From assembly GCA_017456005.1 (NCBI GenBank), contig JAFTLJ010000071.1, positions 1 to 54,616 on the forward strand: 54,616 nucleotides of DNA, read 5' to 3'. The notes under the pieces were generated by a model that did not search any database, was not told where the DNA came from, and saw only the letters and a list, made by a program, of their open reading frames with translations. Positions 1 to 54,616 of the stretch are shown here, in pieces; position 1 is the stretch's first letter, and each line of letters begins with the position of its first letter. The position numbers and the translations under genes were made by a program. This DNA is from Clostridia bacterium (GTDB lineage: Bacteria; Bacillota; Clostridia; Oscillospirales; CAG-272).

Positions 1-62
1 ATGTGAATACTCATATTCGTGAGCAGTTTTATTGTTGTTAATTATCGTTTATAACATGTCGT

Positions 63-1106
63 TCAGCTTTTGGAAGATGCAGACTTACTTTCCTCTTCAA
101 GCTTTGCAACGTCCTTCAGAATCTGTTGAGCTTCAAGAGGGAATCTTCCGAGGTGGTCGGGGCCGACGTTGATGAGGTAGTTGATGCCGAGCGCAGAGAG
201 CCTTGTTTTGTTGGCAAAAATCGTTTCCGCGCTTTTATATTTATTGTCCCAAGAGCAATAGCCCCAGGATTTATTGAGCGTGCAAGCAGATTCGTAGAAG
301 CCGTAGGGAGAGGGCTTGAAGCCGTGGATGTCATTCCAATTCATCTCTTTTGTTTCTGTATCGATCTTTGTGGGGATCTCGTTATCGCCGAGAGAAACAT
401 AATCGTATTTTCCGTTGCCGAGGCGGGAATTTACAAGGCAATTAGGCTGGTGCTTTTTAACGAGAGCGTAGATTTCCTCGCTTTGCTCCGGAGTGAGTGT
501 CATGGGCATATCAAACCAAGCGAGAGCAATTTCGCCGTATTTCGTCATAATTTCTTCTATCTGGGGAAGTATTTTCTTTCTGAATGTGATTTCAAAATTC
601 TTTTCCTCTTTATTGGGGAAGTCCCAGGAGTTTTCCCAGGTAACGCCGGCGCAGTTTACAGGCTCGCTGTTGTAGCCGCCGCCGTTTTTTTCGTGCCAGT
701 CGAGGTCTTGAGAATAATATATGCCGAATTTCAAACCGTATTTGCGGCAAGCATCGGAAAGCTCCTTTATAATATCGCGCTTAAAGGGAGAAAAATCATA
801 GCAGTTATAGCTGTCTGCTTCAGATTTGAAAAGAGCAAAGCCGTCGTGATGCTTCGTTGTAATAACGATATATTTCATACCGCAGTCAACGGCAAATTTT
901 GCCCATTCGTCTGCATCGAAGTAGATGGGGTTAAACATGCGCGCAATTTTTTCCATTTCGCTGTTCGGTATTGCGTGTGTTGCCTGTATCCATTCCGCGT
1001 AAGCGCCCGATTTTTTACCCTTGTACACGCCGCCGAGAAGAGAGTAGAGCCCGAAATGAACCATAAGGCCGTATTTGGCTTCCTTAAACCATTGTAATTC
1101 CTTCAT
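63..1106 (-). CDS. alpha-L-fucosidase, GH29 family
   Basis: A 347-residue glycoside hydrolase resembling the catalytic (beta/alpha)8 domain of GH29 alpha-L-fucosidases, which remove terminal fucose with retention. Visible family blocks are WFKEAKYGLMVHFG (residues 6-19), the TTKHHDGF block (83-90) with paired His86-His87, and AWFDMP, in which Asp199 sits where GH29 places its nucleophile. There is no signal peptide, so it is probably cytoplasmic and acts on imported oligosaccharides. It is shorter than two-domain GH29 enzymes and lacks the C-terminal beta-sandwich. The ATG is preceded by GAGGG at a suitable distance. It stands alone after rplL with its own strong promoter. The family call is firm; the exact linkage preference is not readable. 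Confidence 0.88.
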   Translation of the reverse strand: MKELQWFKEAKYGLMVHFGLYSLLGGVYKGKKSGAYAEWIQATHAIPNSEMEKIARMFNPIYFDADEWAKFAVDCGMKYIVITTKHHDGFALFKSEADSYNCYDFSPFKRDIIKELSDACRKYGLKFGIYYSQDLDWHEKNGGGYNSEPVNCAGVTWENSWDFPNKEEKNFEITFRKKILPQIEEIMTKYGEIALAWFDMPMTLTPEQSEEIYALVKKHQPNCLVNSRLGNGKYDYVSLGDNEIPTKIDTETKEMNWNDIHGFKPSPYGFYESACTLNKSWGYCSWDNKYKSAETIFANKTRLSALGINYLINVGPDHLGRFPLEAQQILKDVAKLEEESKSASSKS

Positions 1107-1152
1107 TTTTAGAACCCTCTTTTCGTTTATATTGTGAAAGCTTTTTTCTTAA

Positions 1153-1181
1153 ATTATATATCGTGCGGTTTCCTTTGTCAA
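1153..1181 (-). promoter_or_regulatory. promoter of the GH29 fucosidase
   Basis: On the minus strand TTGACA (1176-1181) and TATAAT (1153-1158) are separated by 17 bases. Transcription would start near 1146, about 40 bases before the ATG at 1106. This is a consensus housekeeping sigma promoter. Confidence 0.8.
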
Positions 1182-1198
1182 GATATCTGTATAATTAT

Positions 1199-1230
1199 AA
1201 AAAACACACGGTTTATCACCGTGTGTTTTT
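1199..1230 (-). terminator. terminator after rplL
   Basis: The hairpin ACACACGG/CCGTGTGT has A-runs on one side and T-runs on the other. It lies just beyond the rplL stop, so it terminates the rplJ-rplL transcript. The sequence is nearly symmetric. Confidence 0.85.
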
Positions 1231-1247
1231 CATTAAGTAAAGTTAAC

Positions 1248-1625
1248 TTATTTAACTTCAACTTCAGCGCCAGCTGCTTCGAGCTGAGCTTTGATCTTTT
1301 CAGCATCTTCTTTAGAAACGCCTTCTTTAACAACCTTCGGAGCTTCTTCAACGAGTGCTTTTGCTTCTTTAAGGCCGAGACCTGTGATTTCACGAACAGC
1401 TTTGATAACGTCGAGTTTCTTAGCGCCGAAGCTCTTGAGTTCAACGTCAAATTCTGTTTTTTCTTCAACTGCAGCAGCAGCGGGAGCAGCAGCGCCACCA
1501 GCAACTGCTACGGGAGCAGCGGATACGCCGAATTCAGCTTCGAGAGCTTTAACAAGGTCTGCAACTTCAAGGATTGTGAGAGTTTTGATTTCTTCAACTA
1601 TAGCTGTGATTTTTTCGCTAGCCAT
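1248..1625 (-). CDS. rplL: 50S ribosomal protein L7/L12
   Basis: A 125-residue L7/L12 stalk protein. It has the N-terminal dimerisation helix region (about 1-35, [16 protein letters not shown]), the flexible Ala/Pro/Gly hinge (about 36-53) and the C-terminal factor-binding domain ([20 protein letters not shown], and [15 protein letters not shown]). Several copies bind L10 and recruit translation GTPases. Length is typical. It follows rplJ on the same transcript after about 65 bases and ends at a strong terminator. Confidence 0.97.
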
Positions 1626-1689
1626 TTTAATGTTCCTCCGTTAATACGATTTTGTAATAAAATTTTAAATTTTTTTGGTACGCTTTTAC

Positions 1690-2202
1690 TTAAGCGTTTT
1701 CTTCAGTGCCGTTTTCTTTATCAACAACAGCCTGAAGTACATAAGCAAGACTGTAGAGAGAAGACTGCAAGCTTCCGAGTACCTTGCCGATAAGAACTTC
1801 TTTGGAAGGAAGTTTTGCGAGTTCGTTTACGCCGTCTTTGTCAAGAACTTTGCCGTCAACGAAACCGGCTTTGATTTCGAATGTTTCGATTTTTTCAGCG
1901 TAATTGCTGAGAATTTTAGCTGCTGCAACGGGATCTGTGTCGCTTGTTGCAACTGCTGTCATGCCTTCGAGAACGCCTGTGAGTTCAGAATAGCCGGTCT
2001 GTTCGCAAGCTCTTTTAATGAGCGTGTTTTTGATTACGGCGTATTTAACACCAGCAGCTGTGAGCTCTTTTCTGAGAGCTGTGTCATTCTCGACTGTAAT
2101 ACCTGCGTAGTTAACGATTACACAAGCCTGTGCATTCTTGAAATTTTCAGAAAGCTCGTTAACGATTTGCTGCTTTTTTTCAACAACCTGTGCGCTAGGC
2201 AT
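1690..2202 (-). CDS. rplJ: 50S ribosomal protein L10
   Basis: A 170-residue ribosomal protein L10, the base of the L7/L12 stalk. It begins MPSAQVVEKKQQIVNELSENF and contains the NTLIKRA and GMTAVATSDTDPVAAAKIL blocks of the family. The reading frame opens further upstream, but the ATG at 2202 follows GGTGG at the right distance and gives the usual L10 start, so I chose it. The gene lies behind an L10 leader RNA, so it is probably controlled by binding of L10 or the L10-L12 complex to its own mRNA, as known for this family. Confidence 0.96.
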   Translation of the reverse strand: MPSAQVVEKKQQIVNELSENFKNAQACVIVNYAGITVENDTALRKELTAAGVKYAVIKNTLIKRACEQTGYSELTGVLEGMTAVATSDTDPVAAAKILSNYAEKIETFEIKAGFVDGKVLDKDGVNELAKLPSKEVLIGKVLGSLQSSLYSLAYVLQAVVDKENGTEENA

Positions 2203-2260
2203 TATTTCACCACCCTTTCTAAATAATAAAAGCTTAGCTTTTTTCGTGCGATAGGGCACA

Positions 2261-2300
2261 AAATAAAAAGTCTTTCTGCAACCCCAAGGCGCAGAAAGAC
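2261..2300 (-). terminator. attenuator terminator inside the L10 leader
   Basis: On the minus strand GTCTTTCTGC (pairing arm 2270-2279) and its complement (2291-2300) form a 10-bp stem followed by a T-rich run (2261-2269). It lies between the L10 leader aptamer and rplJ, so it probably attenuates the operon when L10 is in excess. Control by this hairpin is inferred. Confidence 0.75.
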
Positions 2301-2372
2301 AGAAAATATCATTTTCATATCTCCTCGGCAGGAAAGCTTTGCTTTTACATCAACCTGCTGTCTTAGGATTAC
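2301..2372 (-). ncRNA. ribosomal protein L10 leader (rplJ 5' UTR aptamer)
   Basis: Read on the minus strand the leader contains CCTAAGACAGCAGG followed after a short interval by CCTGCCGAGGA. These are the hallmark paired segments of the Firmicute L10 leader, which mimics the 23S rRNA site of L10. It starts at the predicted transcription start near 2372 and is followed by a terminator hairpin and rplJ. Confidence 0.9.
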
Positions 2373-2378
2373 TGAAGT

Positions 2379-2407
2379 ATAATACCATATATTGAATCGT
2401 TTGTCAA
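2379..2407 (-). promoter_or_regulatory. promoter of rplJ-rplL
   Basis: TTGACA (2402-2407 on the minus strand) and TATTAT (2379-2384) are 17 bases apart, placing the transcript start at the 5' end of the L10 leader. Confidence 0.8.
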
Positions 2408-2462
2408 TAGTTTTTTGAAAGTTTTTTGTACTTTTTTAAAATAAAATTTTGTGCGTTTTTTC

Positions 2463-3848
2463 TTATTTTCCTACGCAGAATTTGTGGAAGATGTGGTCTA
2501 CCACGTCTACGCTTACCTCTCTGCCGTCGAGCTCGGAAATAGCGGTGGCGGCGCGTTCAAGCTCTGTGCCCGCGATGTCGTCGCCGTAAAGCTCCAGCGC
2601 GTATTTTGCGGAAACCACGGAAGCGAGGCATTCGCAAACAGAGGAATACTGGCGCGCGTTGGTAAGTATTTCCTCGCCGGAATTTTCTATATCTCCGCTT
2701 ATGAATTTTCCTTCGATTTTATCGGAAAGCGCCGCTCTGTCGCCATTCTTTGCGGAAAGGGAGATTACGTCGTAGCTCGCGAACATTTCTTCGCCGAAAT
2801 ATTTCTCTTTATCGGATTTGTTGAGCACTACGAGCACGGTTTTGCCCTCTGCCTCTGCTTTTTCCACGAGGATGAGCACTTCTTCGTCCTCTGCATCGAA
2901 TGGGCGAGAGGTATCGAAAACGGCCAAAATAAGCTCGGAATTTTCTATTTCCTTTTTGGAACGGTCCACGCCTATCTGCTCTACAACGTCGGCGCTTTCG
3001 CGTATGCCTGCCGTATCGGAAAGGCGCAGGAGCGCGCTGCCGCATACTACCGTTTCGGAAATGACGTCGCGCGTGGTGCCGGCAATATCGGTTACAATCG
3101 CGCGCTCGTTCTGCGCGAGCAGGTTGAGTATGGTGGATTTGCCCGTGTTGGGCTTGCCGCAGATAACGGTGGGTATGCCCTCGCACACGGCGTGCCCCGT
3201 TCGGTAGGAATCTTTCAGCGCGGAAAGCTCGGCTATAATGCAGTCCATCGCCTCCTCCATACCCTCATGCGTCATATGCTCAAGGTCCTCGTCGGGGAAG
3301 TCGATAATGGCGTAAATATTGCCGATAACAGCGGTTATATCGTTATATATTTTTTCGGTCTTTTTGGTGAGTGCACCCGAAATGCCCCTTTGCGCAAGCG
3401 TGAGGGCGGCATTTGTTTTGGCATCTATCATACCTATTACAGATTCTGCCTCTGTAAGGCTAAGTTTGCCTGCGGAAAAGGCGCGGCGCGTAAATTCGCC
3501 GGGGCCTGCCTGTACGGCGCCTGCGGAAAAAGCGGCGGAAAGTATATTCTGTGTGAGCAATACGCCGCCGTGACAGCTGATTTCAACGACGTTTTCGCTC
3601 GTGTAGGAGCGCGGAGCGCGGAAAATTGTGATGAGCGATTCATCCAGCGTTTTGCCCTCTGCGTTTTTTACGTCTGCGAGAAAAACGGAGTTTGCTTTTA
3701 TTTCGGAAAAGGGCTTTTTATTTTTTGGGAAGATGAATTTTTCTGCCACTTCGAAAGCGTTCTCGCCTGAAATGCGTATTACCGCCACGCCGCCCTTGCC
3801 GTGCGGTGTGGATATGGCGGCTATTGTATCTGAAAACATTGTGTACAT
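2463..3848 (-). CDS. mnmE: tRNA modification GTPase MnmE
   Basis: A 461-residue MnmE (TrmE), which with MnmG makes the 5-carboxymethylaminomethyl group on U34 of certain tRNAs. The N-terminal folate-binding domain starts with DTIAAISTPHGKGGVAVIRI and contains GGVLLTQNIL and GPGEFTRRAF. The inserted G domain has GKPNTGKST (P-loop), the switch segment IAGTTRDV, DTAG and NKSD. The C-terminus is CVGK, matching the catalytic C(I/V/L)GK of the family. The frame opens earlier, but the ATG at 3848 follows AAAGGAG. It is last in the rpmH-rnpA-yidD-yidC-jag-mnmE row; mnmG and rsmG, its common followers, are absent here. Confidence 0.97.
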   Translation of the reverse strand: MYTMFSDTIAAISTPHGKGGVAVIRISGENAFEVAEKFIFPKNKKPFSEIKANSVFLADVKNAEGKTLDESLITIFRAPRSYTSENVVEISCHGGVLLTQNILSAAFSAGAVQAGPGEFTRRAFSAGKLSLTEAESVIGMIDAKTNAALTLAQRGISGALTKKTEKIYNDITAVIGNIYAIIDFPDEDLEHMTHEGMEEAMDCIIAELSALKDSYRTGHAVCEGIPTVICGKPNTGKSTILNLLAQNERAIVTDIAGTTRDVISETVVCGSALLRLSDTAGIRESADVVEQIGVDRSKKEIENSELILAVFDTSRPFDAEDEEVLILVEKAEAEGKTVLVVLNKSDKEKYFGEEMFASYDVISLSAKNGDRAALSDKIEGKFISGDIENSGEEILTNARQYSSVCECLASVVSAKYALELYGDDIAGTELERAATAISELDGREVSVDVVDHIFHKFCVGK

Positions 3849-3870
3849 AGGAATTTCTCCTTTGCTATGG

Positions 3871-3893
3871 GAAAGGCGCACCGATGGGTGCGC
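3871..3893. other. hairpin between jag and mnmE
   Basis: AGGCGCACC and GGGTGCGCCT form a strong stem with a three-base loop in the 57-base gap. No T-run follows on the minus strand, so it is more likely an mRNA processing or stability element than a terminator. Function unknown. Confidence 0.45.
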
Positions 3894-3905
3894 CTATGTT
3901 GCTTT

Positions 3906-4841
3906 TTATTTCTTTTCTTCTGTAGAGTTTATTGTGCTGCCGAATTCTTTGAGGCGTGCAAAATAGCTGTCGAGGTCTTTTGCTTTTTCTATTTTGCGGG
4001 GAGCGGGGCGGGGCGCGTCGTTTGTTCTGCGGGGGCGAGGTGTATATTCCTCTCTTTCGCGTTTTTCGGCGGGCTTTTCGGCTTTCTCTGCTTTTTCTGC
4101 GCTCTTTTCTGCACCGTCTGCCTTTTTAGCGGGGCGGGAGTGGCGTTTTTTTCCGCCGTCTCTGCGTTTGCCGCCTTTGCGTTCGGGTTTTGCCGTGGTG
4201 GGCTTTTCGCCGCCTTCGGGGAAGAGGATTACGCGGCGGTTGCCTTCCACACCTACAGAGTTTGTGGAAACACCTTCTATACCCTGAACCTCGGAGTGGA
4301 TTATGCGGCGCTCGTATGCGTTCATGGGCTCGAGAACAACATTTCTGCCGGTTCTCTTAACCTTTTCTGCCATATGGCGAGCGAGCTTTTTGAGCGTTTC
4401 TTCGCGTTTTTCGCGGTAGTTTTCGATGTCTACGGAAATACGTGTGTACTTGCGCTCGTCCGTTTCCTTTTTGTTAGCCGCGAGGTTGATGAGGTACTGG
4501 AGCGAATCGAGTGTGTCGCCGTGGTGACCTATAAGCGTGCCTGCATCCTCGCCGGAGATAGTGAGCAGAGCTTCGCCGTTGCCGTCGTCGTGGATGGTAA
4601 CGGTTGCTTCTATACCCATATCCTTAATGAGCGTTTCCGCGAAGCTTCTTGCTGCTTCGAGGGGCTTGAAAATATATGTTACTTTAACCTTTGCGGGGGC
4701 GGCACCCATACCGAAGAAGCCTTTTTTTGCTTCTTCGAGTACTTCGAATTCAACTTCGTCTACGGAAACGCCGAATTCTTCTGCCGCTGCTTTAACCGCT
4801 TCTTCTGTGGTTTTTGCTGTTTTTATAAGTTCCTGTTTCAT
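3906..4841 (-). CDS. jag: RNA-binding protein Jag/KhpB (Jag-N, KH, R3H)
   Basis: A 311-residue protein. It has a Jag N-terminal domain (about 1-55, with the KKGFFGMG signature near 39-46), a KH-type RNA-binding domain (about 85-140, GTLIGHHGDTLDSLQYL) and an R3H domain (about 145-205, AYERRIIHSEV). Jag/KhpB binds RNA, in other Firmicutes as a partner of KhpA, and influences cell elongation and sporulation. It lies 17 bases after yidC, the usual order. A C-terminal extension of about 100 residues rich in Lys, Arg, Ala, Glu and Pro is not part of the core family and is probably disordered. Confidence 0.95.
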   Translation of the reverse strand: MKQELIKTAKTTEEAVKAAAEEFGVSVDEVEFEVLEEAKKGFFGMGAAPAKVKVTYIFKPLEAARSFAETLIKDMGIEATVTIHDDGNGEALLTISGEDAGTLIGHHGDTLDSLQYLINLAANKKETDERKYTRISVDIENYREKREETLKKLARHMAEKVKRTGRNVVLEPMNAYERRIIHSEVQGIEGVSTNSVGVEGNRRVILFPEGGEKPTTAKPERKGGKRRDGGKKRHSRPAKKADGAEKSAEKAEKAEKPAEKREREEYTPRPRRTNDAPRPAPRKIEKAKDLDSYFARLKEFGSTINSTEEKK

Positions 4842-4858
4842 TTTGGAATGTCCTTTGT

Positions 4859-6004
4859 TTAGTCTTTTTTACCCTCTTTGGGCTCGTCTTTTTTCATTTC
4901 TGCTTTACCGAAGAGCTTTTTCTGCTTTTCGGAAATTTCTTCCTTCGGTTCTTCTGCATTTTCTCTTTCTTCGGGCTTTTTATCGTAGATAGATTCGTAT
5001 TCGCCGAGGTCTGCCGCTTCCTCTTCGTCCTCAAAGTCGATATAGTGGAGCGATTTTTTGGGCGGGAGATTATCTGTGGGCAACGGATGCTTTGCCTTGT
5101 AAGCCTTGCCTGCAAGCTCTTTTTCCGCTGCTTTTATGTCCTCTTCCGTGCAAGTGGGGAGGGGCATTGCCTTGTGGATTATTATAGTCTGGATAACACC
5201 GAGAATGTTATTGAACATCCAGTAAATACCGATAGCCGCGGGAACAGTGAAGGCGATCCAAGTTGTCATCGCGGGGAGCATAATGTCCATAACTTTCATT
5301 GTGGAGTTTGTCTGCTGGTCGCCCGCCATAGGCTGGTATGTGAACTTTCTCGTTATCTTGGAAGAAAGGAACTGGAAAACGAATGTGAGTATGGGAACGA
5401 GGATAAGTATGGATGTGAACGTAGGCGTTTTGGAAAGGTCGAAAGCGCCCATAGCAAACTGGGGGATCTGTTCGATGCTTTCCATGCTGAGCCCTGCGTT
5501 GCCGAGCGCGTTTGCAAGCGCGCCCTCTTCCGCAATGTTGATATGCTGAATAAGCTCGATGTCGCGGTTGGCAAACGTAGCGGCGTTTTCGAAGCCCAAG
5601 CCTTCGGCTATAAGCTGTATCTGCTCCTTGCTCCAGCCGCAGATGTATTTGAGGGGGTTGATGATAACGTTGTAGAGGATGAGGATGATGGGCATCTGGA
5701 TAAGCAAAGGCAGGCAACCGCCCATGGGGTTATAGCCCTCGCGCTGGTAGAGGTCCATGACCTCGTTCTGCATTTTCTGCTGTGTAACGCGGTCGTCGCG
5801 GCCTCTGTACTTTTTGCGTATAGCCATCTCTTTGGGGCGCATTTTTGCCTGTTTTATAGACGTTTTCTGCTGTTTTATGGCAAAAGGAACGAGTATGAGC
5901 TTAACAAGCAATGCGAAAATGAAAAGACCAAAGAGATAGAAACCGCCCGTAATGCTGGAAAAGAACGAAAGGATCGTTCCGAAAAATTGAAGTATGGCGT
6001 CCAT
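4859..6004 (-). CDS. yidC: membrane protein insertase YidC/SpoIIIJ
   Basis: A 381-residue YidC/Oxa1-family insertase that places proteins in the cytoplasmic membrane and is needed in some Firmicutes for the SpoIIIA complex. Visible are a first membrane segment (about 20-42), the positively charged cytoplasmic loop (KQQKTSIKQAKMRPKEM), the GYNPMGGCLPLLIQMPI block, and further helices near 200 and 240-275. The C-terminal 90 residues are charged and hydrophilic. There is no lipobox cysteine at the N-terminus. It sits between yidD and jag, the standard neighbourhood. Confidence 0.96.
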   Translation of the reverse strand: MDAILQFFGTILSFFSSITGGFYLFGLFIFALLVKLILVPFAIKQQKTSIKQAKMRPKEMAIRKKYRGRDDRVTQQKMQNEVMDLYQREGYNPMGGCLPLLIQMPIILILYNVIINPLKYICGWSKEQIQLIAEGLGFENAATFANRDIELIQHINIAEEGALANALGNAGLSMESIEQIPQFAMGAFDLSKTPTFTSILILVPILTFVFQFLSSKITRKFTYQPMAGDQQTNSTMKVMDIMLPAMTTWIAFTVPAAIGIYWMFNNILGVIQTIIIHKAMPLPTCTEEDIKAAEKELAGKAYKAKHPLPTDNLPPKKSLHYIDFEDEEEAADLGEYESIYDKKPEERENAEEPKEEISEKQKKLFGKAEMKKDEPKEGKKD

Positions 6005-6019
6005 TTGATTGTTTTCTCC

Positions 6020-6280
6020 TTAATTTTTTGTGTTCGCGGAGCGTGGCTTCTTCCTTCTTTTTTTGTGGTTTATCGGCACGGGGTCAAAGCCGCCGCGGCA
6101 AAATGGATTGCAACGCAATATGCGCATTAGCGAAAGAAAGAAACCGCGAAGAAAACCCCATTCGGTGAAAGCCTCCAGCGCATATGCCGAGCAGGTCGGT
6201 GTAAAGCGGCAGCAGGGGGGCTTTAGCGGGGATATAAATTTTCTGTAAAACTTTATCAGTAAAATGCAGAGCGTTTTCAT
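6020..6280 (-). CDS. yidD: membrane protein insertion efficiency factor YidD
   Basis: An 86-residue YidD protein with the family core [23 protein letters not shown], in which the cysteines and the PTCSxYA segment are conserved, followed by [17 protein letters not shown]. It is thought to assist YidC-dependent insertion at the membrane. Its ATG overlaps the rnpA stop (ATGA), indicating translational coupling. The basic C-terminal tail is typical. Confidence 0.95.
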
Positions 6281-6672
6281 TTTATTTCGTCAGCTTCGCG
6301 AATTATGAGCCCGAGCTTTTTGAAGGCGTAAAGAAGGTCACGGTATATATCCTGCGTTTTTGCTGTTGTTGCCGCATCGCGCGCGACTATAACGACGAGA
6401 AAGCCCTTCTTTATATTGTTTTCTTTTTCGAGCTGCTGGTATGCGGCGCGCAAGATCCTGCGTGTTCTCGTGCGCACCACCGCTTTGCCGAGCTTCTTGG
6501 TAACCGTGAGTCCCACACGGTTTAGCTTCGTTTTAAGCGGGTTTTCGCGCGCAAGGCGCGAAGCGCGGTAATCGGTCAATACATATACCGCAATATGGCG
6601 GCAGAATATCTTCTGCCCTTTAGCGTACACCTTTCTGAAAAGGTGGTCTTCGGAAATGGCGATGTTTTTCAC
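6277..6672 (-). CDS. rnpA: ribonuclease P protein component
   Basis: A 131-residue RNase P protein subunit, which assists the catalytic RNA in maturing the 5' ends of tRNAs. The family block is [20 protein letters not shown] followed by RRILR. The canonical RNR signature (GNAVVRNRxKR) reads [11 protein letters not shown] here, so both Asn positions are replaced. Related Clostridia also vary here, so I do not read it as inactivation. It lies between rpmH and yidD and its stop overlaps the yidD start. Confidence 0.95.
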
Positions 6673-6750
6673 ACAGTTTCCTCACTTAAAAAATAGAGTG
6701 TTTGCCCGCACAGCCCGTCCGATAGCGCGCGGAAAACGGGATTTGCCCCG

Positions 6751-6789
6751 ATAAAAAATCAAAGCCTATGATATAATGCACAGGCTTTG
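6751..6789 (-). terminator. partial terminator between rpmH and rnpA
   Basis: On the minus strand CAAAGCCT and AGGCTTTG (6782-6789 and 6760-6767) form an 8-bp stem with a 14-base loop, followed by a T-run (complement of 6752-6757). It would lower expression of rnpA relative to rpmH by partial termination. No new promoter is evident before rnpA. Confidence 0.65.
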
Positions 6790-6815
6790 CGTTTTAATAT
6801 TTGCTTTATTGCAAA

Positions 6816-6950
6816 TCAATAGGAGAGTCTTGCTCTGCCTTTTGCACGTCTTCTCTTCAAAACTTTGCGACCGTTGGCGGTACTCATTCTTTTTCTGAAG
6901 CCGTGTTCTTTCTGTCTCTGAAGCTTCTTGGGCTGGTATGTTCTAAGCAT
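6816..6950 (-). CDS. rpmH: 50S ribosomal protein L34
   Basis: A 44-residue L34 protein, [18 protein letters not shown] followed by [20 protein letters not shown] and RARLSY. It matches the family almost residue for residue. An AAGGAGG site precedes the ATG at 6950. It is the first gene of the rnpA-yidD-yidC-jag-mnmE row. Upstream there is an ABC transporter rather than the dnaA found at many replication origins. Confidence 0.97.
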
Positions 6951-7026
6951 TGTTTTCGCACCTCCTTAAAATAACGACCGGCTGCCGCCGGACGACGGTA
7001 TGCCGCTTTTATAATTTACAAAGAAC

Positions 7027-7056
7027 ATTATACACACAAAAGGGGCGACTTGTCAA
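7027..7056 (-). promoter_or_regulatory. promoter of the rpmH operon
   Basis: TTGACA (7051-7056, minus strand) and TATAAT (7027-7032) are spaced by 18 bases. It drives rpmH and probably the genes after it. Confidence 0.8.
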
Positions 7057-7136
7057 GTGGAATTTTATTTTTTAATGATTTTTCTGCTAAAAAAATGTTA
7101 TATTTTTTGCAAAAAATCTTATATGCACAGAAAAAC

Positions 7137-7165
7137 TTGACATATTTGATATTTTATAGTATTAT
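7137..7165 (+). promoter_or_regulatory. promoter of the ABC exporter operon
   Basis: TTGACA (7137-7142), a 17-base spacer and TATTAT (7160-7165), about 55 bases before the ATP-binding subunit. It is arranged back to back with the rpmH promoter. Confidence 0.8.
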
Positions 7166-7225
7166 GATGTATATAAAACGCATAAATTCCGATATAACGC
7201 ATATTTAATTAAAGGAGGAACTTTT

Positions 7226-7939
7226 ATGTCATACGTATTGGAAGCCAAAAATCTTGTAAAAGATTATGGCGGCGGTGTTGGCTTGCTCGGTATGGACCTG
7301 GAGCTGCCGAAAGGCAAGATAGTTGGCTTGCTCGGCTCCAACGGCAGCGGCAAAACAACGTTTTTAAAGCTTGTGGCAGGCATACTTACGCCTACGGCAG
7401 GCGAGGTGAGCGTTTGCGGCACGCCCGTGGGCGAGCTTACAAAAGGTATGGTTGCTTATCTTCCCGAAAGAACGTACCTGAATAACTGGATGAAGGTTTC
7501 GGAAATTGTAGAATATTTTTCCGATTTTTATGAGGATTTCGATGCCGAAAAGGCGCTCTCTATGCTCGCGGATCTTGGCGTAGATGCTAACCTTAAGCTT
7601 AAAACGCTTTCCAAGGGCACGAAGGAAAAGGTTCAGCTCGTGCTCGTTATGGCGCGCAAAGCGAAGCTTTATTTGCTTGATGAACCCATAGCGGGCGTAG
7701 ACCCCGTTGCGCGCGAGTATATTCTCGACACGATCGTTTCCAATTATAATAAAGAGGCTACGGTGATTGTTTCCACGCACCTTATAGCGGATGTAGAGCC
7801 TGTGCTCGACGATTTTCTTTTCGTTCACCGCGGCAGGGTGCTTATGCGCGGCGAGGTGGCAGAGGCCAAAGCCAAATACGGCAAAACACTCGATGAACTC
7901 TTCAGGGAGGTGTATAAGAAATGTTCGGCAAATGTTTAA
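7226..7939 (+). CDS. ABC transporter ATP-binding protein (YtrB-like)
   Basis: A 237-residue ABC ATPase. The Walker A motif is GSNGSGKTT (about 36-44), the signature is LSKGTKEK rather than LSGGQ, and Walker B is LYLLDEPIAGVDP, with the H-loop at STHLIADVE. The LSKG signature and short length resemble YtrB/BcrA-type ATPases that pair with ABC-2 permeases. A GGAGG site precedes the ATG. The next gene, overlapping by 19 bases, is the permease, so the two form an exporter of unknown substrate. No GntR regulator, common for Ytr systems, is adjacent. Confidence 0.9.
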   Translation: MSYVLEAKNLVKDYGGGVGLLGMDLELPKGKIVGLLGSNGSGKTTFLKLVAGILTPTAGEVSVCGTPVGELTKGMVAYLPERTYLNNWMKVSEIVEYFSDFYEDFDAEKALSMLADLGVDANLKLKTLSKGTKEKVQLVLVMARKAKLYLLDEPIAGVDPVAREYILDTIVSNYNKEATVIVSTHLIADVEPVLDDFLFVHRGRVLMRGEVAEAKAKYGKTLDELFREVYKKCSANV

Positions 7940-8766
7940 AATATGAGCTTCGCTCGTATTCGCGCCTGCTTGTGCCAACGTTTATCGCCATTATGGCGGT
8001 TAGCGTGCTTATGTCTGTGGCTGTGGGCGTGCTTACAAGGCTCGTGGGCTACAGTCAGAACGAGCTTATTGGGGCTATAGCTGCCATTTTGCTTTATTTT
8101 ATAATATTGGCAGTATACCTTTCCTTGTTTATCATACCCGTTATGGTTTTCGTGCTTACGGTGCGGCGCTTCTATACGTCGTTCTTTACGGACGAGGGAT
8201 ACCTTACGTTCACATTGCCCGTTTCTGTGGACCATCACCTTATGTCCAAGCTTTTGGCGGCGGCTATTGCCGATATTTTCGGCGTTATTACGGCTATTCT
8301 TTCCGTTGTTATAGTGGCAAGCGGCGCGTTTATTGCAAATGCAGACATTATTAAAAATTTGATAGGTTCTACTACACCCGGAATGTCTTTTGAAGATCTT
8401 AAAATGCTTGGGGTATCTGTCGTTACAATAATTATTTTTATCGTTACGGCGATATTAGGCGTTATAGCAAATTATCTTTTGCTCTATCTTTCCATTTCGC
8501 TTGGCTGCATGCTCGCCAAAAAGCACCGCCTTATAGTTTGCGGCGCTTGCTACCTCGGCGTCAATACCGTGGTTTCCACACTAAGCTCTGTTGTTTCCAC
8601 CGTTATTATGTTTGTTATGACGTCCGCTATGATTACGCAGATAGATCAGGTTGGCATTATATTCAACGCAATGCTCGGCGTTATTTCCGTTTTTCTTGCC
8701 ATAGAAGTGGTTGCGTGCTATTTCATAACGCGGTACATACTCAAAAACAAAGTAAATCTCGATTAA
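7921..8766 (+). CDS. ABC-2 type permease subunit
   Basis: A 281-residue integral membrane protein with about six hydrophobic segments (near 16-40, 48-80, 110-140, 165-195, 205-235, 245-270). A cytoplasmic segment FYTSFFTDEGYLTFTLPVS resembles the TDEGYLTxxLP motif of ABC-2 permeases paired with YtrB-like ATPases in Clostridia. GGGAGGTG precedes the ATG inside the end of the ATPase gene, so translation is coupled. The cargo cannot be inferred. Confidence 0.85.
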   Translation: MFGKCLKYELRSYSRLLVPTFIAIMAVSVLMSVAVGVLTRLVGYSQNELIGAIAAILLYFIILAVYLSLFIIPVMVFVLTVRRFYTSFFTDEGYLTFTLPVSVDHHLMSKLLAAAIADIFGVITAILSVVIVASGAFIANADIIKNLIGSTTPGMSFEDLKMLGVSVVTIIIFIVTAILGVIANYLLLYLSISLGCMLAKKHRLIVCGACYLGVNTVVSTLSSVVSTVIMFVMTSAMITQIDQVGIIFNAMLGVISVFLAIEVVACYFITRYILKNKVNLD

Positions 8767-8768
8767 AC

Positions 8769-8798
8769 AAAAAGCGATGGCTGCAGCCATCGCTTTTT
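8769..8798 (+). terminator. terminator after the ABC exporter
   Basis: AAAAGCGATGGCT and AGCCATCGCTTTTT form a near-perfect palindrome right after the permease stop, with flanking A- and T-runs. Confidence 0.88.
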
Positions 8799-8826
8799 CA
8801 CATATGTGCAAGGTTTGGCATATAAT
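8797..8826 (+). promoter_or_regulatory. possible promoter of the amidase gene
   Basis: TATAAT at 8821-8826 is clear; the best -35 is TTCACA at 8797-8802, 18 bases away, overlapping the T-run of the preceding terminator. Control by a sporulation sigma factor is possible but I see no convincing site. Confidence 0.45.
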
Positions 8827-8860
8827 AACGCAGAAATATTTATGCAGAAGAGGTGTACAT

Positions 8861-9424
8861 ATGGCAATAAAAATTTTTATAGACCAGGGGCACAACCCCG
8901 TGAACCCTAATGCGGGCGCAGAGGGCAACGGCTACCGCGAGCAAGACCTTGTATACTATATCGGGGCAGAACTGGCAGAGCTGCTCGATTCCAACCCGAA
9001 TTTCGAAGCGCGTACTTCGCGCAGCTCACCCGATGAAATTTTGGGCACGAGCACGTCTACAAGCCTTGCCGCGCGCGTGAACGCCGCGAATGCTTGGCCT
9101 GCGGATTACTTTATAAGCATACACGCCAACGCTTCGGGCATAACGAGCGCTTCCGGCAGTGAGGCGTACGTATACAGCGAAGCTTCGCAGGCATACGAGC
9201 TTGCGGAGGATATACTTTTGCGCCTTTCGGAAGCAACTGGGCTTGCGGACCGCGGCGTATTCGAGCGACCTACGCTGTACGTGCTGCGGCGAACGCAAAT
9301 GCCCGCGCTGCTTTTGGAGGTGGGATTTATAACGAACCCTGCCGATGCAGAGCTTATGGCGCAAAACCCTGCGCTCATAGCAAGGGGGATATACAACGGT
9401 ATTCTCACGTATTTTGATATGTGA
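8861..9424 (+). CDS. N-acetylmuramoyl-L-alanine amidase (Amidase_3)
   Basis: A 187-residue zinc amidase that cuts the bond between N-acetylmuramic acid and the stem peptide. Motifs are IFIDQGHNP (first metal His), YREQDL (metal Glu), FISIHANAS (second metal His) and ALLLEVGFITNPADAE (catalytic Glu). There is no signal peptide or wall-binding domain, as in CwlC/CwlD-like amidases used in sporulation or mother-cell lysis; that role is inferred. The frame extends upstream, but the ATG at 8861 follows AGAGGTG and gives the standard start. It is monocistronic, between two terminators. Confidence 0.9.
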   Translation: MAIKIFIDQGHNPVNPNAGAEGNGYREQDLVYYIGAELAELLDSNPNFEARTSRSSPDEILGTSTSTSLAARVNAANAWPADYFISIHANASGITSASGSEAYVYSEASQAYELAEDILLRLSEATGLADRGVFERPTLYVLRRTQMPALLLEVGFITNPADAELMAQNPALIARGIYNGILTYFDM

Positions 9425-9453
9425 GGAACAAAAATATCATATTTGCGCTTTTT

Positions 9454-9486
9454 AAAAAATACCGTAGGTCAACCTACGGTATTTTT
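9454..9486. terminator. bidirectional terminator between amidase and ROK kinase
   Basis: AAAAATACCGTAGGT and ACCTACGGTATTTTT form a 15-bp stem with a two-base loop, between two convergent genes. It serves both. Confidence 0.9.
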
Positions 9487-9492
9487 GTAATC

Positions 9493-10458
9493 TTATTTGG
9501 AGCGAACGAGCGCCGCGGCACCTATAATGCCTGCATCGTTGCCGAGCGTTGCTATGCGAATGTCTGTTTTGAGAATGGGCTCTGCCGCATATATCCTCTT
9601 TGCAACCTCTTCGCGAAGCGGGCGGAGAAGGGGTTCGCCCTCGTTGCAAACGCCGCCGCCTATGAGGAATACGTGGGGCTGGAATATGTTTATAAGGTTT
9701 GCAATACCGCAGGCGAGGTGCTTGATGTAGTAATCTACAACCTCTGCACTTGCTTTGCAGCCCTTGCGCATAGCGGCAAACGCCGTTTTGCCGCCGATCT
9801 TCATCGGGTCGTTTTCGCACATTTCAGCCATAATGGGGGAGTGTGTTTCTGCAAATTTTTCGCGTGTGAGCGCAACGAGCGCCGTGGCGGAGCTGTATGC
9901 TTCAAAGCAGCCGCGTCTGCCGCAGGAGCACTGCCTGCCGTCGTATTCGATAACTGTGTGGCCAAGCTCTGCACCGCCGAATGCGCAGCCGGTAAGAAGC
10001 TTGCCGTCTATAACGACGCCGCCGCCAACACCCGTGCCGAGTGTGATCATAACGGCTATTTCGGCACCTTTTGCAGCGCCGGAGGTAGCTTCGCCGAGGG
10101 CCGCAAGGTTTGCATCGTTACCGATAGAAATGTTTTCTTCGGCCACACCGGAATATTCGGAAAACGTTTTTATAACGGGGAAATCGCGCATTTTTATATT
10201 ATTGGAATATTCTATAAGACCTGTTGCGGGGTTTACCGTGCCGGGGGCGGCAATGCCGACCTTTATGCCGTCGCGCACGAGATCGAGCCCGCATTCCTCG
10301 CAGAGCTTTTTGGAAATGGAAGCCATATCCTTTGTTATCTCTACAGGGCCGCGCTGTGCGAGCGTGGGCGCGGAAACTTTTTTTACTATATTATAGTTTT
10401 CATCTACAAGACCAACGGCTATATGTGTGCCGCCGAGGTCGATACCTATTGTGTACAT
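9493..10458 (-). CDS. ROK family glucokinase-like sugar kinase
   Basis: A 321-residue ROK kinase that phosphorylates glucose or a related hexose with ATP. It has the phosphate-binding motif IGIDLGGTHIAVG (4-16), GNDANLAALGE with the catalytic Asp, GTGVGGGVV, and the zinc-binding ROK signature CSCGRRGCFEAYSS. No N-terminal DNA-binding domain is present, so it is an enzyme and not a NagC/XylR-type repressor. Length and motif order match glucokinases of Firmicutes. It is transcribed alone from a strong promoter. Confidence 0.92.
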   Translation of the reverse strand: MYTIGIDLGGTHIAVGLVDENYNIVKKVSAPTLAQRGPVEITKDMASISKKLCEECGLDLVRDGIKVGIAAPGTVNPATGLIEYSNNIKMRDFPVIKTFSEYSGVAEENISIGNDANLAALGEATSGAAKGAEIAVMITLGTGVGGGVVIDGKLLTGCAFGGAELGHTVIEYDGRQCSCGRRGCFEAYSSATALVALTREKFAETHSPIMAEMCENDPMKIGGKTAFAAMRKGCKASAEVVDYYIKHLACGIANLINIFQPHVFLIGGGVCNEGEPLLRPLREEVAKRIYAAEPILKTDIRIATLGNDAGIIGAAALVRSK

Positions 10459-10500
10459 AATAATTCCTCCGTGTTGGGGTTTAAAACTTTCTATATTATC

Positions 10501-10529
10501 ATTATAAAGTGAAATCGCCGCAAAGTCAA
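10501..10529 (-). promoter_or_regulatory. promoter of the ROK kinase
   Basis: TTGACT (10524-10529, minus strand), 17 bases, TATAAT (10501-10506). Confidence 0.75.
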
Positions 10530-10733
10530 CAAAAACTTGTTCTTATGCCACAGGTAAAAAACAGATTTTTAACATTTTTTCGGCGACCTCGTGGCAAGCC
10601 GCACGATATTGGCGTAAAATTGATTTTCGTGGTTTTTATGTTGAATTATAACGCTTTGTTGTTCAAAACGCCCAAAAAAACGCCAAAAAAACTCCATAAA
10701 GTGACGAAATGATGAAAAAATGTTAGGTTTATG
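10530..10733. other. intergenic stretch without recognised gene
   Basis: The gap between the ROK kinase and the first DUF4886 gene spans about 350 bases. Apart from one promoter at each end I see only A/T-rich sequence with short runs of A and T. A 67-codon open frame here has no ribosome site or recognisable motif. Confidence 0.5.
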
Positions 10734-10762
10734 TTTACAAGGAGATGGTTTTATGATATTAT
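10734..10762 (+). promoter_or_regulatory. promoter of the DUF4886 genes
   Basis: TTTACA (10734-10739), 17 bases, TATTAT (10757-10762), about 50 bases before the ATG. Confidence 0.7.
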
Positions 10763-10812
10763 TTAAAATGTAAAAACGCAATGCGTTTAAAAAACTCAAA
10801 GGAGAATTTTTT

Positions 10813-13299
10813 ATGAAAAAAGTAACATCATTGCTTGCTCTTATTTTGGCGCTTGCTATGCTTTTCGTTGCTTGCGGCGGCAATAAGCCTGCACAGACGA
10901 CAGCCCCCGACAGCGGAACGAGCGCAAGCACAAGCGCGAGCACAACAGCTTCCAGCACCACGGTTACTACACAGAAACCTACCGATCCCACGGCTTGTGT
11001 ACATACCTACACGGTTAAGGTGGTAACACAGGTTACAACATCTGCAGACGGTAAAATAGAAAAAACTTGCACAAAATGCGGCGAAAAGGTTGAAGAAACT
11101 CTTCCTGCTGTTAAGGCGCTCAAGGTTCTTGCAATCGGCAACAGCTTTAGCGTTGACGCAATGGAGCACCTTGCTGTCGTAGCAAAGGCTGCAGGTATAG
11201 AAGAAATAATTCTCGGCAACCTTTACATAGGCGGTTGCTCTATCGATACGCACGTTGGCAATGCCAATACGGGCGCAAAAGCGTACACATACTATAAAAA
11301 TACGGGCGACGGCTGGACAGAAAGCAAAAACGAACGCCTCGATTCCGGCATTATGGACGAGGATTGGGACGTTATCACGGTTCAGCAGGTAAGCCAGGAT
11401 AGCGGCAGACCTACAACGTTTGCAACTTTGGGCAGACTTCTCGATTTCATCGATGAAAACAAAACAAACGAAGATGCAAAGGTTTACTGGCATATGACTT
11501 GGGCATATCAGGCAAACTCCACACACTCCGGCTTCGCTAATTACAGCAACAAACAGGAAACAATGTATAATGCTATTGTTGATGCTGTTAAGAGCGAAAT
11601 TGTTGGCAACGATAGAATCTCCGGCTTTATCCCCAGCGGTACAGCTATTCAGAACCTCCGTACGTCTTACCTCGGCGACACACTCACACGTGACGGATAC
11701 CATATGTCTTACGGCATCGGCAGATATACGGCGGCGCTTATGTGGCTCAAACAGCTCACAGGCCTTGATATCAACGGTATCGATAGAATTCCCGGCGAAT
11801 ACCCCGACATTATCGAACACCTCGAACCCATTAAAGAAGCTGTAAATGCGGCTTATGCTAACCCCTTCGGCGTTACAGAATCCACAAAAACGGAATATGT
11901 AAATGAGCTTCTCGTTATGACAGAAGCAGACAAAGCATATCTCCAGAGCCTTGGCAAAGATCCCGCTAAATACGAAGTTCTCGACCTCGGCTTCAAATTC
12001 AGCTCTTACTGGGATTCTACAAAGACCGGAACAGCTCCCATAGCTTCTGCAAACAACAGCGGAAACTTTATCACAACAAATGTATTTTCTGTATTTGAAC
12101 TTCCCATCGGCTCTGTAATCAAAATTGCAGAAGGCTATCAGTATCGCCCCGAAGGTTGGGTAAAACTTAATACAGCACATTCCGAAACTGCAACAGGTAC
12201 TACAAGACCCGGCAACACAACGGAAAATGCTATTGTAGATGCTTCTTGGTATGAAACATTCAATTTCCGTGCATTCAATATTTCCAGACTTGACGGTAAC
12301 GAAGTTGTTTATGAAGACAGACTTGCGCTTCGAATCTACGTTCCGATAGTTGAAAAACAGGAAGAAAGCAAAGACCTTACAGCGGACGATAAGGCATACC
12401 TTACAGACCTCGGACTTAACCCCGATAACTTTGAAAAAGTAATTCTCGGTTATACACCTTTCGGTTATTACAACTCTACAAGCGGCACGACATCCAACAT
12501 TCTTTGCCTTGGAAACGGCAATATTGCAAATAACCTCCACAACTTCCTTGCAACAAGACTTATTGCAAAAGCCGAAATGCCCACAGGTTCTATTATCCGT
12601 GTTGACGATGGCTACCAGTACCGCCCCGAACGTTTTGTAACGCTCGGCGCGAAACCTGCTGCTCGCGGCACAAATACAACGGATAAATACGTATACGTAA
12701 ACGACGCTTGGTGGAATGGACACAACTATGTTGGCTTCAATATTGCTGTTAAAGGCAACAGCGCAACAGTAACCATGGAAACTGGTACACACTTCGTTAT
12801 CTATGCTCTTAAAGCAGGCGCAACACCCGTTAACCCCAATGGCGGCACAGAACCCGAACCTGAAGTTAAACCCACAACGGATGCAGGCTGGTTTGAAAGC
12901 AAAAAACTCGATATGTCCAAATACACGCTTCTCACACACGAAATGAAATGGGCTTCCTACTATCAGTCCGATGCGGTTGTTGGTATGAAATCCAACGAAA
13001 GCGACGCTTTCCACCAGAAATATATGTGCACAAACGGCTATCTTTCCAAAGATCAGCTTCCTGTTGGCTCGGTAATCATCGTTGACGAAGGCTACCAGTA
13101 CCGCCCCGAAGGCTGGCAGGATACAAGCACGAAGAATACAGCGGGCAGACCCGGCAACGTAACGGAAACCTGCGTTGTTGTAGACGAGGCTTGGTGGACA
13201 GGATTTAACTATCGTGCATTCAACCTTTCCAAAGTAGACGGTTCAGTTATCGGCAAAACCGACAATACACACATCCGTATCTACGTTCCCAAAGCATAA
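10813..13299 (+). CDS. DUF4886 lipoprotein with three GYQYRPE modules
   Basis: An 828-residue predicted lipoprotein. The lipobox ends LFVAC with Cys21, followed by a Ser/Thr-rich linker (about 25-60). A short HTYT...CTKCG element (about 62-98) resembles small ribbon modules on clostridial surface proteins. The DUF4886 domain (about 103-355) has AIGNSFSVDA (Ser111), DVITVQQVSQDSG, KVYWHMTWAYQ and DGYHMSYGIGRY, a layout like SGNH hydrolases with the Ser in block I and the Asp/His near DGYH. Three related C-terminal modules of about 150 residues follow, each with a GYQYRPE core (starting at 441, 600 and 760) and the first and third ending IYVP. An extracellular esterase or glycan-binding role is plausible but unproven. 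Confidence 0.8.
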   Translation: MKKVTSLLALILALAMLFVACGGNKPAQTTAPDSGTSASTSASTTASSTTVTTQKPTDPTACVHTYTVKVVTQVTTSADGKIEKTCTKCGEKVEETLPAVKALKVLAIGNSFSVDAMEHLAVVAKAAGIEEIILGNLYIGGCSIDTHVGNANTGAKAYTYYKNTGDGWTESKNERLDSGIMDEDWDVITVQQVSQDSGRPTTFATLGRLLDFIDENKTNEDAKVYWHMTWAYQANSTHSGFANYSNKQETMYNAIVDAVKSEIVGNDRISGFIPSGTAIQNLRTSYLGDTLTRDGYHMSYGIGRYTAALMWLKQLTGLDINGIDRIPGEYPDIIEHLEPIKEAVNAAYANPFGVTESTKTEYVNELLVMTEADKAYLQSLGKDPAKYEVLDLGFKFSSYWDSTKTGTAPIASANNSGNFITTNVFSVFELPIGSVIKIAEGYQYRPEGWVKLNTAHSETATGTTRPGNTTENAIVDASWYETFNFRAFNISRLDGNEVVYEDRLALRIYVPIVEKQEESKDLTADDKAYLTDLGLNPDNFEKVILGYTPFGYYNSTSGTTSNILCLGNGNIANNLHNFLATRLIAKAEMPTGSIIRVDDGYQYRPERFVTLGAKPAARGTNTTDKYVYVNDAWWNGHNYVGFNIAVKGNSATVTMETGTHFVIYALKAGATPVNPNGGTEPEPEVKPTTDAGWFESKKLDMSKYTLLTHEMKWASYYQSDAVVGMKSNESDAFHQKYMCTNGYLSKDQLPVGSVIIVDEGYQYRPEGWQDTSTKNTAGRPGNVTETCVVVDEAWWTGFNYRAFNLSKVDGSVIGKTDNTHIRIYVPKA

Positions 13300-13311
13300 A
13301 TTTTAATATTG

Positions 13312-13357
13312 ACCCCAAAATGAGTCACCTTTCGGGGTGACTCATTCGGGTTAAAAT
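13312..13357 (+). terminator. hairpin between the two DUF4886 genes
   Basis: AATGAGTCACC and GGTGACTCATT (13319-13346) form an 11-bp stem extended by ACCC/GGGT outside. The downstream T-run is weak, so some read-through into the second DUF4886 gene, 18 bases beyond, is likely. Confidence 0.65.
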
Positions 13358-13375
13358 TATTTAAGGAGAAAAATA

Positions 13376-14842
13376 ATGAAAAAAATAACATCGCTTCTTG
13401 CGCTTATTCTTGCTTTTGCGATGCTTCTTGTTGCTTGCGGCGGCAATACACCCGCTGTTACGACAGACCCTACGCAGAGTACATCCGGTACAACGGAAAG
13501 CAGCACCACAGCTACAACAACACCCGAAACCCCTAAAGAACCCAAAACATTAAAAGTTCTTGCTATCGGCAACAGCTTCAGCGTAGACGCTATGGAACAC
13601 CTTTGGAATATCCTTATGAGAATGGGATATGACGACGTTCTCCTCGGCAACCTTTACATAGGCGGCTGCTCTATCGACACGCATTGGGGCAATATAAGAG
13701 ATGACCTTTCCGCATATCAGTATTACACAAACGATATGGGCGCATGGAAAGTAAAAAATGAAACAAAGCTTTCCACAGCCCTTTTGTCGCAGGAATGGGA
13801 CGTTATCACTATCCAGCAGGTAAGCCAGAACAGCGGTATGCCCGAAACTATGGGTAACCTCCAGAACATTCTCGATTACGTTAAAGCAAATATGCCCAAT
13901 AAAGACGCTAAAATATACTGGCATATGACTTGGGCATATCAGCAGAATACAACACACAGCGGCTTCCCGAACTACGGTAGCAACCAAATGAATATGTACA
14001 ACGCTATAACAGGCGCTGTTGAATCCACTATAAAAACAAACAAGGATATTGACGGCTTTATCCCCAGCGGCACAACGATTCAGAATATGCGTACCTCCTA
14101 CCTTGGCGATACGCTCACGCGCGACGGCTACCACCTTTCCGAAGGTCTTGGCAGATATGCGGCGGCTATGACTTGGGCGAAGTATATCACAGGCGAATCT
14201 ATCGATAATATTACTTGGGTTCCCGTAAAATTCAAGAGCGAGATCTCTCCTTACCTCGATATAGTTAAAGAAGCTGTAAACAACGCATATAAAACACCTT
14301 TGGCCGTTACAAACTCCACGTATACGAAGAACCCCAACGGCGAGCCCGAAAAACCTATCGTTCCCGAGCTTCCCACAGTTGTAACAGACCTTTCCATAAC
14401 AGAAGCGCTTACAGACGCCGACAAAGCTGTTCTTACAGCGCAGGGCCTTGACCCGGCAAAATACGCGGTTCTTAAAATGACACCTGTTGTTTGCGCATAT
14501 TATTATTCCACAAACGGCACTGGCACAGACCTCAGAAAAACGGAAAGCAACAGCCCACAGTTCTGGGCAACACAGGAACGCTTCTCTACAGAGCAGATTC
14601 CCGTTGGCTCCGTTATCACCATTGCGTCGGGCTACCAGTACCGCCCCGAAGGCTGGCAGAACCTTACGGGCAAGAACACAGCGGCGCGCCCCGGCAACGT
14701 ATCTACGGCAGTTGTTAAAGTAGATGCAAATTGGTGGAACGGCTATAGCTACCGCGGCTTTAACGTATCCAAAACAGGCGGCGGCAACGTATCTGAAAGC
14801 GACACAACAGCTCTTCGTATTTACGTTCCCATCGCTAAATAA
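13376..14842 (+). CDS. DUF4886 lipoprotein with one GYQYRPE module
   Basis: A 488-residue paralogue of the gene just upstream. It shares the signal peptide and lipobox (LLVACGG), a short Thr-rich linker, the DUF4886 domain (about 58-310: AIGNSFSVDAMEHL, DVITIQQVSQNSG, KIYWHMTWAYQ, DGYHLSEGLGRY) and a single C-terminal module with GYQYRPEGW near 419, ending LRIYVP. It lacks the Cys-rich ribbon segment and two of the three modules. AAGGAG precedes the ATG. The two genes evidently arose by tandem duplication followed by gain or loss of modules. Probably anchored to the outer face of the membrane; substrate unknown. Confidence 0.8.
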   Translation: MKKITSLLALILAFAMLLVACGGNTPAVTTDPTQSTSGTTESSTTATTTPETPKEPKTLKVLAIGNSFSVDAMEHLWNILMRMGYDDVLLGNLYIGGCSIDTHWGNIRDDLSAYQYYTNDMGAWKVKNETKLSTALLSQEWDVITIQQVSQNSGMPETMGNLQNILDYVKANMPNKDAKIYWHMTWAYQQNTTHSGFPNYGSNQMNMYNAITGAVESTIKTNKDIDGFIPSGTTIQNMRTSYLGDTLTRDGYHLSEGLGRYAAAMTWAKYITGESIDNITWVPVKFKSEISPYLDIVKEAVNNAYKTPLAVTNSTYTKNPNGEPEKPIVPELPTVVTDLSITEALTDADKAVLTAQGLDPAKYAVLKMTPVVCAYYYSTNGTGTDLRKTESNSPQFWATQERFSTEQIPVGSVITIASGYQYRPEGWQNLTGKNTAARPGNVSTAVVKVDANWWNGYSYRGFNVSKTGGGNVSESDTTALRIYVPIAK

Positions 14843-14852
14843 TTGAAAATTC

Positions 14853-14884
14853 AGAGGCTTCTCGAAAGGGAAGCCTCTTTCCTT
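14853..14884. terminator. terminator after the DUF4886 genes
   Basis: AGAGGCTTC and GAAGCCTCT form a 9-bp stem followed by TTCCTTTT. It lies between convergent genes and can also act on the DUF4363 gene. Confidence 0.8.
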
Positions 14885-14885
14885 T

Positions 14886-15272
14886 TCACGCTATAGCGGA
14901 AAAGTTTACGCCGAAAAGCTCGCGAAGGCGCGCTACAGAATCTAAAAAACGCGTTTTTGCTGCCAAAAATTCCGCTTGCTCGCCCGATTTTGCATATGCG
15001 GCAAGCGAAAGCGCGGCTTCGTCTGCGCGGTCCAGCATTTCATAGCCCATAATATACGGGAAAAAGTGCATGGATTTTTCCCAAAGTGTGCCAAGCTGCG
15101 TGGTTTGGGAAAGCAAGCGTTCGCTCGGCGGGGAAAATTCGCCGGCATCCTCCGGCAGGGCAAGCGCAAGGGCGGTAAGCTCCCCCAAGCGTTGCACAAC
15201 GGCAGAGGAGATGCCGAAGATCGCGCTGCAGAGAAGCGCGAAAATTATTGTTGCCGCGATAAATGTTTTCAA
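14886..15272 (-). CDS. DUF4363 family protein
   Basis: A 128-residue protein with one N-terminal membrane segment (about 2-24) and a helical outer part, including LWEKSMHFFPYIMGYEMLDR typical of DUF4363. I place the start at a TTG at 15272. It lies about 8 bases after AAAGGAG and overlaps the DUF421 stop as TTGA; the earlier GTG at 15281 would leave no gap to the ribosome site. DUF421-DUF4363 pairs are recurrent in Clostridia. Function unknown. Confidence 0.8.
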   Translation of the reverse strand: MKTFIAATIIFALLCSAIFGISSAVVQRLGELTALALALPEDAGEFSPPSERLLSQTTQLGTLWEKSMHFFPYIMGYEMLDRADEAALSLAAYAKSGEQAEFLAAKTRFLDSVARLRELFGVNFSAIA

Positions 15273-15958
15273 GCGCCGCACTCCTTTTTAGTTATTATTT
15301 CGGTTTTTTCTGCATCGTCTACAGTCATAAGAAAAACCTCGCCCACATCGTTCACGTGCGCTTTTTTCAGCGCGGAAAAGAGCCATTTTTTATCTTTAGC
15401 GGCATCGCGCAGGGCGTATTCCATTATTTTTCCGTCGATTATCACGGGGTGTGCGAGGCTTTTCGGTTCGGCGGCGCGAATATTGCAAAAATCGCCTTTT
15501 GTAAGCGGCTTTTCCTCATCTGCGGGGAAAAACGCGAGCTTGCCGTTCGGCTCCAGCACTGCGTAATCTATTTCCGCGGGCGAGGTGTAGCCTGCCAGCT
15601 GAAGCTCGCAAATAAGGTCCTCCATGCTCATGCGCATACGCATCATTTCGCGGCGGTCTATTTTGCCCTTGCCTATTATTATGCTCGGCGGGCTATCCAG
15701 AAGCTTTTTCATAAAGCCTATTTTCGTTGGCAGAAAAGAGAAGAATACCTCCAGGCACACCAGCGTTATTATAGGCACTATGGCATAGCTCATGGGCACG
15801 CTCGCGCCCACAAGCGGTTGCGCCGCAAGGTCGGAAAGCAGAAACGTCGTTACAAGCTCCGAAATTTGCATTTCGCCTATCTGGCGCTTGCCCAGAAAGC
15901 GCATTACCGCTATTAAAAGAACATATATTATAAGTGTTCGCAAAAAAACAGCCGCCAA
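15269..15958 (-). CDS. DUF421 membrane protein (YetF family)
   Basis: A 229-residue YetF/YcaP-type protein. Three membrane segments fill the first 85 residues, including the family block RFLGKRQIGEMQISELVTTF, followed by a soluble DUF421 domain with GKIDRREMMRMRMSMEDLICEL. In Bacillus, YetF-family proteins are found in spores and vegetative membranes; the biochemical role is not settled. The start is a TTG preceded by GGAGG. It is co-translated with the DUF4363 gene and diverges from hprK. Confidence 0.88.
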   Translation of the reverse strand: MAAVFLRTLIIYVLLIAVMRFLGKRQIGEMQISELVTTFLLSDLAAQPLVGASVPMSYAIVPIITLVCLEVFFSFLPTKIGFMKKLLDSPPSIIIGKGKIDRREMMRMRMSMEDLICELQLAGYTSPAEIDYAVLEPNGKLAFFPADEEKPLTKGDFCNIRAAEPKSLAHPVIIDGKIMEYALRDAAKDKKWLFSALKKAHVNDVGEVFLMTVDDAEKTEIITKKECGA

Positions 15959-16023
15959 AATAAAAAACCTCCGAAAAATTCGTTTTCTTAACTTATTATT
16001 TACAAGTTTATTTGTAATATCGG

Positions 16024-16052
16024 TTGAAAAATTTTGAGCTTTAGGGTATAAT
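16024..16052 (+). promoter_or_regulatory. promoter of hprK
   Basis: TTGAAA (16024-16029), 17 bases, TATAAT (16047-16052). Confidence 0.72.
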
Positions 16053-16106
16053 TACTATGTAAAGTTATATTTTTGTAAGAAATGGTTGCTGAAAGGAAGG
16101 TTTAAT

Positions 16107-17066
16107 ATGGAAAACGAATCTAACGTAATATACGAAGCAAGACTTGAAGATATAGCCAAAGATACAGGCCTTGAAAAGGTTTACGTTCCGGATGGCTGGG
16201 AAGAAAGAAAGGTCATCTGTGCGGATATAAGCCGCCCGGGGCTTGCGCTCACAGGCTTTTTCGATTGCTTCGATAAAAAAAGGATAGAGCTTATAGGTAA
16301 AGCGGAATATGAATATTTGGAAATGTTCGATTCCGAAACGAGATATGAAAAGTGCGAACAGCTTTTTGCAAGGGAAATTCCCGCGCTCGTAGTAACATGG
16401 GGTATGCCCGTGTTCGATGAGATGCTGGAGGCGGCAAAGCACCACAGCGTGCCGATTTTCCGCACGGTGGAAAGCACCACGGAAATACAGGCGGCGCTTA
16501 TCGCTTTTCTTAACGTTGAGCTTGCGCCGCGTATCACACGCCACGGCGTGCTCGTGGAGGTTTACGGCGAGGGTGTGCTCATTCTCGGCGACAGCGGCAT
16601 AGGCAAAAGCGAAACGGCGATAGAGCTTGTAAAACGCGGCCACCGACTCGTGGCAGACGATGCGGTAGAGCTTAAAAGGGTTTCTGCAAAAACGATCGTC
16701 GGCTCTGCACCCGAGGTTTTGCGCCACTATACTGAGCTTCGCGGCATAGGCATAGTAGACGTTCGCCGCACGTTCGGTATAGGCGCGGTTAAAAACACGG
16801 AAAAAGTGGATATGGTGCTGAAGCTGGAGCATTGGGATAAGGATAAATTCTATGACCGCATAGGCCTTGAAATGGAGACTACAGACATTTTGGGCCTTAA
16901 TATCCCCACAACGCGCATTCCTGTTTCCCCCGGCAGAAACTTGGCGGTTATTATAGAGATCGCCGCAATGAACAATAAACAAAGACGTATGGGTTACAAC
17001 ACGGCAGAGCATTTTACGGAACGTCTTAGTGAATTTATGATGAAAGGTCAGGGTATAAACTTCTGA
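16107..17066 (+). CDS. hprK: HPr kinase/phosphorylase
   Basis: A 319-residue HprK/P that phosphorylates or dephosphorylates Ser46 of HPr and so governs carbon catabolite repression in Firmicutes. The N-terminal domain (1-130) is followed by the catalytic domain with Walker A GDSGIGKS (161-168), LVADDAVEL (the conserved Asp pair) and, further on, the HprK signature region RGIGIVDVRRTFG. The ATG at 16107 follows GAAAGGAAGG; an upstream in-frame start lacks a site. It is followed by a membrane protein and gdpP. The usual neighbours lgt and murB are not here. Confidence 0.95.
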   Translation: MENESNVIYEARLEDIAKDTGLEKVYVPDGWEERKVICADISRPGLALTGFFDCFDKKRIELIGKAEYEYLEMFDSETRYEKCEQLFAREIPALVVTWGMPVFDEMLEAAKHHSVPIFRTVESTTEIQAALIAFLNVELAPRITRHGVLVEVYGEGVLILGDSGIGKSETAIELVKRGHRLVADDAVELKRVSAKTIVGSAPEVLRHYTELRGIGIVDVRRTFGIGAVKNTEKVDMVLKLEHWDKDKFYDRIGLEMETTDILGLNIPTTRIPVSPGRNLAVIIEIAAMNNKQRRMGYNTAEHFTERLSEFMMKGQGINF

Positions 17067-17091
17067 TCGAGAACGAAAGGTAATTTTTTAA

Positions 17092-18108
17092 ATGGACATA
17101 AATTCTAAAGCCCCGAGAAAAATACAGCTTATCCCCACAGCTTTGCTTCAAATTTTGGCTTCGATTATGCTGGCATTTTCTACACGATTTGGCATTTTGC
17201 ATATAGGCGTTTTCTGCATAGCTGTGGCAGGCGCCATGTTTGCTGTTCAGATACTTGCCGGCAAAGGATATTGGCACTTTGCCGTGGCATCTGTGTCGGT
17301 TTGTGCGGCGTTCCTGATAGGTGGGCTGTTCCCGTTCTTTATGTGTGCTTTCACCTTGCCTGCAGGTATTATGCTGGCGGTTATGGTGCGCAAAAGAAGC
17401 TCCAAGATAGGCGTGAGCGCCGCGCTCGAAATTCTATATGCGGTGCTGTTTGCATTGCTTTTCCTCGCGGTATACCTTTTGCAGGGCGGCGAACCTTCCG
17501 TAAACGCTGTAATTGCTTATTTTTCGGGGATAGTGGATTCTATTAAGGAAACGGCTATTTCCAACATAGAGCCCGAGGTCATGGAGCAGATAGCAAAAAT
17601 AAATGAAGTAAGCACAGAAGAATTTTTGGAAATGCTGGACGTTTCCTTCGAAGTGTTTAAGCTTATTTTGCCCGCTATCCTCATTTCCACAATGGGAGTG
17701 CTCGCATACCTTACGGCAACATTCTTTAAGCTCGGCACGGCTATAGCCGGCTGCGAGCTTGTTTTGCCCGACCCGAAGTGGCGCACGCTGCCCTCCAGGG
17801 CGAGCGCCGTTGTATTTGCGGTGTCGTATATCGTGTTCTCTTTTGCCACGATGTTTTCCTCCTCCTTCAACGTGGTTATGGTGGTTTGCATTTCCGTGGT
17901 TATAATACTTGCGCCGCTTATGCTTTTGATGGGCGCAAAATGGTTTGCATCTTCGCGCAACAAAACGTTTATTTTGGTTCTTTTTGTTGTTGGCTTGCTG
18001 TTTATGACACCGCTTGCAATAATGATTTTGGCGTTTTTCGGTGCGGCAGAGGTTTTCAAGCTTCACGACAAAATAAAAAGACAGCAACCTCCGCCCGAAA
18101 ACGGCTGA
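17092..18108 (+). CDS. DUF2232 membrane protein (YybS-like)
   Basis: A 338-residue integral membrane protein with hydrophobic segments near 17-40, 42-60, 62-90, 110-130, 190-215, 235-260, 262-285 and 295-320. The layout matches the DUF2232/YybS family, which in Bacillus precedes gdpP, exactly as here. The soluble loop between about 140 and 185 contains EVMEQIAKINEVSTEEFLEM. No catalytic motif is visible. Genomic linkage suggests a role near c-di-AMP signalling or the membrane, which is inference only. Confidence 0.82.
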   Translation: MDINSKAPRKIQLIPTALLQILASIMLAFSTRFGILHIGVFCIAVAGAMFAVQILAGKGYWHFAVASVSVCAAFLIGGLFPFFMCAFTLPAGIMLAVMVRKRSSKIGVSAALEILYAVLFALLFLAVYLLQGGEPSVNAVIAYFSGIVDSIKETAISNIEPEVMEQIAKINEVSTEEFLEMLDVSFEVFKLILPAILISTMGVLAYLTATFFKLGTAIAGCELVLPDPKWRTLPSRASAVVFAVSYIVFSFATMFSSSFNVVMVVCISVVIILAPLMLLMGAKWFASSRNKTFILVLFVVGLLFMTPLAIMILAFFGAAEVFKLHDKIKRQQPPPENG

Positions 18109-18141
18109 AAAGTAATTTTGAATTTTTGAAAGGAAAAAACT

Positions 18142-20196
18142 ATGTCGGGAAAGAAAGGTAAAAGTTACAATGCCCGCACAATATCGGCAAGCGGCATTCT
18201 GTGCGCTTGCCTCGGTGTGCTCTCGCTTGCGCTTTGTTCCTTGACTATTGTATATACCGAATATCGCCCCGAAAGAGTAGCTCTTTTGTACTTGGCGATA
18301 TATCTCGGTGTGCTTGCCGTTATTTTCACGGCGAATATTATTGCCTATACCGTTACGAAGCGCAGCGTGTACAATTTCACGTCATCTGTAACTCAAGGCA
18401 TTTCCGCGCAGTTTATGCAAAAGCTCACAAAGCCGGTGCTTATCTGCGATGAAAAGGGCAAAATAGTTTGGTACAATAAATTTTTGCGCGAAATATGCAG
18501 AAATACGCGCACCGTATACGGAAAATATATGGAAAGCATCTGCGATTGTGCTGTGGAGCATATTATAAAAGGCGATTCCGTGCTCGGTGCGGAGGCTCGC
18601 TTCTTCACTTCCGAAAATTCGGGTGTGTGCACGCCGGAAATATACAATGCCATAGGCTACGAGGTAGAACAAGACGGCAAAATGTTCAGCATGGTCGTGT
18701 TTACCGATATTACCGAGCTTAAAACGCTGGAAAAACGCATACGCGATGAAGAAACAATAATAGCATATGCGATAATAGACAATCTGGAAGAGCTTTTGCA
18801 GTATATTCAAGAGGGCTACGGTAGCGCTTCCGAAGCCGTAGAAAAAATTCTCGAAAAATATTTCCAGGACGTTGGCGGTTTTGTGCGCGAATACGGCAAC
18901 AACCGTTTTATGTGCGTTTTCGATGCCAAAAGGCTCGACGCTTTGGAAGAGGATAGATTCTCCTTGCTTGATGAGATCCGAGAAATTCGCTTGGGCGAAT
19001 CCACCCTTTCCGTAACTATCTCTATGGGTATTGCCAAAACGGGCGGTACGCTTTATGAAAAAGAGCGCGCCACGCAGGCGGCGCTCGATATGGCGCTGCA
19101 GCGCGGCGGCGACCAGGTAGTTATAAAAACAAAGGACGGCACGGAGTTTTACGGCGGCAAGACGAAGGCTATACAGAAGCGAACGAAGGTGCGCTCCCGC
19201 GTTATTGCAAACGAGCTTATTTCGCTTATTTCCAAAAGCTCCAACGTTATTGCCATGGGGCATAAATTCCCGGATGCGGACAGCCTTGCTTCCTGTGTGG
19301 CGGTTTCGCGCATAGCGAAGTTCTGCGGCACACCCGTGCACATAGTTATAGACCAGAACGATACTAACTTGAAAAACTGCTTCCAAAGCCTTGCGGACAG
19401 CCCCGAATACAACGGTCTTTTTATAGACCGCGCACAGGCACAAGACCTTATGGAAAGCGATACTCTCGTTATTATAACGGACGTTAACAACCTTAATATT
19501 TGCGAATCGCCGGAAATAGTGGCGAATGCGCAAGATATTGCCATTATCGACCACCACAGAAAAACCTCCGATTTCGTAAAAAGACCGAATGTCGTTTATA
19601 TTGAGCCCAGCGCTTCGAGCGCATCGGAGCTTATGTCGGAGCTGCTGGAGCATATTTTGCCCCAGGGCACCCTTGCCAAGCCCGAAGCAGACCTGCTTTT
19701 TGCCGGAATGCTGCTCGATACGAAGAATTTCACGCACAATACGGGCGTGCGCACGTTCAGCGCGGCGCTCTATCTTAGAAACGAGGGTGCTTCGCCGCTT
19801 GACGCGCAGGCACTGTTCAAAACGAACCTAGAGGATTTTCTTAGCGAAGCGAAATTTGAAAGCAACGTGGAAATCCACAGAAACATCGTGGCTATAGCCA
19901 AAAACGAGGTGGACAGCTCCGATAATATCAACCGTGTAAATGCCTCCAAGGCGGCAGACAGGCTCCTTTCCGTAGAGGGCATCTGTGCGGCGTTTGCGCT
20001 TTGTTCGGTAGACGGAGTTATATGCATTTCCGCCCGTTCCGACGGCACGGTGAACGTACAGCGCATAGCGGAAAAGCTTGGCGGCGGCGGACATTTCGAC
20101 TCGGCAGGAGCACAGCTGCGCGGAGTCACTATGAAAGAAGCGGAAACGCTTTTGCGCCAAACGATAGATGAAATTATCGACGGAAAAGAAGAATAA
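18142..20196 (+). CDS. gdpP: cyclic-di-AMP phosphodiesterase GdpP
   Basis: A 684-residue membrane-bound phosphodiesterase that hydrolyses c-di-AMP to pApA. Domains in order: two membrane segments (about 15-35, 48-70), a PAS-like domain (about 85-190), a degenerate GGDEF domain (about 200-335, lacking the GG(D/E)EF motif), DHH (about 350-510, with MGHKFPDADSLAS and IIDHHRK) and DHHA1 (about 580-675, GGGGHFDSAGAQ). All DHH metal ligands I can place are present. It follows DUF2232 as in Bacillus, but rplI and dnaB do not follow. Confidence 0.95.
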   Translation: MSGKKGKSYNARTISASGILCACLGVLSLALCSLTIVYTEYRPERVALLYLAIYLGVLAVIFTANIIAYTVTKRSVYNFTSSVTQGISAQFMQKLTKPVLICDEKGKIVWYNKFLREICRNTRTVYGKYMESICDCAVEHIIKGDSVLGAEARFFTSENSGVCTPEIYNAIGYEVEQDGKMFSMVVFTDITELKTLEKRIRDEETIIAYAIIDNLEELLQYIQEGYGSASEAVEKILEKYFQDVGGFVREYGNNRFMCVFDAKRLDALEEDRFSLLDEIREIRLGESTLSVTISMGIAKTGGTLYEKERATQAALDMALQRGGDQVVIKTKDGTEFYGGKTKAIQKRTKVRSRVIANELISLISKSSNVIAMGHKFPDADSLASCVAVSRIAKFCGTPVHIVIDQNDTNLKNCFQSLADSPEYNGLFIDRAQAQDLMESDTLVIITDVNNLNICESPEIVANAQDIAIIDHHRKTSDFVKRPNVVYIEPSASSASELMSELLEHILPQGTLAKPEADLLFAGMLLDTKNFTHNTGVRTFSAALYLRNEGASPLDAQALFKTNLEDFLSEAKFESNVEIHRNIVAIAKNEVDSSDNINRVNASKAADRLLSVEGICAAFALCSVDGVICISARSDGTVNVQRIAEKLGGGGHFDSAGAQLRGVTMKEAETLLRQTIDEIIDGKEE

Positions 20197-20236
20197 ACAG
20201 TAAAAAAGACCTCTTTCGAGGTCTTTTTTACTGTTT
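20195..20236. terminator. long bidirectional terminator between gdpP and araC-type gene
   Basis: AAACAGTAAAAAAGACCTC pairs perfectly over 19 bp with its complement after a four-base loop. The palindrome contains the stop codons of both convergent genes. Confidence 0.92.
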
Positions 20237-21092
20237 ATTTCTTTATACTTTCTTTGTATTCCCCCGGGGTCATACCCGTTTGCTTTTTAAATGAGTTGTT
20301 GAAGGAGGAAACGGAATCGTAGCAGAGCTTGTCTGCTATTTGGGTGAATGGCATACCCTCGCGTATCAGCTTTTTAGCCTCATCGGTTTTCAGCTTCTGG
20401 TACGTTTCGTATATGCTTTTTCCTGTTTTTTCACGGAAGAACGTGCAAAGGCGCGTTTTTCCGTAGTGAAGCTCTGTGCAAAGCTCCTGCAGGCGAAATC
20501 TGCCGTATATTTTGCCGGAAAGTATGCGCACTATTTCATCTTGCAGCTCTGTAGAGGTGCTTATTTTGGAAACGAAAAATTCCTGTGTGGATTTTTGGTT
20601 GTTTGCTATGCGAAGCAAATATATGAGCAGGCTCTCCAAGGAGTTTTTTATTATCTGTTCACCGCCGAGGTTCGGTTTTTCGTTATATTTCAGCTCGTTC
20701 AGGTATGGATCGAAATCGGGAATAACAAATGTTTCGCGCGCTTCCGACATTATTATTTGCAAAAGCGAACGGTGGGTTTCCGGCACGGGAAATTTTTTGT
20801 TTGCAAAGAAACTCATGCTTTCCGAGTGGCAAGTGAACGATATTATAAAAATATTGGGGCTTTTTTCTCTGCTTTCCACAAAATGCGGCTCGTTGGGCTT
20901 TATAAACAGCATTTCTCCCTGCAAAAGTGCTGTTTGTTTACCACCGAGATCGGCGTAAACGGTATCTTTATCGGCATATATGATTTCCCAAAAATCGTGC
21001 GATTCTTCGTGGGAAACGTAGCGTTGGGGCAGGTCCTGGTAATGTATGGTTACAATTTTCTGAATGTTCAAAAGATTTGATATTTTGTGCAT
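20235..21092 (-). CDS. AraC family transcriptional regulator
   Basis: A 285-residue regulator. The N-terminal part is a cupin-like sensor (about 15-150, with HESHDFWEIIYADK and MLFIKPNEPHFVES). The C-terminal part is a double helix-turn-helix of AraC type (about 190-283, ending CYDSVSSFNNSFKKQTGMTP and GEYKESIKK). It is divergent from the nagB-nagA operon with 237 bases between, so it probably senses a sugar and activates that operon. The nagB -10 lacks a good -35, consistent with activator dependence. The target is inferred from position. Confidence 0.88.
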   Translation of the reverse strand: MHKISNLLNIQKIVTIHYQDLPQRYVSHEESHDFWEIIYADKDTVYADLGGKQTALLQGEMLFIKPNEPHFVESREKSPNIFIISFTCHSESMSFFANKKFPVPETHRSLLQIIMSEARETFVIPDFDPYLNELKYNEKPNLGGEQIIKNSLESLLIYLLRIANNQKSTQEFFVSKISTSTELQDEIVRILSGKIYGRFRLQELCTELHYGKTRLCTFFREKTGKSIYETYQKLKTDEAKKLIREGMPFTQIADKLCYDSVSSFNNSFKKQTGMTPGEYKESIKK

Positions 21093-21165
21093 ATAGAATT
21101 TTTTTGTATGTGTTTTGTTTTCCGTAAAAATCCCACCTTAAATAAATAATTTTTGCACTGTTTAC

Positions 21166-21194
21166 ATTGTATCATACCATAAAAGAATTGTAAA
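21166..21194 (-). promoter_or_regulatory. promoter of the AraC-type regulator
   Basis: TTTACA (21189-21194, minus strand), 17 bases, TACAAT (21166-21171). Confidence 0.65.
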
Positions 21195-21217
21195 TTGTTT
21201 CGATAATAAAAAATACG

Positions 21218-21279
21218 AAACATTTCAAAATAAGTGGGAAATAATTTCTATATTATATATTATTAAAAGGTTGTATAAT
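21218..21279 (+). promoter_or_regulatory. activator-type promoter region of the nag operon
   Basis: TATAAT at 21274-21279 has no recognisable -35. Just upstream are two similar A/T-rich segments (GAAACATTTC at 21218-21227 and GAAATAATTTC at 21238-21248) that could be regulator half-sites. Assignment to the adjacent AraC protein is inference. Confidence 0.4.
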
Positions 21280-21329
21280 GAATTTAAAGTATAAACTTTC
21301 GTGATTTTTATTTTGCGAGGATTTGAAAA

Positions 21330-22052
21330 ATGAATGTAATTATTGTTAAAAATTATGATGAAATGAGCAAAAAAGCCTTTGAAATTATGAAGGCGGCTGT
21401 TACGGAAAAGAAAAACGCCGTGCTCGGTCTTGCTACCGGTTCCACACCCATAGGTCTTTACAAGGAAATGATCGCAGACCATAAGGCAGAGGGCACAAGC
21501 TATGCGGACGTAACTGCATTTAACCTTGACGAATACATGGGGCTTGACTATTCCAGCGACCAGAGCTACGTTTACTTTATGCGCGAGAACCTTTTCGATC
21601 ATATCGATATCAAGCTCGAAAACACAAATATAGAAAACGGCAAAGCCGCAGACCCAGAGGCAGAATGTGCGCGCTATAACGCACTTCTTGCTAAAAACAC
21701 GATAGATCTGCAGATTCTCGGCATAGGCTCCAACGGCCATATCGCGTTCAACGAACCCGGAACACCCTTTGCTTCCGTTACGCACGTTGTAGACCTTACG
21801 GAAAACACGATAAAAGATAACTCTCGCCTTTTTGCAAGCATAGACGAAGTGCCGAGAAAGGCTTTCACAATGGGTCTTTCCAACATTATGGCGGCGAAGA
21901 AGATACTTGTGCTCGCAAACGGTGCAAACAAGGCAAAAGCTGTTTACGGTATGGTGCGCGGCGAGATTACAGAAAACGTGCCCGCAAGCATTTTGCAGAA
22001 CCATGCAAACTGCACGCTTATTTGCGACGAAGCCGCGGCAAGTCTTCTTTAA
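21330..22052 (+). CDS. nagB: glucosamine-6-phosphate deaminase
   Basis: A 240-residue NagB, which converts glucosamine-6-phosphate to fructose-6-phosphate and ammonia. Motifs are LGLATGSTPIGLYKEM (phosphate loop), FNLDEYMGLDYSSDQSY, and LGIGSNGHIAFNEPG with the catalytic His region. Length equals the short Firmicute type without the C-terminal allosteric extension of Escherichia coli. First gene of a four-gene operon. Confidence 0.96.
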   Translation: MNVIIVKNYDEMSKKAFEIMKAAVTEKKNAVLGLATGSTPIGLYKEMIADHKAEGTSYADVTAFNLDEYMGLDYSSDQSYVYFMRENLFDHIDIKLENTNIENGKAADPEAECARYNALLAKNTIDLQILGIGSNGHIAFNEPGTPFASVTHVVDLTENTIKDNSRLFASIDEVPRKAFTMGLSNIMAAKKILVLANGANKAKAVYGMVRGEITENVPASILQNHANCTLICDEAAASLL

Positions 22053-22067
22053 TTCGGAGGCAGGACA

Positions 22068-23207
22068 ATGAAATGCTTTAAAAACGCGTATGCGTATGTT
22101 GAAGGAAAAGGAATTATAAAAACAGACATTCTTTTCGGCGAAAAAATAGAAAAAATAGGTATCTGCAATTTGGCGGATGAAGAAATACGCTTGCCCGAAG
22201 ACGCGGTGGTATTGCCCGGATTTATAGACGAGCATATTCACGGTGCGGGCGGCGCAGACGCTATGGATGGCACGCAGGAAGCGCTTGCGACCATAGCAAA
22301 AACAGTAGCTGCAGAGGGTACGGTAGGCTTTCTCGCTACAACTATGACACAGAGCCCCGAAAATATTCTCGGTGCCATGGCTGCTGTTCGCGAATACGGC
22401 GAGGGTGCAGACGGCGCGCGCCTTTTGGGCATACACCTCGAAGGCCCGTTTATAGCAGAAGCACACAAGGGTGCACAGCCGCGCGAATACGTGGCAAAGC
22501 CCGACGTGGCTGTTTTCGATGGATACAACGAAGCAAGCGGCAATCGCATTAAAATAGTTACGCTTGCCCCCGAGGAAGAGGGCGCTGGTGCGCTTATCGC
22601 TCACCTTGCAAAAAAGGGAATCGTTCCTTCCATAGGTCACACGGGCGCAAAATGTGCAGATATAGATGCGGCTATCGCGTGCGGCGCGAAAAACGTTACG
22701 CATACATATAACGCGCAGAGCGCGCTCCACCACAGAGAGATAGGTACGGTGGGCAGCGCAATGCTTTTCGATGAGCTTGCGTGTGAGCTTATAGCAGACA
22801 CTATCCACGTAAGCGTTCCTGCAATAAAATTGCTTAATAAATGCAAGCCGCAGGGAAAACTCGTGCTTATAACAGACGCTATGCGTGCCAAAGGCTTGCC
22901 CGATGGCGAAAGCGAGCTTGGCGGCCAGAAGGTGTTTGTTAAAAACGGCGAAGCACGCTTGGCAGACGGCACGCTCGCAGGTAGTGTGCTCCGTATGAAC
23001 GTGGCGCTTAAAAATATGGTGGAAAAAGCCGGCCTTACGCTCGAAAAAGCGTGTGACCTTGCCACAATAAACCCTGCAAAGGTTCTCGGTATAGAGGAAG
23101 AAGCGGGCAGCATACGCGAGGGCAAACGCGCGGATTTCGCTGTGCTGGATAAGGATTTCAACGTACTTTACACCGTTCGAAGCGGTGAAATAATCTATAA
23201 AAGATAA
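22068..23207 (+). CDS. nagA: N-acetylglucosamine-6-phosphate deacetylase
   Basis: A 379-residue amidohydrolase that removes acetate from GlcNAc-6-phosphate to feed NagB. Visible are LPGFIDEHIHGAGGADAMDG (N-terminal metal region), HLEGPFIAEAHKGAQPREYV with the catalytic/metal Glu, IGHTGAKC, THTYNAQSALHHRE, and ITDAMRAKGLPDGE with the conserved Asp. It starts 16 bases after nagB with GGAGG before the ATG. A complete, typical NagA. Confidence 0.96.
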   Translation: MKCFKNAYAYVEGKGIIKTDILFGEKIEKIGICNLADEEIRLPEDAVVLPGFIDEHIHGAGGADAMDGTQEALATIAKTVAAEGTVGFLATTMTQSPENILGAMAAVREYGEGADGARLLGIHLEGPFIAEAHKGAQPREYVAKPDVAVFDGYNEASGNRIKIVTLAPEEEGAGALIAHLAKKGIVPSIGHTGAKCADIDAAIACGAKNVTHTYNAQSALHHREIGTVGSAMLFDELACELIADTIHVSVPAIKLLNKCKPQGKLVLITDAMRAKGLPDGESELGGQKVFVKNGEARLADGTLAGSVLRMNVALKNMVEKAGLTLEKACDLATINPAKVLGIEEEAGSIREGKRADFAVLDKDFNVLYTVRSGEIIYKR

Positions 23208-23221
23208 GGAAGGGCAAAATT

Positions 23222-25121
<1,900 letters not shown>

Positions 25122-25224
25122 AAAAGGTAAAAACGGCGTAAAGCGTGATGTTCTTAGCGGAGAAATAGAATAAGGGTATGGGCATAGCCCGATGCGTTTG
25201 TTATACAAATGCGAAACTGGCAAT

Positions 25225-25288
25225 AAAAACAGAAGAGAGAGTAACACGGTTACAAAATTCCGTGAAACTCTCTCTTCTCTGTTTTTTT
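25225..25288 (+). terminator. terminator of the nag operon
   Basis: A long interrupted stem (AGAGAGAGT with ACTCTCTCT, plus ACGG with CCGT inside) is followed by GTTTTTTT. It is located inside the inverted-repeat element, just before the 9-mer array. Confidence 0.85.
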
Positions 25289-25494
25289 AGTGATATTCTT
25301 TGCTCTTGCAAAGAGTGATATTATTGCTTGCGCAATAGTGATATTGAAGCCTTGCGGCTTCAGTAATATTCTATTCGCCTTGAAACTCGCGAAGCGAATA
25401 CCACTCGGCATATGCCGAATATAACTGCGTCAGCAATATCACTCGCCGGGAGGCGAATAGAACTGGCGTGATACTCCGTTAAGAGTATCACGCC
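25289..25494. repeat. array of eight 9-mers, four forward then four inverted, alternating with hairpins
   Basis: Forward 9-mers AGTGATATT lie at 25289, 25314 and 25337, and AGTAATATT at 25362. Inverted copies are AATACCACT (25397), AATATAACT (25418), AATATCACT (25435) and AATAGAACT (25456). Between them are separate small stems: CTTTGC/GCAAAG, ATTGC/GCAAT, GAAGCC/GGCTTC, TTCGC/GCGAA around the centre, CGGCAT/ATGCCG and CGCC/GGCG. The array ends in a perfect 12-bp hairpin (GGCGTGATACTC, 25465-25494). The hairpin sequences differ while the 9-mer is kept, so the 9-mer is the conserved unit. Confidence 0.85.
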
Positions 25495-25546
25495 AAAGCC
25501 GTTTTTCCTTTTTTGAAAAATAAATACGCGAAGTTAGCTAAAACCT

Positions 25547-25575
25547 TTGCATTTTTTTGTAATATAGTGTATACT
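25547..25575 (+). promoter_or_regulatory. promoter of the SLOG-domain gene
   Basis: TTGCAT (25547-25552), 17 bases, TATACT (25570-25575), 24 bases before the ATG. Confidence 0.6.
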
Positions 25576-25599
25576 GTATTTATAAAGGTGAGGTTTTGT

Positions 25600-25938
25600 A
25601 TGAAAATAGCTGTTATAGGCTCGCGCGGCCTTATTGTGCGCGATCTTGAATTTTATTTGCCGAAGGAAACTACAGAGATAGTTTCGGGTGGTGCACGCGG
25701 CGTGGACACAAGCGCCCGTATGTATGCAAAGCAAAACGGTATTTTACTTACAGAGTTTTTGCCCGATTACGAGCAATACGGAAAAATAGCACCGCTTATG
25801 CGCAATCTTGAAATTATAGATTATGCAGATGAAGTTTATGCTTTTTGGGACGGCACTTCGCGCGGCACAAAATTTGTTATAGAAAATTGCAGGCGAAAAA
25901 AGAAAAAAATACATATTTTTATGATAAAAAGCGAATAA
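25600..25938 (+). CDS. small SLOG-domain protein (DUF2493/YspA-like)
   Basis: A 112-residue Rossmann-like protein. It starts MKIAVIGSRGL, continues with IVSGGARGVDTSARMYA (the SLOG glycine-rich nucleotide motif) and has YADEVYAFWDGTSRGTKFVI, typical of DUF2493/YspA-type SLOG proteins. Such domains bind nucleotides or their derivatives and occur in NAD- or ADP-ribose-related systems. The ATG at 25600 follows AAAGGTGAGG. It stands alone; no toxin or partner gene is adjacent. Ligand unknown. Confidence 0.85.
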   Translation: MKIAVIGSRGLIVRDLEFYLPKETTEIVSGGARGVDTSARMYAKQNGILLTEFLPDYEQYGKIAPLMRNLEIIDYADEVYAFWDGTSRGTKFVIENCRRKKKKIHIFMIKSE

Positions 25939-25992
25939 AAGCAAAAAAGCCGAGGGATTATGGAATTTTTTGAATAAAATGAGATTTTTTTC

Positions 25993-26021
25993 TTGCTTTT
26001 TTTGCGAGATTATGGCATAAT
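25993..26021 (+). promoter_or_regulatory. possible promoter of the NSS transporter
   Basis: TTGCTT (25993-25998), 17 bases, CATAAT (26016-26021). Both boxes deviate from consensus. Confidence 0.45.
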
Positions 26022-26029
26022 ATATGAAG

Positions 26030-26058
26030 TCAGCCCGAATAGTTTATATTCGGGCTGA
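26030..26058 (+). promoter_or_regulatory. leader hairpin before the NSS transporter
   Basis: TCAGCCCGAATA and TATTCGGGCTGA form a perfect 12-bp stem with a five-base loop at the predicted 5' end of the mRNA, followed by a weak T-rich tail. It could be an attenuator or a 5' stabilising hairpin. No known riboswitch core is visible. Confidence 0.55.
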
Positions 26059-26091
26059 AATTTTATTTATACAAAAAAGGAGATTTCTCAA

Positions 26092-27465
26092 GTGGAACAA
26101 AAAAGAAGTTCTTTCACGGGCAAGCTCGGGTTTATACTTGCCGCGGCAGGTTCTGCCGTTGGCCTTGGTAACCTTTGGCGCTTCCCGTATCTCGCCGCGA
26201 AGTACGGCGGCGGTATCTTCCTTCTTGTCTACCTCGTTCTCGCTGTAACATTCGGTTTTGCACTTATGATAGCGGAAATTGCCATAGGTAGAAAGACAGG
26301 TCTCAGCGCTATAGGCGCTTTTAAAGCCTTGGATAAAAGATTTTCCTTCCTCGGCTACGTTGCGGCTATCGTGCCCATAATAATTTTACCTTACTATTCC
26401 GTTATCGGCGGTTGGGTAACAAAATACCTTTTCACTTTTGCAACGGGCGGCGGTTCCGATGCGGCGGCAGACGGCTATTTCGGCGGCTTTATCGGCAAGG
26501 TTGGCGAACCCATACTTTGGTTTGCTATATTTATCGGTGCTACGGCTGTGGTAGTTCTTTTGGGCGTTGAAAAGGGCGTAGAAAAAGTAAGCAAAATTAT
26601 GATGCCCATTCTCGTTGTGCTCACAATCGGCATAGCTATCTATACTCTTACACTCCCCAACGCGCTCGATGGTCTTGTTTACTATGTAAAACCCGATTTT
26701 TCTAAATTTTCAGGTACTACAGTTCTTGCGGCTATGGGTCAGCTTTTCTACTCTATGTCGCTCGCTATGGGTATTATGATTACGTATGGCTCCTATATGA
26801 AAAAGGATGTACATATCGAATCCTCCACACGTCAGATCGAGATTTTCGATACGGGAATTGCATTCTTCGCAGGTCTTATGATCATTCCCGCTATCTTCTC
26901 TTTCTACCACGGCGATGAAGTGCTTATTGGCGAAAACCTTACAAAAGGCCCGGGGCTTATGTTCGTAATGCTTCCCAAAGTTTTCGACAGTATGCCCGGC
27001 GGCGATATTATCGGTGCGCTCTTCTTCATTCTTGTGCTTTTCGCAGCGCTCACATCTTCTATTTCGCTTATGGAAACCATCGTATCCATTTTTATGGATA
27101 AGCTTAAGGTCGGCAGAAAGGTGGCTTGCCTTATCGTTCTCGGTATAAGCGTTGTTATCGGCTTGCCCTCCTCCCTCGGCTTTGGCGTGTTCAGCTTTAT
27201 AGAGCCCCTCGGCGCAGGTACAAGCATACTCGACTTTTTCGACTTTATAACAAATAACGTAATTATGCCTGTGGTAGCGTTTATCACCTGCATACTTGTG
27301 GGCTATGTTATAAAACCGAAGGCAATTATAGAAGAGGTAGAAACAAACGGCAAATTCAGCGGCAAAAAGCTCTTTACGGTGGTTATCAAATACATAGCTC
27401 CCGTTTGTATCGTGGCTATCCTTATCTTCTCCGTAATGGAAGCGCTCGGATTTATTAAAGTTTAA
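26092..27465 (+). CDS. sodium-dependent transporter, NSS/SNF family
   Basis: A 457-residue Na+ symporter of the neurotransmitter:sodium symporter family, with the LeuT-like fold and roughly 11-12 membrane segments. The N-terminal signature is AAAGSAVGLGNLWRFPYLA followed by AKYGGGIFL. Prokaryotic members take up amino acids such as Trp, Met, Ala or Leu; the substrate is not readable here. The start codon is GTG at 26092, preceded by AAAAAGGAG. It is monocistronic, with a terminator 10 bases after the stop. Confidence 0.92.
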   Translation: MEQKRSSFTGKLGFILAAAGSAVGLGNLWRFPYLAAKYGGGIFLLVYLVLAVTFGFALMIAEIAIGRKTGLSAIGAFKALDKRFSFLGYVAAIVPIIILPYYSVIGGWVTKYLFTFATGGGSDAAADGYFGGFIGKVGEPILWFAIFIGATAVVVLLGVEKGVEKVSKIMMPILVVLTIGIAIYTLTLPNALDGLVYYVKPDFSKFSGTTVLAAMGQLFYSMSLAMGIMITYGSYMKKDVHIESSTRQIEIFDTGIAFFAGLMIIPAIFSFYHGDEVLIGENLTKGPGLMFVMLPKVFDSMPGGDIIGALFFILVLFAALTSSISLMETIVSIFMDKLKVGRKVACLIVLGISVVIGLPSSLGFGVFSFIEPLGAGTSILDFFDFITNNVIMPVVAFITCILVGYVIKPKAIIEEVETNGKFSGKKLFTVVIKYIAPVCIVAILIFSVMEALGFIKV

Positions 27466-27474
27466 GATTTTATT

Positions 27475-27509
27475 AAAAACAGAGTTTGTATTGACAAACT
27501 CCGTTTTTA
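27475..27509 (+). terminator. terminator after the NSS transporter
   Basis: AGAGTTTGT and ACAAACTC, flanked by AAAAAC and GTTTTT, form a long stem with a four-base loop. Confidence 0.85.
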
Positions 27510-27551
27510 TATGTAATAATTTGATTAAATCAGAACTTTGCGAGGTAAAAG

Positions 27552-27713
27552 ATGGACTTTATTTTTGAAGTGTTGCTTGAACTTATGGGCGCGGCAATAA
27601 GACCGCTTAAAGATAAAGAAACGCCGCTTATAGGAAAATTTATAATAGCTTTTCTTTTTATGCTTCCTGCCGCGCTTATAGTATTGCTTATAGTTTTATA
27701 TTCCGGCGCATAA
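27552..27713 (+). CDS. 53-residue membrane protein of unknown function
   Basis: A short frame: MDFIFEVLLELMGAAIRPLK, then DKETPLIGKFIIAFLFMLPA, then ALIVLLIVLYSGA. It has a GAGG site before the ATG, an amphipathic first helix and a C-terminal membrane segment (about 30-51). It is flanked by two terminators, so it is an independent unit. It follows an NSS transporter, whose Met-specific relatives use a small partner (MetS), but I see no resemblance to MetS and a terminator separates them. Conservation would have to be tested. Confidence 0.6.
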   Translation: MDFIFEVLLELMGAAIRPLKDKETPLIGKFIIAFLFMLPAALIVLLIVLYSGA

Positions 27714-27717
27714 CATT

Positions 27718-27746
27718 AAAAACCTCCGAATTTATCGGAGGTTTTT
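27718..27746. terminator. bidirectional terminator between the 53-residue gene and yitT-like gene
   Basis: AAAAACCTCCGA and TCGGAGGTTTTT form a 12-bp stem with a five-base loop. Confidence 0.9.
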
Positions 27747-27749
27747 GTA

Positions 27750-28628
27750 TTAGTGTATTTTTTTGAAATTGCCCATGGTTTCGTTTACGCCGGAAACATA
27801 TGCAAAGGTTTGCGGGTATTCGCTTACTATTTCTTGAAATTTAGCTATCTGATGCTTGTTTATAACGCAGATTATAAGCTTTTTATCCGTATTGGAGTAC
27901 ATACCTTTAGCGTCGATTATCGTAAAACCGTGGCGCAGCTCTCGCATTAAGCGCTCGGAAATTTCGCCCGAAAGCTTCTCGGTGGTTATTACCTCGAACT
28001 TTATAGCGGATTTCGCACCTTTGAGTATCTTATCGCTTACAGTGGTGGTTATAAAGCAATATATAACGCAGAGTATAACGGGCTCTGCCTGGTAGCCGTA
28101 TACGAAGTATGAAAGGAACGCTACGGAAACGTTCAGCATAAAAATTATCCAGACGAGGCTGATATGCGGTTTCCATTTGCGCACGAGCGCGGCGATAATG
28201 TCTGTGCCGCCCGTGGAGCCGCCGAATTTCAGCGAAATGCCGTATACAAAGCCGTTTACCGTGGCGGCGGCGATTGGGGCGAGTATTGTGCTGGTGCCGT
28301 TTTCGGTAGTATATACGAATTTATCTAAAAAATCCATATTCTGCACGGCTATGAGCAAAACGGAGAAAACGAGAACGAAAACACCGGAACGCAAGGCAAA
28401 CTTCCTATCCACAAGGAAAAAAGCGAGCGTGGCAAGCGGTATATTTATGATAAGCGATATGTAACCCACGCTGAAATCAAAGATGTGCTGTATCATCGTG
28501 GCGATACCGTTTATGCCGGAGGGCGCGAAGGAGTTTTGGAAAATAAAAATTTCATAGCTTAGCGCCATCAGGAAAGCGAGCGCAACTATGCAAGTATATT
28601 CGAAAACGATTTTTGATTTCTTTTTCAT
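27750..28628 (-). CDS. YitT family membrane protein (DUF161 + DUF2179)
   Basis: A 292-residue protein with about five membrane segments in the first 200 residues, including SLKFGGSTGGTDIIAALVRKW, the family's glycine-rich block. A C-terminal soluble DUF2179 domain follows (about 210-290, with RHGFTIIDAKGMYSN and KLIICVINKHQI). YitT proteins are widespread in Firmicutes in several copies; their function is not established. Transcribed alone. Confidence 0.92.
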   Translation of the reverse strand: MKKKSKIVFEYTCIVALAFLMALSYEIFIFQNSFAPSGINGIATMIQHIFDFSVGYISLIINIPLATLAFFLVDRKFALRSGVFVLVFSVLLIAVQNMDFLDKFVYTTENGTSTILAPIAAATVNGFVYGISLKFGGSTGGTDIIAALVRKWKPHISLVWIIFMLNVSVAFLSYFVYGYQAEPVILCVIYCFITTTVSDKILKGAKSAIKFEVITTEKLSGEISERLMRELRHGFTIIDAKGMYSNTDKKLIICVINKHQIAKFQEIVSEYPQTFAYVSGVNETMGNFKKIH

Positions 28629-28663
28629 CCCGTTAACCTCTCGTTTATTGTATCTTTAGTTAT

Positions 28664-28693
28664 ATTGTATCATTTGGAGGCATGTTTTGTCAA
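28664..28693 (-). promoter_or_regulatory. promoter of the YitT-family gene
   Basis: TTGACA (28688-28693, minus strand), 18 bases, TACAAT (28664-28669). Confidence 0.65.
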
Positions 28694-28794
28694 GTAAGAG
28701 CTGAAAAAGCCAATTTTTTTCGAAAAAAGCGAGGGTTTTTTAGATTTTTCGTGTATATTATAGTGTAAAGATAATTTTGAAAGGAGGCAACGTT

Positions 28795-29337
28795 TTGCAG
28801 GATGCGGAAATACTCGCGCTTTTGCTTGCGCGCGACGAACGCGGAATGAGCGAATTTATTATGCGGCACGGTCCGCTTATAAGGTATATTATCGCGCCGA
28901 TTCTTTCGGATGAGCGCGAAAGGGAAGAATGCTTTTCCGATATTACAATGAAAATATGGGAAAAAACAGGGCTTTACAGCGAAGAAAACGGCAGCTTCAA
29001 GGCTTGGGTTTCTGCCGTTGCGCGAAACACAGCGCTTAACCGAGCGCGGAAAAACCAAAAGGAAACAGAGCTTTGCGAGCTATCGGAGGAAGAGCCTGCA
29101 CGCGCGGAAACGCCGGAGGAAAGCCTGCTGAAAAAAGAAAGAACGCGCATACTGCTGAACGGTATAAGCAGCCTTTCCACGGGCGAGCAGGCGCTGTTCT
29201 ACAGAAAATATTACTATATGCAGCCGAGCGCGCAGATAGCGGCGGAGCTCGGCACGACGGAAAAAGCGGTGGAGACGCGCTTATACCGCATAAAAAAGAA
29301 ACTGCGCAAAATTTTAGGGGGTGAGCTCGATGTCTGA
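28795..29337 (+). CDS. ECF-type RNA polymerase sigma factor
   Basis: A 180-residue sigma-70 family protein with region 2 (about 10-80, including ECFSDITMKIWEKTGLY and GSFKAWVSAVARNTALNRAR) and region 4 (about 120-175, LGTTEKAVETRLYRIKKKLR). I place the start at a TTG (28795) that lies 7 bases after AAAGGAGG; the frame also has a TTG six codons upstream without a site. It overlaps the next gene, a membrane protein, by 8 bases. This matches a sigma/anti-sigma unit. Confidence 0.88.
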   Translation: MQDAEILALLLARDERGMSEFIMRHGPLIRYIIAPILSDEREREECFSDITMKIWEKTGLYSEENGSFKAWVSAVARNTALNRARKNQKETELCELSEEEPARAETPEESLLKKERTRILLNGISSLSTGEQALFYRKYYYMQPSAQIAAELGTTEKAVETRLYRIKKKLRKILGGELDV

Positions 29338-30844
29338 AAAGAATTTTGGCGCGATGAACGACGCTGAATTTGAAGAAATGCTTGCCGAGGGCATTGAGAG
29401 CAGTCTACCCTCCGAAGAGGTGGTAGAGCTTGTTTCGCCCTGGCACAAATCCGTAAAGCGCGTTTTGTGGGGCTTTGCGCTCACTCTTCTGGACCTTCAA
29501 TTTTTATATTTGCAGTATATTTTGCCTGCGACAGGCTTTTTTATGCTGCTTTTCGGCTTGCGTGCGCTGCGCAAGGAAAATAAATTTTTCTCTGCGGCAT
29601 ATGTTTTGGCATGGGTGAGGAGCGTATACTTCTTTTCTACGCTTATAATAAACGCTTCTGCTATGCACAGCGATATATATGAGAGCAATTTTATGTGGGT
29701 GCTCGCATATATAAACGTGTTGTTCACGCTTGCCACGGTCTATTGCTTTGTTTTCGGTTTCCGCGGTGTTTTGCAAAAAACGGGCGGAGAAGACGGCGCA
29801 AAGTGGCTGAATAAGCTCGCCGTTTGGTACACCGTTTTTGCCGTGGCGGCGGTTATAAGCATACAGTCTACGCTTATAGCGCTTGCTTTTATGGTTTGCT
29901 TCGTGTTTATTGTTGTCGGCATTGCCCGTGTTTCGCGCAGTCTCTCTTGGGCGGGATATGCCATTACACCCGCCAAAGTGCGTGTTTCCGACAAATGCCT
30001 TTGCGCGGCGGTGCTGGGCACGGTGGCGCTCGGCATTGCGCTCGTGTACTTTTTTGGCGCTAAATACCCTATGAAATGGCAGGCAGAGGAAAACGTGCAC
30101 AGTGCAGAGGCAAGGGAGGTCATGGCAGAGCTCGAGGCGCTCGGTTTCCCGAAGGATATACTCGCCGACCTTACGGAGGAGGAAATACTCGCTTGCAGGG
30201 GAGCTAAAAGCGTATACGTGGAAAGCGGAGAGCACGCGCTGAACGACGGGCGAACTGTGGAATATAAATATGAAGAAAACGGTATAGTGCATATCAAAAA
30301 ATACAGAGAATACGATGTGCACGAGCTTGTTATGACTCAAGTTATAGTATCGCTCCCTTCGGAGGGCGTACATATCAGAAGCCGTTTGCGAGTTTTCCAT
30401 CATTTCCGTTTTAAAGAGGAAGCGGAGTATTACGGTACAGAGCTTTTGGATATCGTTCCGCTATATTACGATGAATGGCGCAAAACAAGCGATATTTCCG
30501 GCAGAGTGCTGTATGATGGCGAAAACACGTATACTTCTCCGTATTATAGCTTGGATGAAACAAGCGTGCCTGGCTTCTTTTCTTTAGAACCGCATATACG
30601 CGCCGCATTCTCTTTGCATAAAGAGGGCACCAATAAGCGCGGTTATGTTTCTTACGAGGTGACGGGAATAAGAGAAAAGCCATACGATTCACTTATTCAG
30701 GTGATATTTGTGCATAGAACCGATAAATTTACATACCCTTTAAAAGGTTCAAAAGATATATTTAATACAGCTTCCGAACATACAGGGTTTAGAAAAGTAC
30801 AGTGTATGTTTACTTATTATCCTGAATTAAACGAAAAAGAATAA
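29330..30844 (+). CDS. membrane protein coupled to an ECF sigma factor
   Basis: A 504-residue protein that I do not recognise by family. Residues 1-45 are acidic and soluble (NDAEFEEMLAEGIESSLPSE). Six or seven membrane segments follow (about 45-250), with a long extracytoplasmic C-terminal part (about 255-504) rich in charged residues. The ATG at 29330 follows AGGGGGTG inside the sigma gene. Coupling and the cytoplasmic N-terminus suggest a membrane anti-sigma factor or stress sensor; this is inference. Ends at a strong terminator. Confidence 0.7.
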   Translation: MSEKNFGAMNDAEFEEMLAEGIESSLPSEEVVELVSPWHKSVKRVLWGFALTLLDLQFLYLQYILPATGFFMLLFGLRALRKENKFFSAAYVLAWVRSVYFFSTLIINASAMHSDIYESNFMWVLAYINVLFTLATVYCFVFGFRGVLQKTGGEDGAKWLNKLAVWYTVFAVAAVISIQSTLIALAFMVCFVFIVVGIARVSRSLSWAGYAITPAKVRVSDKCLCAAVLGTVALGIALVYFFGAKYPMKWQAEENVHSAEAREVMAELEALGFPKDILADLTEEEILACRGAKSVYVESGEHALNDGRTVEYKYEENGIVHIKKYREYDVHELVMTQVIVSLPSEGVHIRSRLRVFHHFRFKEEAEYYGTELLDIVPLYYDEWRKTSDISGRVLYDGENTYTSPYYSLDETSVPGFFSLEPHIRAAFSLHKEGTNKRGYVSYEVTGIREKPYDSLIQVIFVHRTDKFTYPLKGSKDIFNTASEHTGFRKVQCMFTYYPELNEKE

Positions 30845-30865
30845 GAAAAATGCACTCAAAATGAT

Positions 30866-30907
30866 ATGCACCCCAAAAGTTAGACAAACTTTTGGAGGTG
30901 CATTTTT
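30866..30907. terminator. bidirectional terminator
   Basis: ATGCACCCCAAAAGT and ACTTTTGGAGGTGCAT form a stem with one bulge, followed by TTTTT. It separates the sigma-linked membrane protein gene from the convergent cysteine desulfurase. Confidence 0.82.
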
Positions 30908-32038
30908 CTATTCTTTTAGGCATTCCTTCAATATGGCGCAGAAGCTTTCGGCCTCCTCTGCTGTGTTGAAAGCGGAAAATGAAAGGCGCACGGCGTCCCC
31001 ACCTGTGCCGAGAGCCTCGTGGGCGGTGGGGGCACAATGAAGCCCTGCGCGCGTGCATATGCCGCGCCGCGCAAGGCGGCGTGCAAGCTCGCTGCCATCT
31101 ATGCCGTAAGCGTTAAAAAGCAAAGCAGAGCCGCTTTCCTCGGGCAAATATATCTTTATTCTGCCGTCGGAGCGAAGATTTTGCTTTATTTTTTCGCAAA
31201 GTGCGGCTTCGTGTGCACGTATTTTTGCCGTGCCTATGCGCTTTACAAAGTGTACCCCTGCGCCGAGCCCCGCTATGCTCGGCACGGCTAGCGTGCCGCC
31301 CTCGTAGCTTTCGGGCGATACCTTGCCCATATCCGTTTTCGCGGAGTTTATGCCGTTGCCGCCGAAAACGGTAGGGCGCAGACGCTCAAAATCGAAATCG
31401 TCGGCGAAAAGGCAAAATCCCGTACCCTGTGGGCCATACAGCCCCTTGTGCCCGGGTGCACAAAGCACGCTCAAGCCGTTTTGCATATTTATATCGTAGA
31501 TTCCCGCGCTTTGCGAAGCATCTACGATGTGCAAAATGCCCCTTTCGCGGCAAAAAGCGGAAATTTTCTCTATGGGCAGCTTGTGTGGGCAAATATTGGA
31601 AACGTGCGTGGTTACTGCAATGCGTGTGTTCCTACGCACGGCTTTTTTTAGGTTTTCTAGCGTTTCTTCCTCGCTGCAGAGGGCATCGAAAACGCTGTAG
31701 CTCGCTATGCCGCGGCGGTAAAGCTCTGCTACGGGGCGCAAAACGCTGTTATGCTCTAAATTTGAAATTATTATATGGTCGCCGTGCCTTGCAAGCCCGA
31801 AAATGACAAGGTTAAGCGCGTGTGTGGCGTTCTGTGTGAAGACCGTGTTTTCGCTTTTGCCGCCGAAGAGGGAGGCAAGCTCCTCGCGCGTGCTGTATAC
31901 GGCTTCTGCGGCGGCGAGGGCGAGCGGGTGTGCGCCGCGCCCCGGGTTGCCGCCGTAATTCTGCATACATTCCGCCACGCCGCGTATAACCTCTTTTGGC
32001 TTCGGAAAGGTCGTGGCGGCGTTATCGAAGTATATCAT
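30908..32038 (-). CDS. cysteine desulfurase-like class V aminotransferase
   Basis: A 376-residue PLP enzyme. It begins MIYFDNAATTFPKPKEV and has GHKGLYGPQGTGF with the PLP Lys, VTTHVSNICPHKLPIE, and a C-terminal GICTRAGLHCAPTAHEALG carrying the Cys used for persulfide formation. It belongs to the Csd/SufS branch rather than IscS. One base separates it from DUF3343, which can be a sulfur or selenium relay partner in Clostridia. No iscU/sufU is adjacent. Confidence 0.88.
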   Translation of the reverse strand: MIYFDNAATTFPKPKEVIRGVAECMQNYGGNPGRGAHPLALAAAEAVYSTREELASLFGGKSENTVFTQNATHALNLVIFGLARHGDHIIISNLEHNSVLRPVAELYRRGIASYSVFDALCSEEETLENLKKAVRRNTRIAVTTHVSNICPHKLPIEKISAFCRERGILHIVDASQSAGIYDINMQNGLSVLCAPGHKGLYGPQGTGFCLFADDFDFERLRPTVFGGNGINSAKTDMGKVSPESYEGGTLAVPSIAGLGAGVHFVKRIGTAKIRAHEAALCEKIKQNLRSDGRIKIYLPEESGSALLFNAYGIDGSELARRLARRGICTRAGLHCAPTAHEALGTGGDAVRLSFSAFNTAEEAESFCAILKECLKE

Positions 32039-32039
32039 C

Positions 32040-32270
32040 TCACACCTTTTTCTGTTTTGGGTTTAAAATTTCCGTGTATTCTATACGGGCTTCGCCGAGG
32101 AGCGAAAGCGTATGCGGCAGGTCGGCAAGCAAAATTTCTATACCGAAGCGGCAGCCCTCTGCATATTTCGGTGCGCGCACGACCTGCGCTACAAGCCCCT
32201 CGTTTTCGAGAAGCCGTTTCGCTTTTATCGCTGATGTCTGCGAACCCGTAACAATAATTCTCATTTCCAT
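32040..32270 (-). CDS. DUF3343 protein
   Basis: A 76-residue protein MEMRIIVTGSQTSAIKAKRL and onward, matching the DUF3343 family often encoded with cysteine desulfurases and YedF/SirA-like proteins. The start at 32270 follows GAGGA. A putative sulfur- or selenium-transfer accessory; it contains no cysteine here, so a role as a direct persulfide carrier is unlikely. Confidence 0.78.
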   Translation of the reverse strand: MEMRIIVTGSQTSAIKAKRLLENEGLVAQVVRAPKYAEGCRFGIEILLADLPHTLSLLGEARIEYTEILNPKQKKV

Positions 32271-32367
32271 ACGGGTGTTCCTCGAACTTTTTTATTTGCG
32301 GAAAAAACTTTCCGCTACTGCATTATATGCGTGGAAATCACTTTGGTTAAAAACAAAAAATTTCCAC

Positions 32368-32396
32368 TTATAAAAAACTGATAAGAGCTTATAATA
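32368..32396 (+). promoter_or_regulatory. weak forespore-type promoter candidate for the SASP gene
   Basis: TTATA (32368-32372) and TATAATA (32390-32396) with 17 bases between each differ slightly from the SigG boxes (GnATR and CATnnTA). SASP genes are SigG-controlled in all studied spore formers, but this site is weak. A hairpin with TTCGATAT/ATATCGAA (32424-32443) lies between it and the gene. Confidence 0.3.
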
Positions 32397-32486
32397 AAAA
32401 CAGAGCGAAAAAGAAAAACGCTCTTCGATATGAAAATATCGAAAAATAATCGTAAAGTTCAAAAATAATCAGGAGAATATAAAAAT

Positions 32487-32684
32487 ATGTCTAACAACAG
32501 CAATAAAGTTCTCGTGCCCGAAGCAAAGGAAGCACTCAATAGATTCAAAATGGAAGCTGCAACAGAAGTAGGCGTAAACCTCAAGGAAGGTTATAACGGC
32601 GACCTCACATCCAAGCAGGCAGGCTCCGTAGGCGGCCAGATGGTTAAGAAAATGATCCAGGCTTACGAACAGGGCTTGAAATAA
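32487..32684 (+). CDS. alpha/beta-type small acid-soluble spore protein
   Basis: A 65-residue DNA-binding spore protein that coats and protects forespore DNA. Signature parts are ALNRFKMEAATEVGVNLK and GYNGDLTSKQAGSVGGQMVK followed by KMI. The germination protease site (after the first conserved Glu of the EIG-like region, here ATEVG) is present. AGGAG precedes the ATG. Monocistronic, with a terminator. Confidence 0.95.
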   Translation: MSNNSNKVLVPEAKEALNRFKMEAATEVGVNLKEGYNGDLTSKQAGSVGGQMVKKMIQAYEQGLK

Positions 32685-32702
32685 GTATTAAAATAAAGCA
32701 AG

Positions 32703-32731
32703 AAACAAGGCGGAAAACCGCCTTGTTTTTT
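32703..32731. terminator. bidirectional terminator after the SASP gene
   Basis: AAACAAGGCGG and CCGCCTTGTTT form an 11-bp stem with a four-base loop followed by TTT. It also lies at the end of the convergent DUF3794 gene. Confidence 0.9.
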
Positions 32732-34265
32732 AGTTCGGTATTATAAGCACACCAACGCCAAGGGGGTCTTTTACACCGCTGTTTAGCGCGGAAAGTTTTT
32801 CTATGGTTGTATTGTATTTTTTAGCAACGGTCCAAAGGTCTTCGCCGCGCATAGGGTAATAGAGCACGATCTGCGAAGCGGGCAGGGCTTCTATGGGGTG
32901 GTCTGTGAAAATAGTGGTGGAATGGAGCGCTTCGGCATCTTTTTCTCCGAAAAGGGCGAGGCAAACAGTTATTTCCGTATCGAAATATATCTTTTCGCCC
33001 ACGATTCTGGCATTTACACCGCTTGTATACGCCTTTGCCATATAGCTGAAAAGCTCTGAGTATCTGCCTGCGTCGGTTTCTGCCTTAAAGGGAAAATTGA
33101 ATGTTTTGCCTATAAACGCGCCGTTTTCCCCGCCGAGGATAACGGAAAAAGAAACGTTTCCGCCCACAGCGGTTTTAGCACCCGATTTTTCCACGGAATT
33201 TATGCATGCCTGTGCGCTCGCGCAAACCACGCGTGAAAAATCCTTTTCTTCAAGTTCTGCGTTTTCGCCCAAAGAAAAATTGAAAACCTTGCCTGCATCG
33301 AGCGAAATATAGCGCAAAGTTTCTTTTTCGTTGGAGTTTTCATAGGAAAGCGAGTAAATATCGGTAGTTATTTCGCATATATCCTTGCGGAAAACGCGGA
33401 AATACACACTGTAATCAAAATCCAGCTCTATTGTTTTCGTTTCGCCAAGCTCGCCTGTTTGCGGTCTGTACGTTATATTTGTGGCTTCTACATCGCAAAA
33501 AGCCACGCTTTCTTCGCAAATGCCGTCTGCGGCAAGCGTGCCCGAAAGCGGAACCTCGCGTGAAAAAGAAACGTATTCGCCGCCTTCGCCCTCGTAGAGT
33601 ATTTCCGCTGTGAGTGCGCCGCTGTAGTTTATTTTGCCCTCGCCCGTGCGAATGTCGAATGCGGCAGGCGTGAGGTTAAGGAAAACTATGCGTGCTATTT
33701 GCGGCATACCGGGGTCTGCTTCTATATCCTCGCTTATTGGCGTGTTTTTCTCTTCCGCGTTTATTTCGCGGCAAAATTCAAGGTTCATTTTGCGATATTG
33801 CAGGTCTTTTTCCGCATCGGGTGCGGTTTTTCCGCCTATTACGGGTTCTGTGCTTTTGGCGTTGCAGATGCTTACGCTTGCCAAAAGGCGGCATTTTACG
33901 GTTAACTTGCGCGGGCTGGAAAGGCGGCAGTTTACGCTTTCCGTGCTTACGGCTATGTCAACTACGGAAAAATCGTCTATTTCCTGCGCGTTTACTGCGC
34001 CCGTGTAGTCGGTATCGAAAACAGCACAGCGAATTTCCCCCTCGCTCGTGGCATAGAGTATGTTATATATAATTTTGCCGTCATATTCCACGCTTTCGGT
34101 GCCGCAGTATTTTTCGGGGTGCTCTGCCGCCGCGCTTACGCGCAGCAGACGTGTTATATCGGGCAGGTAATCGGGCAGGGTATACTCTGTGCTTATATCG
34201 CGTGAATCTGTCTTTTTTATCGCTTTTTCGTAAATAGAGTTTGTTTTTTCATCTTGTGTAAACAT
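32730..34265 (-). CDS. sipL: SipL-like spore coat morphogenetic protein (DUF3794 + LysM)
   Basis: A 511-residue protein. It has DUF3794-type beta-rich repeats (about 25-140, 170-290 and 320-440) beginning with TLPDYLPDITRLLRVSA, then a C-terminal LysM domain (about 463-510: YPMRGEDLWTVAKKYNTTIE and VGVLIIPN). Length and layout match Clostridioides SipL (about 520 residues), which binds SpoIVA around the forespore to assemble coat and cortex. It lies just after sigK on the same strand. The symbol is given by layout. Confidence 0.85.
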   Translation of the reverse strand: MFTQDEKTNSIYEKAIKKTDSRDISTEYTLPDYLPDITRLLRVSAAAEHPEKYCGTESVEYDGKIIYNILYATSEGEIRCAVFDTDYTGAVNAQEIDDFSVVDIAVSTESVNCRLSSPRKLTVKCRLLASVSICNAKSTEPVIGGKTAPDAEKDLQYRKMNLEFCREINAEEKNTPISEDIEADPGMPQIARIVFLNLTPAAFDIRTGEGKINYSGALTAEILYEGEGGEYVSFSREVPLSGTLAADGICEESVAFCDVEATNITYRPQTGELGETKTIELDFDYSVYFRVFRKDICEITTDIYSLSYENSNEKETLRYISLDAGKVFNFSLGENAELEEKDFSRVVCASAQACINSVEKSGAKTAVGGNVSFSVILGGENGAFIGKTFNFPFKAETDAGRYSELFSYMAKAYTSGVNARIVGEKIYFDTEITVCLALFGEKDAEALHSTTIFTDHPIEALPASQIVLYYPMRGEDLWTVAKKYNTTIEKLSALNSGVKDPLGVGVLIIPN

Positions 34266-34301
34266 TTTTGTTCCTTCTTTCCAAAATTTTCGGTTTGTTA
34301 G

Positions 34302-34329
34302 ATGGATATGCGTGCGCGCTTCGGATTAT
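34302..34329 (-). promoter_or_regulatory. possible SigE promoter of the SipL-like gene
   Basis: On the minus strand ATA (34327-34329), 16 bases, CATATCCAT (34302-34310), close to the mother-cell SigE form ATA-16-CATACA-T. It is located 37 bases before the ATG, just beyond the sigK stop. sipL is SigE-controlled in Clostridioides; direct evidence here is only the match. Confidence 0.4.
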
Positions 34330-34354
34330 TCCTTTTTACACGGAATAATCCGAA
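34319..34354 (-). other. hairpin over the end of sigK
   Basis: CGGATTATTCC and GGAATAATCCG pair perfectly and include the sigK stop codon. No T-run follows on the minus strand, so it may stabilise the mRNA end or modulate read-through to the SipL-like gene. Confidence 0.4.
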
Positions 34355-35028
34355 ATATGTGCGCCTATTTCGGCAAGCGCCGCTTTTTCTATGCGCGAAA
34401 CGTAGGAACGGGAAATGCCCATACGCTCCGCTACCTCGCGTTGGGTGAGAGCATCGCGCCCGAAAAGCCCATAGCGCATACATATGATTTTGCGAGCGCG
34501 AGCATCCAGCCTGCTTAATATAACTTTTTTTGCCGCCTCGGAGCGCAGGGCAATGTCCAGGTCCTCCGCGATGGTATCTTCCACGCTGATAATATCGCCG
34601 TACGTAAGCGGATTGCCCTCTTTGTCGGTGTCTATTGCTTCGTTTATGGAAACCTCGCACGCTGTCTTTTTCTGCGAACGAAAATACATAAGTATTTCGT
34701 TTTGCAGGCATTTGCCGGCATACGTGGCGAAACGTGTGCCGTTTTTGGGGTTAAATGAGTCTATCGCTTTTATAAGCCCTATCGTGCCTATGGAAATGAG
34801 GTCCTCCTGCTCTGTTTCCGACGTATAATATTTTTTCACGATATGCGCCACAAGCCTCAGGTTGTGCTCTATCAGCTTTTCGCGCGCTTTTTTGTCGCCC
34901 TCTGCCATGAGGCGGAAGCATTCTGCCTCTTCCTCCCGCGAAAGCGGCGGCGGAAACGATTGCGTATAGGAAACCTTTAGGAAAAGATAGAGAAAATTGT
35001 TCATTAAAAATGAAAGTATGCCAAACAT
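34336..35028 (-). CDS. sigK: sporulation sigma factor SigK (pro-sigma-K)
   Basis: A 230-residue late mother-cell sigma factor. It begins with a hydrophobic pro-sequence of about 20 residues (FGILSFLMNNFLYLFLKVSY), followed by SFPPPLSREEEAECF, equivalent to the processed start in Bacillus. Region 2 shows IEHNLRLVAHIVKKYY and DLISIGTIGLIKAIDSFNP; region 4 has TQREVAERMGISRSYVSRIE. The ATG at 35028 follows GGAGGGG. The gene is uninterrupted, with no skin element. It is distinguished from SigE by its pro-sequence and SFPPPLS motif. Very secure. Confidence 0.94.
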   Translation of the reverse strand: MFGILSFLMNNFLYLFLKVSYTQSFPPPLSREEEAECFRLMAEGDKKAREKLIEHNLRLVAHIVKKYYTSETEQEDLISIGTIGLIKAIDSFNPKNGTRFATYAGKCLQNEILMYFRSQKKTACEVSINEAIDTDKEGNPLTYGDIISVEDTIAEDLDIALRSEAAKKVILSRLDARARKIICMRYGLFGRDALTQREVAERMGISRSYVSRIEKAALAEIGAHISDYSV

Positions 35029-35096
35029 ATGCCCCTCCGTGAAGTTGTTTCTAACATTATATTCACACACCGTGCTAAAATTGCGGTTTTACGCAA

Positions 35097-35126
35097 AAAA
35101 AGCAGTTACCGAAGTAACTGCTTTTT
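35097..35126 (-). terminator. terminator after the NhaC-type gene
   Basis: AAAAAGCAGTTAC and GTAACTGCTTTTT form a 13-bp stem with a four-base loop, just past the stop at 35140. Confidence 0.9.
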
Positions 35127-35139
35127 GAAAAATATTTGC

Positions 35140-36855
35140 TTATTTTGCTTTTTTGCTTGTTACAAGCTTCATAACGAATGCTGTAGCAACCGTAACGACA
35201 ACACCTATTGCAAGGCATATTATCCAGTTCTGAACAAAGCCTGCGATTATGAACATTACAAAGGAGATTGCCGCAACTGTTATGGCATACGGAATCTGTG
35301 TGGAAACGTGAACGAGGTGATCGCACTGTGCGCCGGCAGAGGACATGATGGTCGTATCGGAAATAGGGGAGCAATGGTCGCCGCAAACAGCACCTGCAAG
35401 GCACGCGGACATACCGATGATAACGAGCTCGCTGCCTGCGGGGAAGATGCTTACAACGATCGGGATAAGTATGCCGAACGTACCCCAAGACGTACCTGTA
35501 GAGAACGCGAGGAAGCAAGCAACAAGGAAGATTATTGCAGGCAAAATTCTATCAAGGCCTGCAGCGGCACCGTTCATAAGGTCGTATACGTAGTATTTTG
35601 TGCCGAGCAAGGACGTGATGTTTTTGAGAGCTGTGGCAAAGGTGAGAATGAGTATCGCGGGAACCATTGCGTTGAAGCCCTTGGGAAGAGCCTTCATACA
35701 GCCGTCGAAGTTGAGCACCTTGCGGCAGATAAGGTAAACTACCGTAATAACGAGCGCGATAAGACCGCCCATGGGAAGACCAACTGTTGCATCTGTATCT
35801 GCAAAAGCGTCTACAAAGTTTTTGCCGTCCATGATGCCGCCTACGTAGAGGAGAGAAAGAATAGAGGCAACGATGAGAACTATTATGGGGAGAAGGAGAT
35901 CGAGCACTTTGCCGTTTTCATTATGCTCGGGGGCTTTTTCGCCGTTTTCTTCGGCTTCAATAGCGTAGCCTTTTTCCTGGAAGCTGTATTCGTACATGCG
36001 CATTTTGCCGTAGTCCACGCCGATGAATGTGATAGCTATGATAAATACGAGTGTGAGCAGAGCATAGAAGTTGTAGGGGATAGCCGTGATGAAGAGCTTG
36101 AGGCCTTCGCCTTCGGGCGCGTAGGAGGAAACTGCTGCAGCCCAGCTGGAAATAGGAGCTATCATACAAACGGGAGCCGCTGTGGAGTCGATTATGTAAG
36201 CGAGCTTCGCACGGGAAATCTTTTTGGAATCTGTTACGGGGCGCATAACGGAACCGACAGTGAGGCAGTTGAAGTAGTCGTCGATAAAGATGAGTATACC
36301 GAGAACGAAAGTAGCCATAGTAGCGCCTATCTTCGTTTTGATGTGCGTAGCCGCCCATCTGCCGAACGCCGCAGAGCCGCCTGCGTGGTTAACGAGAGCC
36401 ACGAGCATACCGAGCTCTACAAGGAAGATGAAGATGCCGGCATTATCGGAAACAGCTGTGATAAGAGCATCGTTTGTGAGCGCGTCCATAGTGCCCGTAA
36501 AGCTGAAGTTGCTGTAGAGCAGAGCACCGGAAACGATACCGATGAAGAGGGAGCTGTAAACCTCTTTTGTGATAAGCGCGAGTGCGATAGCTATTACTGC
36601 GGGGAGTATAGCCCAGATAGATGCGCGAACAGTGCTTTCACCGCTGCAGGTTTCGCAAGCGAGCGTGCCTGCGCCGTCGCAATCTTCGCAGTTTGTGCCT
36701 GCACCTTCACAGGTGCCGCAGGTGAGCGCGCCTGTGCCGCCGCAATCGGGGCAGTTTACCGTAGCGTTGGAGCCGTTCGTTACGCCCGCAACAACGAGAA
36801 GCGCAACTATCACAACTACCGCAACGATAATGGCGATAAGTTTAGATTTTTTCAT
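35140..36855 (-). CDS. NhaC-family antiporter, probable lysine transporter, with an N-terminal DnaJ-like Cys module
   Basis: A 571-residue membrane protein. A first membrane segment (6-26) is followed by four CxxCxGxG-like repeats (CPDCGGTG at 35, CGTCEGAG at 46, CEDCDGAG at 56, CETCSGES at 67), which match the DnaJ zinc-finger pattern. The rest (about 78-571) is an NhaC-type antiporter with roughly 11-12 helices and the TGTSWGTFGILIPI and GDHCSPISDTTIMSS blocks. Downstream location of a lysine riboswitch indicates lysine or a related cation as substrate. The zinc-module's side of the membrane and purpose are unknown. Single-gene unit with its own terminator. Confidence 0.9.
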   Translation of the reverse strand: MKKSKLIAIIVAVVVIVALLVVAGVTNGSNATVNCPDCGGTGALTCGTCEGAGTNCEDCDGAGTLACETCSGESTVRASIWAILPAVIAIALALITKEVYSSLFIGIVSGALLYSNFSFTGTMDALTNDALITAVSDNAGIFIFLVELGMLVALVNHAGGSAAFGRWAATHIKTKIGATMATFVLGILIFIDDYFNCLTVGSVMRPVTDSKKISRAKLAYIIDSTAAPVCMIAPISSWAAAVSSYAPEGEGLKLFITAIPYNFYALLTLVFIIAITFIGVDYGKMRMYEYSFQEKGYAIEAEENGEKAPEHNENGKVLDLLLPIIVLIVASILSLLYVGGIMDGKNFVDAFADTDATVGLPMGGLIALVITVVYLICRKVLNFDGCMKALPKGFNAMVPAILILTFATALKNITSLLGTKYYVYDLMNGAAAGLDRILPAIIFLVACFLAFSTGTSWGTFGILIPIVVSIFPAGSELVIIGMSACLAGAVCGDHCSPISDTTIMSSAGAQCDHLVHVSTQIPYAITVAAISFVMFIIAGFVQNWIICLAIGVVVTVATAFVMKLVTSKKAK

Positions 36856-36896
36856 AAAATTTCTCCAAAATATTTAAATTTTAAATTTTTACAAAA

Positions 36897-36926
36897 GAAA
36901 AAGACCGCAAAGAACTGCGGTCAAGG
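36897..36926 (-). terminator. lysine riboswitch expression-platform terminator
   Basis: On the minus strand GACCGCA and TGCGGTC form a hairpin followed by TTTTTC, immediately after the aptamer and 42 bases before the ATG. Ligand-induced folding of the aptamer would favour it. Confidence 0.85.
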
Positions 36927-36937
36927 CAAAAAGCCAT

Positions 36938-37103
36938 AAAACCGATAGCTCTCCACAAACTAATGTGACAAGCTGCAAAATGTTCTCCTGCAACCCAGCG
37001 TTTTGCACGCCTGCCGCGCAAAATGCTTCGGCGAAACACCCTTTTGTCGCGTTTTGCAAGGGATTTTTCTGCGGTTACTTATGAGTTTCGCGCCTCTATC
37101 TTT
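36938..37103 (-). ncRNA. lysine riboswitch (L box)
   Basis: Read on the minus strand the leader contains GATAGAGGCGCGAAAC, AGTAACCGCAG, AAAGGGTGTTTCGCCGAAGC, GCAAAACGCTGGG and GGAGAGCTATC. These are the conserved boxes of the lysine aptamer (AGAGGNGCRA, GCCGAAG, CUGG and GGAGNGCUAUC), with P1 closed by GATAG/CTATC. It lies directly downstream of a consensus promoter and before an intrinsic terminator. So high lysine should stop expression of the carrier. Confidence 0.93.
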
Positions 37104-37117
37104 TATATTACGAAAGA

Positions 37118-37146
37118 ATTATACATATTATGTTCATATTTGTCAA
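37118..37146 (-). promoter_or_regulatory. promoter of the lysine-riboswitch carrier
   Basis: TTGACA (37141-37146, minus strand), 17 bases, TATAAT (37118-37123). A perfect consensus placing the RNA start near 37111. Confidence 0.88.
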
Positions 37147-37198
37147 TGCTTTTTATAAATTTTGTGCATATTGATTTTGCTTTTTGGGGAAAATGACG

Positions 37199-37233
37199 AA
37201 AAAAACGAGCGAAATTACTTCGCTCGTTTTTTT
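37199..37233 (-). terminator. terminator after the SLH protein
   Basis: AAAAAAACGAGCG and CGCTCGTTTTTTT form a 13-bp stem with a nine-base loop beyond the stop at 37239. Confidence 0.9.
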
Positions 37234-37238
37234 GTGTA

Positions 37239-38483
37239 TTATTGGCAGAAGCGTAAGAGCGCGTAGAGTATCTGCGCCGTGTCTGCTCGGGAAAGCTCTG
37301 CTTTCGGTGTGGAAGATGCGAATATGCCGGCGTTTGCCAATACGGCGAGCGCATCGTATTCGTCGTTTTCCATTATAGCGGCGGAAACATCGCTGCCGGC
37401 TATTTCCACCCCGTCGAGAGCCGCTATGCGGCAAACTATAAGCGCGGCTTCTTCGTCTGTAATATAATCATCGGGCAGGAAGCATCTGCCGCTTTCCGTT
37501 TCCTCACCTATGGCTATGCCCAGGCTCTGTGCCGTGGCTATATACTTTGCCTCGTAGGGGGCAAAGCTTTTGCTGTCGGCAAAGGAGCTTGCGCCTGCTT
37601 TTACGGTGATGTGTGCCGTATCCATCGCCATTATAAGGAAATCGGAGCGAGTAACCTTGCCCTCGGGGCTAAACGTGTGTACGCCGCCCCTCTTTTCGCC
37701 CAGCATGATGTCGTTTTCATAGAGCACGGCGGCGGCAAGATGAAGTGCGGAATCTTCCATATCGGAATAAACGATGTTTTTATCGTTTCTTGCTACGTTA
37801 ACGGTAACGGTAGAAATATTTGAAACATTTCCGCCGGCATCCTTTGCACAGAAAGTAAAGCTGTCTTTGCCGCTGAAGCCTTCGTCGGGGGTATAGCGGT
37901 ATGCGCCTGTTTGCTCGTCCGTTATTTCCACCGTGCCGTGCGCCGCCCCCGTTACTATAGAGAAGCGGAGCATTTCGCCCTCCTCATCCTCTCCGCAGAG
38001 CACGGAAAAAACGGTTATGCCTGCCATATCGGCAATTTCGCTGTGGCGTGTGGTGGGGGCGAGGTTAAGCTTTTGCTCTGTCATGGAAATGGTGCAGGTG
38101 AAGCTTTCGCTGTATGCACCGCCCGTGGGCAAAAAACCGAAGCTTGCGCTCGCTCCTGCGGAGGCAGGTACGAAGCGAAGCTCGCAAATCCTTTCATAGG
38201 GTATGCTTTCGCCTGCCGACACGGGTTTTTCGCCCAGCATAAGCGTGCCGCTGCTTTCTTCGGGGAGGGATGTGACCGTAATTGCGGAAAGAGATCTTGC
38301 ACCTATGGCAGAGGTAAAATCTTCTGCGCAAAAGGTGACGGTGTTGCCTGCCACACCGCTTTTTTCCATTTTAACGCTTGATTGCAAAACGGATATGCCG
38401 GGGGAAAGCAATGCCGCGCCCGTATCTGCAGAGGCGCAAAGCACCAAAACTAAGGTTAGCAGAGAAATAAAGAATTTTTTCAT
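37239..38483 (-). CDS. secreted protein with Ig/cadherin-like repeat and SLH-type region
   Basis: A 414-residue protein with a signal peptide (MKKFFISLLTLVLVLCASAD, 1-20). Beta-rich repeats follow, including one of the tandem Ig/cadherin-like type (about 160-225; GTVEITDEQTGAYRYTPDEG, then DSFTFCAKDAGG and VTVNVAR). A C-terminal stretch of S-layer homology type contains AAAVLYENDIMLGE, FSPEGKVTRSDFLI and ELSRADTAQILYALL (about 250-414). It is probably held on the cell wall. The start at 38483 follows GGAAAGG. No enzymatic domain is visible, so a surface or adhesin role is only inferred. It diverges from spoIIR. Confidence 0.8.
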   Translation of the reverse strand: MKKFFISLLTLVLVLCASADTGAALLSPGISVLQSSVKMEKSGVAGNTVTFCAEDFTSAIGARSLSAITVTSLPEESSGTLMLGEKPVSAGESIPYERICELRFVPASAGASASFGFLPTGGAYSESFTCTISMTEQKLNLAPTTRHSEIADMAGITVFSVLCGEDEEGEMLRFSIVTGAAHGTVEITDEQTGAYRYTPDEGFSGKDSFTFCAKDAGGNVSNISTVTVNVARNDKNIVYSDMEDSALHLAAAVLYENDIMLGEKRGGVHTFSPEGKVTRSDFLIMAMDTAHITVKAGASSFADSKSFAPYEAKYIATAQSLGIAIGEETESGRCFLPDDYITDEEAALIVCRIAALDGVEIAGSDVSAAIMENDEYDALAVLANAGIFASSTPKAELSRADTAQILYALLRFCQ

Positions 38484-38701
38484 TTGAAATTTCCTTTCCA
38501 AGTAAGATTTCTTTTATCTTTACTGATTTTATCTTTATTGTGTCCTTTTGCCACGCTTTATATGCACGGTGTATTATTTATGGAAGAAAAAGCGAGAGGG
38601 AAAAATTTCCTGTTTTTCTTTTGCTTGTGTATAAAACACATTTTACGGCACAATAATATAGACGTAAAGAAAAACAGCATTTGAAAAGGAGTTTTTTTAA
38701 A

Positions 38702-39298
38702 ATGAAAGGTCTTACAATTTTTACAAGTCTTGTTCTTATCGTGTGTGCGCTGTGTTCTTTTTTGCCTGCAAACGATGAGATGGAAATTTACGAAAATACG
38801 ATACGCCTGCATGTGCTTGCCAATTCCGATTCCGAGCACGATCAGCGCGTGAAGCTTGCCGTGCGCGACGCCGTTCTCGGCGAGATAGCCGCTGTTACGG
38901 AAGGCGCACAAACCGTGGAGGAGGCAGAGGCGCTTGTTTCCGCAAGCCTCGGCTATATACGCGAGATAGCAAAAAAAGCTCTCGCCGAGCTTGGCGAGAG
39001 CTATGATGTGAACGTGACTCTTTCCGAAGAATATTACCCCACGCGCGAATATGAAGATTTCCGCCTGCCTGCAGGCAAATATACTTCGCTCCGCATAATG
39101 CTCGGCGAGGCGGCGGGGAAAAACTGGTGGTGCGTGCTGTACCCCTCGCTTTGCATAGGCGGGGCAAAAACGGGTGAAACGCTCGTAAATACTGGCTTTT
39201 CAAAAGATCAGATAGATATTCTCACAGGCGGAGAAGAGCCGAAATACCGCTTGAAATTTAAAATTCTGGAGATTTTCGGGCAAGGTCTTGGTGAATAA
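38702..39298 (+). CDS. spoIIR: stage II sporulation protein R
   Basis: A 198-residue signalling protein secreted by the forespore to activate processing of pro-SigE by SpoIIGA in the mother cell. It has an N-terminal membrane/signal segment (about 4-22) and the family block NTIRLHVLANSDSEHDQRVK followed by LAVRDAVL, with GAAxGKNWWCVLYP-like sequence (AAGKNWWCVLYPSLC). The ATG at 38702 follows AAAGGAG. SigF control is expected from family knowledge; no convincing SigF box is seen. Its 3' end overlaps the convergent phosphatase gene. Confidence 0.93.
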   Translation: MKGLTIFTSLVLIVCALCSFLPANDEMEIYENTIRLHVLANSDSEHDQRVKLAVRDAVLGEIAAVTEGAQTVEEAEALVSASLGYIREIAKKALAELGESYDVNVTLSEEYYPTREYEDFRLPAGKYTSLRIMLGEAAGKNWWCVLYPSLCIGGAKTGETLVNTGFSKDQIDILTGGEEPKYRLKFKILEIFGQGLGE

Positions 39299-40223
39299 AG
39301 CGAAGCAGATAGCCTTCGCGCACGCCGCTTGCGCAAACGGTGGCATTTTTTGTGCCGAGAAAAGCAAAAACCTCTTCATATGCAAAAATACCCGGCATTA
39401 TCGTGGTGAGCCTGTCTGAAAGATTTTTACGAATAAACGGTGCGCCGGCTGCTATATCGTCCTCTGCAAATTTGCGTATTTTTGCAAAGTCTGCGGCAGG
39501 GAAGGTGTAGCCGTCGGTGTTTTTGGCATCTGTGCCCACGGCTGCTATATGCAGCTTTGCGATAGCTCTGCCTGTTCCCCCGATAAGATAGACGTTTTCG
39601 CCGCTTTCTGCAAAGCTTTGGTTTTCCGCAAGAACACCGCGCGTGTAATTTTTTATATCGTACATCTCTTTTTTGTTCGGGAAAAGAGATGTTTTTATTT
39701 CCGGTATAAACTTTTTGCCCAGCATCACACACCCCAGCGGCATGCTCGTTAGCGCTTCGGCGCGCTCGCCCGAAAAGCGTATAAGCTCTGTGCTGCCGCC
39801 GCCCATATCTATAACCACGCCGTGCGGATATGCCTCTGCGCCGAAGCGGTAGCGTATGGCATCGAAATCATATGCCGCCTCCTCTTCGCCGCTTATTATT
39901 TCTATTTCCACGCCGAAGCGTTTTTTTATGCCTGTGATAAGCTCGCCTGCGTTGGAAAGTCCGCGCAGGCTCGCCGTGGCAAAGGCGGAAAATTTATCGC
40001 ATGGCAGGCTGTTTGCTCTGGCAAGATAATCGCGTATTATGGCAGTAAGCTTGCCTGCGCCGTCGGGGGTGAGCCTGCCACCCTCTTTATATGCGGCAAG
40101 CCCCATAAGGCTGCGCGCAGAATCTATGGGGTAGAACCTGCCGCTTTCCGTATCTATATCGTATATTATCATTCGCACGCTGTTCGCGCCGATGTCTACA
40201 ATGGCATATTTGAAAAATTCCAT
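39258..40223 (-). CDS. Ppx/GppA family exopolyphosphatase
   Basis: A 321-residue phosphatase of the actin/Hsp70-like fold acting on polyphosphate or pppGpp. Motifs are AIVDIGANSVRMIIYDID (phosphate 1), the EEEAAYDFDAIR segment with the catalytic Glu, and VIDMGGGSTELI (phosphate 2). This is the short type without the extra C-terminal domain. The start at 40223 follows AAAGGAG; the frame extends upstream without a site. Whether it prefers polyphosphate or pppGpp cannot be read. It overlaps spoIIR convergently by 41 bases. Confidence 0.9.
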   Translation of the reverse strand: MEFFKYAIVDIGANSVRMIIYDIDTESGRFYPIDSARSLMGLAAYKEGGRLTPDGAGKLTAIIRDYLARANSLPCDKFSAFATASLRGLSNAGELITGIKKRFGVEIEIISGEEEAAYDFDAIRYRFGAEAYPHGVVIDMGGGSTELIRFSGERAEALTSMPLGCVMLGKKFIPEIKTSLFPNKKEMYDIKNYTRGVLAENQSFAESGENVYLIGGTGRAIAKLHIAAVGTDAKNTDGYTFPAADFAKIRKFAEDDIAAGAPFIRKNLSDRLTTIMPGIFAYEEVFAFLGTKNATVCASGVREGYLLRFIHQDLARKSPEF

Positions 40224-40253
40224 ACCGTGCTCCTTTGGGGAAATAACAATACC

Positions 40254-40282
40254 ATTATACATAAAGATATGTATTTTAGCAA
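40254..40282 (-). promoter_or_regulatory. promoter of the Ppx/GppA gene
   Basis: TTGCTA (40277-40282, minus strand), 17 bases, TATAAT (40254-40259). Confidence 0.62.
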
Positions 40283-40292
40283 TATATAAAAC

Positions 40293-40330
40293 AAAAAATC
40301 CCACGGATTTATTTTGGAAATCCGTGGGGA
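40293..40330 (-). terminator. terminator after the aldehyde dehydrogenase
   Basis: TCCCCACGGATTT and AAATCCGTGGGA (minus strand) form a 12-bp stem followed by TTTTTT, five bases beyond the stop. Confidence 0.88.
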
Positions 40331-40334
40331 GATA

Positions 40335-41717
40335 TTATTTCAAAAATATATGCAAAAGCTTGGAATAAAGCTCTCTCGCATATGGCTGGTAGCGCATAGG
40401 CAGGTCGAGCCACGTTTTTTTATCTACAATGCTCTTCGTATGGGAAAAAGCGTCGAAACCGTCTTTGCCGTGGTAGGAGCCCATACCGCTTTCGCCCACG
40501 CCGCCAAAGCCCATTTCGCTTGTGGCAAGGTGAATAATGCAATCGTTTACACAGCCGCCGCCATAGGAGCATCTTTCCATTACTGCGCGTATGCGATATT
40601 CGCTTTCGGAAAAGAAATAGAGCGCAAGCGGCTTCGGTTTGTCGCGCAGTATGCCGAATATGTCGCCGAATTTTTCGTACGTGAGGATGGGGAGCACGGG
40701 GCCGAAAATTTCTTCCTGCATGACGGCATCGCTCCATTCCACGTCGCTCATAACGGTGGGCTCTATTTTTAGCTTTTCGGGCAGAGCGTTACCGCCGTAA
40801 ACCGTTTTTTTGCGGTCTATCAGCGCGTTTATGCGCTCGAAATGCTTTTCGTTTATTATTTTGCCGTAATCCGGGTTCAAAAGCGGCTCTTTGCCGTATT
40901 GTGCGCGTATCTGTTTTATAATTTCTTTCACAAGCTCGTCTTTTACGCTCTTTTCACAGAGAACGTAGTCGGGCGCTACGCACGTTTGCCCACAGTTCAA
41001 AAATTTGCCGAACACTATGCGCTTCGCCGCAAGCTTTATTTTGGCGCTGCCGTCTACTATACAGGGGCTTTTTCCGCCAAGCTCCAGCACGGCGGGGGTG
41101 AGGTGCTCTGCCGTGTGGCGCAGAACCTCCTTGCCCACGTTCTGGCTGCCCGTGAAGAAGACGAAATCAAATTTCTGGTCTAAAAGAGCGGCGTTTTCCT
41201 GCCTGCCGCCCGTTATTACAGCCACGTATTTTTCCGGGAAGCATTCGGCGATTATTTTTGCTACAACAGCGCTTGTGGCGGGGGAGTATGCGCTCGGTTT
41301 TACTATAGCCGTGTTACCTGCGGCAATGGCGTTTGCAAGCGGAGAGAGGGAGAGAAGCAGCGGATAGTTCCACGGGCTCATGATAAGCACGTTGCCGTAT
41401 GGTGAGGGCTTTTTATAGCTTCGCGCCGAAAACTGCGCAAGCGGAGTGCGCACAGTTTGCTCTTTTGCAAATTTCGCAGTATTTTTAATCATATAGCCTA
41501 TTTCCGAAAGAGCCATACCTGTTTCGCACATAAAGCCTTCGAAATCGCTTTTTCCAAGGTCCTCCGAAAGCGCCTCACCGATTTCTTTTTCGTGTGATTT
41601 TACGGCGGTGTAGAGCTTTTTCAGCATATCTACGCGAAATTTCACGGAAAGTGTGGCACCGCTCGCGAAATAATCGCGCTGAGCTTTAAGAATTTTATCT
41701 ATATCTGCAATTTTCAT
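40335..41717 (-). CDS. aldehyde dehydrogenase (class 3-like)
   Basis: A 460-residue NAD(P)-dependent aldehyde dehydrogenase that oxidises aldehydes to acids. Motifs are MSPWNYPLLLSLSPLANAIA (112-131), FFTGSQNVGK (cofactor loop), LELGGKSPCIV with the general base Glu, and FLNCGQTCVAPDYV with the catalytic Cys. Length and motif match the short YwdH/ALDH3 type with fatty or aromatic aldehydes as usual substrates. Monocistronic. Confidence 0.93.
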   Translation of the reverse strand: MKIADIDKILKAQRDYFASGATLSVKFRVDMLKKLYTAVKSHEKEIGEALSEDLGKSDFEGFMCETGMALSEIGYMIKNTAKFAKEQTVRTPLAQFSARSYKKPSPYGNVLIMSPWNYPLLLSLSPLANAIAAGNTAIVKPSAYSPATSAVVAKIIAECFPEKYVAVITGGRQENAALLDQKFDFVFFTGSQNVGKEVLRHTAEHLTPAVLELGGKSPCIVDGSAKIKLAAKRIVFGKFLNCGQTCVAPDYVLCEKSVKDELVKEIIKQIRAQYGKEPLLNPDYGKIINEKHFERINALIDRKKTVYGGNALPEKLKIEPTVMSDVEWSDAVMQEEIFGPVLPILTYEKFGDIFGILRDKPKPLALYFFSESEYRIRAVMERCSYGGGCVNDCIIHLATSEMGFGGVGESGMGSYHGKDGFDAFSHTKSIVDKKTWLDLPMRYQPYARELYSKLLHIFLK

Positions 41718-41751
41718 ATAAAATAAACTCCAATCTTAAATATACGCAATA

Positions 41752-41780
41752 ATTATAACATAAAAATATATGTTTTGCAA
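41752..41780 (-). promoter_or_regulatory. promoter of the aldehyde dehydrogenase
   Basis: TTGCAA (41775-41780, minus strand), 17 bases, TATAAT (41752-41757). Confidence 0.65.
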
Positions 41781-41806
41781 TATTTCCGTGAATAACGATT
41801 TTATAG

Positions 41807-41835
41807 GTGACATATTCATTTTTTTATGATATAAT
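41807..41835 (+). promoter_or_regulatory. upstream promoter P1 of the nad operon
   Basis: GTGACA (41807-41812), 17 bases, TATAAT (41830-41835), about 110 bases before nadA. Confidence 0.6.
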
Positions 41836-41881
41836 TAAAGCAAATATTGCTTTATCTTTACTAAAAAACTTTACAGCAAAC

Positions 41882-41910
41882 TTGACAGATGACAATTATC
41901 GTGGTATAAT
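41882..41910 (+). promoter_or_regulatory. downstream promoter P2 of the nad operon with possible NiaR site
   Basis: TTGACA (41882-41887), 17 bases, TATAAT (41905-41910): a perfect consensus 36 bases before nadA. The -35 overlaps the repeat TGACAGATGACA, which could be the operator for the NiaR repressor encoded downstream; that assignment is a guess. Confidence 0.85.
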
Positions 41911-41945
41911 AGTAAACAAAAAATCCTATTTATCACGAGGTGAAT

Positions 41946-42857
41946 ATGAAATCTCAAGTTAAAAAAGAAATTTTGAAGCTGAAAGAAGAGAAAAACGCCG
42001 TTATTCTTGCACATTACTATGCACCCGACGAGGTGCAGGAGATTGCAGATCACGTGGGCGATTCCTTCTACCTTGCCAAGGTTGCCAAAAAAAGCACGGC
42101 AGACATTATCGTGTTCTGTGGTGTAAGCTTTATGGGCGAAAGCGCGAAAATTCTGAACCCCGAGAAAAAGGTACTTATGCCAGACCTTACTGCAGATTGC
42201 CCCATGGCTCATATGGTAGCCGAGGGGAAGATCGAGGAGATGCGCGAAAAATACGATGACCTTGCCGTAGTTTGCTATATCAATTCCACGGCAGAGCTCA
42301 AGGCAAAGAGCGATGTTTGCGTTACCTCCTCCAACGCGGTTTCTATCGTAAAGGCGCTCCCGAATAAAAATATATTTTTTATTCCAGATAAAAACCTCGG
42401 TGCTTTTGTTGCGGAGCAGGTGCCGGAAAAGAACATTATTCTAAACGATGGGTATTGCCCGATACACGCCGCGATAAGCGCAGAAGAGGTGAAAGCGGAA
42501 AAAGCAGAGCATCCGAATGCTCTTGTGCTTACCCACCCCGAATGTGAGGCGGAAATCCTTGCTATCTCCGATCATATCGGCAGTACGGCGGAAATTATCG
42601 CCTATGCAAAGGAAAGCCCGTGCGCCGAGTTTATCATTTGCACGGAGGACGGCGTGGAATTCAAGCTCCGCGGAGATAACTGCGGCAAAAAATTCTATTT
42701 CCCGAAAACTCGCCCGTGTTGCACGGATATGAAGCTCAACACTCTCGAAAAGCTTCTTCACGCGCTTGAAACGGAGTCAAACGAGGTCAAACTCGATGCC
42801 AAACTCAGCGAGGCGGCTATCGCCCCGCTCGACAAAATGCTGGAGCTTGCGAGGTGA
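41946..42857 (+). CDS. nadA: quinolinate synthase A
   Basis: A 303-residue [4Fe-4S] enzyme that condenses iminoaspartate with dihydroxyacetone phosphate to quinolinate. Visible are ILAHYYAPDEVQEIADHVGD, IVFCGVSFMGESAKIL with the first cluster Cys, HPECEAE with the second, and TRPCCTDMKLNTLEKLLHAL with the third. The ATG at 41946 follows GAGGTG. First gene of the de novo NAD operon. Confidence 0.97.
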   Translation: MKSQVKKEILKLKEEKNAVILAHYYAPDEVQEIADHVGDSFYLAKVAKKSTADIIVFCGVSFMGESAKILNPEKKVLMPDLTADCPMAHMVAEGKIEEMREKYDDLAVVCYINSTAELKAKSDVCVTSSNAVSIVKALPNKNIFFIPDKNLGAFVAEQVPEKNIILNDGYCPIHAAISAEEVKAEKAEHPNALVLTHPECEAEILAISDHIGSTAEIIAYAKESPCAEFIICTEDGVEFKLRGDNCGKKFYFPKTRPCCTDMKLNTLEKLLHALETESNEVKLDAKLSEAAIAPLDKMLELAR

Positions 42858-42862
42858 GGGAA

Positions 42863-44137
42863 ATGAAAACAGATATTTTGATAGTAGGCAGCGGTGTTGC
42901 GGGGCTTTACTGCGCGCTGAATCTGCCAAAAGAAAAGAATGTTATTGTAGTAACAAAAAATAAAGCGCGAAGAAGCGACTCTTTTCTCGCGCAAGGCGGA
43001 ATTTGCGTTCTGCGCGACGAAAACGATTACGACGCTTTTTACGAAGACACGCTGAAAGCGGGGCATTACGAAAACAACCCCGACTCCGTGCATATTATGA
43101 TACACTCCTCCCAAGAGGTTATTGCCGACCTTGTAACGTTCGGTGTCCGTTTCGAAAAAAACGGCGAGAAATTTACATATACAAGGGAAGGCGCGCACTC
43201 AAGACCCCGTATCCTTTTCCACGAGGACGAAACGGGCAAAGAGATAACCTCGCATCTTCTTGAAACGGCGAGAAGCCGAGAAAATATTACCATTATAGAA
43301 AACTACACGATGGTAGACCTTATATGCGAAAAGAACGAATGCCGCGGCATTATCGGTCACGATGAAAACGGTGTTTATTCTGCCATAGAGGCAGATTATA
43401 CCGTGCTCGCCACGGGCGGTATAGGCGGAATATTTGAACATTCCACAAACTATAAGCACCTCACGGGCGATGCCATAGCGCTTGCGCTCAAATACGGCAT
43501 AAAGCTTCAGCATATCGACTATATTCAGATTCACCCCACCACGCTTTACACCGAAAAGGAAGGGCGAGAATTTCTTATTTCCGAATCGGTGCGCGGCGAG
43601 GGCGCTATATTGCTTAACTCAAAGGGCGAGCGCTTTGTAAACGAGCTTTTGCCGCGCGACGTTGTGGCAAACGCTATTTTTGCGGAAATGAAAAAAGAGG
43701 GAAGCAAGCACGTTTGGCTATCTCTTGCACCCATTCCAGAGGAAGAGATAAAAACTCATTTTCCAAATATTTACCAGCGTTGCCTTGACGAAGGCTACGA
43801 CGTTACGAAAGAGCCCATCCCCGTTGTTCCGTCCCAGCACTATTTTATGGGCGGAATAGACGTAGACAGATACAGCAAGACATCTATGGAGCGCCTTTTT
43901 GCGGCAGGAGAGACCGCTTGCAACGGTGTTCACGGCAGAAACCGCCTGGCAAGCAACTCACTGCTGGAAAGCCTGGTGTTTGCAAAACGCGCCGCAAAGC
44001 GAATTATGGAAGAATATACGGAAATAGGATTCGATAAAGAAATCGTAATAGATGAATCTAAATATACAAACTACAAAGAAGAATATAAAGAAGCCGTTCT
44101 TGCGGCAATCGAAAGGGAGAGAAAAAGCCATGAATAA
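42863..44137 (+). CDS. nadB: L-aspartate oxidase
   Basis: A 424-residue FAD enzyme that oxidises aspartate to iminoaspartate for NadA. It has the dinucleotide motif DILIVGSGVAGLYCAL (5-20), a SFLAQGGIC block, THSRP-type segment GAHSRPRILFHEDETG, ATGGIGGIFEHSTN, and GGIDVDRYSKTSMERLFAAG then GRNRLASNSLLESLVF. It is shorter than the Escherichia coli enzyme because the C-terminal helical domain is reduced. Starts 5 bases after nadA and overlaps nadC by 8 bases. Confidence 0.95.
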   Translation: MKTDILIVGSGVAGLYCALNLPKEKNVIVVTKNKARRSDSFLAQGGICVLRDENDYDAFYEDTLKAGHYENNPDSVHIMIHSSQEVIADLVTFGVRFEKNGEKFTYTREGAHSRPRILFHEDETGKEITSHLLETARSRENITIIENYTMVDLICEKNECRGIIGHDENGVYSAIEADYTVLATGGIGGIFEHSTNYKHLTGDAIALALKYGIKLQHIDYIQIHPTTLYTEKEGREFLISESVRGEGAILLNSKGERFVNELLPRDVVANAIFAEMKKEGSKHVWLSLAPIPEEEIKTHFPNIYQRCLDEGYDVTKEPIPVVPSQHYFMGGIDVDRYSKTSMERLFAAGETACNGVHGRNRLASNSLLESLVFAKRAAKRIMEEYTEIGFDKEIVIDESKYTNYKEEYKEAVLAAIERERKSHE

Positions 44138-44981
44138 TATAACAATGAAAATGAACGCAGACGAGCTTATTTTGCAAGCTCTCAGAGAAGATATTACAAG
44201 TGAGGATATTACCACAAATTCCGTAATGCGCCGCTATCAGGCGGGTGAGGTAGACCTTATCTGCAAGCAGGACGGTGTTATCGCAGGCCTTGAGGTATTT
44301 AAAAGAGTTTTCGAGCTTCTCGATGAAAAAACGGAAGTTATTTTCTACTGCCAGGACGGCGACAACGTAAAAAAAGGCGAAAAGATCGGTCTTGTGCGTG
44401 GCGATATACGCGTGCTCCTTTCCGGTGAGAGAACAGCGCTCAACTACCTGCAGAGAATGAGTGGTATTGCAACCTACACAAGAGAGATAGCAAAGCTTTT
44501 CGAGGGCACGAAAACAAAGCTTCTCGATACGAGAAAGACAACGCCAAATATGCGTATTTTTGAAAAATACTCTGTTAAAGTAGGCGGCGGATATAACCAC
44601 AGATATAACTTAAGCGACGGTATTCTTCTGAAGGATAACCACATCGGTGCCGCAGGCGGTGTTAAGGAAGCCATAATGATGGCGAAGGAATACGCGCCGT
44701 TCGTTCGCAAAATCGAAATTGAGGTTGAAAACCTCGATATGCTTGCCGAAGCTCTTGAAGCGGGTGCAGATATTATAATGCTTGACAATATGAGCGTAGA
44801 GGATATGAGAAAAGCTGTTGAGCTTTGCCGCGGCAAAGCGGAAACGGAATGCAGCGGCAACGTTACAAGAGAAAACGTAGCAAGACTTGTTGACATCGGC
44901 GTGGACTATATTTCCAGCGGTGCGCTTACGCATTCAGCCCCTATTCTTGACCTTTCGCTTAAAAATCTACACGCAATTTAA
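44130..44981 (+). CDS. nadC: nicotinate-nucleotide pyrophosphorylase (quinolinate phosphoribosyltransferase)
   Basis: A 283-residue enzyme that turns quinolinate and PRPP into nicotinate mononucleotide. Motifs include LLSGERTALNYLQRMSGIAT, LDTRKTTPNMRIFEKYSVKV, the GGYNHRYNLSDGILLKDNHI block and EVENLDMLAEALEAGADIIM with LDNM. I chose the ATG at 44130, overlapping the nadB stop, since the frame upstream of it lies inside nadB. Confidence 0.97.
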   Translation: MNNITMKMNADELILQALREDITSEDITTNSVMRRYQAGEVDLICKQDGVIAGLEVFKRVFELLDEKTEVIFYCQDGDNVKKGEKIGLVRGDIRVLLSGERTALNYLQRMSGIATYTREIAKLFEGTKTKLLDTRKTTPNMRIFEKYSVKVGGGYNHRYNLSDGILLKDNHIGAAGGVKEAIMMAKEYAPFVRKIEIEVENLDMLAEALEAGADIIMLDNMSVEDMRKAVELCRGKAETECSGNVTRENVARLVDIGVDYISSGALTHSAPILDLSLKNLHAI

Positions 44982-45003
44982 TAAGTGATATAAGGAGAAA
45001 ATC

Positions 45004-45516
45004 ATGAAAGTAGCCGAAAGAAGAAAAGCAATCGTAAACCTTTTGTTATCTGCCGAGGAACCCATTTCCGGGGCAGAGCTTGCAGGGAGGTTTGGTATAT
45101 CGCGCCAGATCATCGTACAGGATATTACTGTGCTGAAGGGAACGGGGTATGAGATACTTTCTACCAACCAAGGCTACGTCATGCAGAAATCCCCCTTAAA
45201 GGAGCGAGTTTTCAAGGTTCGCCATACTACGGCGGAAACCGAAGATGAGCTTTCCTGCATAGTTGACCTTGGCGGTACGGTGGTCGACGTATTCGTATGG
45301 CACAAGGTATACGGGAAAATAGAAGCGGGGCTCAACATTTTTTCGCGCTTGCATATCAAGCAGTTCCTCGAGGGCGTGAGAACGGGGCAGTCCACCGAGC
45401 TTATGCACATAACGGGCGGCTACCATTACCACACCGTGCGTGCGGAAAACGAAGCGACACTTGACCGTATAGAAAGCGCACTCAACGAAAGACACTACAT
45501 CGTTCCCGAAATATGA
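45004..45516 (+). CDS. niaR: transcription repressor NiaR
   Basis: A 170-residue niacin-responsive repressor with an N-terminal winged helix (about 5-58, with ISGAELAGRFGISRQIIVQD) and a C-terminal 3H domain (about 75-168). Its conserved His residues lie in KVRHTTAE, VWHKVYG and MHITGGYHYHTV. 3H proteins bind nicotinic acid through a metal and repress NAD genes. Autogenous control of this operon is therefore likely. AAGGAG precedes the ATG. Confidence 0.92.
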   Translation: MKVAERRKAIVNLLLSAEEPISGAELAGRFGISRQIIVQDITVLKGTGYEILSTNQGYVMQKSPLKERVFKVRHTTAETEDELSCIVDLGGTVVDVFVWHKVYGKIEAGLNIFSRLHIKQFLEGVRTGQSTELMHITGGYHYHTVRAENEATLDRIESALNERHYIVPEI

Positions 45517-45531
45517 CGGAGGAGGACGATT

Positions 45532-46125
45532 ATGGATAAAGAACGCTTCGAAAAGCAGTTGGCTTTCATTCTGGAAGCTGACAAAGAGAAAAATATACTT
45601 CGCCAAACACATATAACGGGTTACGCAAGGCGCGAAAACGATGCGGAGCACGCCTGGCACATGGCAATAATGATATACCTGCTTAAGGAGTATTCCAACG
45701 AGAAATTTGACGTTGCCAAGGCTATGATGATGGCACTTATCCACGATATTGTGGAAATAGACGCCGGAGATACGTATGCTTACGATACTGCGGCACTGGC
45801 AACCCAAAAGGAGCGCGAGGAGCGCGCCGCCGACCGCATCTATGGCTTGCTTCCCGACGACCAGCGCGACGAGCTGCGCGCACTTTTCGAGGAGTTTGAA
45901 GCCGCCGAAAGTGCCGAGGCGCGATTTGCCAGAACGATGGATAATTTCCAGCCGCTTTTGCTGAACGATTCCAACGGCGGCGCCGATTGGCGCGAGCATA
46001 AGGTAACGAAATCGAAGGTAGTGGGCAGACAGCGAAAGAGCATTATCGGCTCCAAAACGATATGGGAGTATACGAGCACGCTTATAGACGAAAACGTGAA
46101 AAAGGGAAATATCAAAGATGAATAG
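45532..46125 (+). CDS. HD-domain hydrolase (YfbR-like phosphohydrolase)
   Basis: A 197-residue HD protein with ENDAEHAWHMAIMIYLL and ALIHDIVEIDAGDTYAYD (metal His-Asp), then RTMDNFQPLLLND. This type resembles YfbR/HDDC2 5'-deoxynucleotidases. It is the last gene of the nad operon (15 bases after niaR), so a role in nucleotide turnover linked to NAD is possible but not shown. Confidence 0.85.
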   Translation: MDKERFEKQLAFILEADKEKNILRQTHITGYARRENDAEHAWHMAIMIYLLKEYSNEKFDVAKAMMMALIHDIVEIDAGDTYAYDTAALATQKEREERAADRIYGLLPDDQRDELRALFEEFEAAESAEARFARTMDNFQPLLLNDSNGGADWREHKVTKSKVVGRQRKSIIGSKTIWEYTSTLIDENVKKGNIKDE

Positions 46126-46126
46126 C

Positions 46127-46164
46127 AAAAATCCTGTAGTTTTTTTGAAACTACAGGATTTTTT
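46127..46164. terminator. terminator between the nad operon and the activase gene
   Basis: AAAAATCCTGTAGTTT and GAAACTACAGGATTTTTT form a 16-bp stem with a short T loop. Bidirectional. Confidence 0.9.
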
Positions 46165-46175
46165 GTTTTAAGCGT

Positions 46176-49100
46176 TTATAGCTGCTCTTTTGCGGCGGAA
46201 AGCATGAGCTTTATTCTGTTAAGCTGGTTTACTTCGCTCGCACCGGGGTCGTAATCGACGGCAACTATATTTGCCTGTGGGTACATTTCGCGCAGTTTTT
46301 TGATAACGCCTTTTCCCACAACGTGGTTAGGCAGGCACGCAAAGGGCTGAATACAAACGATGTTTGGTGTGCCGTGTGTTACGAGCTCTACCATCTCGCC
46401 TGTTAGGAACCATCCTTCTCCGTACTGGTTGCCGAGCGACAAAATTGGCTTTGTCATTTCCGCTATTTCGTCGATCGGCGCGGGAATATCGAAGCGCTTG
46501 CTCTTTTTAAGGGCATCTATGGCCGGCTTGCGAAGATCTGCGATTATACGAAGCGCGGCATTAGAGGCGAAAACGCTTTTACGTGAAACGCCGTAGTATT
46601 TCTGTTTATAGCGCTCGTTGAACAAACAGTAATTCATAAAGTCTATCAGGTCGGGAACAACCGCCTCTGCACCCTCGCGCTCGAGAAGCTCTACAAGATG
46701 GTTGTTTGCAAGGGGCATATATTTTACGAGTATTTCGCCGACTATGCCGACACGGGGCTTTTTCATGCTTTCGTCGATAGGAAGCGCATCGAAGCTCTGC
46801 ACGATGGTATTGCACATTGCGCGGTAGCTTGTTTTGTCTTTCTTATCTGTCAAAGAGGAAATACAGCGCTCGATAAGCTTATCGCGCAGCTCGTTTGCCG
46901 AACCGGGTGTAAGCTCGTAGGGGCGTACACGGTAGAGGCAACGCATAATAAGATCACCATACAGAACACCGTAGACGGCATCTTTGATCATATTAAAGCT
47001 TATCTTGAAGCCCTCGTTCTTTTCGATGCCGTTCATGCTCAGTGATATTACGGGAATGTGTGAATATCCCGCTTTGCCGAGCGCACGGCGTATGAGCCCC
47101 ACGTAGTTGGAAGCGCGGCAGCAACCGCCTGTTTGAGTTATAAAAACTGCAAGCTTGTTTGTATCGTATCTTCCGGAAGTGATCGCTTCCATAAACTGCC
47201 CTACAACAGTTATAGAGGGGAAGCAAGCATCGTTGTTAACGTATTTAAGGCCCGTATCGATGGCCTTGCGGTTATCGTTTTTCAATATTTCAATATTGTA
47301 GCCGTGCTTGTGGAATACCGATTCGAGAATATCGAAGTGGATAGGCAGCATTTGGGGGGCGAGAATAGTATAATTCTCGTTCTTCATTTTTTGCGTATAC
47401 TCCGTGCGGTTATATGCAGTCGGCTGCGGCACTGCTTTGATGTTTTGCTCGCGGCGCAACTTCATGGCAGATATCAAGCTGCGAATACGAATACGGACCG
47501 CGCCTAGGTTGTTTACCTCGTCTATTTTAAGCACGGTATAGAGCTTATTGCTGCCTTCAAGTATTTCGTTTACCTGGTCTGTCGTTACCGCATCGAGCCC
47601 ACAGCCGAAGGAGTTTAGCTGTATCAGCTCCATATCGTCGCGGCTTCGTACAAATTCAGCGGCGGCATAAAGTCTGGAATGATATACCCATTGGTCGAGC
47701 ACGCGAAGCGGCCTTTCGGGGGATAAGTCCACGGGCAGACTGTCTTCTGTAAACACGGTAAAGCCATAGGAGGCTATAAGCTCGGGAATACCGTGGTTTA
47801 TTTCCGGGTCTATATGGTAGGGGCGCCCTGCGAGCACTATGCCGCTCGTGCCGAGTTTTTCCATTTCAGCAAGCAAGCGCGCGCCCTCTGCAAGTATATC
47901 TTCCTTCGCCTTGCGCTGTTCTTTCCAAGCAAGGTAAGCCGCTGTGCGCACCTCTTTTTCGGGAATGCCCCATTCCTCGCGGCAAATTGTGACCAAGCGG
48001 TCTGCGGCTATTTTCTCCGAGGTAAACGCCATAAACGGGCGGACGAGGCGTACTTCGCCGCGCGTAATGGATTCCACGTTGTTTTTAAGGTTTTCGGCAT
48101 AGGACACGACGATAGGGCAGTTATATTGGTTTTGTGCCGTGGTGACTTCCTTGTGCTCGTAGTAGATGCAGGGGTGGAATATGGTTTTTATGCCTTGCGC
48201 TATCAGCCATTCCACGTGCCCGTGGGAAAGCTTTGCGGGGTAGCACTCCGATTCGGAAGGGATAGATTCCATGCCGAGCTCGTATATTTTTCTGCTTGAC
48301 CAAGGGGAGAGTACCGCGCGGAAACCGAGCGCCTTAAAGAAGGTTGCCCAGAAAGGATAGTTTTCGTACATATTAAGAACTCTGGGAATGCCTATCGTGC
48401 CGCGAGGGGCATCTTTTTCTTCAAGCGGGGTATAATCGAAAATGCGCTTGCGCTTGTATTCCATCATATTGGGTGCTTTCTTTTTTCCGCCGCTGCCACC
48501 GCCGCCTTTTTCGCAACGGTTGCCCGTTATGTGGCTTTGCCCGTTAGAGAAGCGGTTGACAGTGAGCATACAGTTGTTGGAGCAACCGCCGCAACGACGG
48601 CTTGTTGACGTATATGTAAGCGCAGTTATTTCATCGAGATGGAGCATAGATGTTGGCTTTCCGCAGTAGCTCTGCTTTGCGATAAGTGCCGCGCCGAATG
48701 CACCCATAAGCCCTGCGATGTCGGGGCAAGTGGCTTCCACACCTGCTATTTTTTCAAATGCACGAAGCACTGCTTCATTGTGGAACGTACCGCCTTGTAC
48801 AACGATATGCTTTCCAAGCTCCTTTGCATCGGCGAGCTTGATAACCTTATAGAGTGCGTTTTTGATAACGGAGTAGGCAAGGCCTGCGGAAATATCCGAA
48901 ACGGTCGCGCCTTCCTTCTGCGCCTGCTTTACGTTGGAGTTCATAAATACGGTGCAACGTGTGCCGAGGTCTACGGGGGCTTTTGCGAACAAAGCTTCCT
49001 TTGAAAAGCCCTCTGCACTGAATCCCAGGGAGTTTGCGAAATTTTCTATAAACGAGCCGCACCCCGAAGAGCAAGCCTCGTTTAGCATTATGGTATCTAC

Positions 49101-50399
49101 AGCACCGCTTTTCAGCTTTATGCACTTCATATCCTGGCCGCCGATATCGAGCACGCAATCTACGTCTTTATCGAAGAAGGAGGCTGCCGTGCAGTGCGCT
49201 ATTGTTTCTACCTCTCCTTCGTCGAGCGAAAAAGCGGCTTTGAGAAGTGCCTCTCCGTATCCCGTGGAGCAGGAACGTGCGATACGAACCCCGTCGTGCA
49301 TCTGCTCTTTCAGCTTGCCTATTGCTTCTTTGGCGGTTTTGATAGGATCGCCTTTATTACCCGCATAGAACGAGAACAGCAATTCACCGTTCGCGCCGAT
49401 GAGCACCATTTTTGTGGTGGTGGAACCTGCGTCAATGCCGAGGAAGGCGTCGCCGTTGTATGAAGCAAGGTCGGCTTTGGGCAATATTGCTTTTGTATGT
49501 CTTGCTTTAAATTCCGCATATTCCTCTTTTGAAGCAAACAAAGGCTCGAGTCGGGGCATTTCATATGTGACTTTTACACCCTCGCAGAGTCTGTCCATAA
49601 GCTCGCCCGCATCTATAGGGGAGGCATCTTCTGCGGAAAGTGCGGCACCCATAGCCGCAAACAGGTGTGAATTTTCGGGGTCTACCGTGGTTTCGTCCGT
49701 AAGCTTTAACGTGCGGATGAATGCTTTTTTCAGCTCCGGCATAAAGTGGAGAGGTCCGCCGAGGAATGTCACACAGCCGCGTATCGGCTTGCCGCAGGCA
49801 AGACCGGAGATAGTCTGATTGACCACGGCTTGAAAAATGGATGCGGCAAGGTCTGCTGTTGTCGCGCCCTCGTTTATAAGCGGCTGGATATCCGTTTTTG
49901 CAAATACACCGCAACGTGCGGCGATGGGGTATATTTCCTTGTAATTTTCGGCGGCTTTGTTAAGCCCTGTGGCATCGGTCTGCAAAAGTGCCGCCATTTG
50001 GTCGATAAACGAGCCTGTGCCGCCGGCGCAAACGCCGTTCATGCGTTCTTCAAGACCGCCTGTAAAGTAAATTATCTTTGCATCCTCGCCGCCGAGCTCT
50101 ATGGCAACGTCGGTCTGCGGAGCGACTTTTTTTAGCGCTGTGGCAACAGCCACAACCTCCTGCACGAAATCTATTCCTAGTGCTTTGCCGAGGTTGATGG
50201 AGCCGGAACCCGTGATTTTGATTTTCAGCGAGCACTTGCCAAGTATCTCTCTCGCTTCGCGCAGAAGCTCGGCTAGTGTTTCCTGTGTTTTTGCCATATG
50301 GCGCCTGTACTGACCGTATACTATTTTGTCCTCAGCATCCAGCACCACAAGCTTGACTGTTGTGGAGCCGATGTCTATACCTGCTTTGTATTCCATCAA
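46176..50399 (-). CDS. acyl-CoA dehydratase activase fusion (two activase domains plus DUF2229/HgdB-like region)
   Basis: A 1407-residue multidomain protein. Two BcrAD/BadF-type ATPase domains (about 1-260 and 320-600) each start with a phosphate loop (AGIDIGSTTVKLVV and LGIDAGSTTTKMVL). They carry cluster Cys segments (CAGGTGSFIDQMAALL, CSSGCGSFIENFANSLG). A CGGCSNNC element (about 600-608) follows, then a DUF2229 region (about 660-880) and a HgdB-like region (about 900-1390). Homologous proteins are 'archerase' electron activators of 2-hydroxyacyl-CoA dehydratases. No separate dehydratase subunit is nearby. Substrate unknown; ATP-driven low-potential electron transfer is inferred. Confidence 0.88.
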   Translation of the reverse strand: MMEYKAGIDIGSTTVKLVVLDAEDKIVYGQYRRHMAKTQETLAELLREAREILGKCSLKIKITGSGSINLGKALGIDFVQEVVAVATALKKVAPQTDVAIELGGEDAKIIYFTGGLEERMNGVCAGGTGSFIDQMAALLQTDATGLNKAAENYKEIYPIAARCGVFAKTDIQPLINEGATTADLAASIFQAVVNQTISGLACGKPIRGCVTFLGGPLHFMPELKKAFIRTLKLTDETTVDPENSHLFAAMGAALSAEDASPIDAGELMDRLCEGVKVTYEMPRLEPLFASKEEYAEFKARHTKAILPKADLASYNGDAFLGIDAGSTTTKMVLIGANGELLFSFYAGNKGDPIKTAKEAIGKLKEQMHDGVRIARSCSTGYGEALLKAAFSLDEGEVETIAHCTAASFFDKDVDCVLDIGGQDMKCIKLKSGAVDTIMLNEACSSGCGSFIENFANSLGFSAEGFSKEALFAKAPVDLGTRCTVFMNSNVKQAQKEGATVSDISAGLAYSVIKNALYKVIKLADAKELGKHIVVQGGTFHNEAVLRAFEKIAGVEATCPDIAGLMGAFGAALIAKQSYCGKPTSMLHLDEITALTYTSTSRRCGGCSNNCMLTVNRFSNGQSHITGNRCEKGGGGSGGKKKAPNMMEYKRKRIFDYTPLEEKDAPRGTIGIPRVLNMYENYPFWATFFKALGFRAVLSPWSSRKIYELGMESIPSESECYPAKLSHGHVEWLIAQGIKTIFHPCIYYEHKEVTTAQNQYNCPIVVSYAENLKNNVESITRGEVRLVRPFMAFTSEKIAADRLVTICREEWGIPEKEVRTAAYLAWKEQRKAKEDILAEGARLLAEMEKLGTSGIVLAGRPYHIDPEINHGIPELIASYGFTVFTEDSLPVDLSPERPLRVLDQWVYHSRLYAAAEFVRSRDDMELIQLNSFGCGLDAVTTDQVNEILEGSNKLYTVLKIDEVNNLGAVRIRIRSLISAMKLRREQNIKAVPQPTAYNRTEYTQKMKNENYTILAPQMLPIHFDILESVFHKHGYNIEILKNDNRKAIDTGLKYVNNDACFPSITVVGQFMEAITSGRYDTNKLAVFITQTGGCCRASNYVGLIRRALGKAGYSHIPVISLSMNGIEKNEGFKISFNMIKDAVYGVLYGDLIMRCLYRVRPYELTPGSANELRDKLIERCISSLTDKKDKTSYRAMCNTIVQSFDALPIDESMKKPRVGIVGEILVKYMPLANNHLVELLEREGAEAVVPDLIDFMNYCLFNERYKQKYYGVSRKSVFASNAALRIIADLRKPAIDALKKSKRFDIPAPIDEIAEMTKPILSLGNQYGEGWFLTGEMVELVTHGTPNIVCIQPFACLPNHVVGKGVIKKLREMYPQANIVAVDYDPGASEVNQLNRIKLMLSAAKEQL

Positions 50400-50550
50400 A
50401 ATTATTTCTCCTTATTTATTATATAAATTTACCGTCAAGGCTTGAATAGTTAGTGTTAGCCATGTTTTATCTGTTTTTTGTTTGGAGATACGCGAACTTT
50501 GTTTGATTTGTGCTTTTTCTCCGGTATCATTTCCATACGTTTTATTCTTT
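50400..50550. other. leader of the activase gene
   Basis: The gap between the activase and the second sigma gene is about 370 bases. Beyond the two promoters listed I find no gene and no strong hairpin. An ATG-proximal GGAGAAA lies before the activase start. Confidence 0.5.
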
Positions 50551-50579
50551 ATTATACAACCAACTGCAAAAAAAGTCAA
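50551..50579 (-). promoter_or_regulatory. promoter of the activase gene
   Basis: TTGACT (50574-50579, minus strand), 17 bases, TATAAT (50551-50556). Confidence 0.75.
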
Positions 50580-50704
50580 CGGACGAATTTTCTCTTGTGT
50601 CGAAAAATATAATAAATTTTGAATTTGACGCTCGTGCGAGGCGATTTTTTTATAATCATGTCAAGAAGATGATAGAGTAAGCAAGAAGTTACTGTACCGA
50701 GGAT

Positions 50705-50733
50705 TTGACAAATTTACTTGCGTATGATATAAT
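50705..50733 (+). promoter_or_regulatory. promoter of the second sigma operon
   Basis: TTGACA (50705-50710), 17 bases, TATAAT (50728-50733). A perfect housekeeping promoter 36 bases before the start, so the sigma gene is expressed without needing its own product. Confidence 0.88.
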
Positions 50734-50768
50734 ATCACATGGTAATTTTGAACAAGGAGGAGTGCGCT

Positions 50769-51320
50769 ATGCTTGCAATTTTTAATTTGCTCGAAGACAA
50801 AGCCGAGCGAAACCTTGCGGAAGCTATATATAAAAAGCATAAAAGATCGATGTACGGCGTGGCGTACTCTATATTGAAAAACTCTTCCGATGCGGAAGAT
50901 GCCGTTATGGACGCGGTTTATAAAATTATAAACAACATTTCAAAATTCGATTCCGAAGATAGCGAAAAAACGCGCTCGCTCGTTATGATAATAGTGCGGA
51001 ACGTTGCGCTTAATAAATACAACTACAATAAATCTCACATCGCCGTGGGCTTCGACGAAGAAGCGGAAAGCGAGCTTTACCGCGAGGAATCGCCAGAGGA
51101 ATATTTCTGTAATGCGGAATCTTATGCGGAGCTACTTGCCGATATCCGCACGCTCGAGCCTATCTACCGCGACGTTATTTTGATGAAATATCTTTACGGT
51201 TACAGAAATTTGGAAATTTCGGCTATGCTCGGCATATCGGAAAGCACCGTGCGCGTGCGCCTTATGCGCGGTAAAAAGCTTTTGAAAAATGAGCTTTCGG
51301 GAGGTACGTACAATGAATGA
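50769..51320 (+). CDS. ECF-type RNA polymerase sigma factor
   Basis: A 183-residue sigma factor with region 2 (about 25-95: KRSMYGVAYSILKNSSDAED and AVMDAVYKIINNI) and region 4 (about 125-175: YGYRNLEISAMLGISESTVR). The start at 50769 follows AAGGAGG. It overlaps the next gene by 8 bases, the same architecture as the other sigma gene at 28795, though the two proteins are not close relatives. Confidence 0.9.
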   Translation: MLAIFNLLEDKAERNLAEAIYKKHKRSMYGVAYSILKNSSDAEDAVMDAVYKIINNISKFDSEDSEKTRSLVMIIVRNVALNKYNYNKSHIAVGFDEEAESELYREESPEEYFCNAESYAELLADIRTLEPIYRDVILMKYLYGYRNLEISAMLGISESTVRVRLMRGKKLLKNELSGGTYNE

Positions 51321-52572
51321 CATTGAGATAAAAAAGTTACTTTCCGAAATTGAGGGCGACAACTCGCGCGAGCTTGGCTTACATAAAAACGCGCACGTTT
51401 TTTCACGAAGGCACAGAAAAAATATAGAAAAGGCGCTTTACGGCGAAAACGAAGCCCTGAATTTCGCTCCGTGCAGCCGCAGGCTCCCTCTGCCGCTGGC
51501 TATAGCGCTGCTACTACTTGCGCTCCTTACCATTGTCGGCTGCGGTATGCTTATTTACCAAACGTTTAAGTTTGTGCCGAATTTGGGTATAGTTCCGGGC
51601 GAAAACGTGGTTATATACGGCACAGATGAAACTATTTCTCTTACAAAAGTGGACGTAACAAACGTTTCTTATGTGGAAAACGGCAGGGATAGCGCGCTTT
51701 ATATTCAGCTGAATTCAAAAAATTATTCCTATATAGGCAATTTTTCTGTTTTTGCGGGCGGAGTGCCTGTGGATTTTGAGGTGAGAGAGGAATGGGGCAG
51801 GAACAATATGCGGTTCTATACGCTCGTGGCAAATGTAGCGCTGAAAAGCTATGATATAACGCTTTCCTATAAGGGATTTTTCGATGACGAATATTCCGCT
51901 TCGGTAACGCTCAAAAATATGAGCGATGAAAGCTACAAGCTCCTTTCTGCGTGGCCCGTTATAGACGGAATAGAGCTGAGAATGCTGCCCGCCGATTCTG
52001 TAAATAAAATTTTTGAGCTTGACGTTGATTTGCCCGAAAATACGGATTTTGCCATCACCGATTTTAATATTTACAACGACAAGGGCGAGGTAAATGGCGG
52101 ATTTAACCCCGAGGGCTCTTCCTTCTACGTTTGCAAGGGCGAGCTTTACGGAAGTGTTACGAAAATAGACATCAACGAGGTTAAAATTTCAAAATACCTC
52201 GGCAAAGCCGGCGATTTGCAGTTCCCTGTGCCGAAGGACGGCGCGGCGCAGAAGATAAATATTCCGCTTGTTTCGCTCGATGGCTATTACGATAGGTTTA
52301 CAAAGGTGGTGCGCGAGGGCGATTACGTTTATTTAACGCGCAAGATAACCCGTGCGGAAGATACGCTTGTTACCGCCTGCGATGTTACCGTGCGAATGCC
52401 CGATGACGCTACATCCCATATGAGCTCAAAATACGTAAGCGAGGACGGCAGCGAAATAACGTATAAAATTTGGGTTGACACGAAAGCGGAATCGTTCACT
52501 TTCCGCGTGCAGGATTACACGTATACACTTTCCGGCAAAGAACCGCTTGGCGTAATACGAATAGAAAAATAA
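51313..52572 (+). CDS. single-pass membrane protein coupled to an ECF sigma factor (probable anti-sigma)
   Basis: A 419-residue protein. The first 55 residues are charged and cytoplasmic, then one membrane segment (about 60-80, PLAIALLLLALLTIVGCGML) and a large extracytoplasmic beta-rich domain (about 90-419). The family is DUF4179/DUF5643-like in layout but I do not recognise it with confidence. The start at 51313 follows GGGAGG within the sigma gene. An anti-sigma role follows from coupling and topology, not from a recognised domain. Confidence 0.75.
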   Translation: MNDIEIKKLLSEIEGDNSRELGLHKNAHVFSRRHRKNIEKALYGENEALNFAPCSRRLPLPLAIALLLLALLTIVGCGMLIYQTFKFVPNLGIVPGENVVIYGTDETISLTKVDVTNVSYVENGRDSALYIQLNSKNYSYIGNFSVFAGGVPVDFEVREEWGRNNMRFYTLVANVALKSYDITLSYKGFFDDEYSASVTLKNMSDESYKLLSAWPVIDGIELRMLPADSVNKIFELDVDLPENTDFAITDFNIYNDKGEVNGGFNPEGSSFYVCKGELYGSVTKIDINEVKISKYLGKAGDLQFPVPKDGAAQKINIPLVSLDGYYDRFTKVVREGDYVYLTRKITRAEDTLVTACDVTVRMPDDATSHMSSKYVSEDGSEITYKIWVDTKAESFTFRVQDYTYTLSGKEPLGVIRIEK

Positions 52573-52615
52573 AAAAAGAAAAAAATTGCAAAATGCAATT
52601 TTTTTCTTTTTTTTT
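52571..52615 (+). terminator. terminator after the second sigma operon
   Basis: AAAAAAAGAAAAAAATTGCA pairs over 20 bp with its complement after a three-base loop. The stem is almost entirely A-T, ending in a long T-run. Confidence 0.88.
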
Positions 52616-52827
52616 GAAACAAAACGGCACCCTTATTTGTTATATATAGTGTAAGGGAAAAAATAAAAGCCTTTTTATAAAAAATTTATTATGTCAATTT
52701 GTTTTCTCGAGAAATTATAATATTGAAATATTTTGCAAAGGAAGTGGTCGGAAAATAAAAACCCGTGCGTATGCACAAAAATCACAGGAATATCGGCAAT
52801 TTGTATTTAACAAGAAAGGATTTTAGT

Positions 52828-53382
52828 ATGAAAAATTTTAAAAGAATATTGGCTTTGACGATAGCTGTTATGGCTATAGCTTGTACATTCAGCGCAAATG
52901 CTTTTGCGGCTGACCACGGCACGGAAACATTCACTTTTAGCAGAGATGGCGGTACAACACAAACAACAGGACAACTTCAACTTTATACCGATGCTATTGT
53001 AACAGACAGCAATGGGAATTGGATATCTACAAACCTTTACGCATATGGCGCAAGAGGTGTTAGGGTTGCGGATAAAGGACATTACGAAACATATGTCGGA
53101 TATGAATATATGGATACCGGATATTCTACGTATGACGAAGTTGAAAGTGTTCCGGATTCCACTCAAGGCACAAGCTCTGCAAAAGCAAAGGTAACTATTG
53201 ATTATACAAGGCAAGACCCTATAAACAGCAGAGGTGTTTTGATTATGTACGGTGTTCGTGTGCAATTGTGCAGACATTTTAATGACGACAGTGAATCTAA
53301 AAAATGTACACATTATTATTGTACCTTGGAAAATGAAGGTTACGGATACTGTGCATTCGACGAAAACCAAGTAACTTGGTAA
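52828..53382 (+). CDS. small secreted protein of unknown function
   Basis: A 184-residue protein with a typical signal peptide (about 1-29, KRILALTIAVMAIACTFSAN then AFA cleavage). The mature part is Ser/Thr/Tyr-rich and probably beta-structured, with GYEYMDTGYSTYDEVESVPD and a cysteine pair near the end (CRHFNDDS and CTHYYCTLEN). No family recognised. GAAAGG precedes the ATG. The gene may be under the neighbouring sigma/anti-sigma pair, which is only positional evidence. Confidence 0.7.
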   Translation: MKNFKRILALTIAVMAIACTFSANAFAADHGTETFTFSRDGGTTQTTGQLQLYTDAIVTDSNGNWISTNLYAYGARGVRVADKGHYETYVGYEYMDTGYSTYDEVESVPDSTQGTSSAKAKVTIDYTRQDPINSRGVLIMYGVRVQLCRHFNDDSESKKCTHYYCTLENEGYGYCAFDENQVTW

Positions 53383-53401
53383 AGCCAGGCTTTTATTCTA
53401 T

Positions 53402-53434
53402 GCTTATTGCGGGCATTTCGCCCGCAATAAGCGG
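53402..53434 (+). other. strong hairpin before the lipoprotein gene
   Basis: CTTATTGCGGGC and GCCCGCAATAAG pair perfectly over 12 bp with a five-base loop. No T-run follows, so termination is doubtful. It lies 18 bases before the next ATG and could separate expression of the two genes or stabilise the downstream mRNA. Confidence 0.6.
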
Positions 53435-53449
53435 GAGCGCGAGGTAAAT

Positions 53450-54565
53450 ATGAAAAAAATAATTTCTTTAATTTTAATTACACTTTTGATGTTTTCGTTT
53501 GTTTCTTGCAAAGACACTACTGAAATACCCGAATACAAAAATGACCGATACATATATGCAATTGTGCCTACAACAGAGGGATATAAAACTTTAATTAAAT
53601 TTGATGTTGTAGAAAAAACAGCCGTTACCGCTTGCCCTGACCCGCTTTGTGAGCACGGCAGAAGCTGCCCTGTAAGCGGTATGAGTAATTGCTCTGTGAC
53701 GGATAACTGTATTTATATAGAAAGAGGAGATATTTCCACGGGTAAATCTGTTTATGTTTATGATTTGGCAAAAAATGAAATTTCTCTATTTGTGAAATGT
53801 AAGCAAATTTCCACTCCTCAAAAAGGTCCTAATGGTCTTGTGTATTTCACAATAAGCCAAATAGAATATAACGATGAGGGGCTTGCAGAAAAAGAAATAT
53901 TTCATCTATATTGCCGAAATGAAAAAACGGGCGAACTAAAAAGATTGACTACCGAACCATTAGCAGGTTTTGCGCATTTGCCTAATTATGCCGAAGATAA
54001 ACTAATTTGGACTTTATCCGGCGAGCCCGGGTATTGGTCTACGGATATAGATTTTCAAAATAGACAACCGTATGAAATACCCCGAGCGGATTATATGTTT
54101 GAATTTGACACTATATACACAAATACATTAAGGCATGAAGTGTATCGAATAAACAATATTACTGGTGAAAAGAGCCTTATTTTTAAAGATGCCGCATCGT
54201 TTAGATATTTGGGTAATTATCCTAATTATGATGCTGCTTTGTATAAACCTATGGTAGCTGTTGGCGAAGATGAAGAATTGGAATATATAGATACTGGTGA
54301 TATTGCATATATAGATTTATATGATACATCAAAAACTTGCATTTGGGATATTCCGGAAGATATTTCTGTTCCTAATGTATATAATGAAGTACGTAATCCC
54401 AGAAGAGTGAATGACTATCACGGATTTGATTGCCAGCAATATGAAAAAGATGAAAAAGGCAACTTGTACCAACTACACGGCATTTTTGTGGTAAACCCTA
54501 CAACAAAAGAAGCATTTCCGATTATTTACGAGGGGTCGCGGAGATTGATTCGCTCTGCGGAATGA
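53450..54565 (+). CDS. lipoprotein of unknown function
   Basis: A 371-residue predicted lipoprotein. The signal segment MKKIISLILITLLMFSFVSC ends in a lipobox Cys20. The mature part has a small Cys-containing motif (ACPDPLCEHG then SCPVSG) followed by segments such as NCIYIERG, VYVYDLAKNEI, GLVYFTI and LYCRNEKTGELKRLT. Repetition of 'Y-x-Y/F + T/K-G' strands suggests a beta-propeller. No enzyme motif. GAGG precedes the ATG. Confidence 0.75.
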   Translation: MKKIISLILITLLMFSFVSCKDTTEIPEYKNDRYIYAIVPTTEGYKTLIKFDVVEKTAVTACPDPLCEHGRSCPVSGMSNCSVTDNCIYIERGDISTGKSVYVYDLAKNEISLFVKCKQISTPQKGPNGLVYFTISQIEYNDEGLAEKEIFHLYCRNEKTGELKRLTTEPLAGFAHLPNYAEDKLIWTLSGEPGYWSTDIDFQNRQPYEIPRADYMFEFDTIYTNTLRHEVYRINNITGEKSLIFKDAASFRYLGNYPNYDAALYKPMVAVGEDEELEYIDTGDIAYIDLYDTSKTCIWDIPEDISVPNVYNEVRNPRRVNDYHGFDCQQYEKDEKGNLYQLHGIFVVNPTTKEAFPIIYEGSRRLIRSAE

Positions 54566-54596
54566 TTTGGCGAAAAATAATAAGCAGGAGGAAATA

Positions 54597-54616
54597 TGAA
54601 AAAAATAATTTCTTTA
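54597..54616 (+). CDS. start of a second lipoprotein gene, cut by the window end
   Basis: AGGAGG precedes an ATG at 54597, and the visible codons give MKKIIS, identical in DNA to the first codons of the gene at 53450. It is therefore probably a tandem paralogue of that lipoprotein; only the first residues are in the window. Confidence 0.7.

Follow-up and report, generated by a model that had tools for sequence, protein, structure and literature searches.

An array of unlike hairpins with constant linkers forms one end of a putatively mobile, terminator-splitting element in Clostridia

Integron gene cassettes combine attC sites with the tyrosine integrase IntI, and group IIC introns combine a ribozyme with a reverse transcriptase. 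Closer to the locus described here is the Rfam family Gut-1 (RF01706), which was described as a 77-position noncoding RNA from human gut samples only and listed by its authors in 2010 among likely noncoding RNAs, without a function; the accessible part of that description mentions neither an array nor mobile DNA (PMC2864571). TnpA-REP enzymes, according to the available portion of a further paper, read a short guide and a hairpin as single-stranded DNA (PMC6006769). As far as their accessible text goes, the papers on IS1272 provide the nearest precedent for the targeting of terminators (PMC5678879; PMC4923244), and the paper on mic-qnrD provides one for cassettes that lack a transposase (PMC3913671). 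A literature search, with most subscription journals outside its reach, found no description of the array reported below or of cassettes in terminator loops.

We analyzed a 54,616-nucleotide stretch of DNA from a Clostridia bacterium (GCA_017456005.1, contig JAFTLJ010000071.1), hereafter the window, in which an element of ~358 bp (25138-25497) is located downstream of an APH-family host gene (24051-25121), with the left arm of this gene's terminator found at its stop codon. The array (25289-25494) constitutes the right part of the element; the coordinates given in the initial annotation were correct for the array but leave out the left half of the element. The features of the element and its immediate flanks are as follows.

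25121-25137, plus strand: intrinsic terminator of the host gene, left arm, forming an inverted repeat with 25498-25514; the terminator is intact in four congeners
25138-25162, plus strand: element left end, from a comparison of left ends; first base uncertain by 2-5 nt
25171-25234, plus strand: leader motif also found in 5' leaders of cargo genes from other cassettes, gene-less here
25222-25287, plus strand: long hairpin with 28-nt arms (82% complementary) and a T run directly before the array; terminator-like by eye, not in the consensus scan
25289-25297, plus strand: forward linker F1, AGTGATATT
25298-25313: hairpin F-1, CTTTGC/GCAAAG
25314-25322, plus strand: forward linker F2, AGTGATATT
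25323-25336: hairpin F-2, ATTGC/GCAAT
25337-25345, plus strand: forward linker F3, AGTGATATT
25346-25361: hairpin F-3, GAAGCC/GGCTTC
25362-25370, plus strand: forward linker F4, AGTAATATT
25371-25396: centre, in which CTATTCGCC can pair with GGCGAATAG at 25452-25460 to form helix P1 (RNAalifold structure of model R1; covarying triplets)
25397-25405, minus strand: inverted linker R1, AATACCACT
25406-25417: hairpin R-1, CGGC/GCCG
25418-25426, minus strand: inverted linker R2, AATATAACT
25427-25434: mini-hairpin R-2, GC-GTCA-GC in the window
25435-25443, minus strand: inverted linker R3, AATATCACT, exact
25444-25455: hairpin R-3, CGCC/GGCG
25456-25464, minus strand: inverted linker R4, AATAGAACT
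25465-25494, no strand assigned: terminal hairpin at the element's right end, GGCGTGATACTC/GAGTATCACGCC, with a like hairpin at other copies
25498-25514, plus strand: host terminator right arm, including the T run

Each array unit consists of a linker (AATATCACT) followed by a hairpin, with four units per strand pointing outward. The four forward 9-mers (exact at 25289, 25314, and 25337, variant at 25362) and the four inverted ones (exact at 25435, changed at 25397, 25418, and 25456) were all located as initially annotated, as was one further exact copy at 47041, outside of the array. These five exact copies compare to a mean of 0.33 in 100 shuffles of the window, none of which reached 5, and a pattern of two 9-mers separated by 8-35 bases yielded 21 matches in the genome compared to 0 for a control pattern. 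Along with a generic array finder that returned 0 arrays in block-shuffled controls (60 loci), these counts place the array far above chance and rule out a chance origin in A/T-rich sequence. The six inter-linker intervals (16, 14, and 16 nt, then 12, 8, and 12 nt) each contain a different hairpin, as had been claimed for every interval, but the 26-nt centre forms no simple hairpin. Elsewhere in the window, on the minus strand, Rfam models identified a lysine riboswitch (36938-37106) and a ribosomal protein L10 leader (2255-2385) over gathering; neither the leader motif at 25171-25234 nor any Rfam intron gave a match at gathering in the window.

The element is repeated within its own genome. 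A 401-base query around the window array yielded 29 same-genome matches, 11 of which were longer than 100 bases (self included), and a second query, built from another copy's array, yielded 13, two of which may correspond to a single copy since some lie at contig ends. Copy alignment delineated a conserved part from ~25138 to 25497, outside of which the sequences form an inverted repeat that differs between copies (AAAAAGGTAAAAACGGC / GCCGTTTTTCCTTTTTT in the window, other sequence pairs elsewhere). The full gene-less element was found at three places in the genome, on contigs C60 (the window), C8, and C88; the C88 flank in G000 includes another repeat of ~120 bases with some twenty similar copies in the genome. 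Since the outer arms resemble the two arms of intrinsic terminators, we place the element in a terminator loop. This context had been missed by the initial annotation, and the array represents one end of such a terminator-splitting element.

To place these observations on a larger set, identical arrays were merged into 133 unique arrays, including 34 at contig edges, 15 ending at a terminator hairpin, and 84 testable for a split stem. A strict test, in which the right flank had to be complementary to a left arm with no more than 1 of 30 swapped flanks as good, was passed by 52 of these 84 arrays and failed by 32, including some that look like true arm pairs by eye (e.g. L317, L334) and were scored as failures. 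For copies with cargo, a distant left arm was predicted beyond the cargo gene; this held in L053, L056, and L058 (910, 1035, and 1166 bases), was weak in L057 (8 bases), and further loci also fit the prediction. Empty sites were searched for by comparing the joined flanks of 13 sites to five congeners of the genus. At the window locus, the gene end is shared by four of these (G001, G002, G003, and G004), in which an intact terminator with a loop of 4-6 bases comes next and the element is missing; no match was listed for G005. G003 was collinear across both flanks of the C5a and C58 sites (90% and 88% identity) and encoded intact hairpins at the C8 and C45 sites; at C96 and C10b it has other hairpins, the C44 alignment was poor, and the alignments did not reach across the C54 and C96c junctions. 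Insertion into terminators is thus well supported at several sites by empty, intact terminators in congeners. At most 2-3 A/T bases appear repeated by eye as a target duplication, while the congener loops differ. We consider it well supported that the element is dispersed, splits terminators of differing sequence, and is missing from the corresponding terminator in congeners.

Inverted terminal repeats without a transposase between them were observed both in the window, where 85% complementarity links the inner 20 nt of the left end (25143-25162) to positions 25474-25493 of the right terminal hairpin, and in 12 different elements of the same genome carrying the repeat TTCTCATAAGGAWGTTT at both ends and one main gene each (L055 and L222 are one cassette shown twice in this same-genome set). 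Terminator arms are visible by eye around most of these 12 cassettes, and the array is found in only some. Since many cassettes share the same terminal repeat without an array, the array is not needed for cassette mobility and was rejected as a required transposon end. Pfam names in the scanned cargo of the same genome included DUF3795, GNAT, DUF4279, DUF2695, DUF998, and HTH_3, with several proteins having no family, while cargo in other genomes included NUDIX, DUF559, and a methyltransferase-like protein below its cut-offs. A role of the cargo in anti-phage defence was also rejected, with PADLOC matching 2 of 7 proteins (an HTH protein and a restriction-like fold) and no clear defence set. 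The ~60-base leader motif (GGGGTATGGGC...GAAACTGGCGATAAAAC; window 25171-25234, L011-L028) was observed 5' of many unrelated cargo genes. A gene for a PF05635 four-helix-bundle protein was detected near arrays seven times, 332-360 bases from the array in five loci (L057, L196, L203, L208, and L342) and not so in L323 and L329; this fixed-distance gene is seen at terminator hairpins as well as inside cassettes.

Related elements encode one or two cargo genes and no recognised transposase, with the single exception of L229 (876-2170), a cassette from another genome with internal repeats and a RAYT-like ORF that scored 60.5 bits against an NCBIfam cut-off of 80 and had no Pfam match. More generally, searches for Y1 (PF01797) and DDE_Tnp_1_6 (PF13751) in the draft genome (101 contigs), and for an insertion sequence with the same ends in the loci examined, did not find a mobilising enzyme. 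Y1 is also no commoner in array genomes (46 of 120) than in the others (106 of 274; p = 1), and PF13751 is present in 1 of 7 genomes searched, other than the element's own. With neither family in that genome and no co-occurrence of Y1 with arrays, a Y1/RAYT or an IS1182 transposase was rejected as the mobiliser. Contigs C58, C91, C92, and C96 end inside or beside arrays, suggesting that the draft assembly broke at array repeats and may miss an autonomous element.

Analysis of the array itself revealed a strict grammar. Four forward linkers were identified in 105 of the 133 arrays and four inverted ones in 98, and slots and loops were counted across 76 parsed arrays, with duplicates kept and intervals outside 7-22 bases excluded. 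Forward stems were highly variable, with 18, 18, and 22 distinct arms per slot (55 arrays), whereas inverted stems were little variable, with 8, 2, and 5 (59 arrays), each side being counted only in arrays that have exactly four linkers there. The initially proposed combination of constant linkers and variable stems is thus borne out, strongly in the forward half and to a small degree in the inverted one, with the linker showing higher conservation than the forward stems. Compensatory changes, whose measurement had been suggested at the same time, are present, i.e. the stems covary: 236 distinct folding hairpins (from 253 distinct intervals, 17 of which gave no fold and hence no pairs) included 1123 Watson-Crick, 14 G.T, 23 A.C, and 31 other pairs (1191 in total). 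By comparison, 14 distinct tRNAs from the same loci included 27 G.T and 0 A.C among 296 pairs, and 394 terminator-like hairpins, selected with one mismatch allowed, included 68 G.T and 48 A.C among 3793 pairs. Terminator-like hairpins function as RNA and yet contain few G.T pairs, such that this depletion is not special to DNA, and the G.T argument, weakened by this control, was not retained as proof of DNA on its own.

GN(N)A loops occur on opposite strands in the two halves of the array. In R intervals, GN(N)A was found in 163 of 212 and the opposite kind in 0; in F intervals, its complement TN(N)C was found in 104 of 184 and the opposite kind in 4. This rule is weaker when each distinct hairpin is counted once (R, 36 of 68; F, 88 of 185; opposite kind, 1 and 5). 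The R-2 hairpin reads GC-GNA-GC in 49 of 59 arrays, the R-1 loop is GNNA in 46 of 59 (34 GNRA and 12 GNYA), and the R-3 loop is GNA in 29 of 59. GNYA loops fall outside the RNA GNRA class, and GNRA loops are good RNA loops too. In the accessible part of a study of DNA mini-hairpins, GNA and GNNA loops closed by at least two G-C pairs are described as very stable, with GCGAAGC melting at 78 °C (PMC4686876). Helix P1 closes the R half, and its variable triplets, of three types, are complementary in 89 of the 95 arrays counted out of 133.

The strict 4+4 grammar, the covarying stems almost devoid of G.T pairs, and the GN(N)A loops on the structured strand lead us to favour folded DNA over RNA. 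We consider it narrowly probable that a non-autonomous mobile element, inserted in the terminator loop behind the gene ending at 25121, has the array as its structured right-end module, and that this module works as folded DNA; we infer that it would act single-stranded, with an enzyme provided in trans. In such a mechanism, the array hairpins would form whenever a single strand is exposed by replication, transfer, or excision, a putative hairpin-binding enzyme supplied in trans would read the constant linker along with any hairpin, and this would make the array joinable to any terminator hairpin. Of the two roles suggested initially, a substrate for a recombination or replication enzyme is thus preferred, though no enzyme was found, and an RNA scaffold fits less well. 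Several observations count against this interpretation: no mobilising enzyme was found in the searches above, many cassettes with the same terminal repeat lack the array, 32 of the 84 testable arrays show no split stem under the strict rule, few G.T pairs and GNRA loops are also compatible with RNA, and a lax terminator scan picks up three hairpins in the window element, the terminal one and two of the array (3 vs. 0.7 in shuffles), as a transcription barrier would explain. Mobility itself is deduced from sequence comparison.

The main alternative is a noncoding RNA, as Rfam has it for Gut-1, in which a folded RNA scaffold would present the linkers as single-stranded sites for protein binding. 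The window matched RF01706 at 35.3 bits (E 2.5e-5) and 28.8 bits, below the gathering score of 50, with a match spanning the whole model (three hairpins and constant linkers), and other copies of the array reached 50.7-52.2 bits, i.e. over gathering. Based on sequence comparison, Gut-1 is a sister array of the window array family, a kinship missed when no family could be named for the array. RF01706 was detected in 126 of 295 genomes, 103 of them over the cut-off and with arrays of the present family included, and in 1 of 14 control genomes (E. coli), below the cut-off. Along with these matches, the low folding energy (z = -7.5 for 25280-25520 and -12.4 for 25115-25520, i.e. the whole element with flanks), the GNRA loops in 34 of 59 R-1 hairpins, and the inclusion of Gut-1 among likely noncoding RNAs in the accessible part of the 2010 paper (PMC2864571) are consistent with an RNA. 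Conversely, G.T pairs are not in excess over A.C pairs (14 to 23), in contrast to tRNAs (27 to 0) and terminator-like hairpins (68 to 48), the GN(N)A loops lie on opposite strands in the two halves, and the sole promoter-like site in 25050-25650 is outside of the element, with one expected by chance. A noncoding RNA thus appears unlikely.

Arrays also keep company with terminators. Of the 133 arrays, 122 had a recognisable last linker, and in 111 of these the next hairpin begins within one base of it; in 15 arrays, this hairpin is terminator-like (A run and T run), with two rules for ending at a terminator sharing 14 of these 15. A tRNA gene touches the terminator hairpin in 4 of the 15 (L212, L213, L291, and L322) and also in L208, outside of this set. 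In other copies, the element's own terminal hairpin occupies the site after the last linker, suggesting that the outermost unit may be any hairpin. Similarly, among 30 Gut-1 loci (best-scoring, one per genome), a terminator-like hairpin touches the array in 23, and a tRNA or tmRNA gene touches that hairpin in 14. In L207, L211, and L214, the stretch behind the terminator hairpin resembles the 3' part of a tRNA by eye, with an ARAGORN-predicted tRNA gene 120-190 bases further, which is perhaps a duplicated tRNA end.

This terminator company, with 15 of 133 arrays and 23 of 30 Gut-1 arrays ending at a terminator hairpin, could alternatively reflect a two-way transcription barrier that restores or backs up the termination broken by the insertion, against read-through from both flanks. 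That 35 of 104 arrays (those with four forward linkers and enough flank) begin just after a T run, and that the terminal hairpin and two array hairpins pass the terminator scan (3 vs. 0.7 in shuffles), would fit such a barrier. However, termination requires neither a constant 9-base linker nor covarying unlike stems in a fixed 4+4 order, and the elements have, by eye, separate terminators of their own, making a barrier less likely still than a noncoding RNA. Finally, it is improbable that the 9-mers are double-stranded DNA sites of a regulator for an adjacent promoter, with the hairpins as spacers, since even though several cargo-bearing copies show, by eye, an array that leads directly into the -35 region of the adjacent gene (cargo or PF05635) and the linker exceeds the forward stems in conservation, linker spacing ranges from 7 to >20 bases, the stems stay complementary as spacers need not, and gene-less elements keep the full array.

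Searches of related genomes, as first proposed, showed that the array is not restricted to this genome, so that the absence from further genomes that would have refuted the initial annotation was not borne out: its core (model R1) was detected in 120 of 394 genomes of the order and 61 of 168 genera, own genome included, with best scores outside its own family of up to 151.8 bits. A named scan yielded at least 114 array stretches, and all 80 examined were titled as Clostridia, Clostridiales, or Oscillospiraceae MAGs, 54 of which name a ruminant gut site and the others no host. A plasmid or phage origin was rejected, with no array match in plasmids, one partial match among phages (in an unannotated record), and one viral contig with the exact core pattern. 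Arrays with other linkers (AATGATGTT, AGCTAAATT, and GTGAAATC) are also present. Sister arrays at L216 (6560-7560) and L211 (3437-3700) carry the linkers AATGATGTT and AGCTAAATT; AATGATGTT arrays end at terminator hairpins, one of them beside a tRNA-Pro.

As a broader and more tentative proposal, which we regard as possible rather than probable, folded-DNA arrays could belong to a gene-cassette system of gut Clostridia that reads DNA shape instead of sequence, in which a putative enzyme would recognise a single-strand linker with any hairpin and join or open any intrinsic terminator, including those of tRNA genes, thereby parking accessory genes where they are least harmful. If so, the Rfam Gut-1 "RNA" would be a piece of a DNA system. 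Apart from this proposal, the kinship with the array provides this orphan family, listed in 2010 without a function, with a genomic home and a testable role, and landing in transcription terminators represents a widespread route for accessory genes into gut-bacterial genomes. Given its regular 4+4 order and its strand-opposed GN(N)A loops, the array allows a test of whether its hairpins are selected as DNA or as RNA, and the mobilising enzyme, if found, could yield a shape-directed recombinase.

Comparison to known systems highlights both likenesses and differences. As in REP, BIME, and REPIN sequences with TnpA-REP (RAYT), in the accessible account of these, a constant short sequence is found at the hairpin foot, in both orientations and in intergenic regions (PMC6006769), but here the GT[AG]G foot is absent from the listed linkers, approximately eight units have unlike stems, and Y1 is neither in the genome nor co-occurring with arrays. 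IS1272 and TnSha1 (IS1182 family) similarly insert in inverted repeats, often terminators, without a sequence consensus, according to the available parts of two papers (PMC5678879; PMC4923244); there, the stem-loop is replaced or partly deleted and a transposase is present, whereas here both arms are kept and PF13751 is not found in the genome. Mobile insertion cassettes (MIC231, mic-qnrD), in the portion of their description available, carry a promoter-bearing cargo gene between inverted repeats and no transposase (PMC3913671), as do the cassettes described here, which differ by their more than a dozen cargoes, a landing site in terminator loops, one end that may hold a hairpin array, and no matching insertion sequence found in the loci examined. 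Gut-1 has a different linker (GTGAAAT vs. AGTGATATT), and the window copy falls below its gathering score; it nevertheless is the best Rfam match and shares with the array its tandem hairpins and constant linker, its forward and inverted runs, and its frequent contact with a terminator hairpin.
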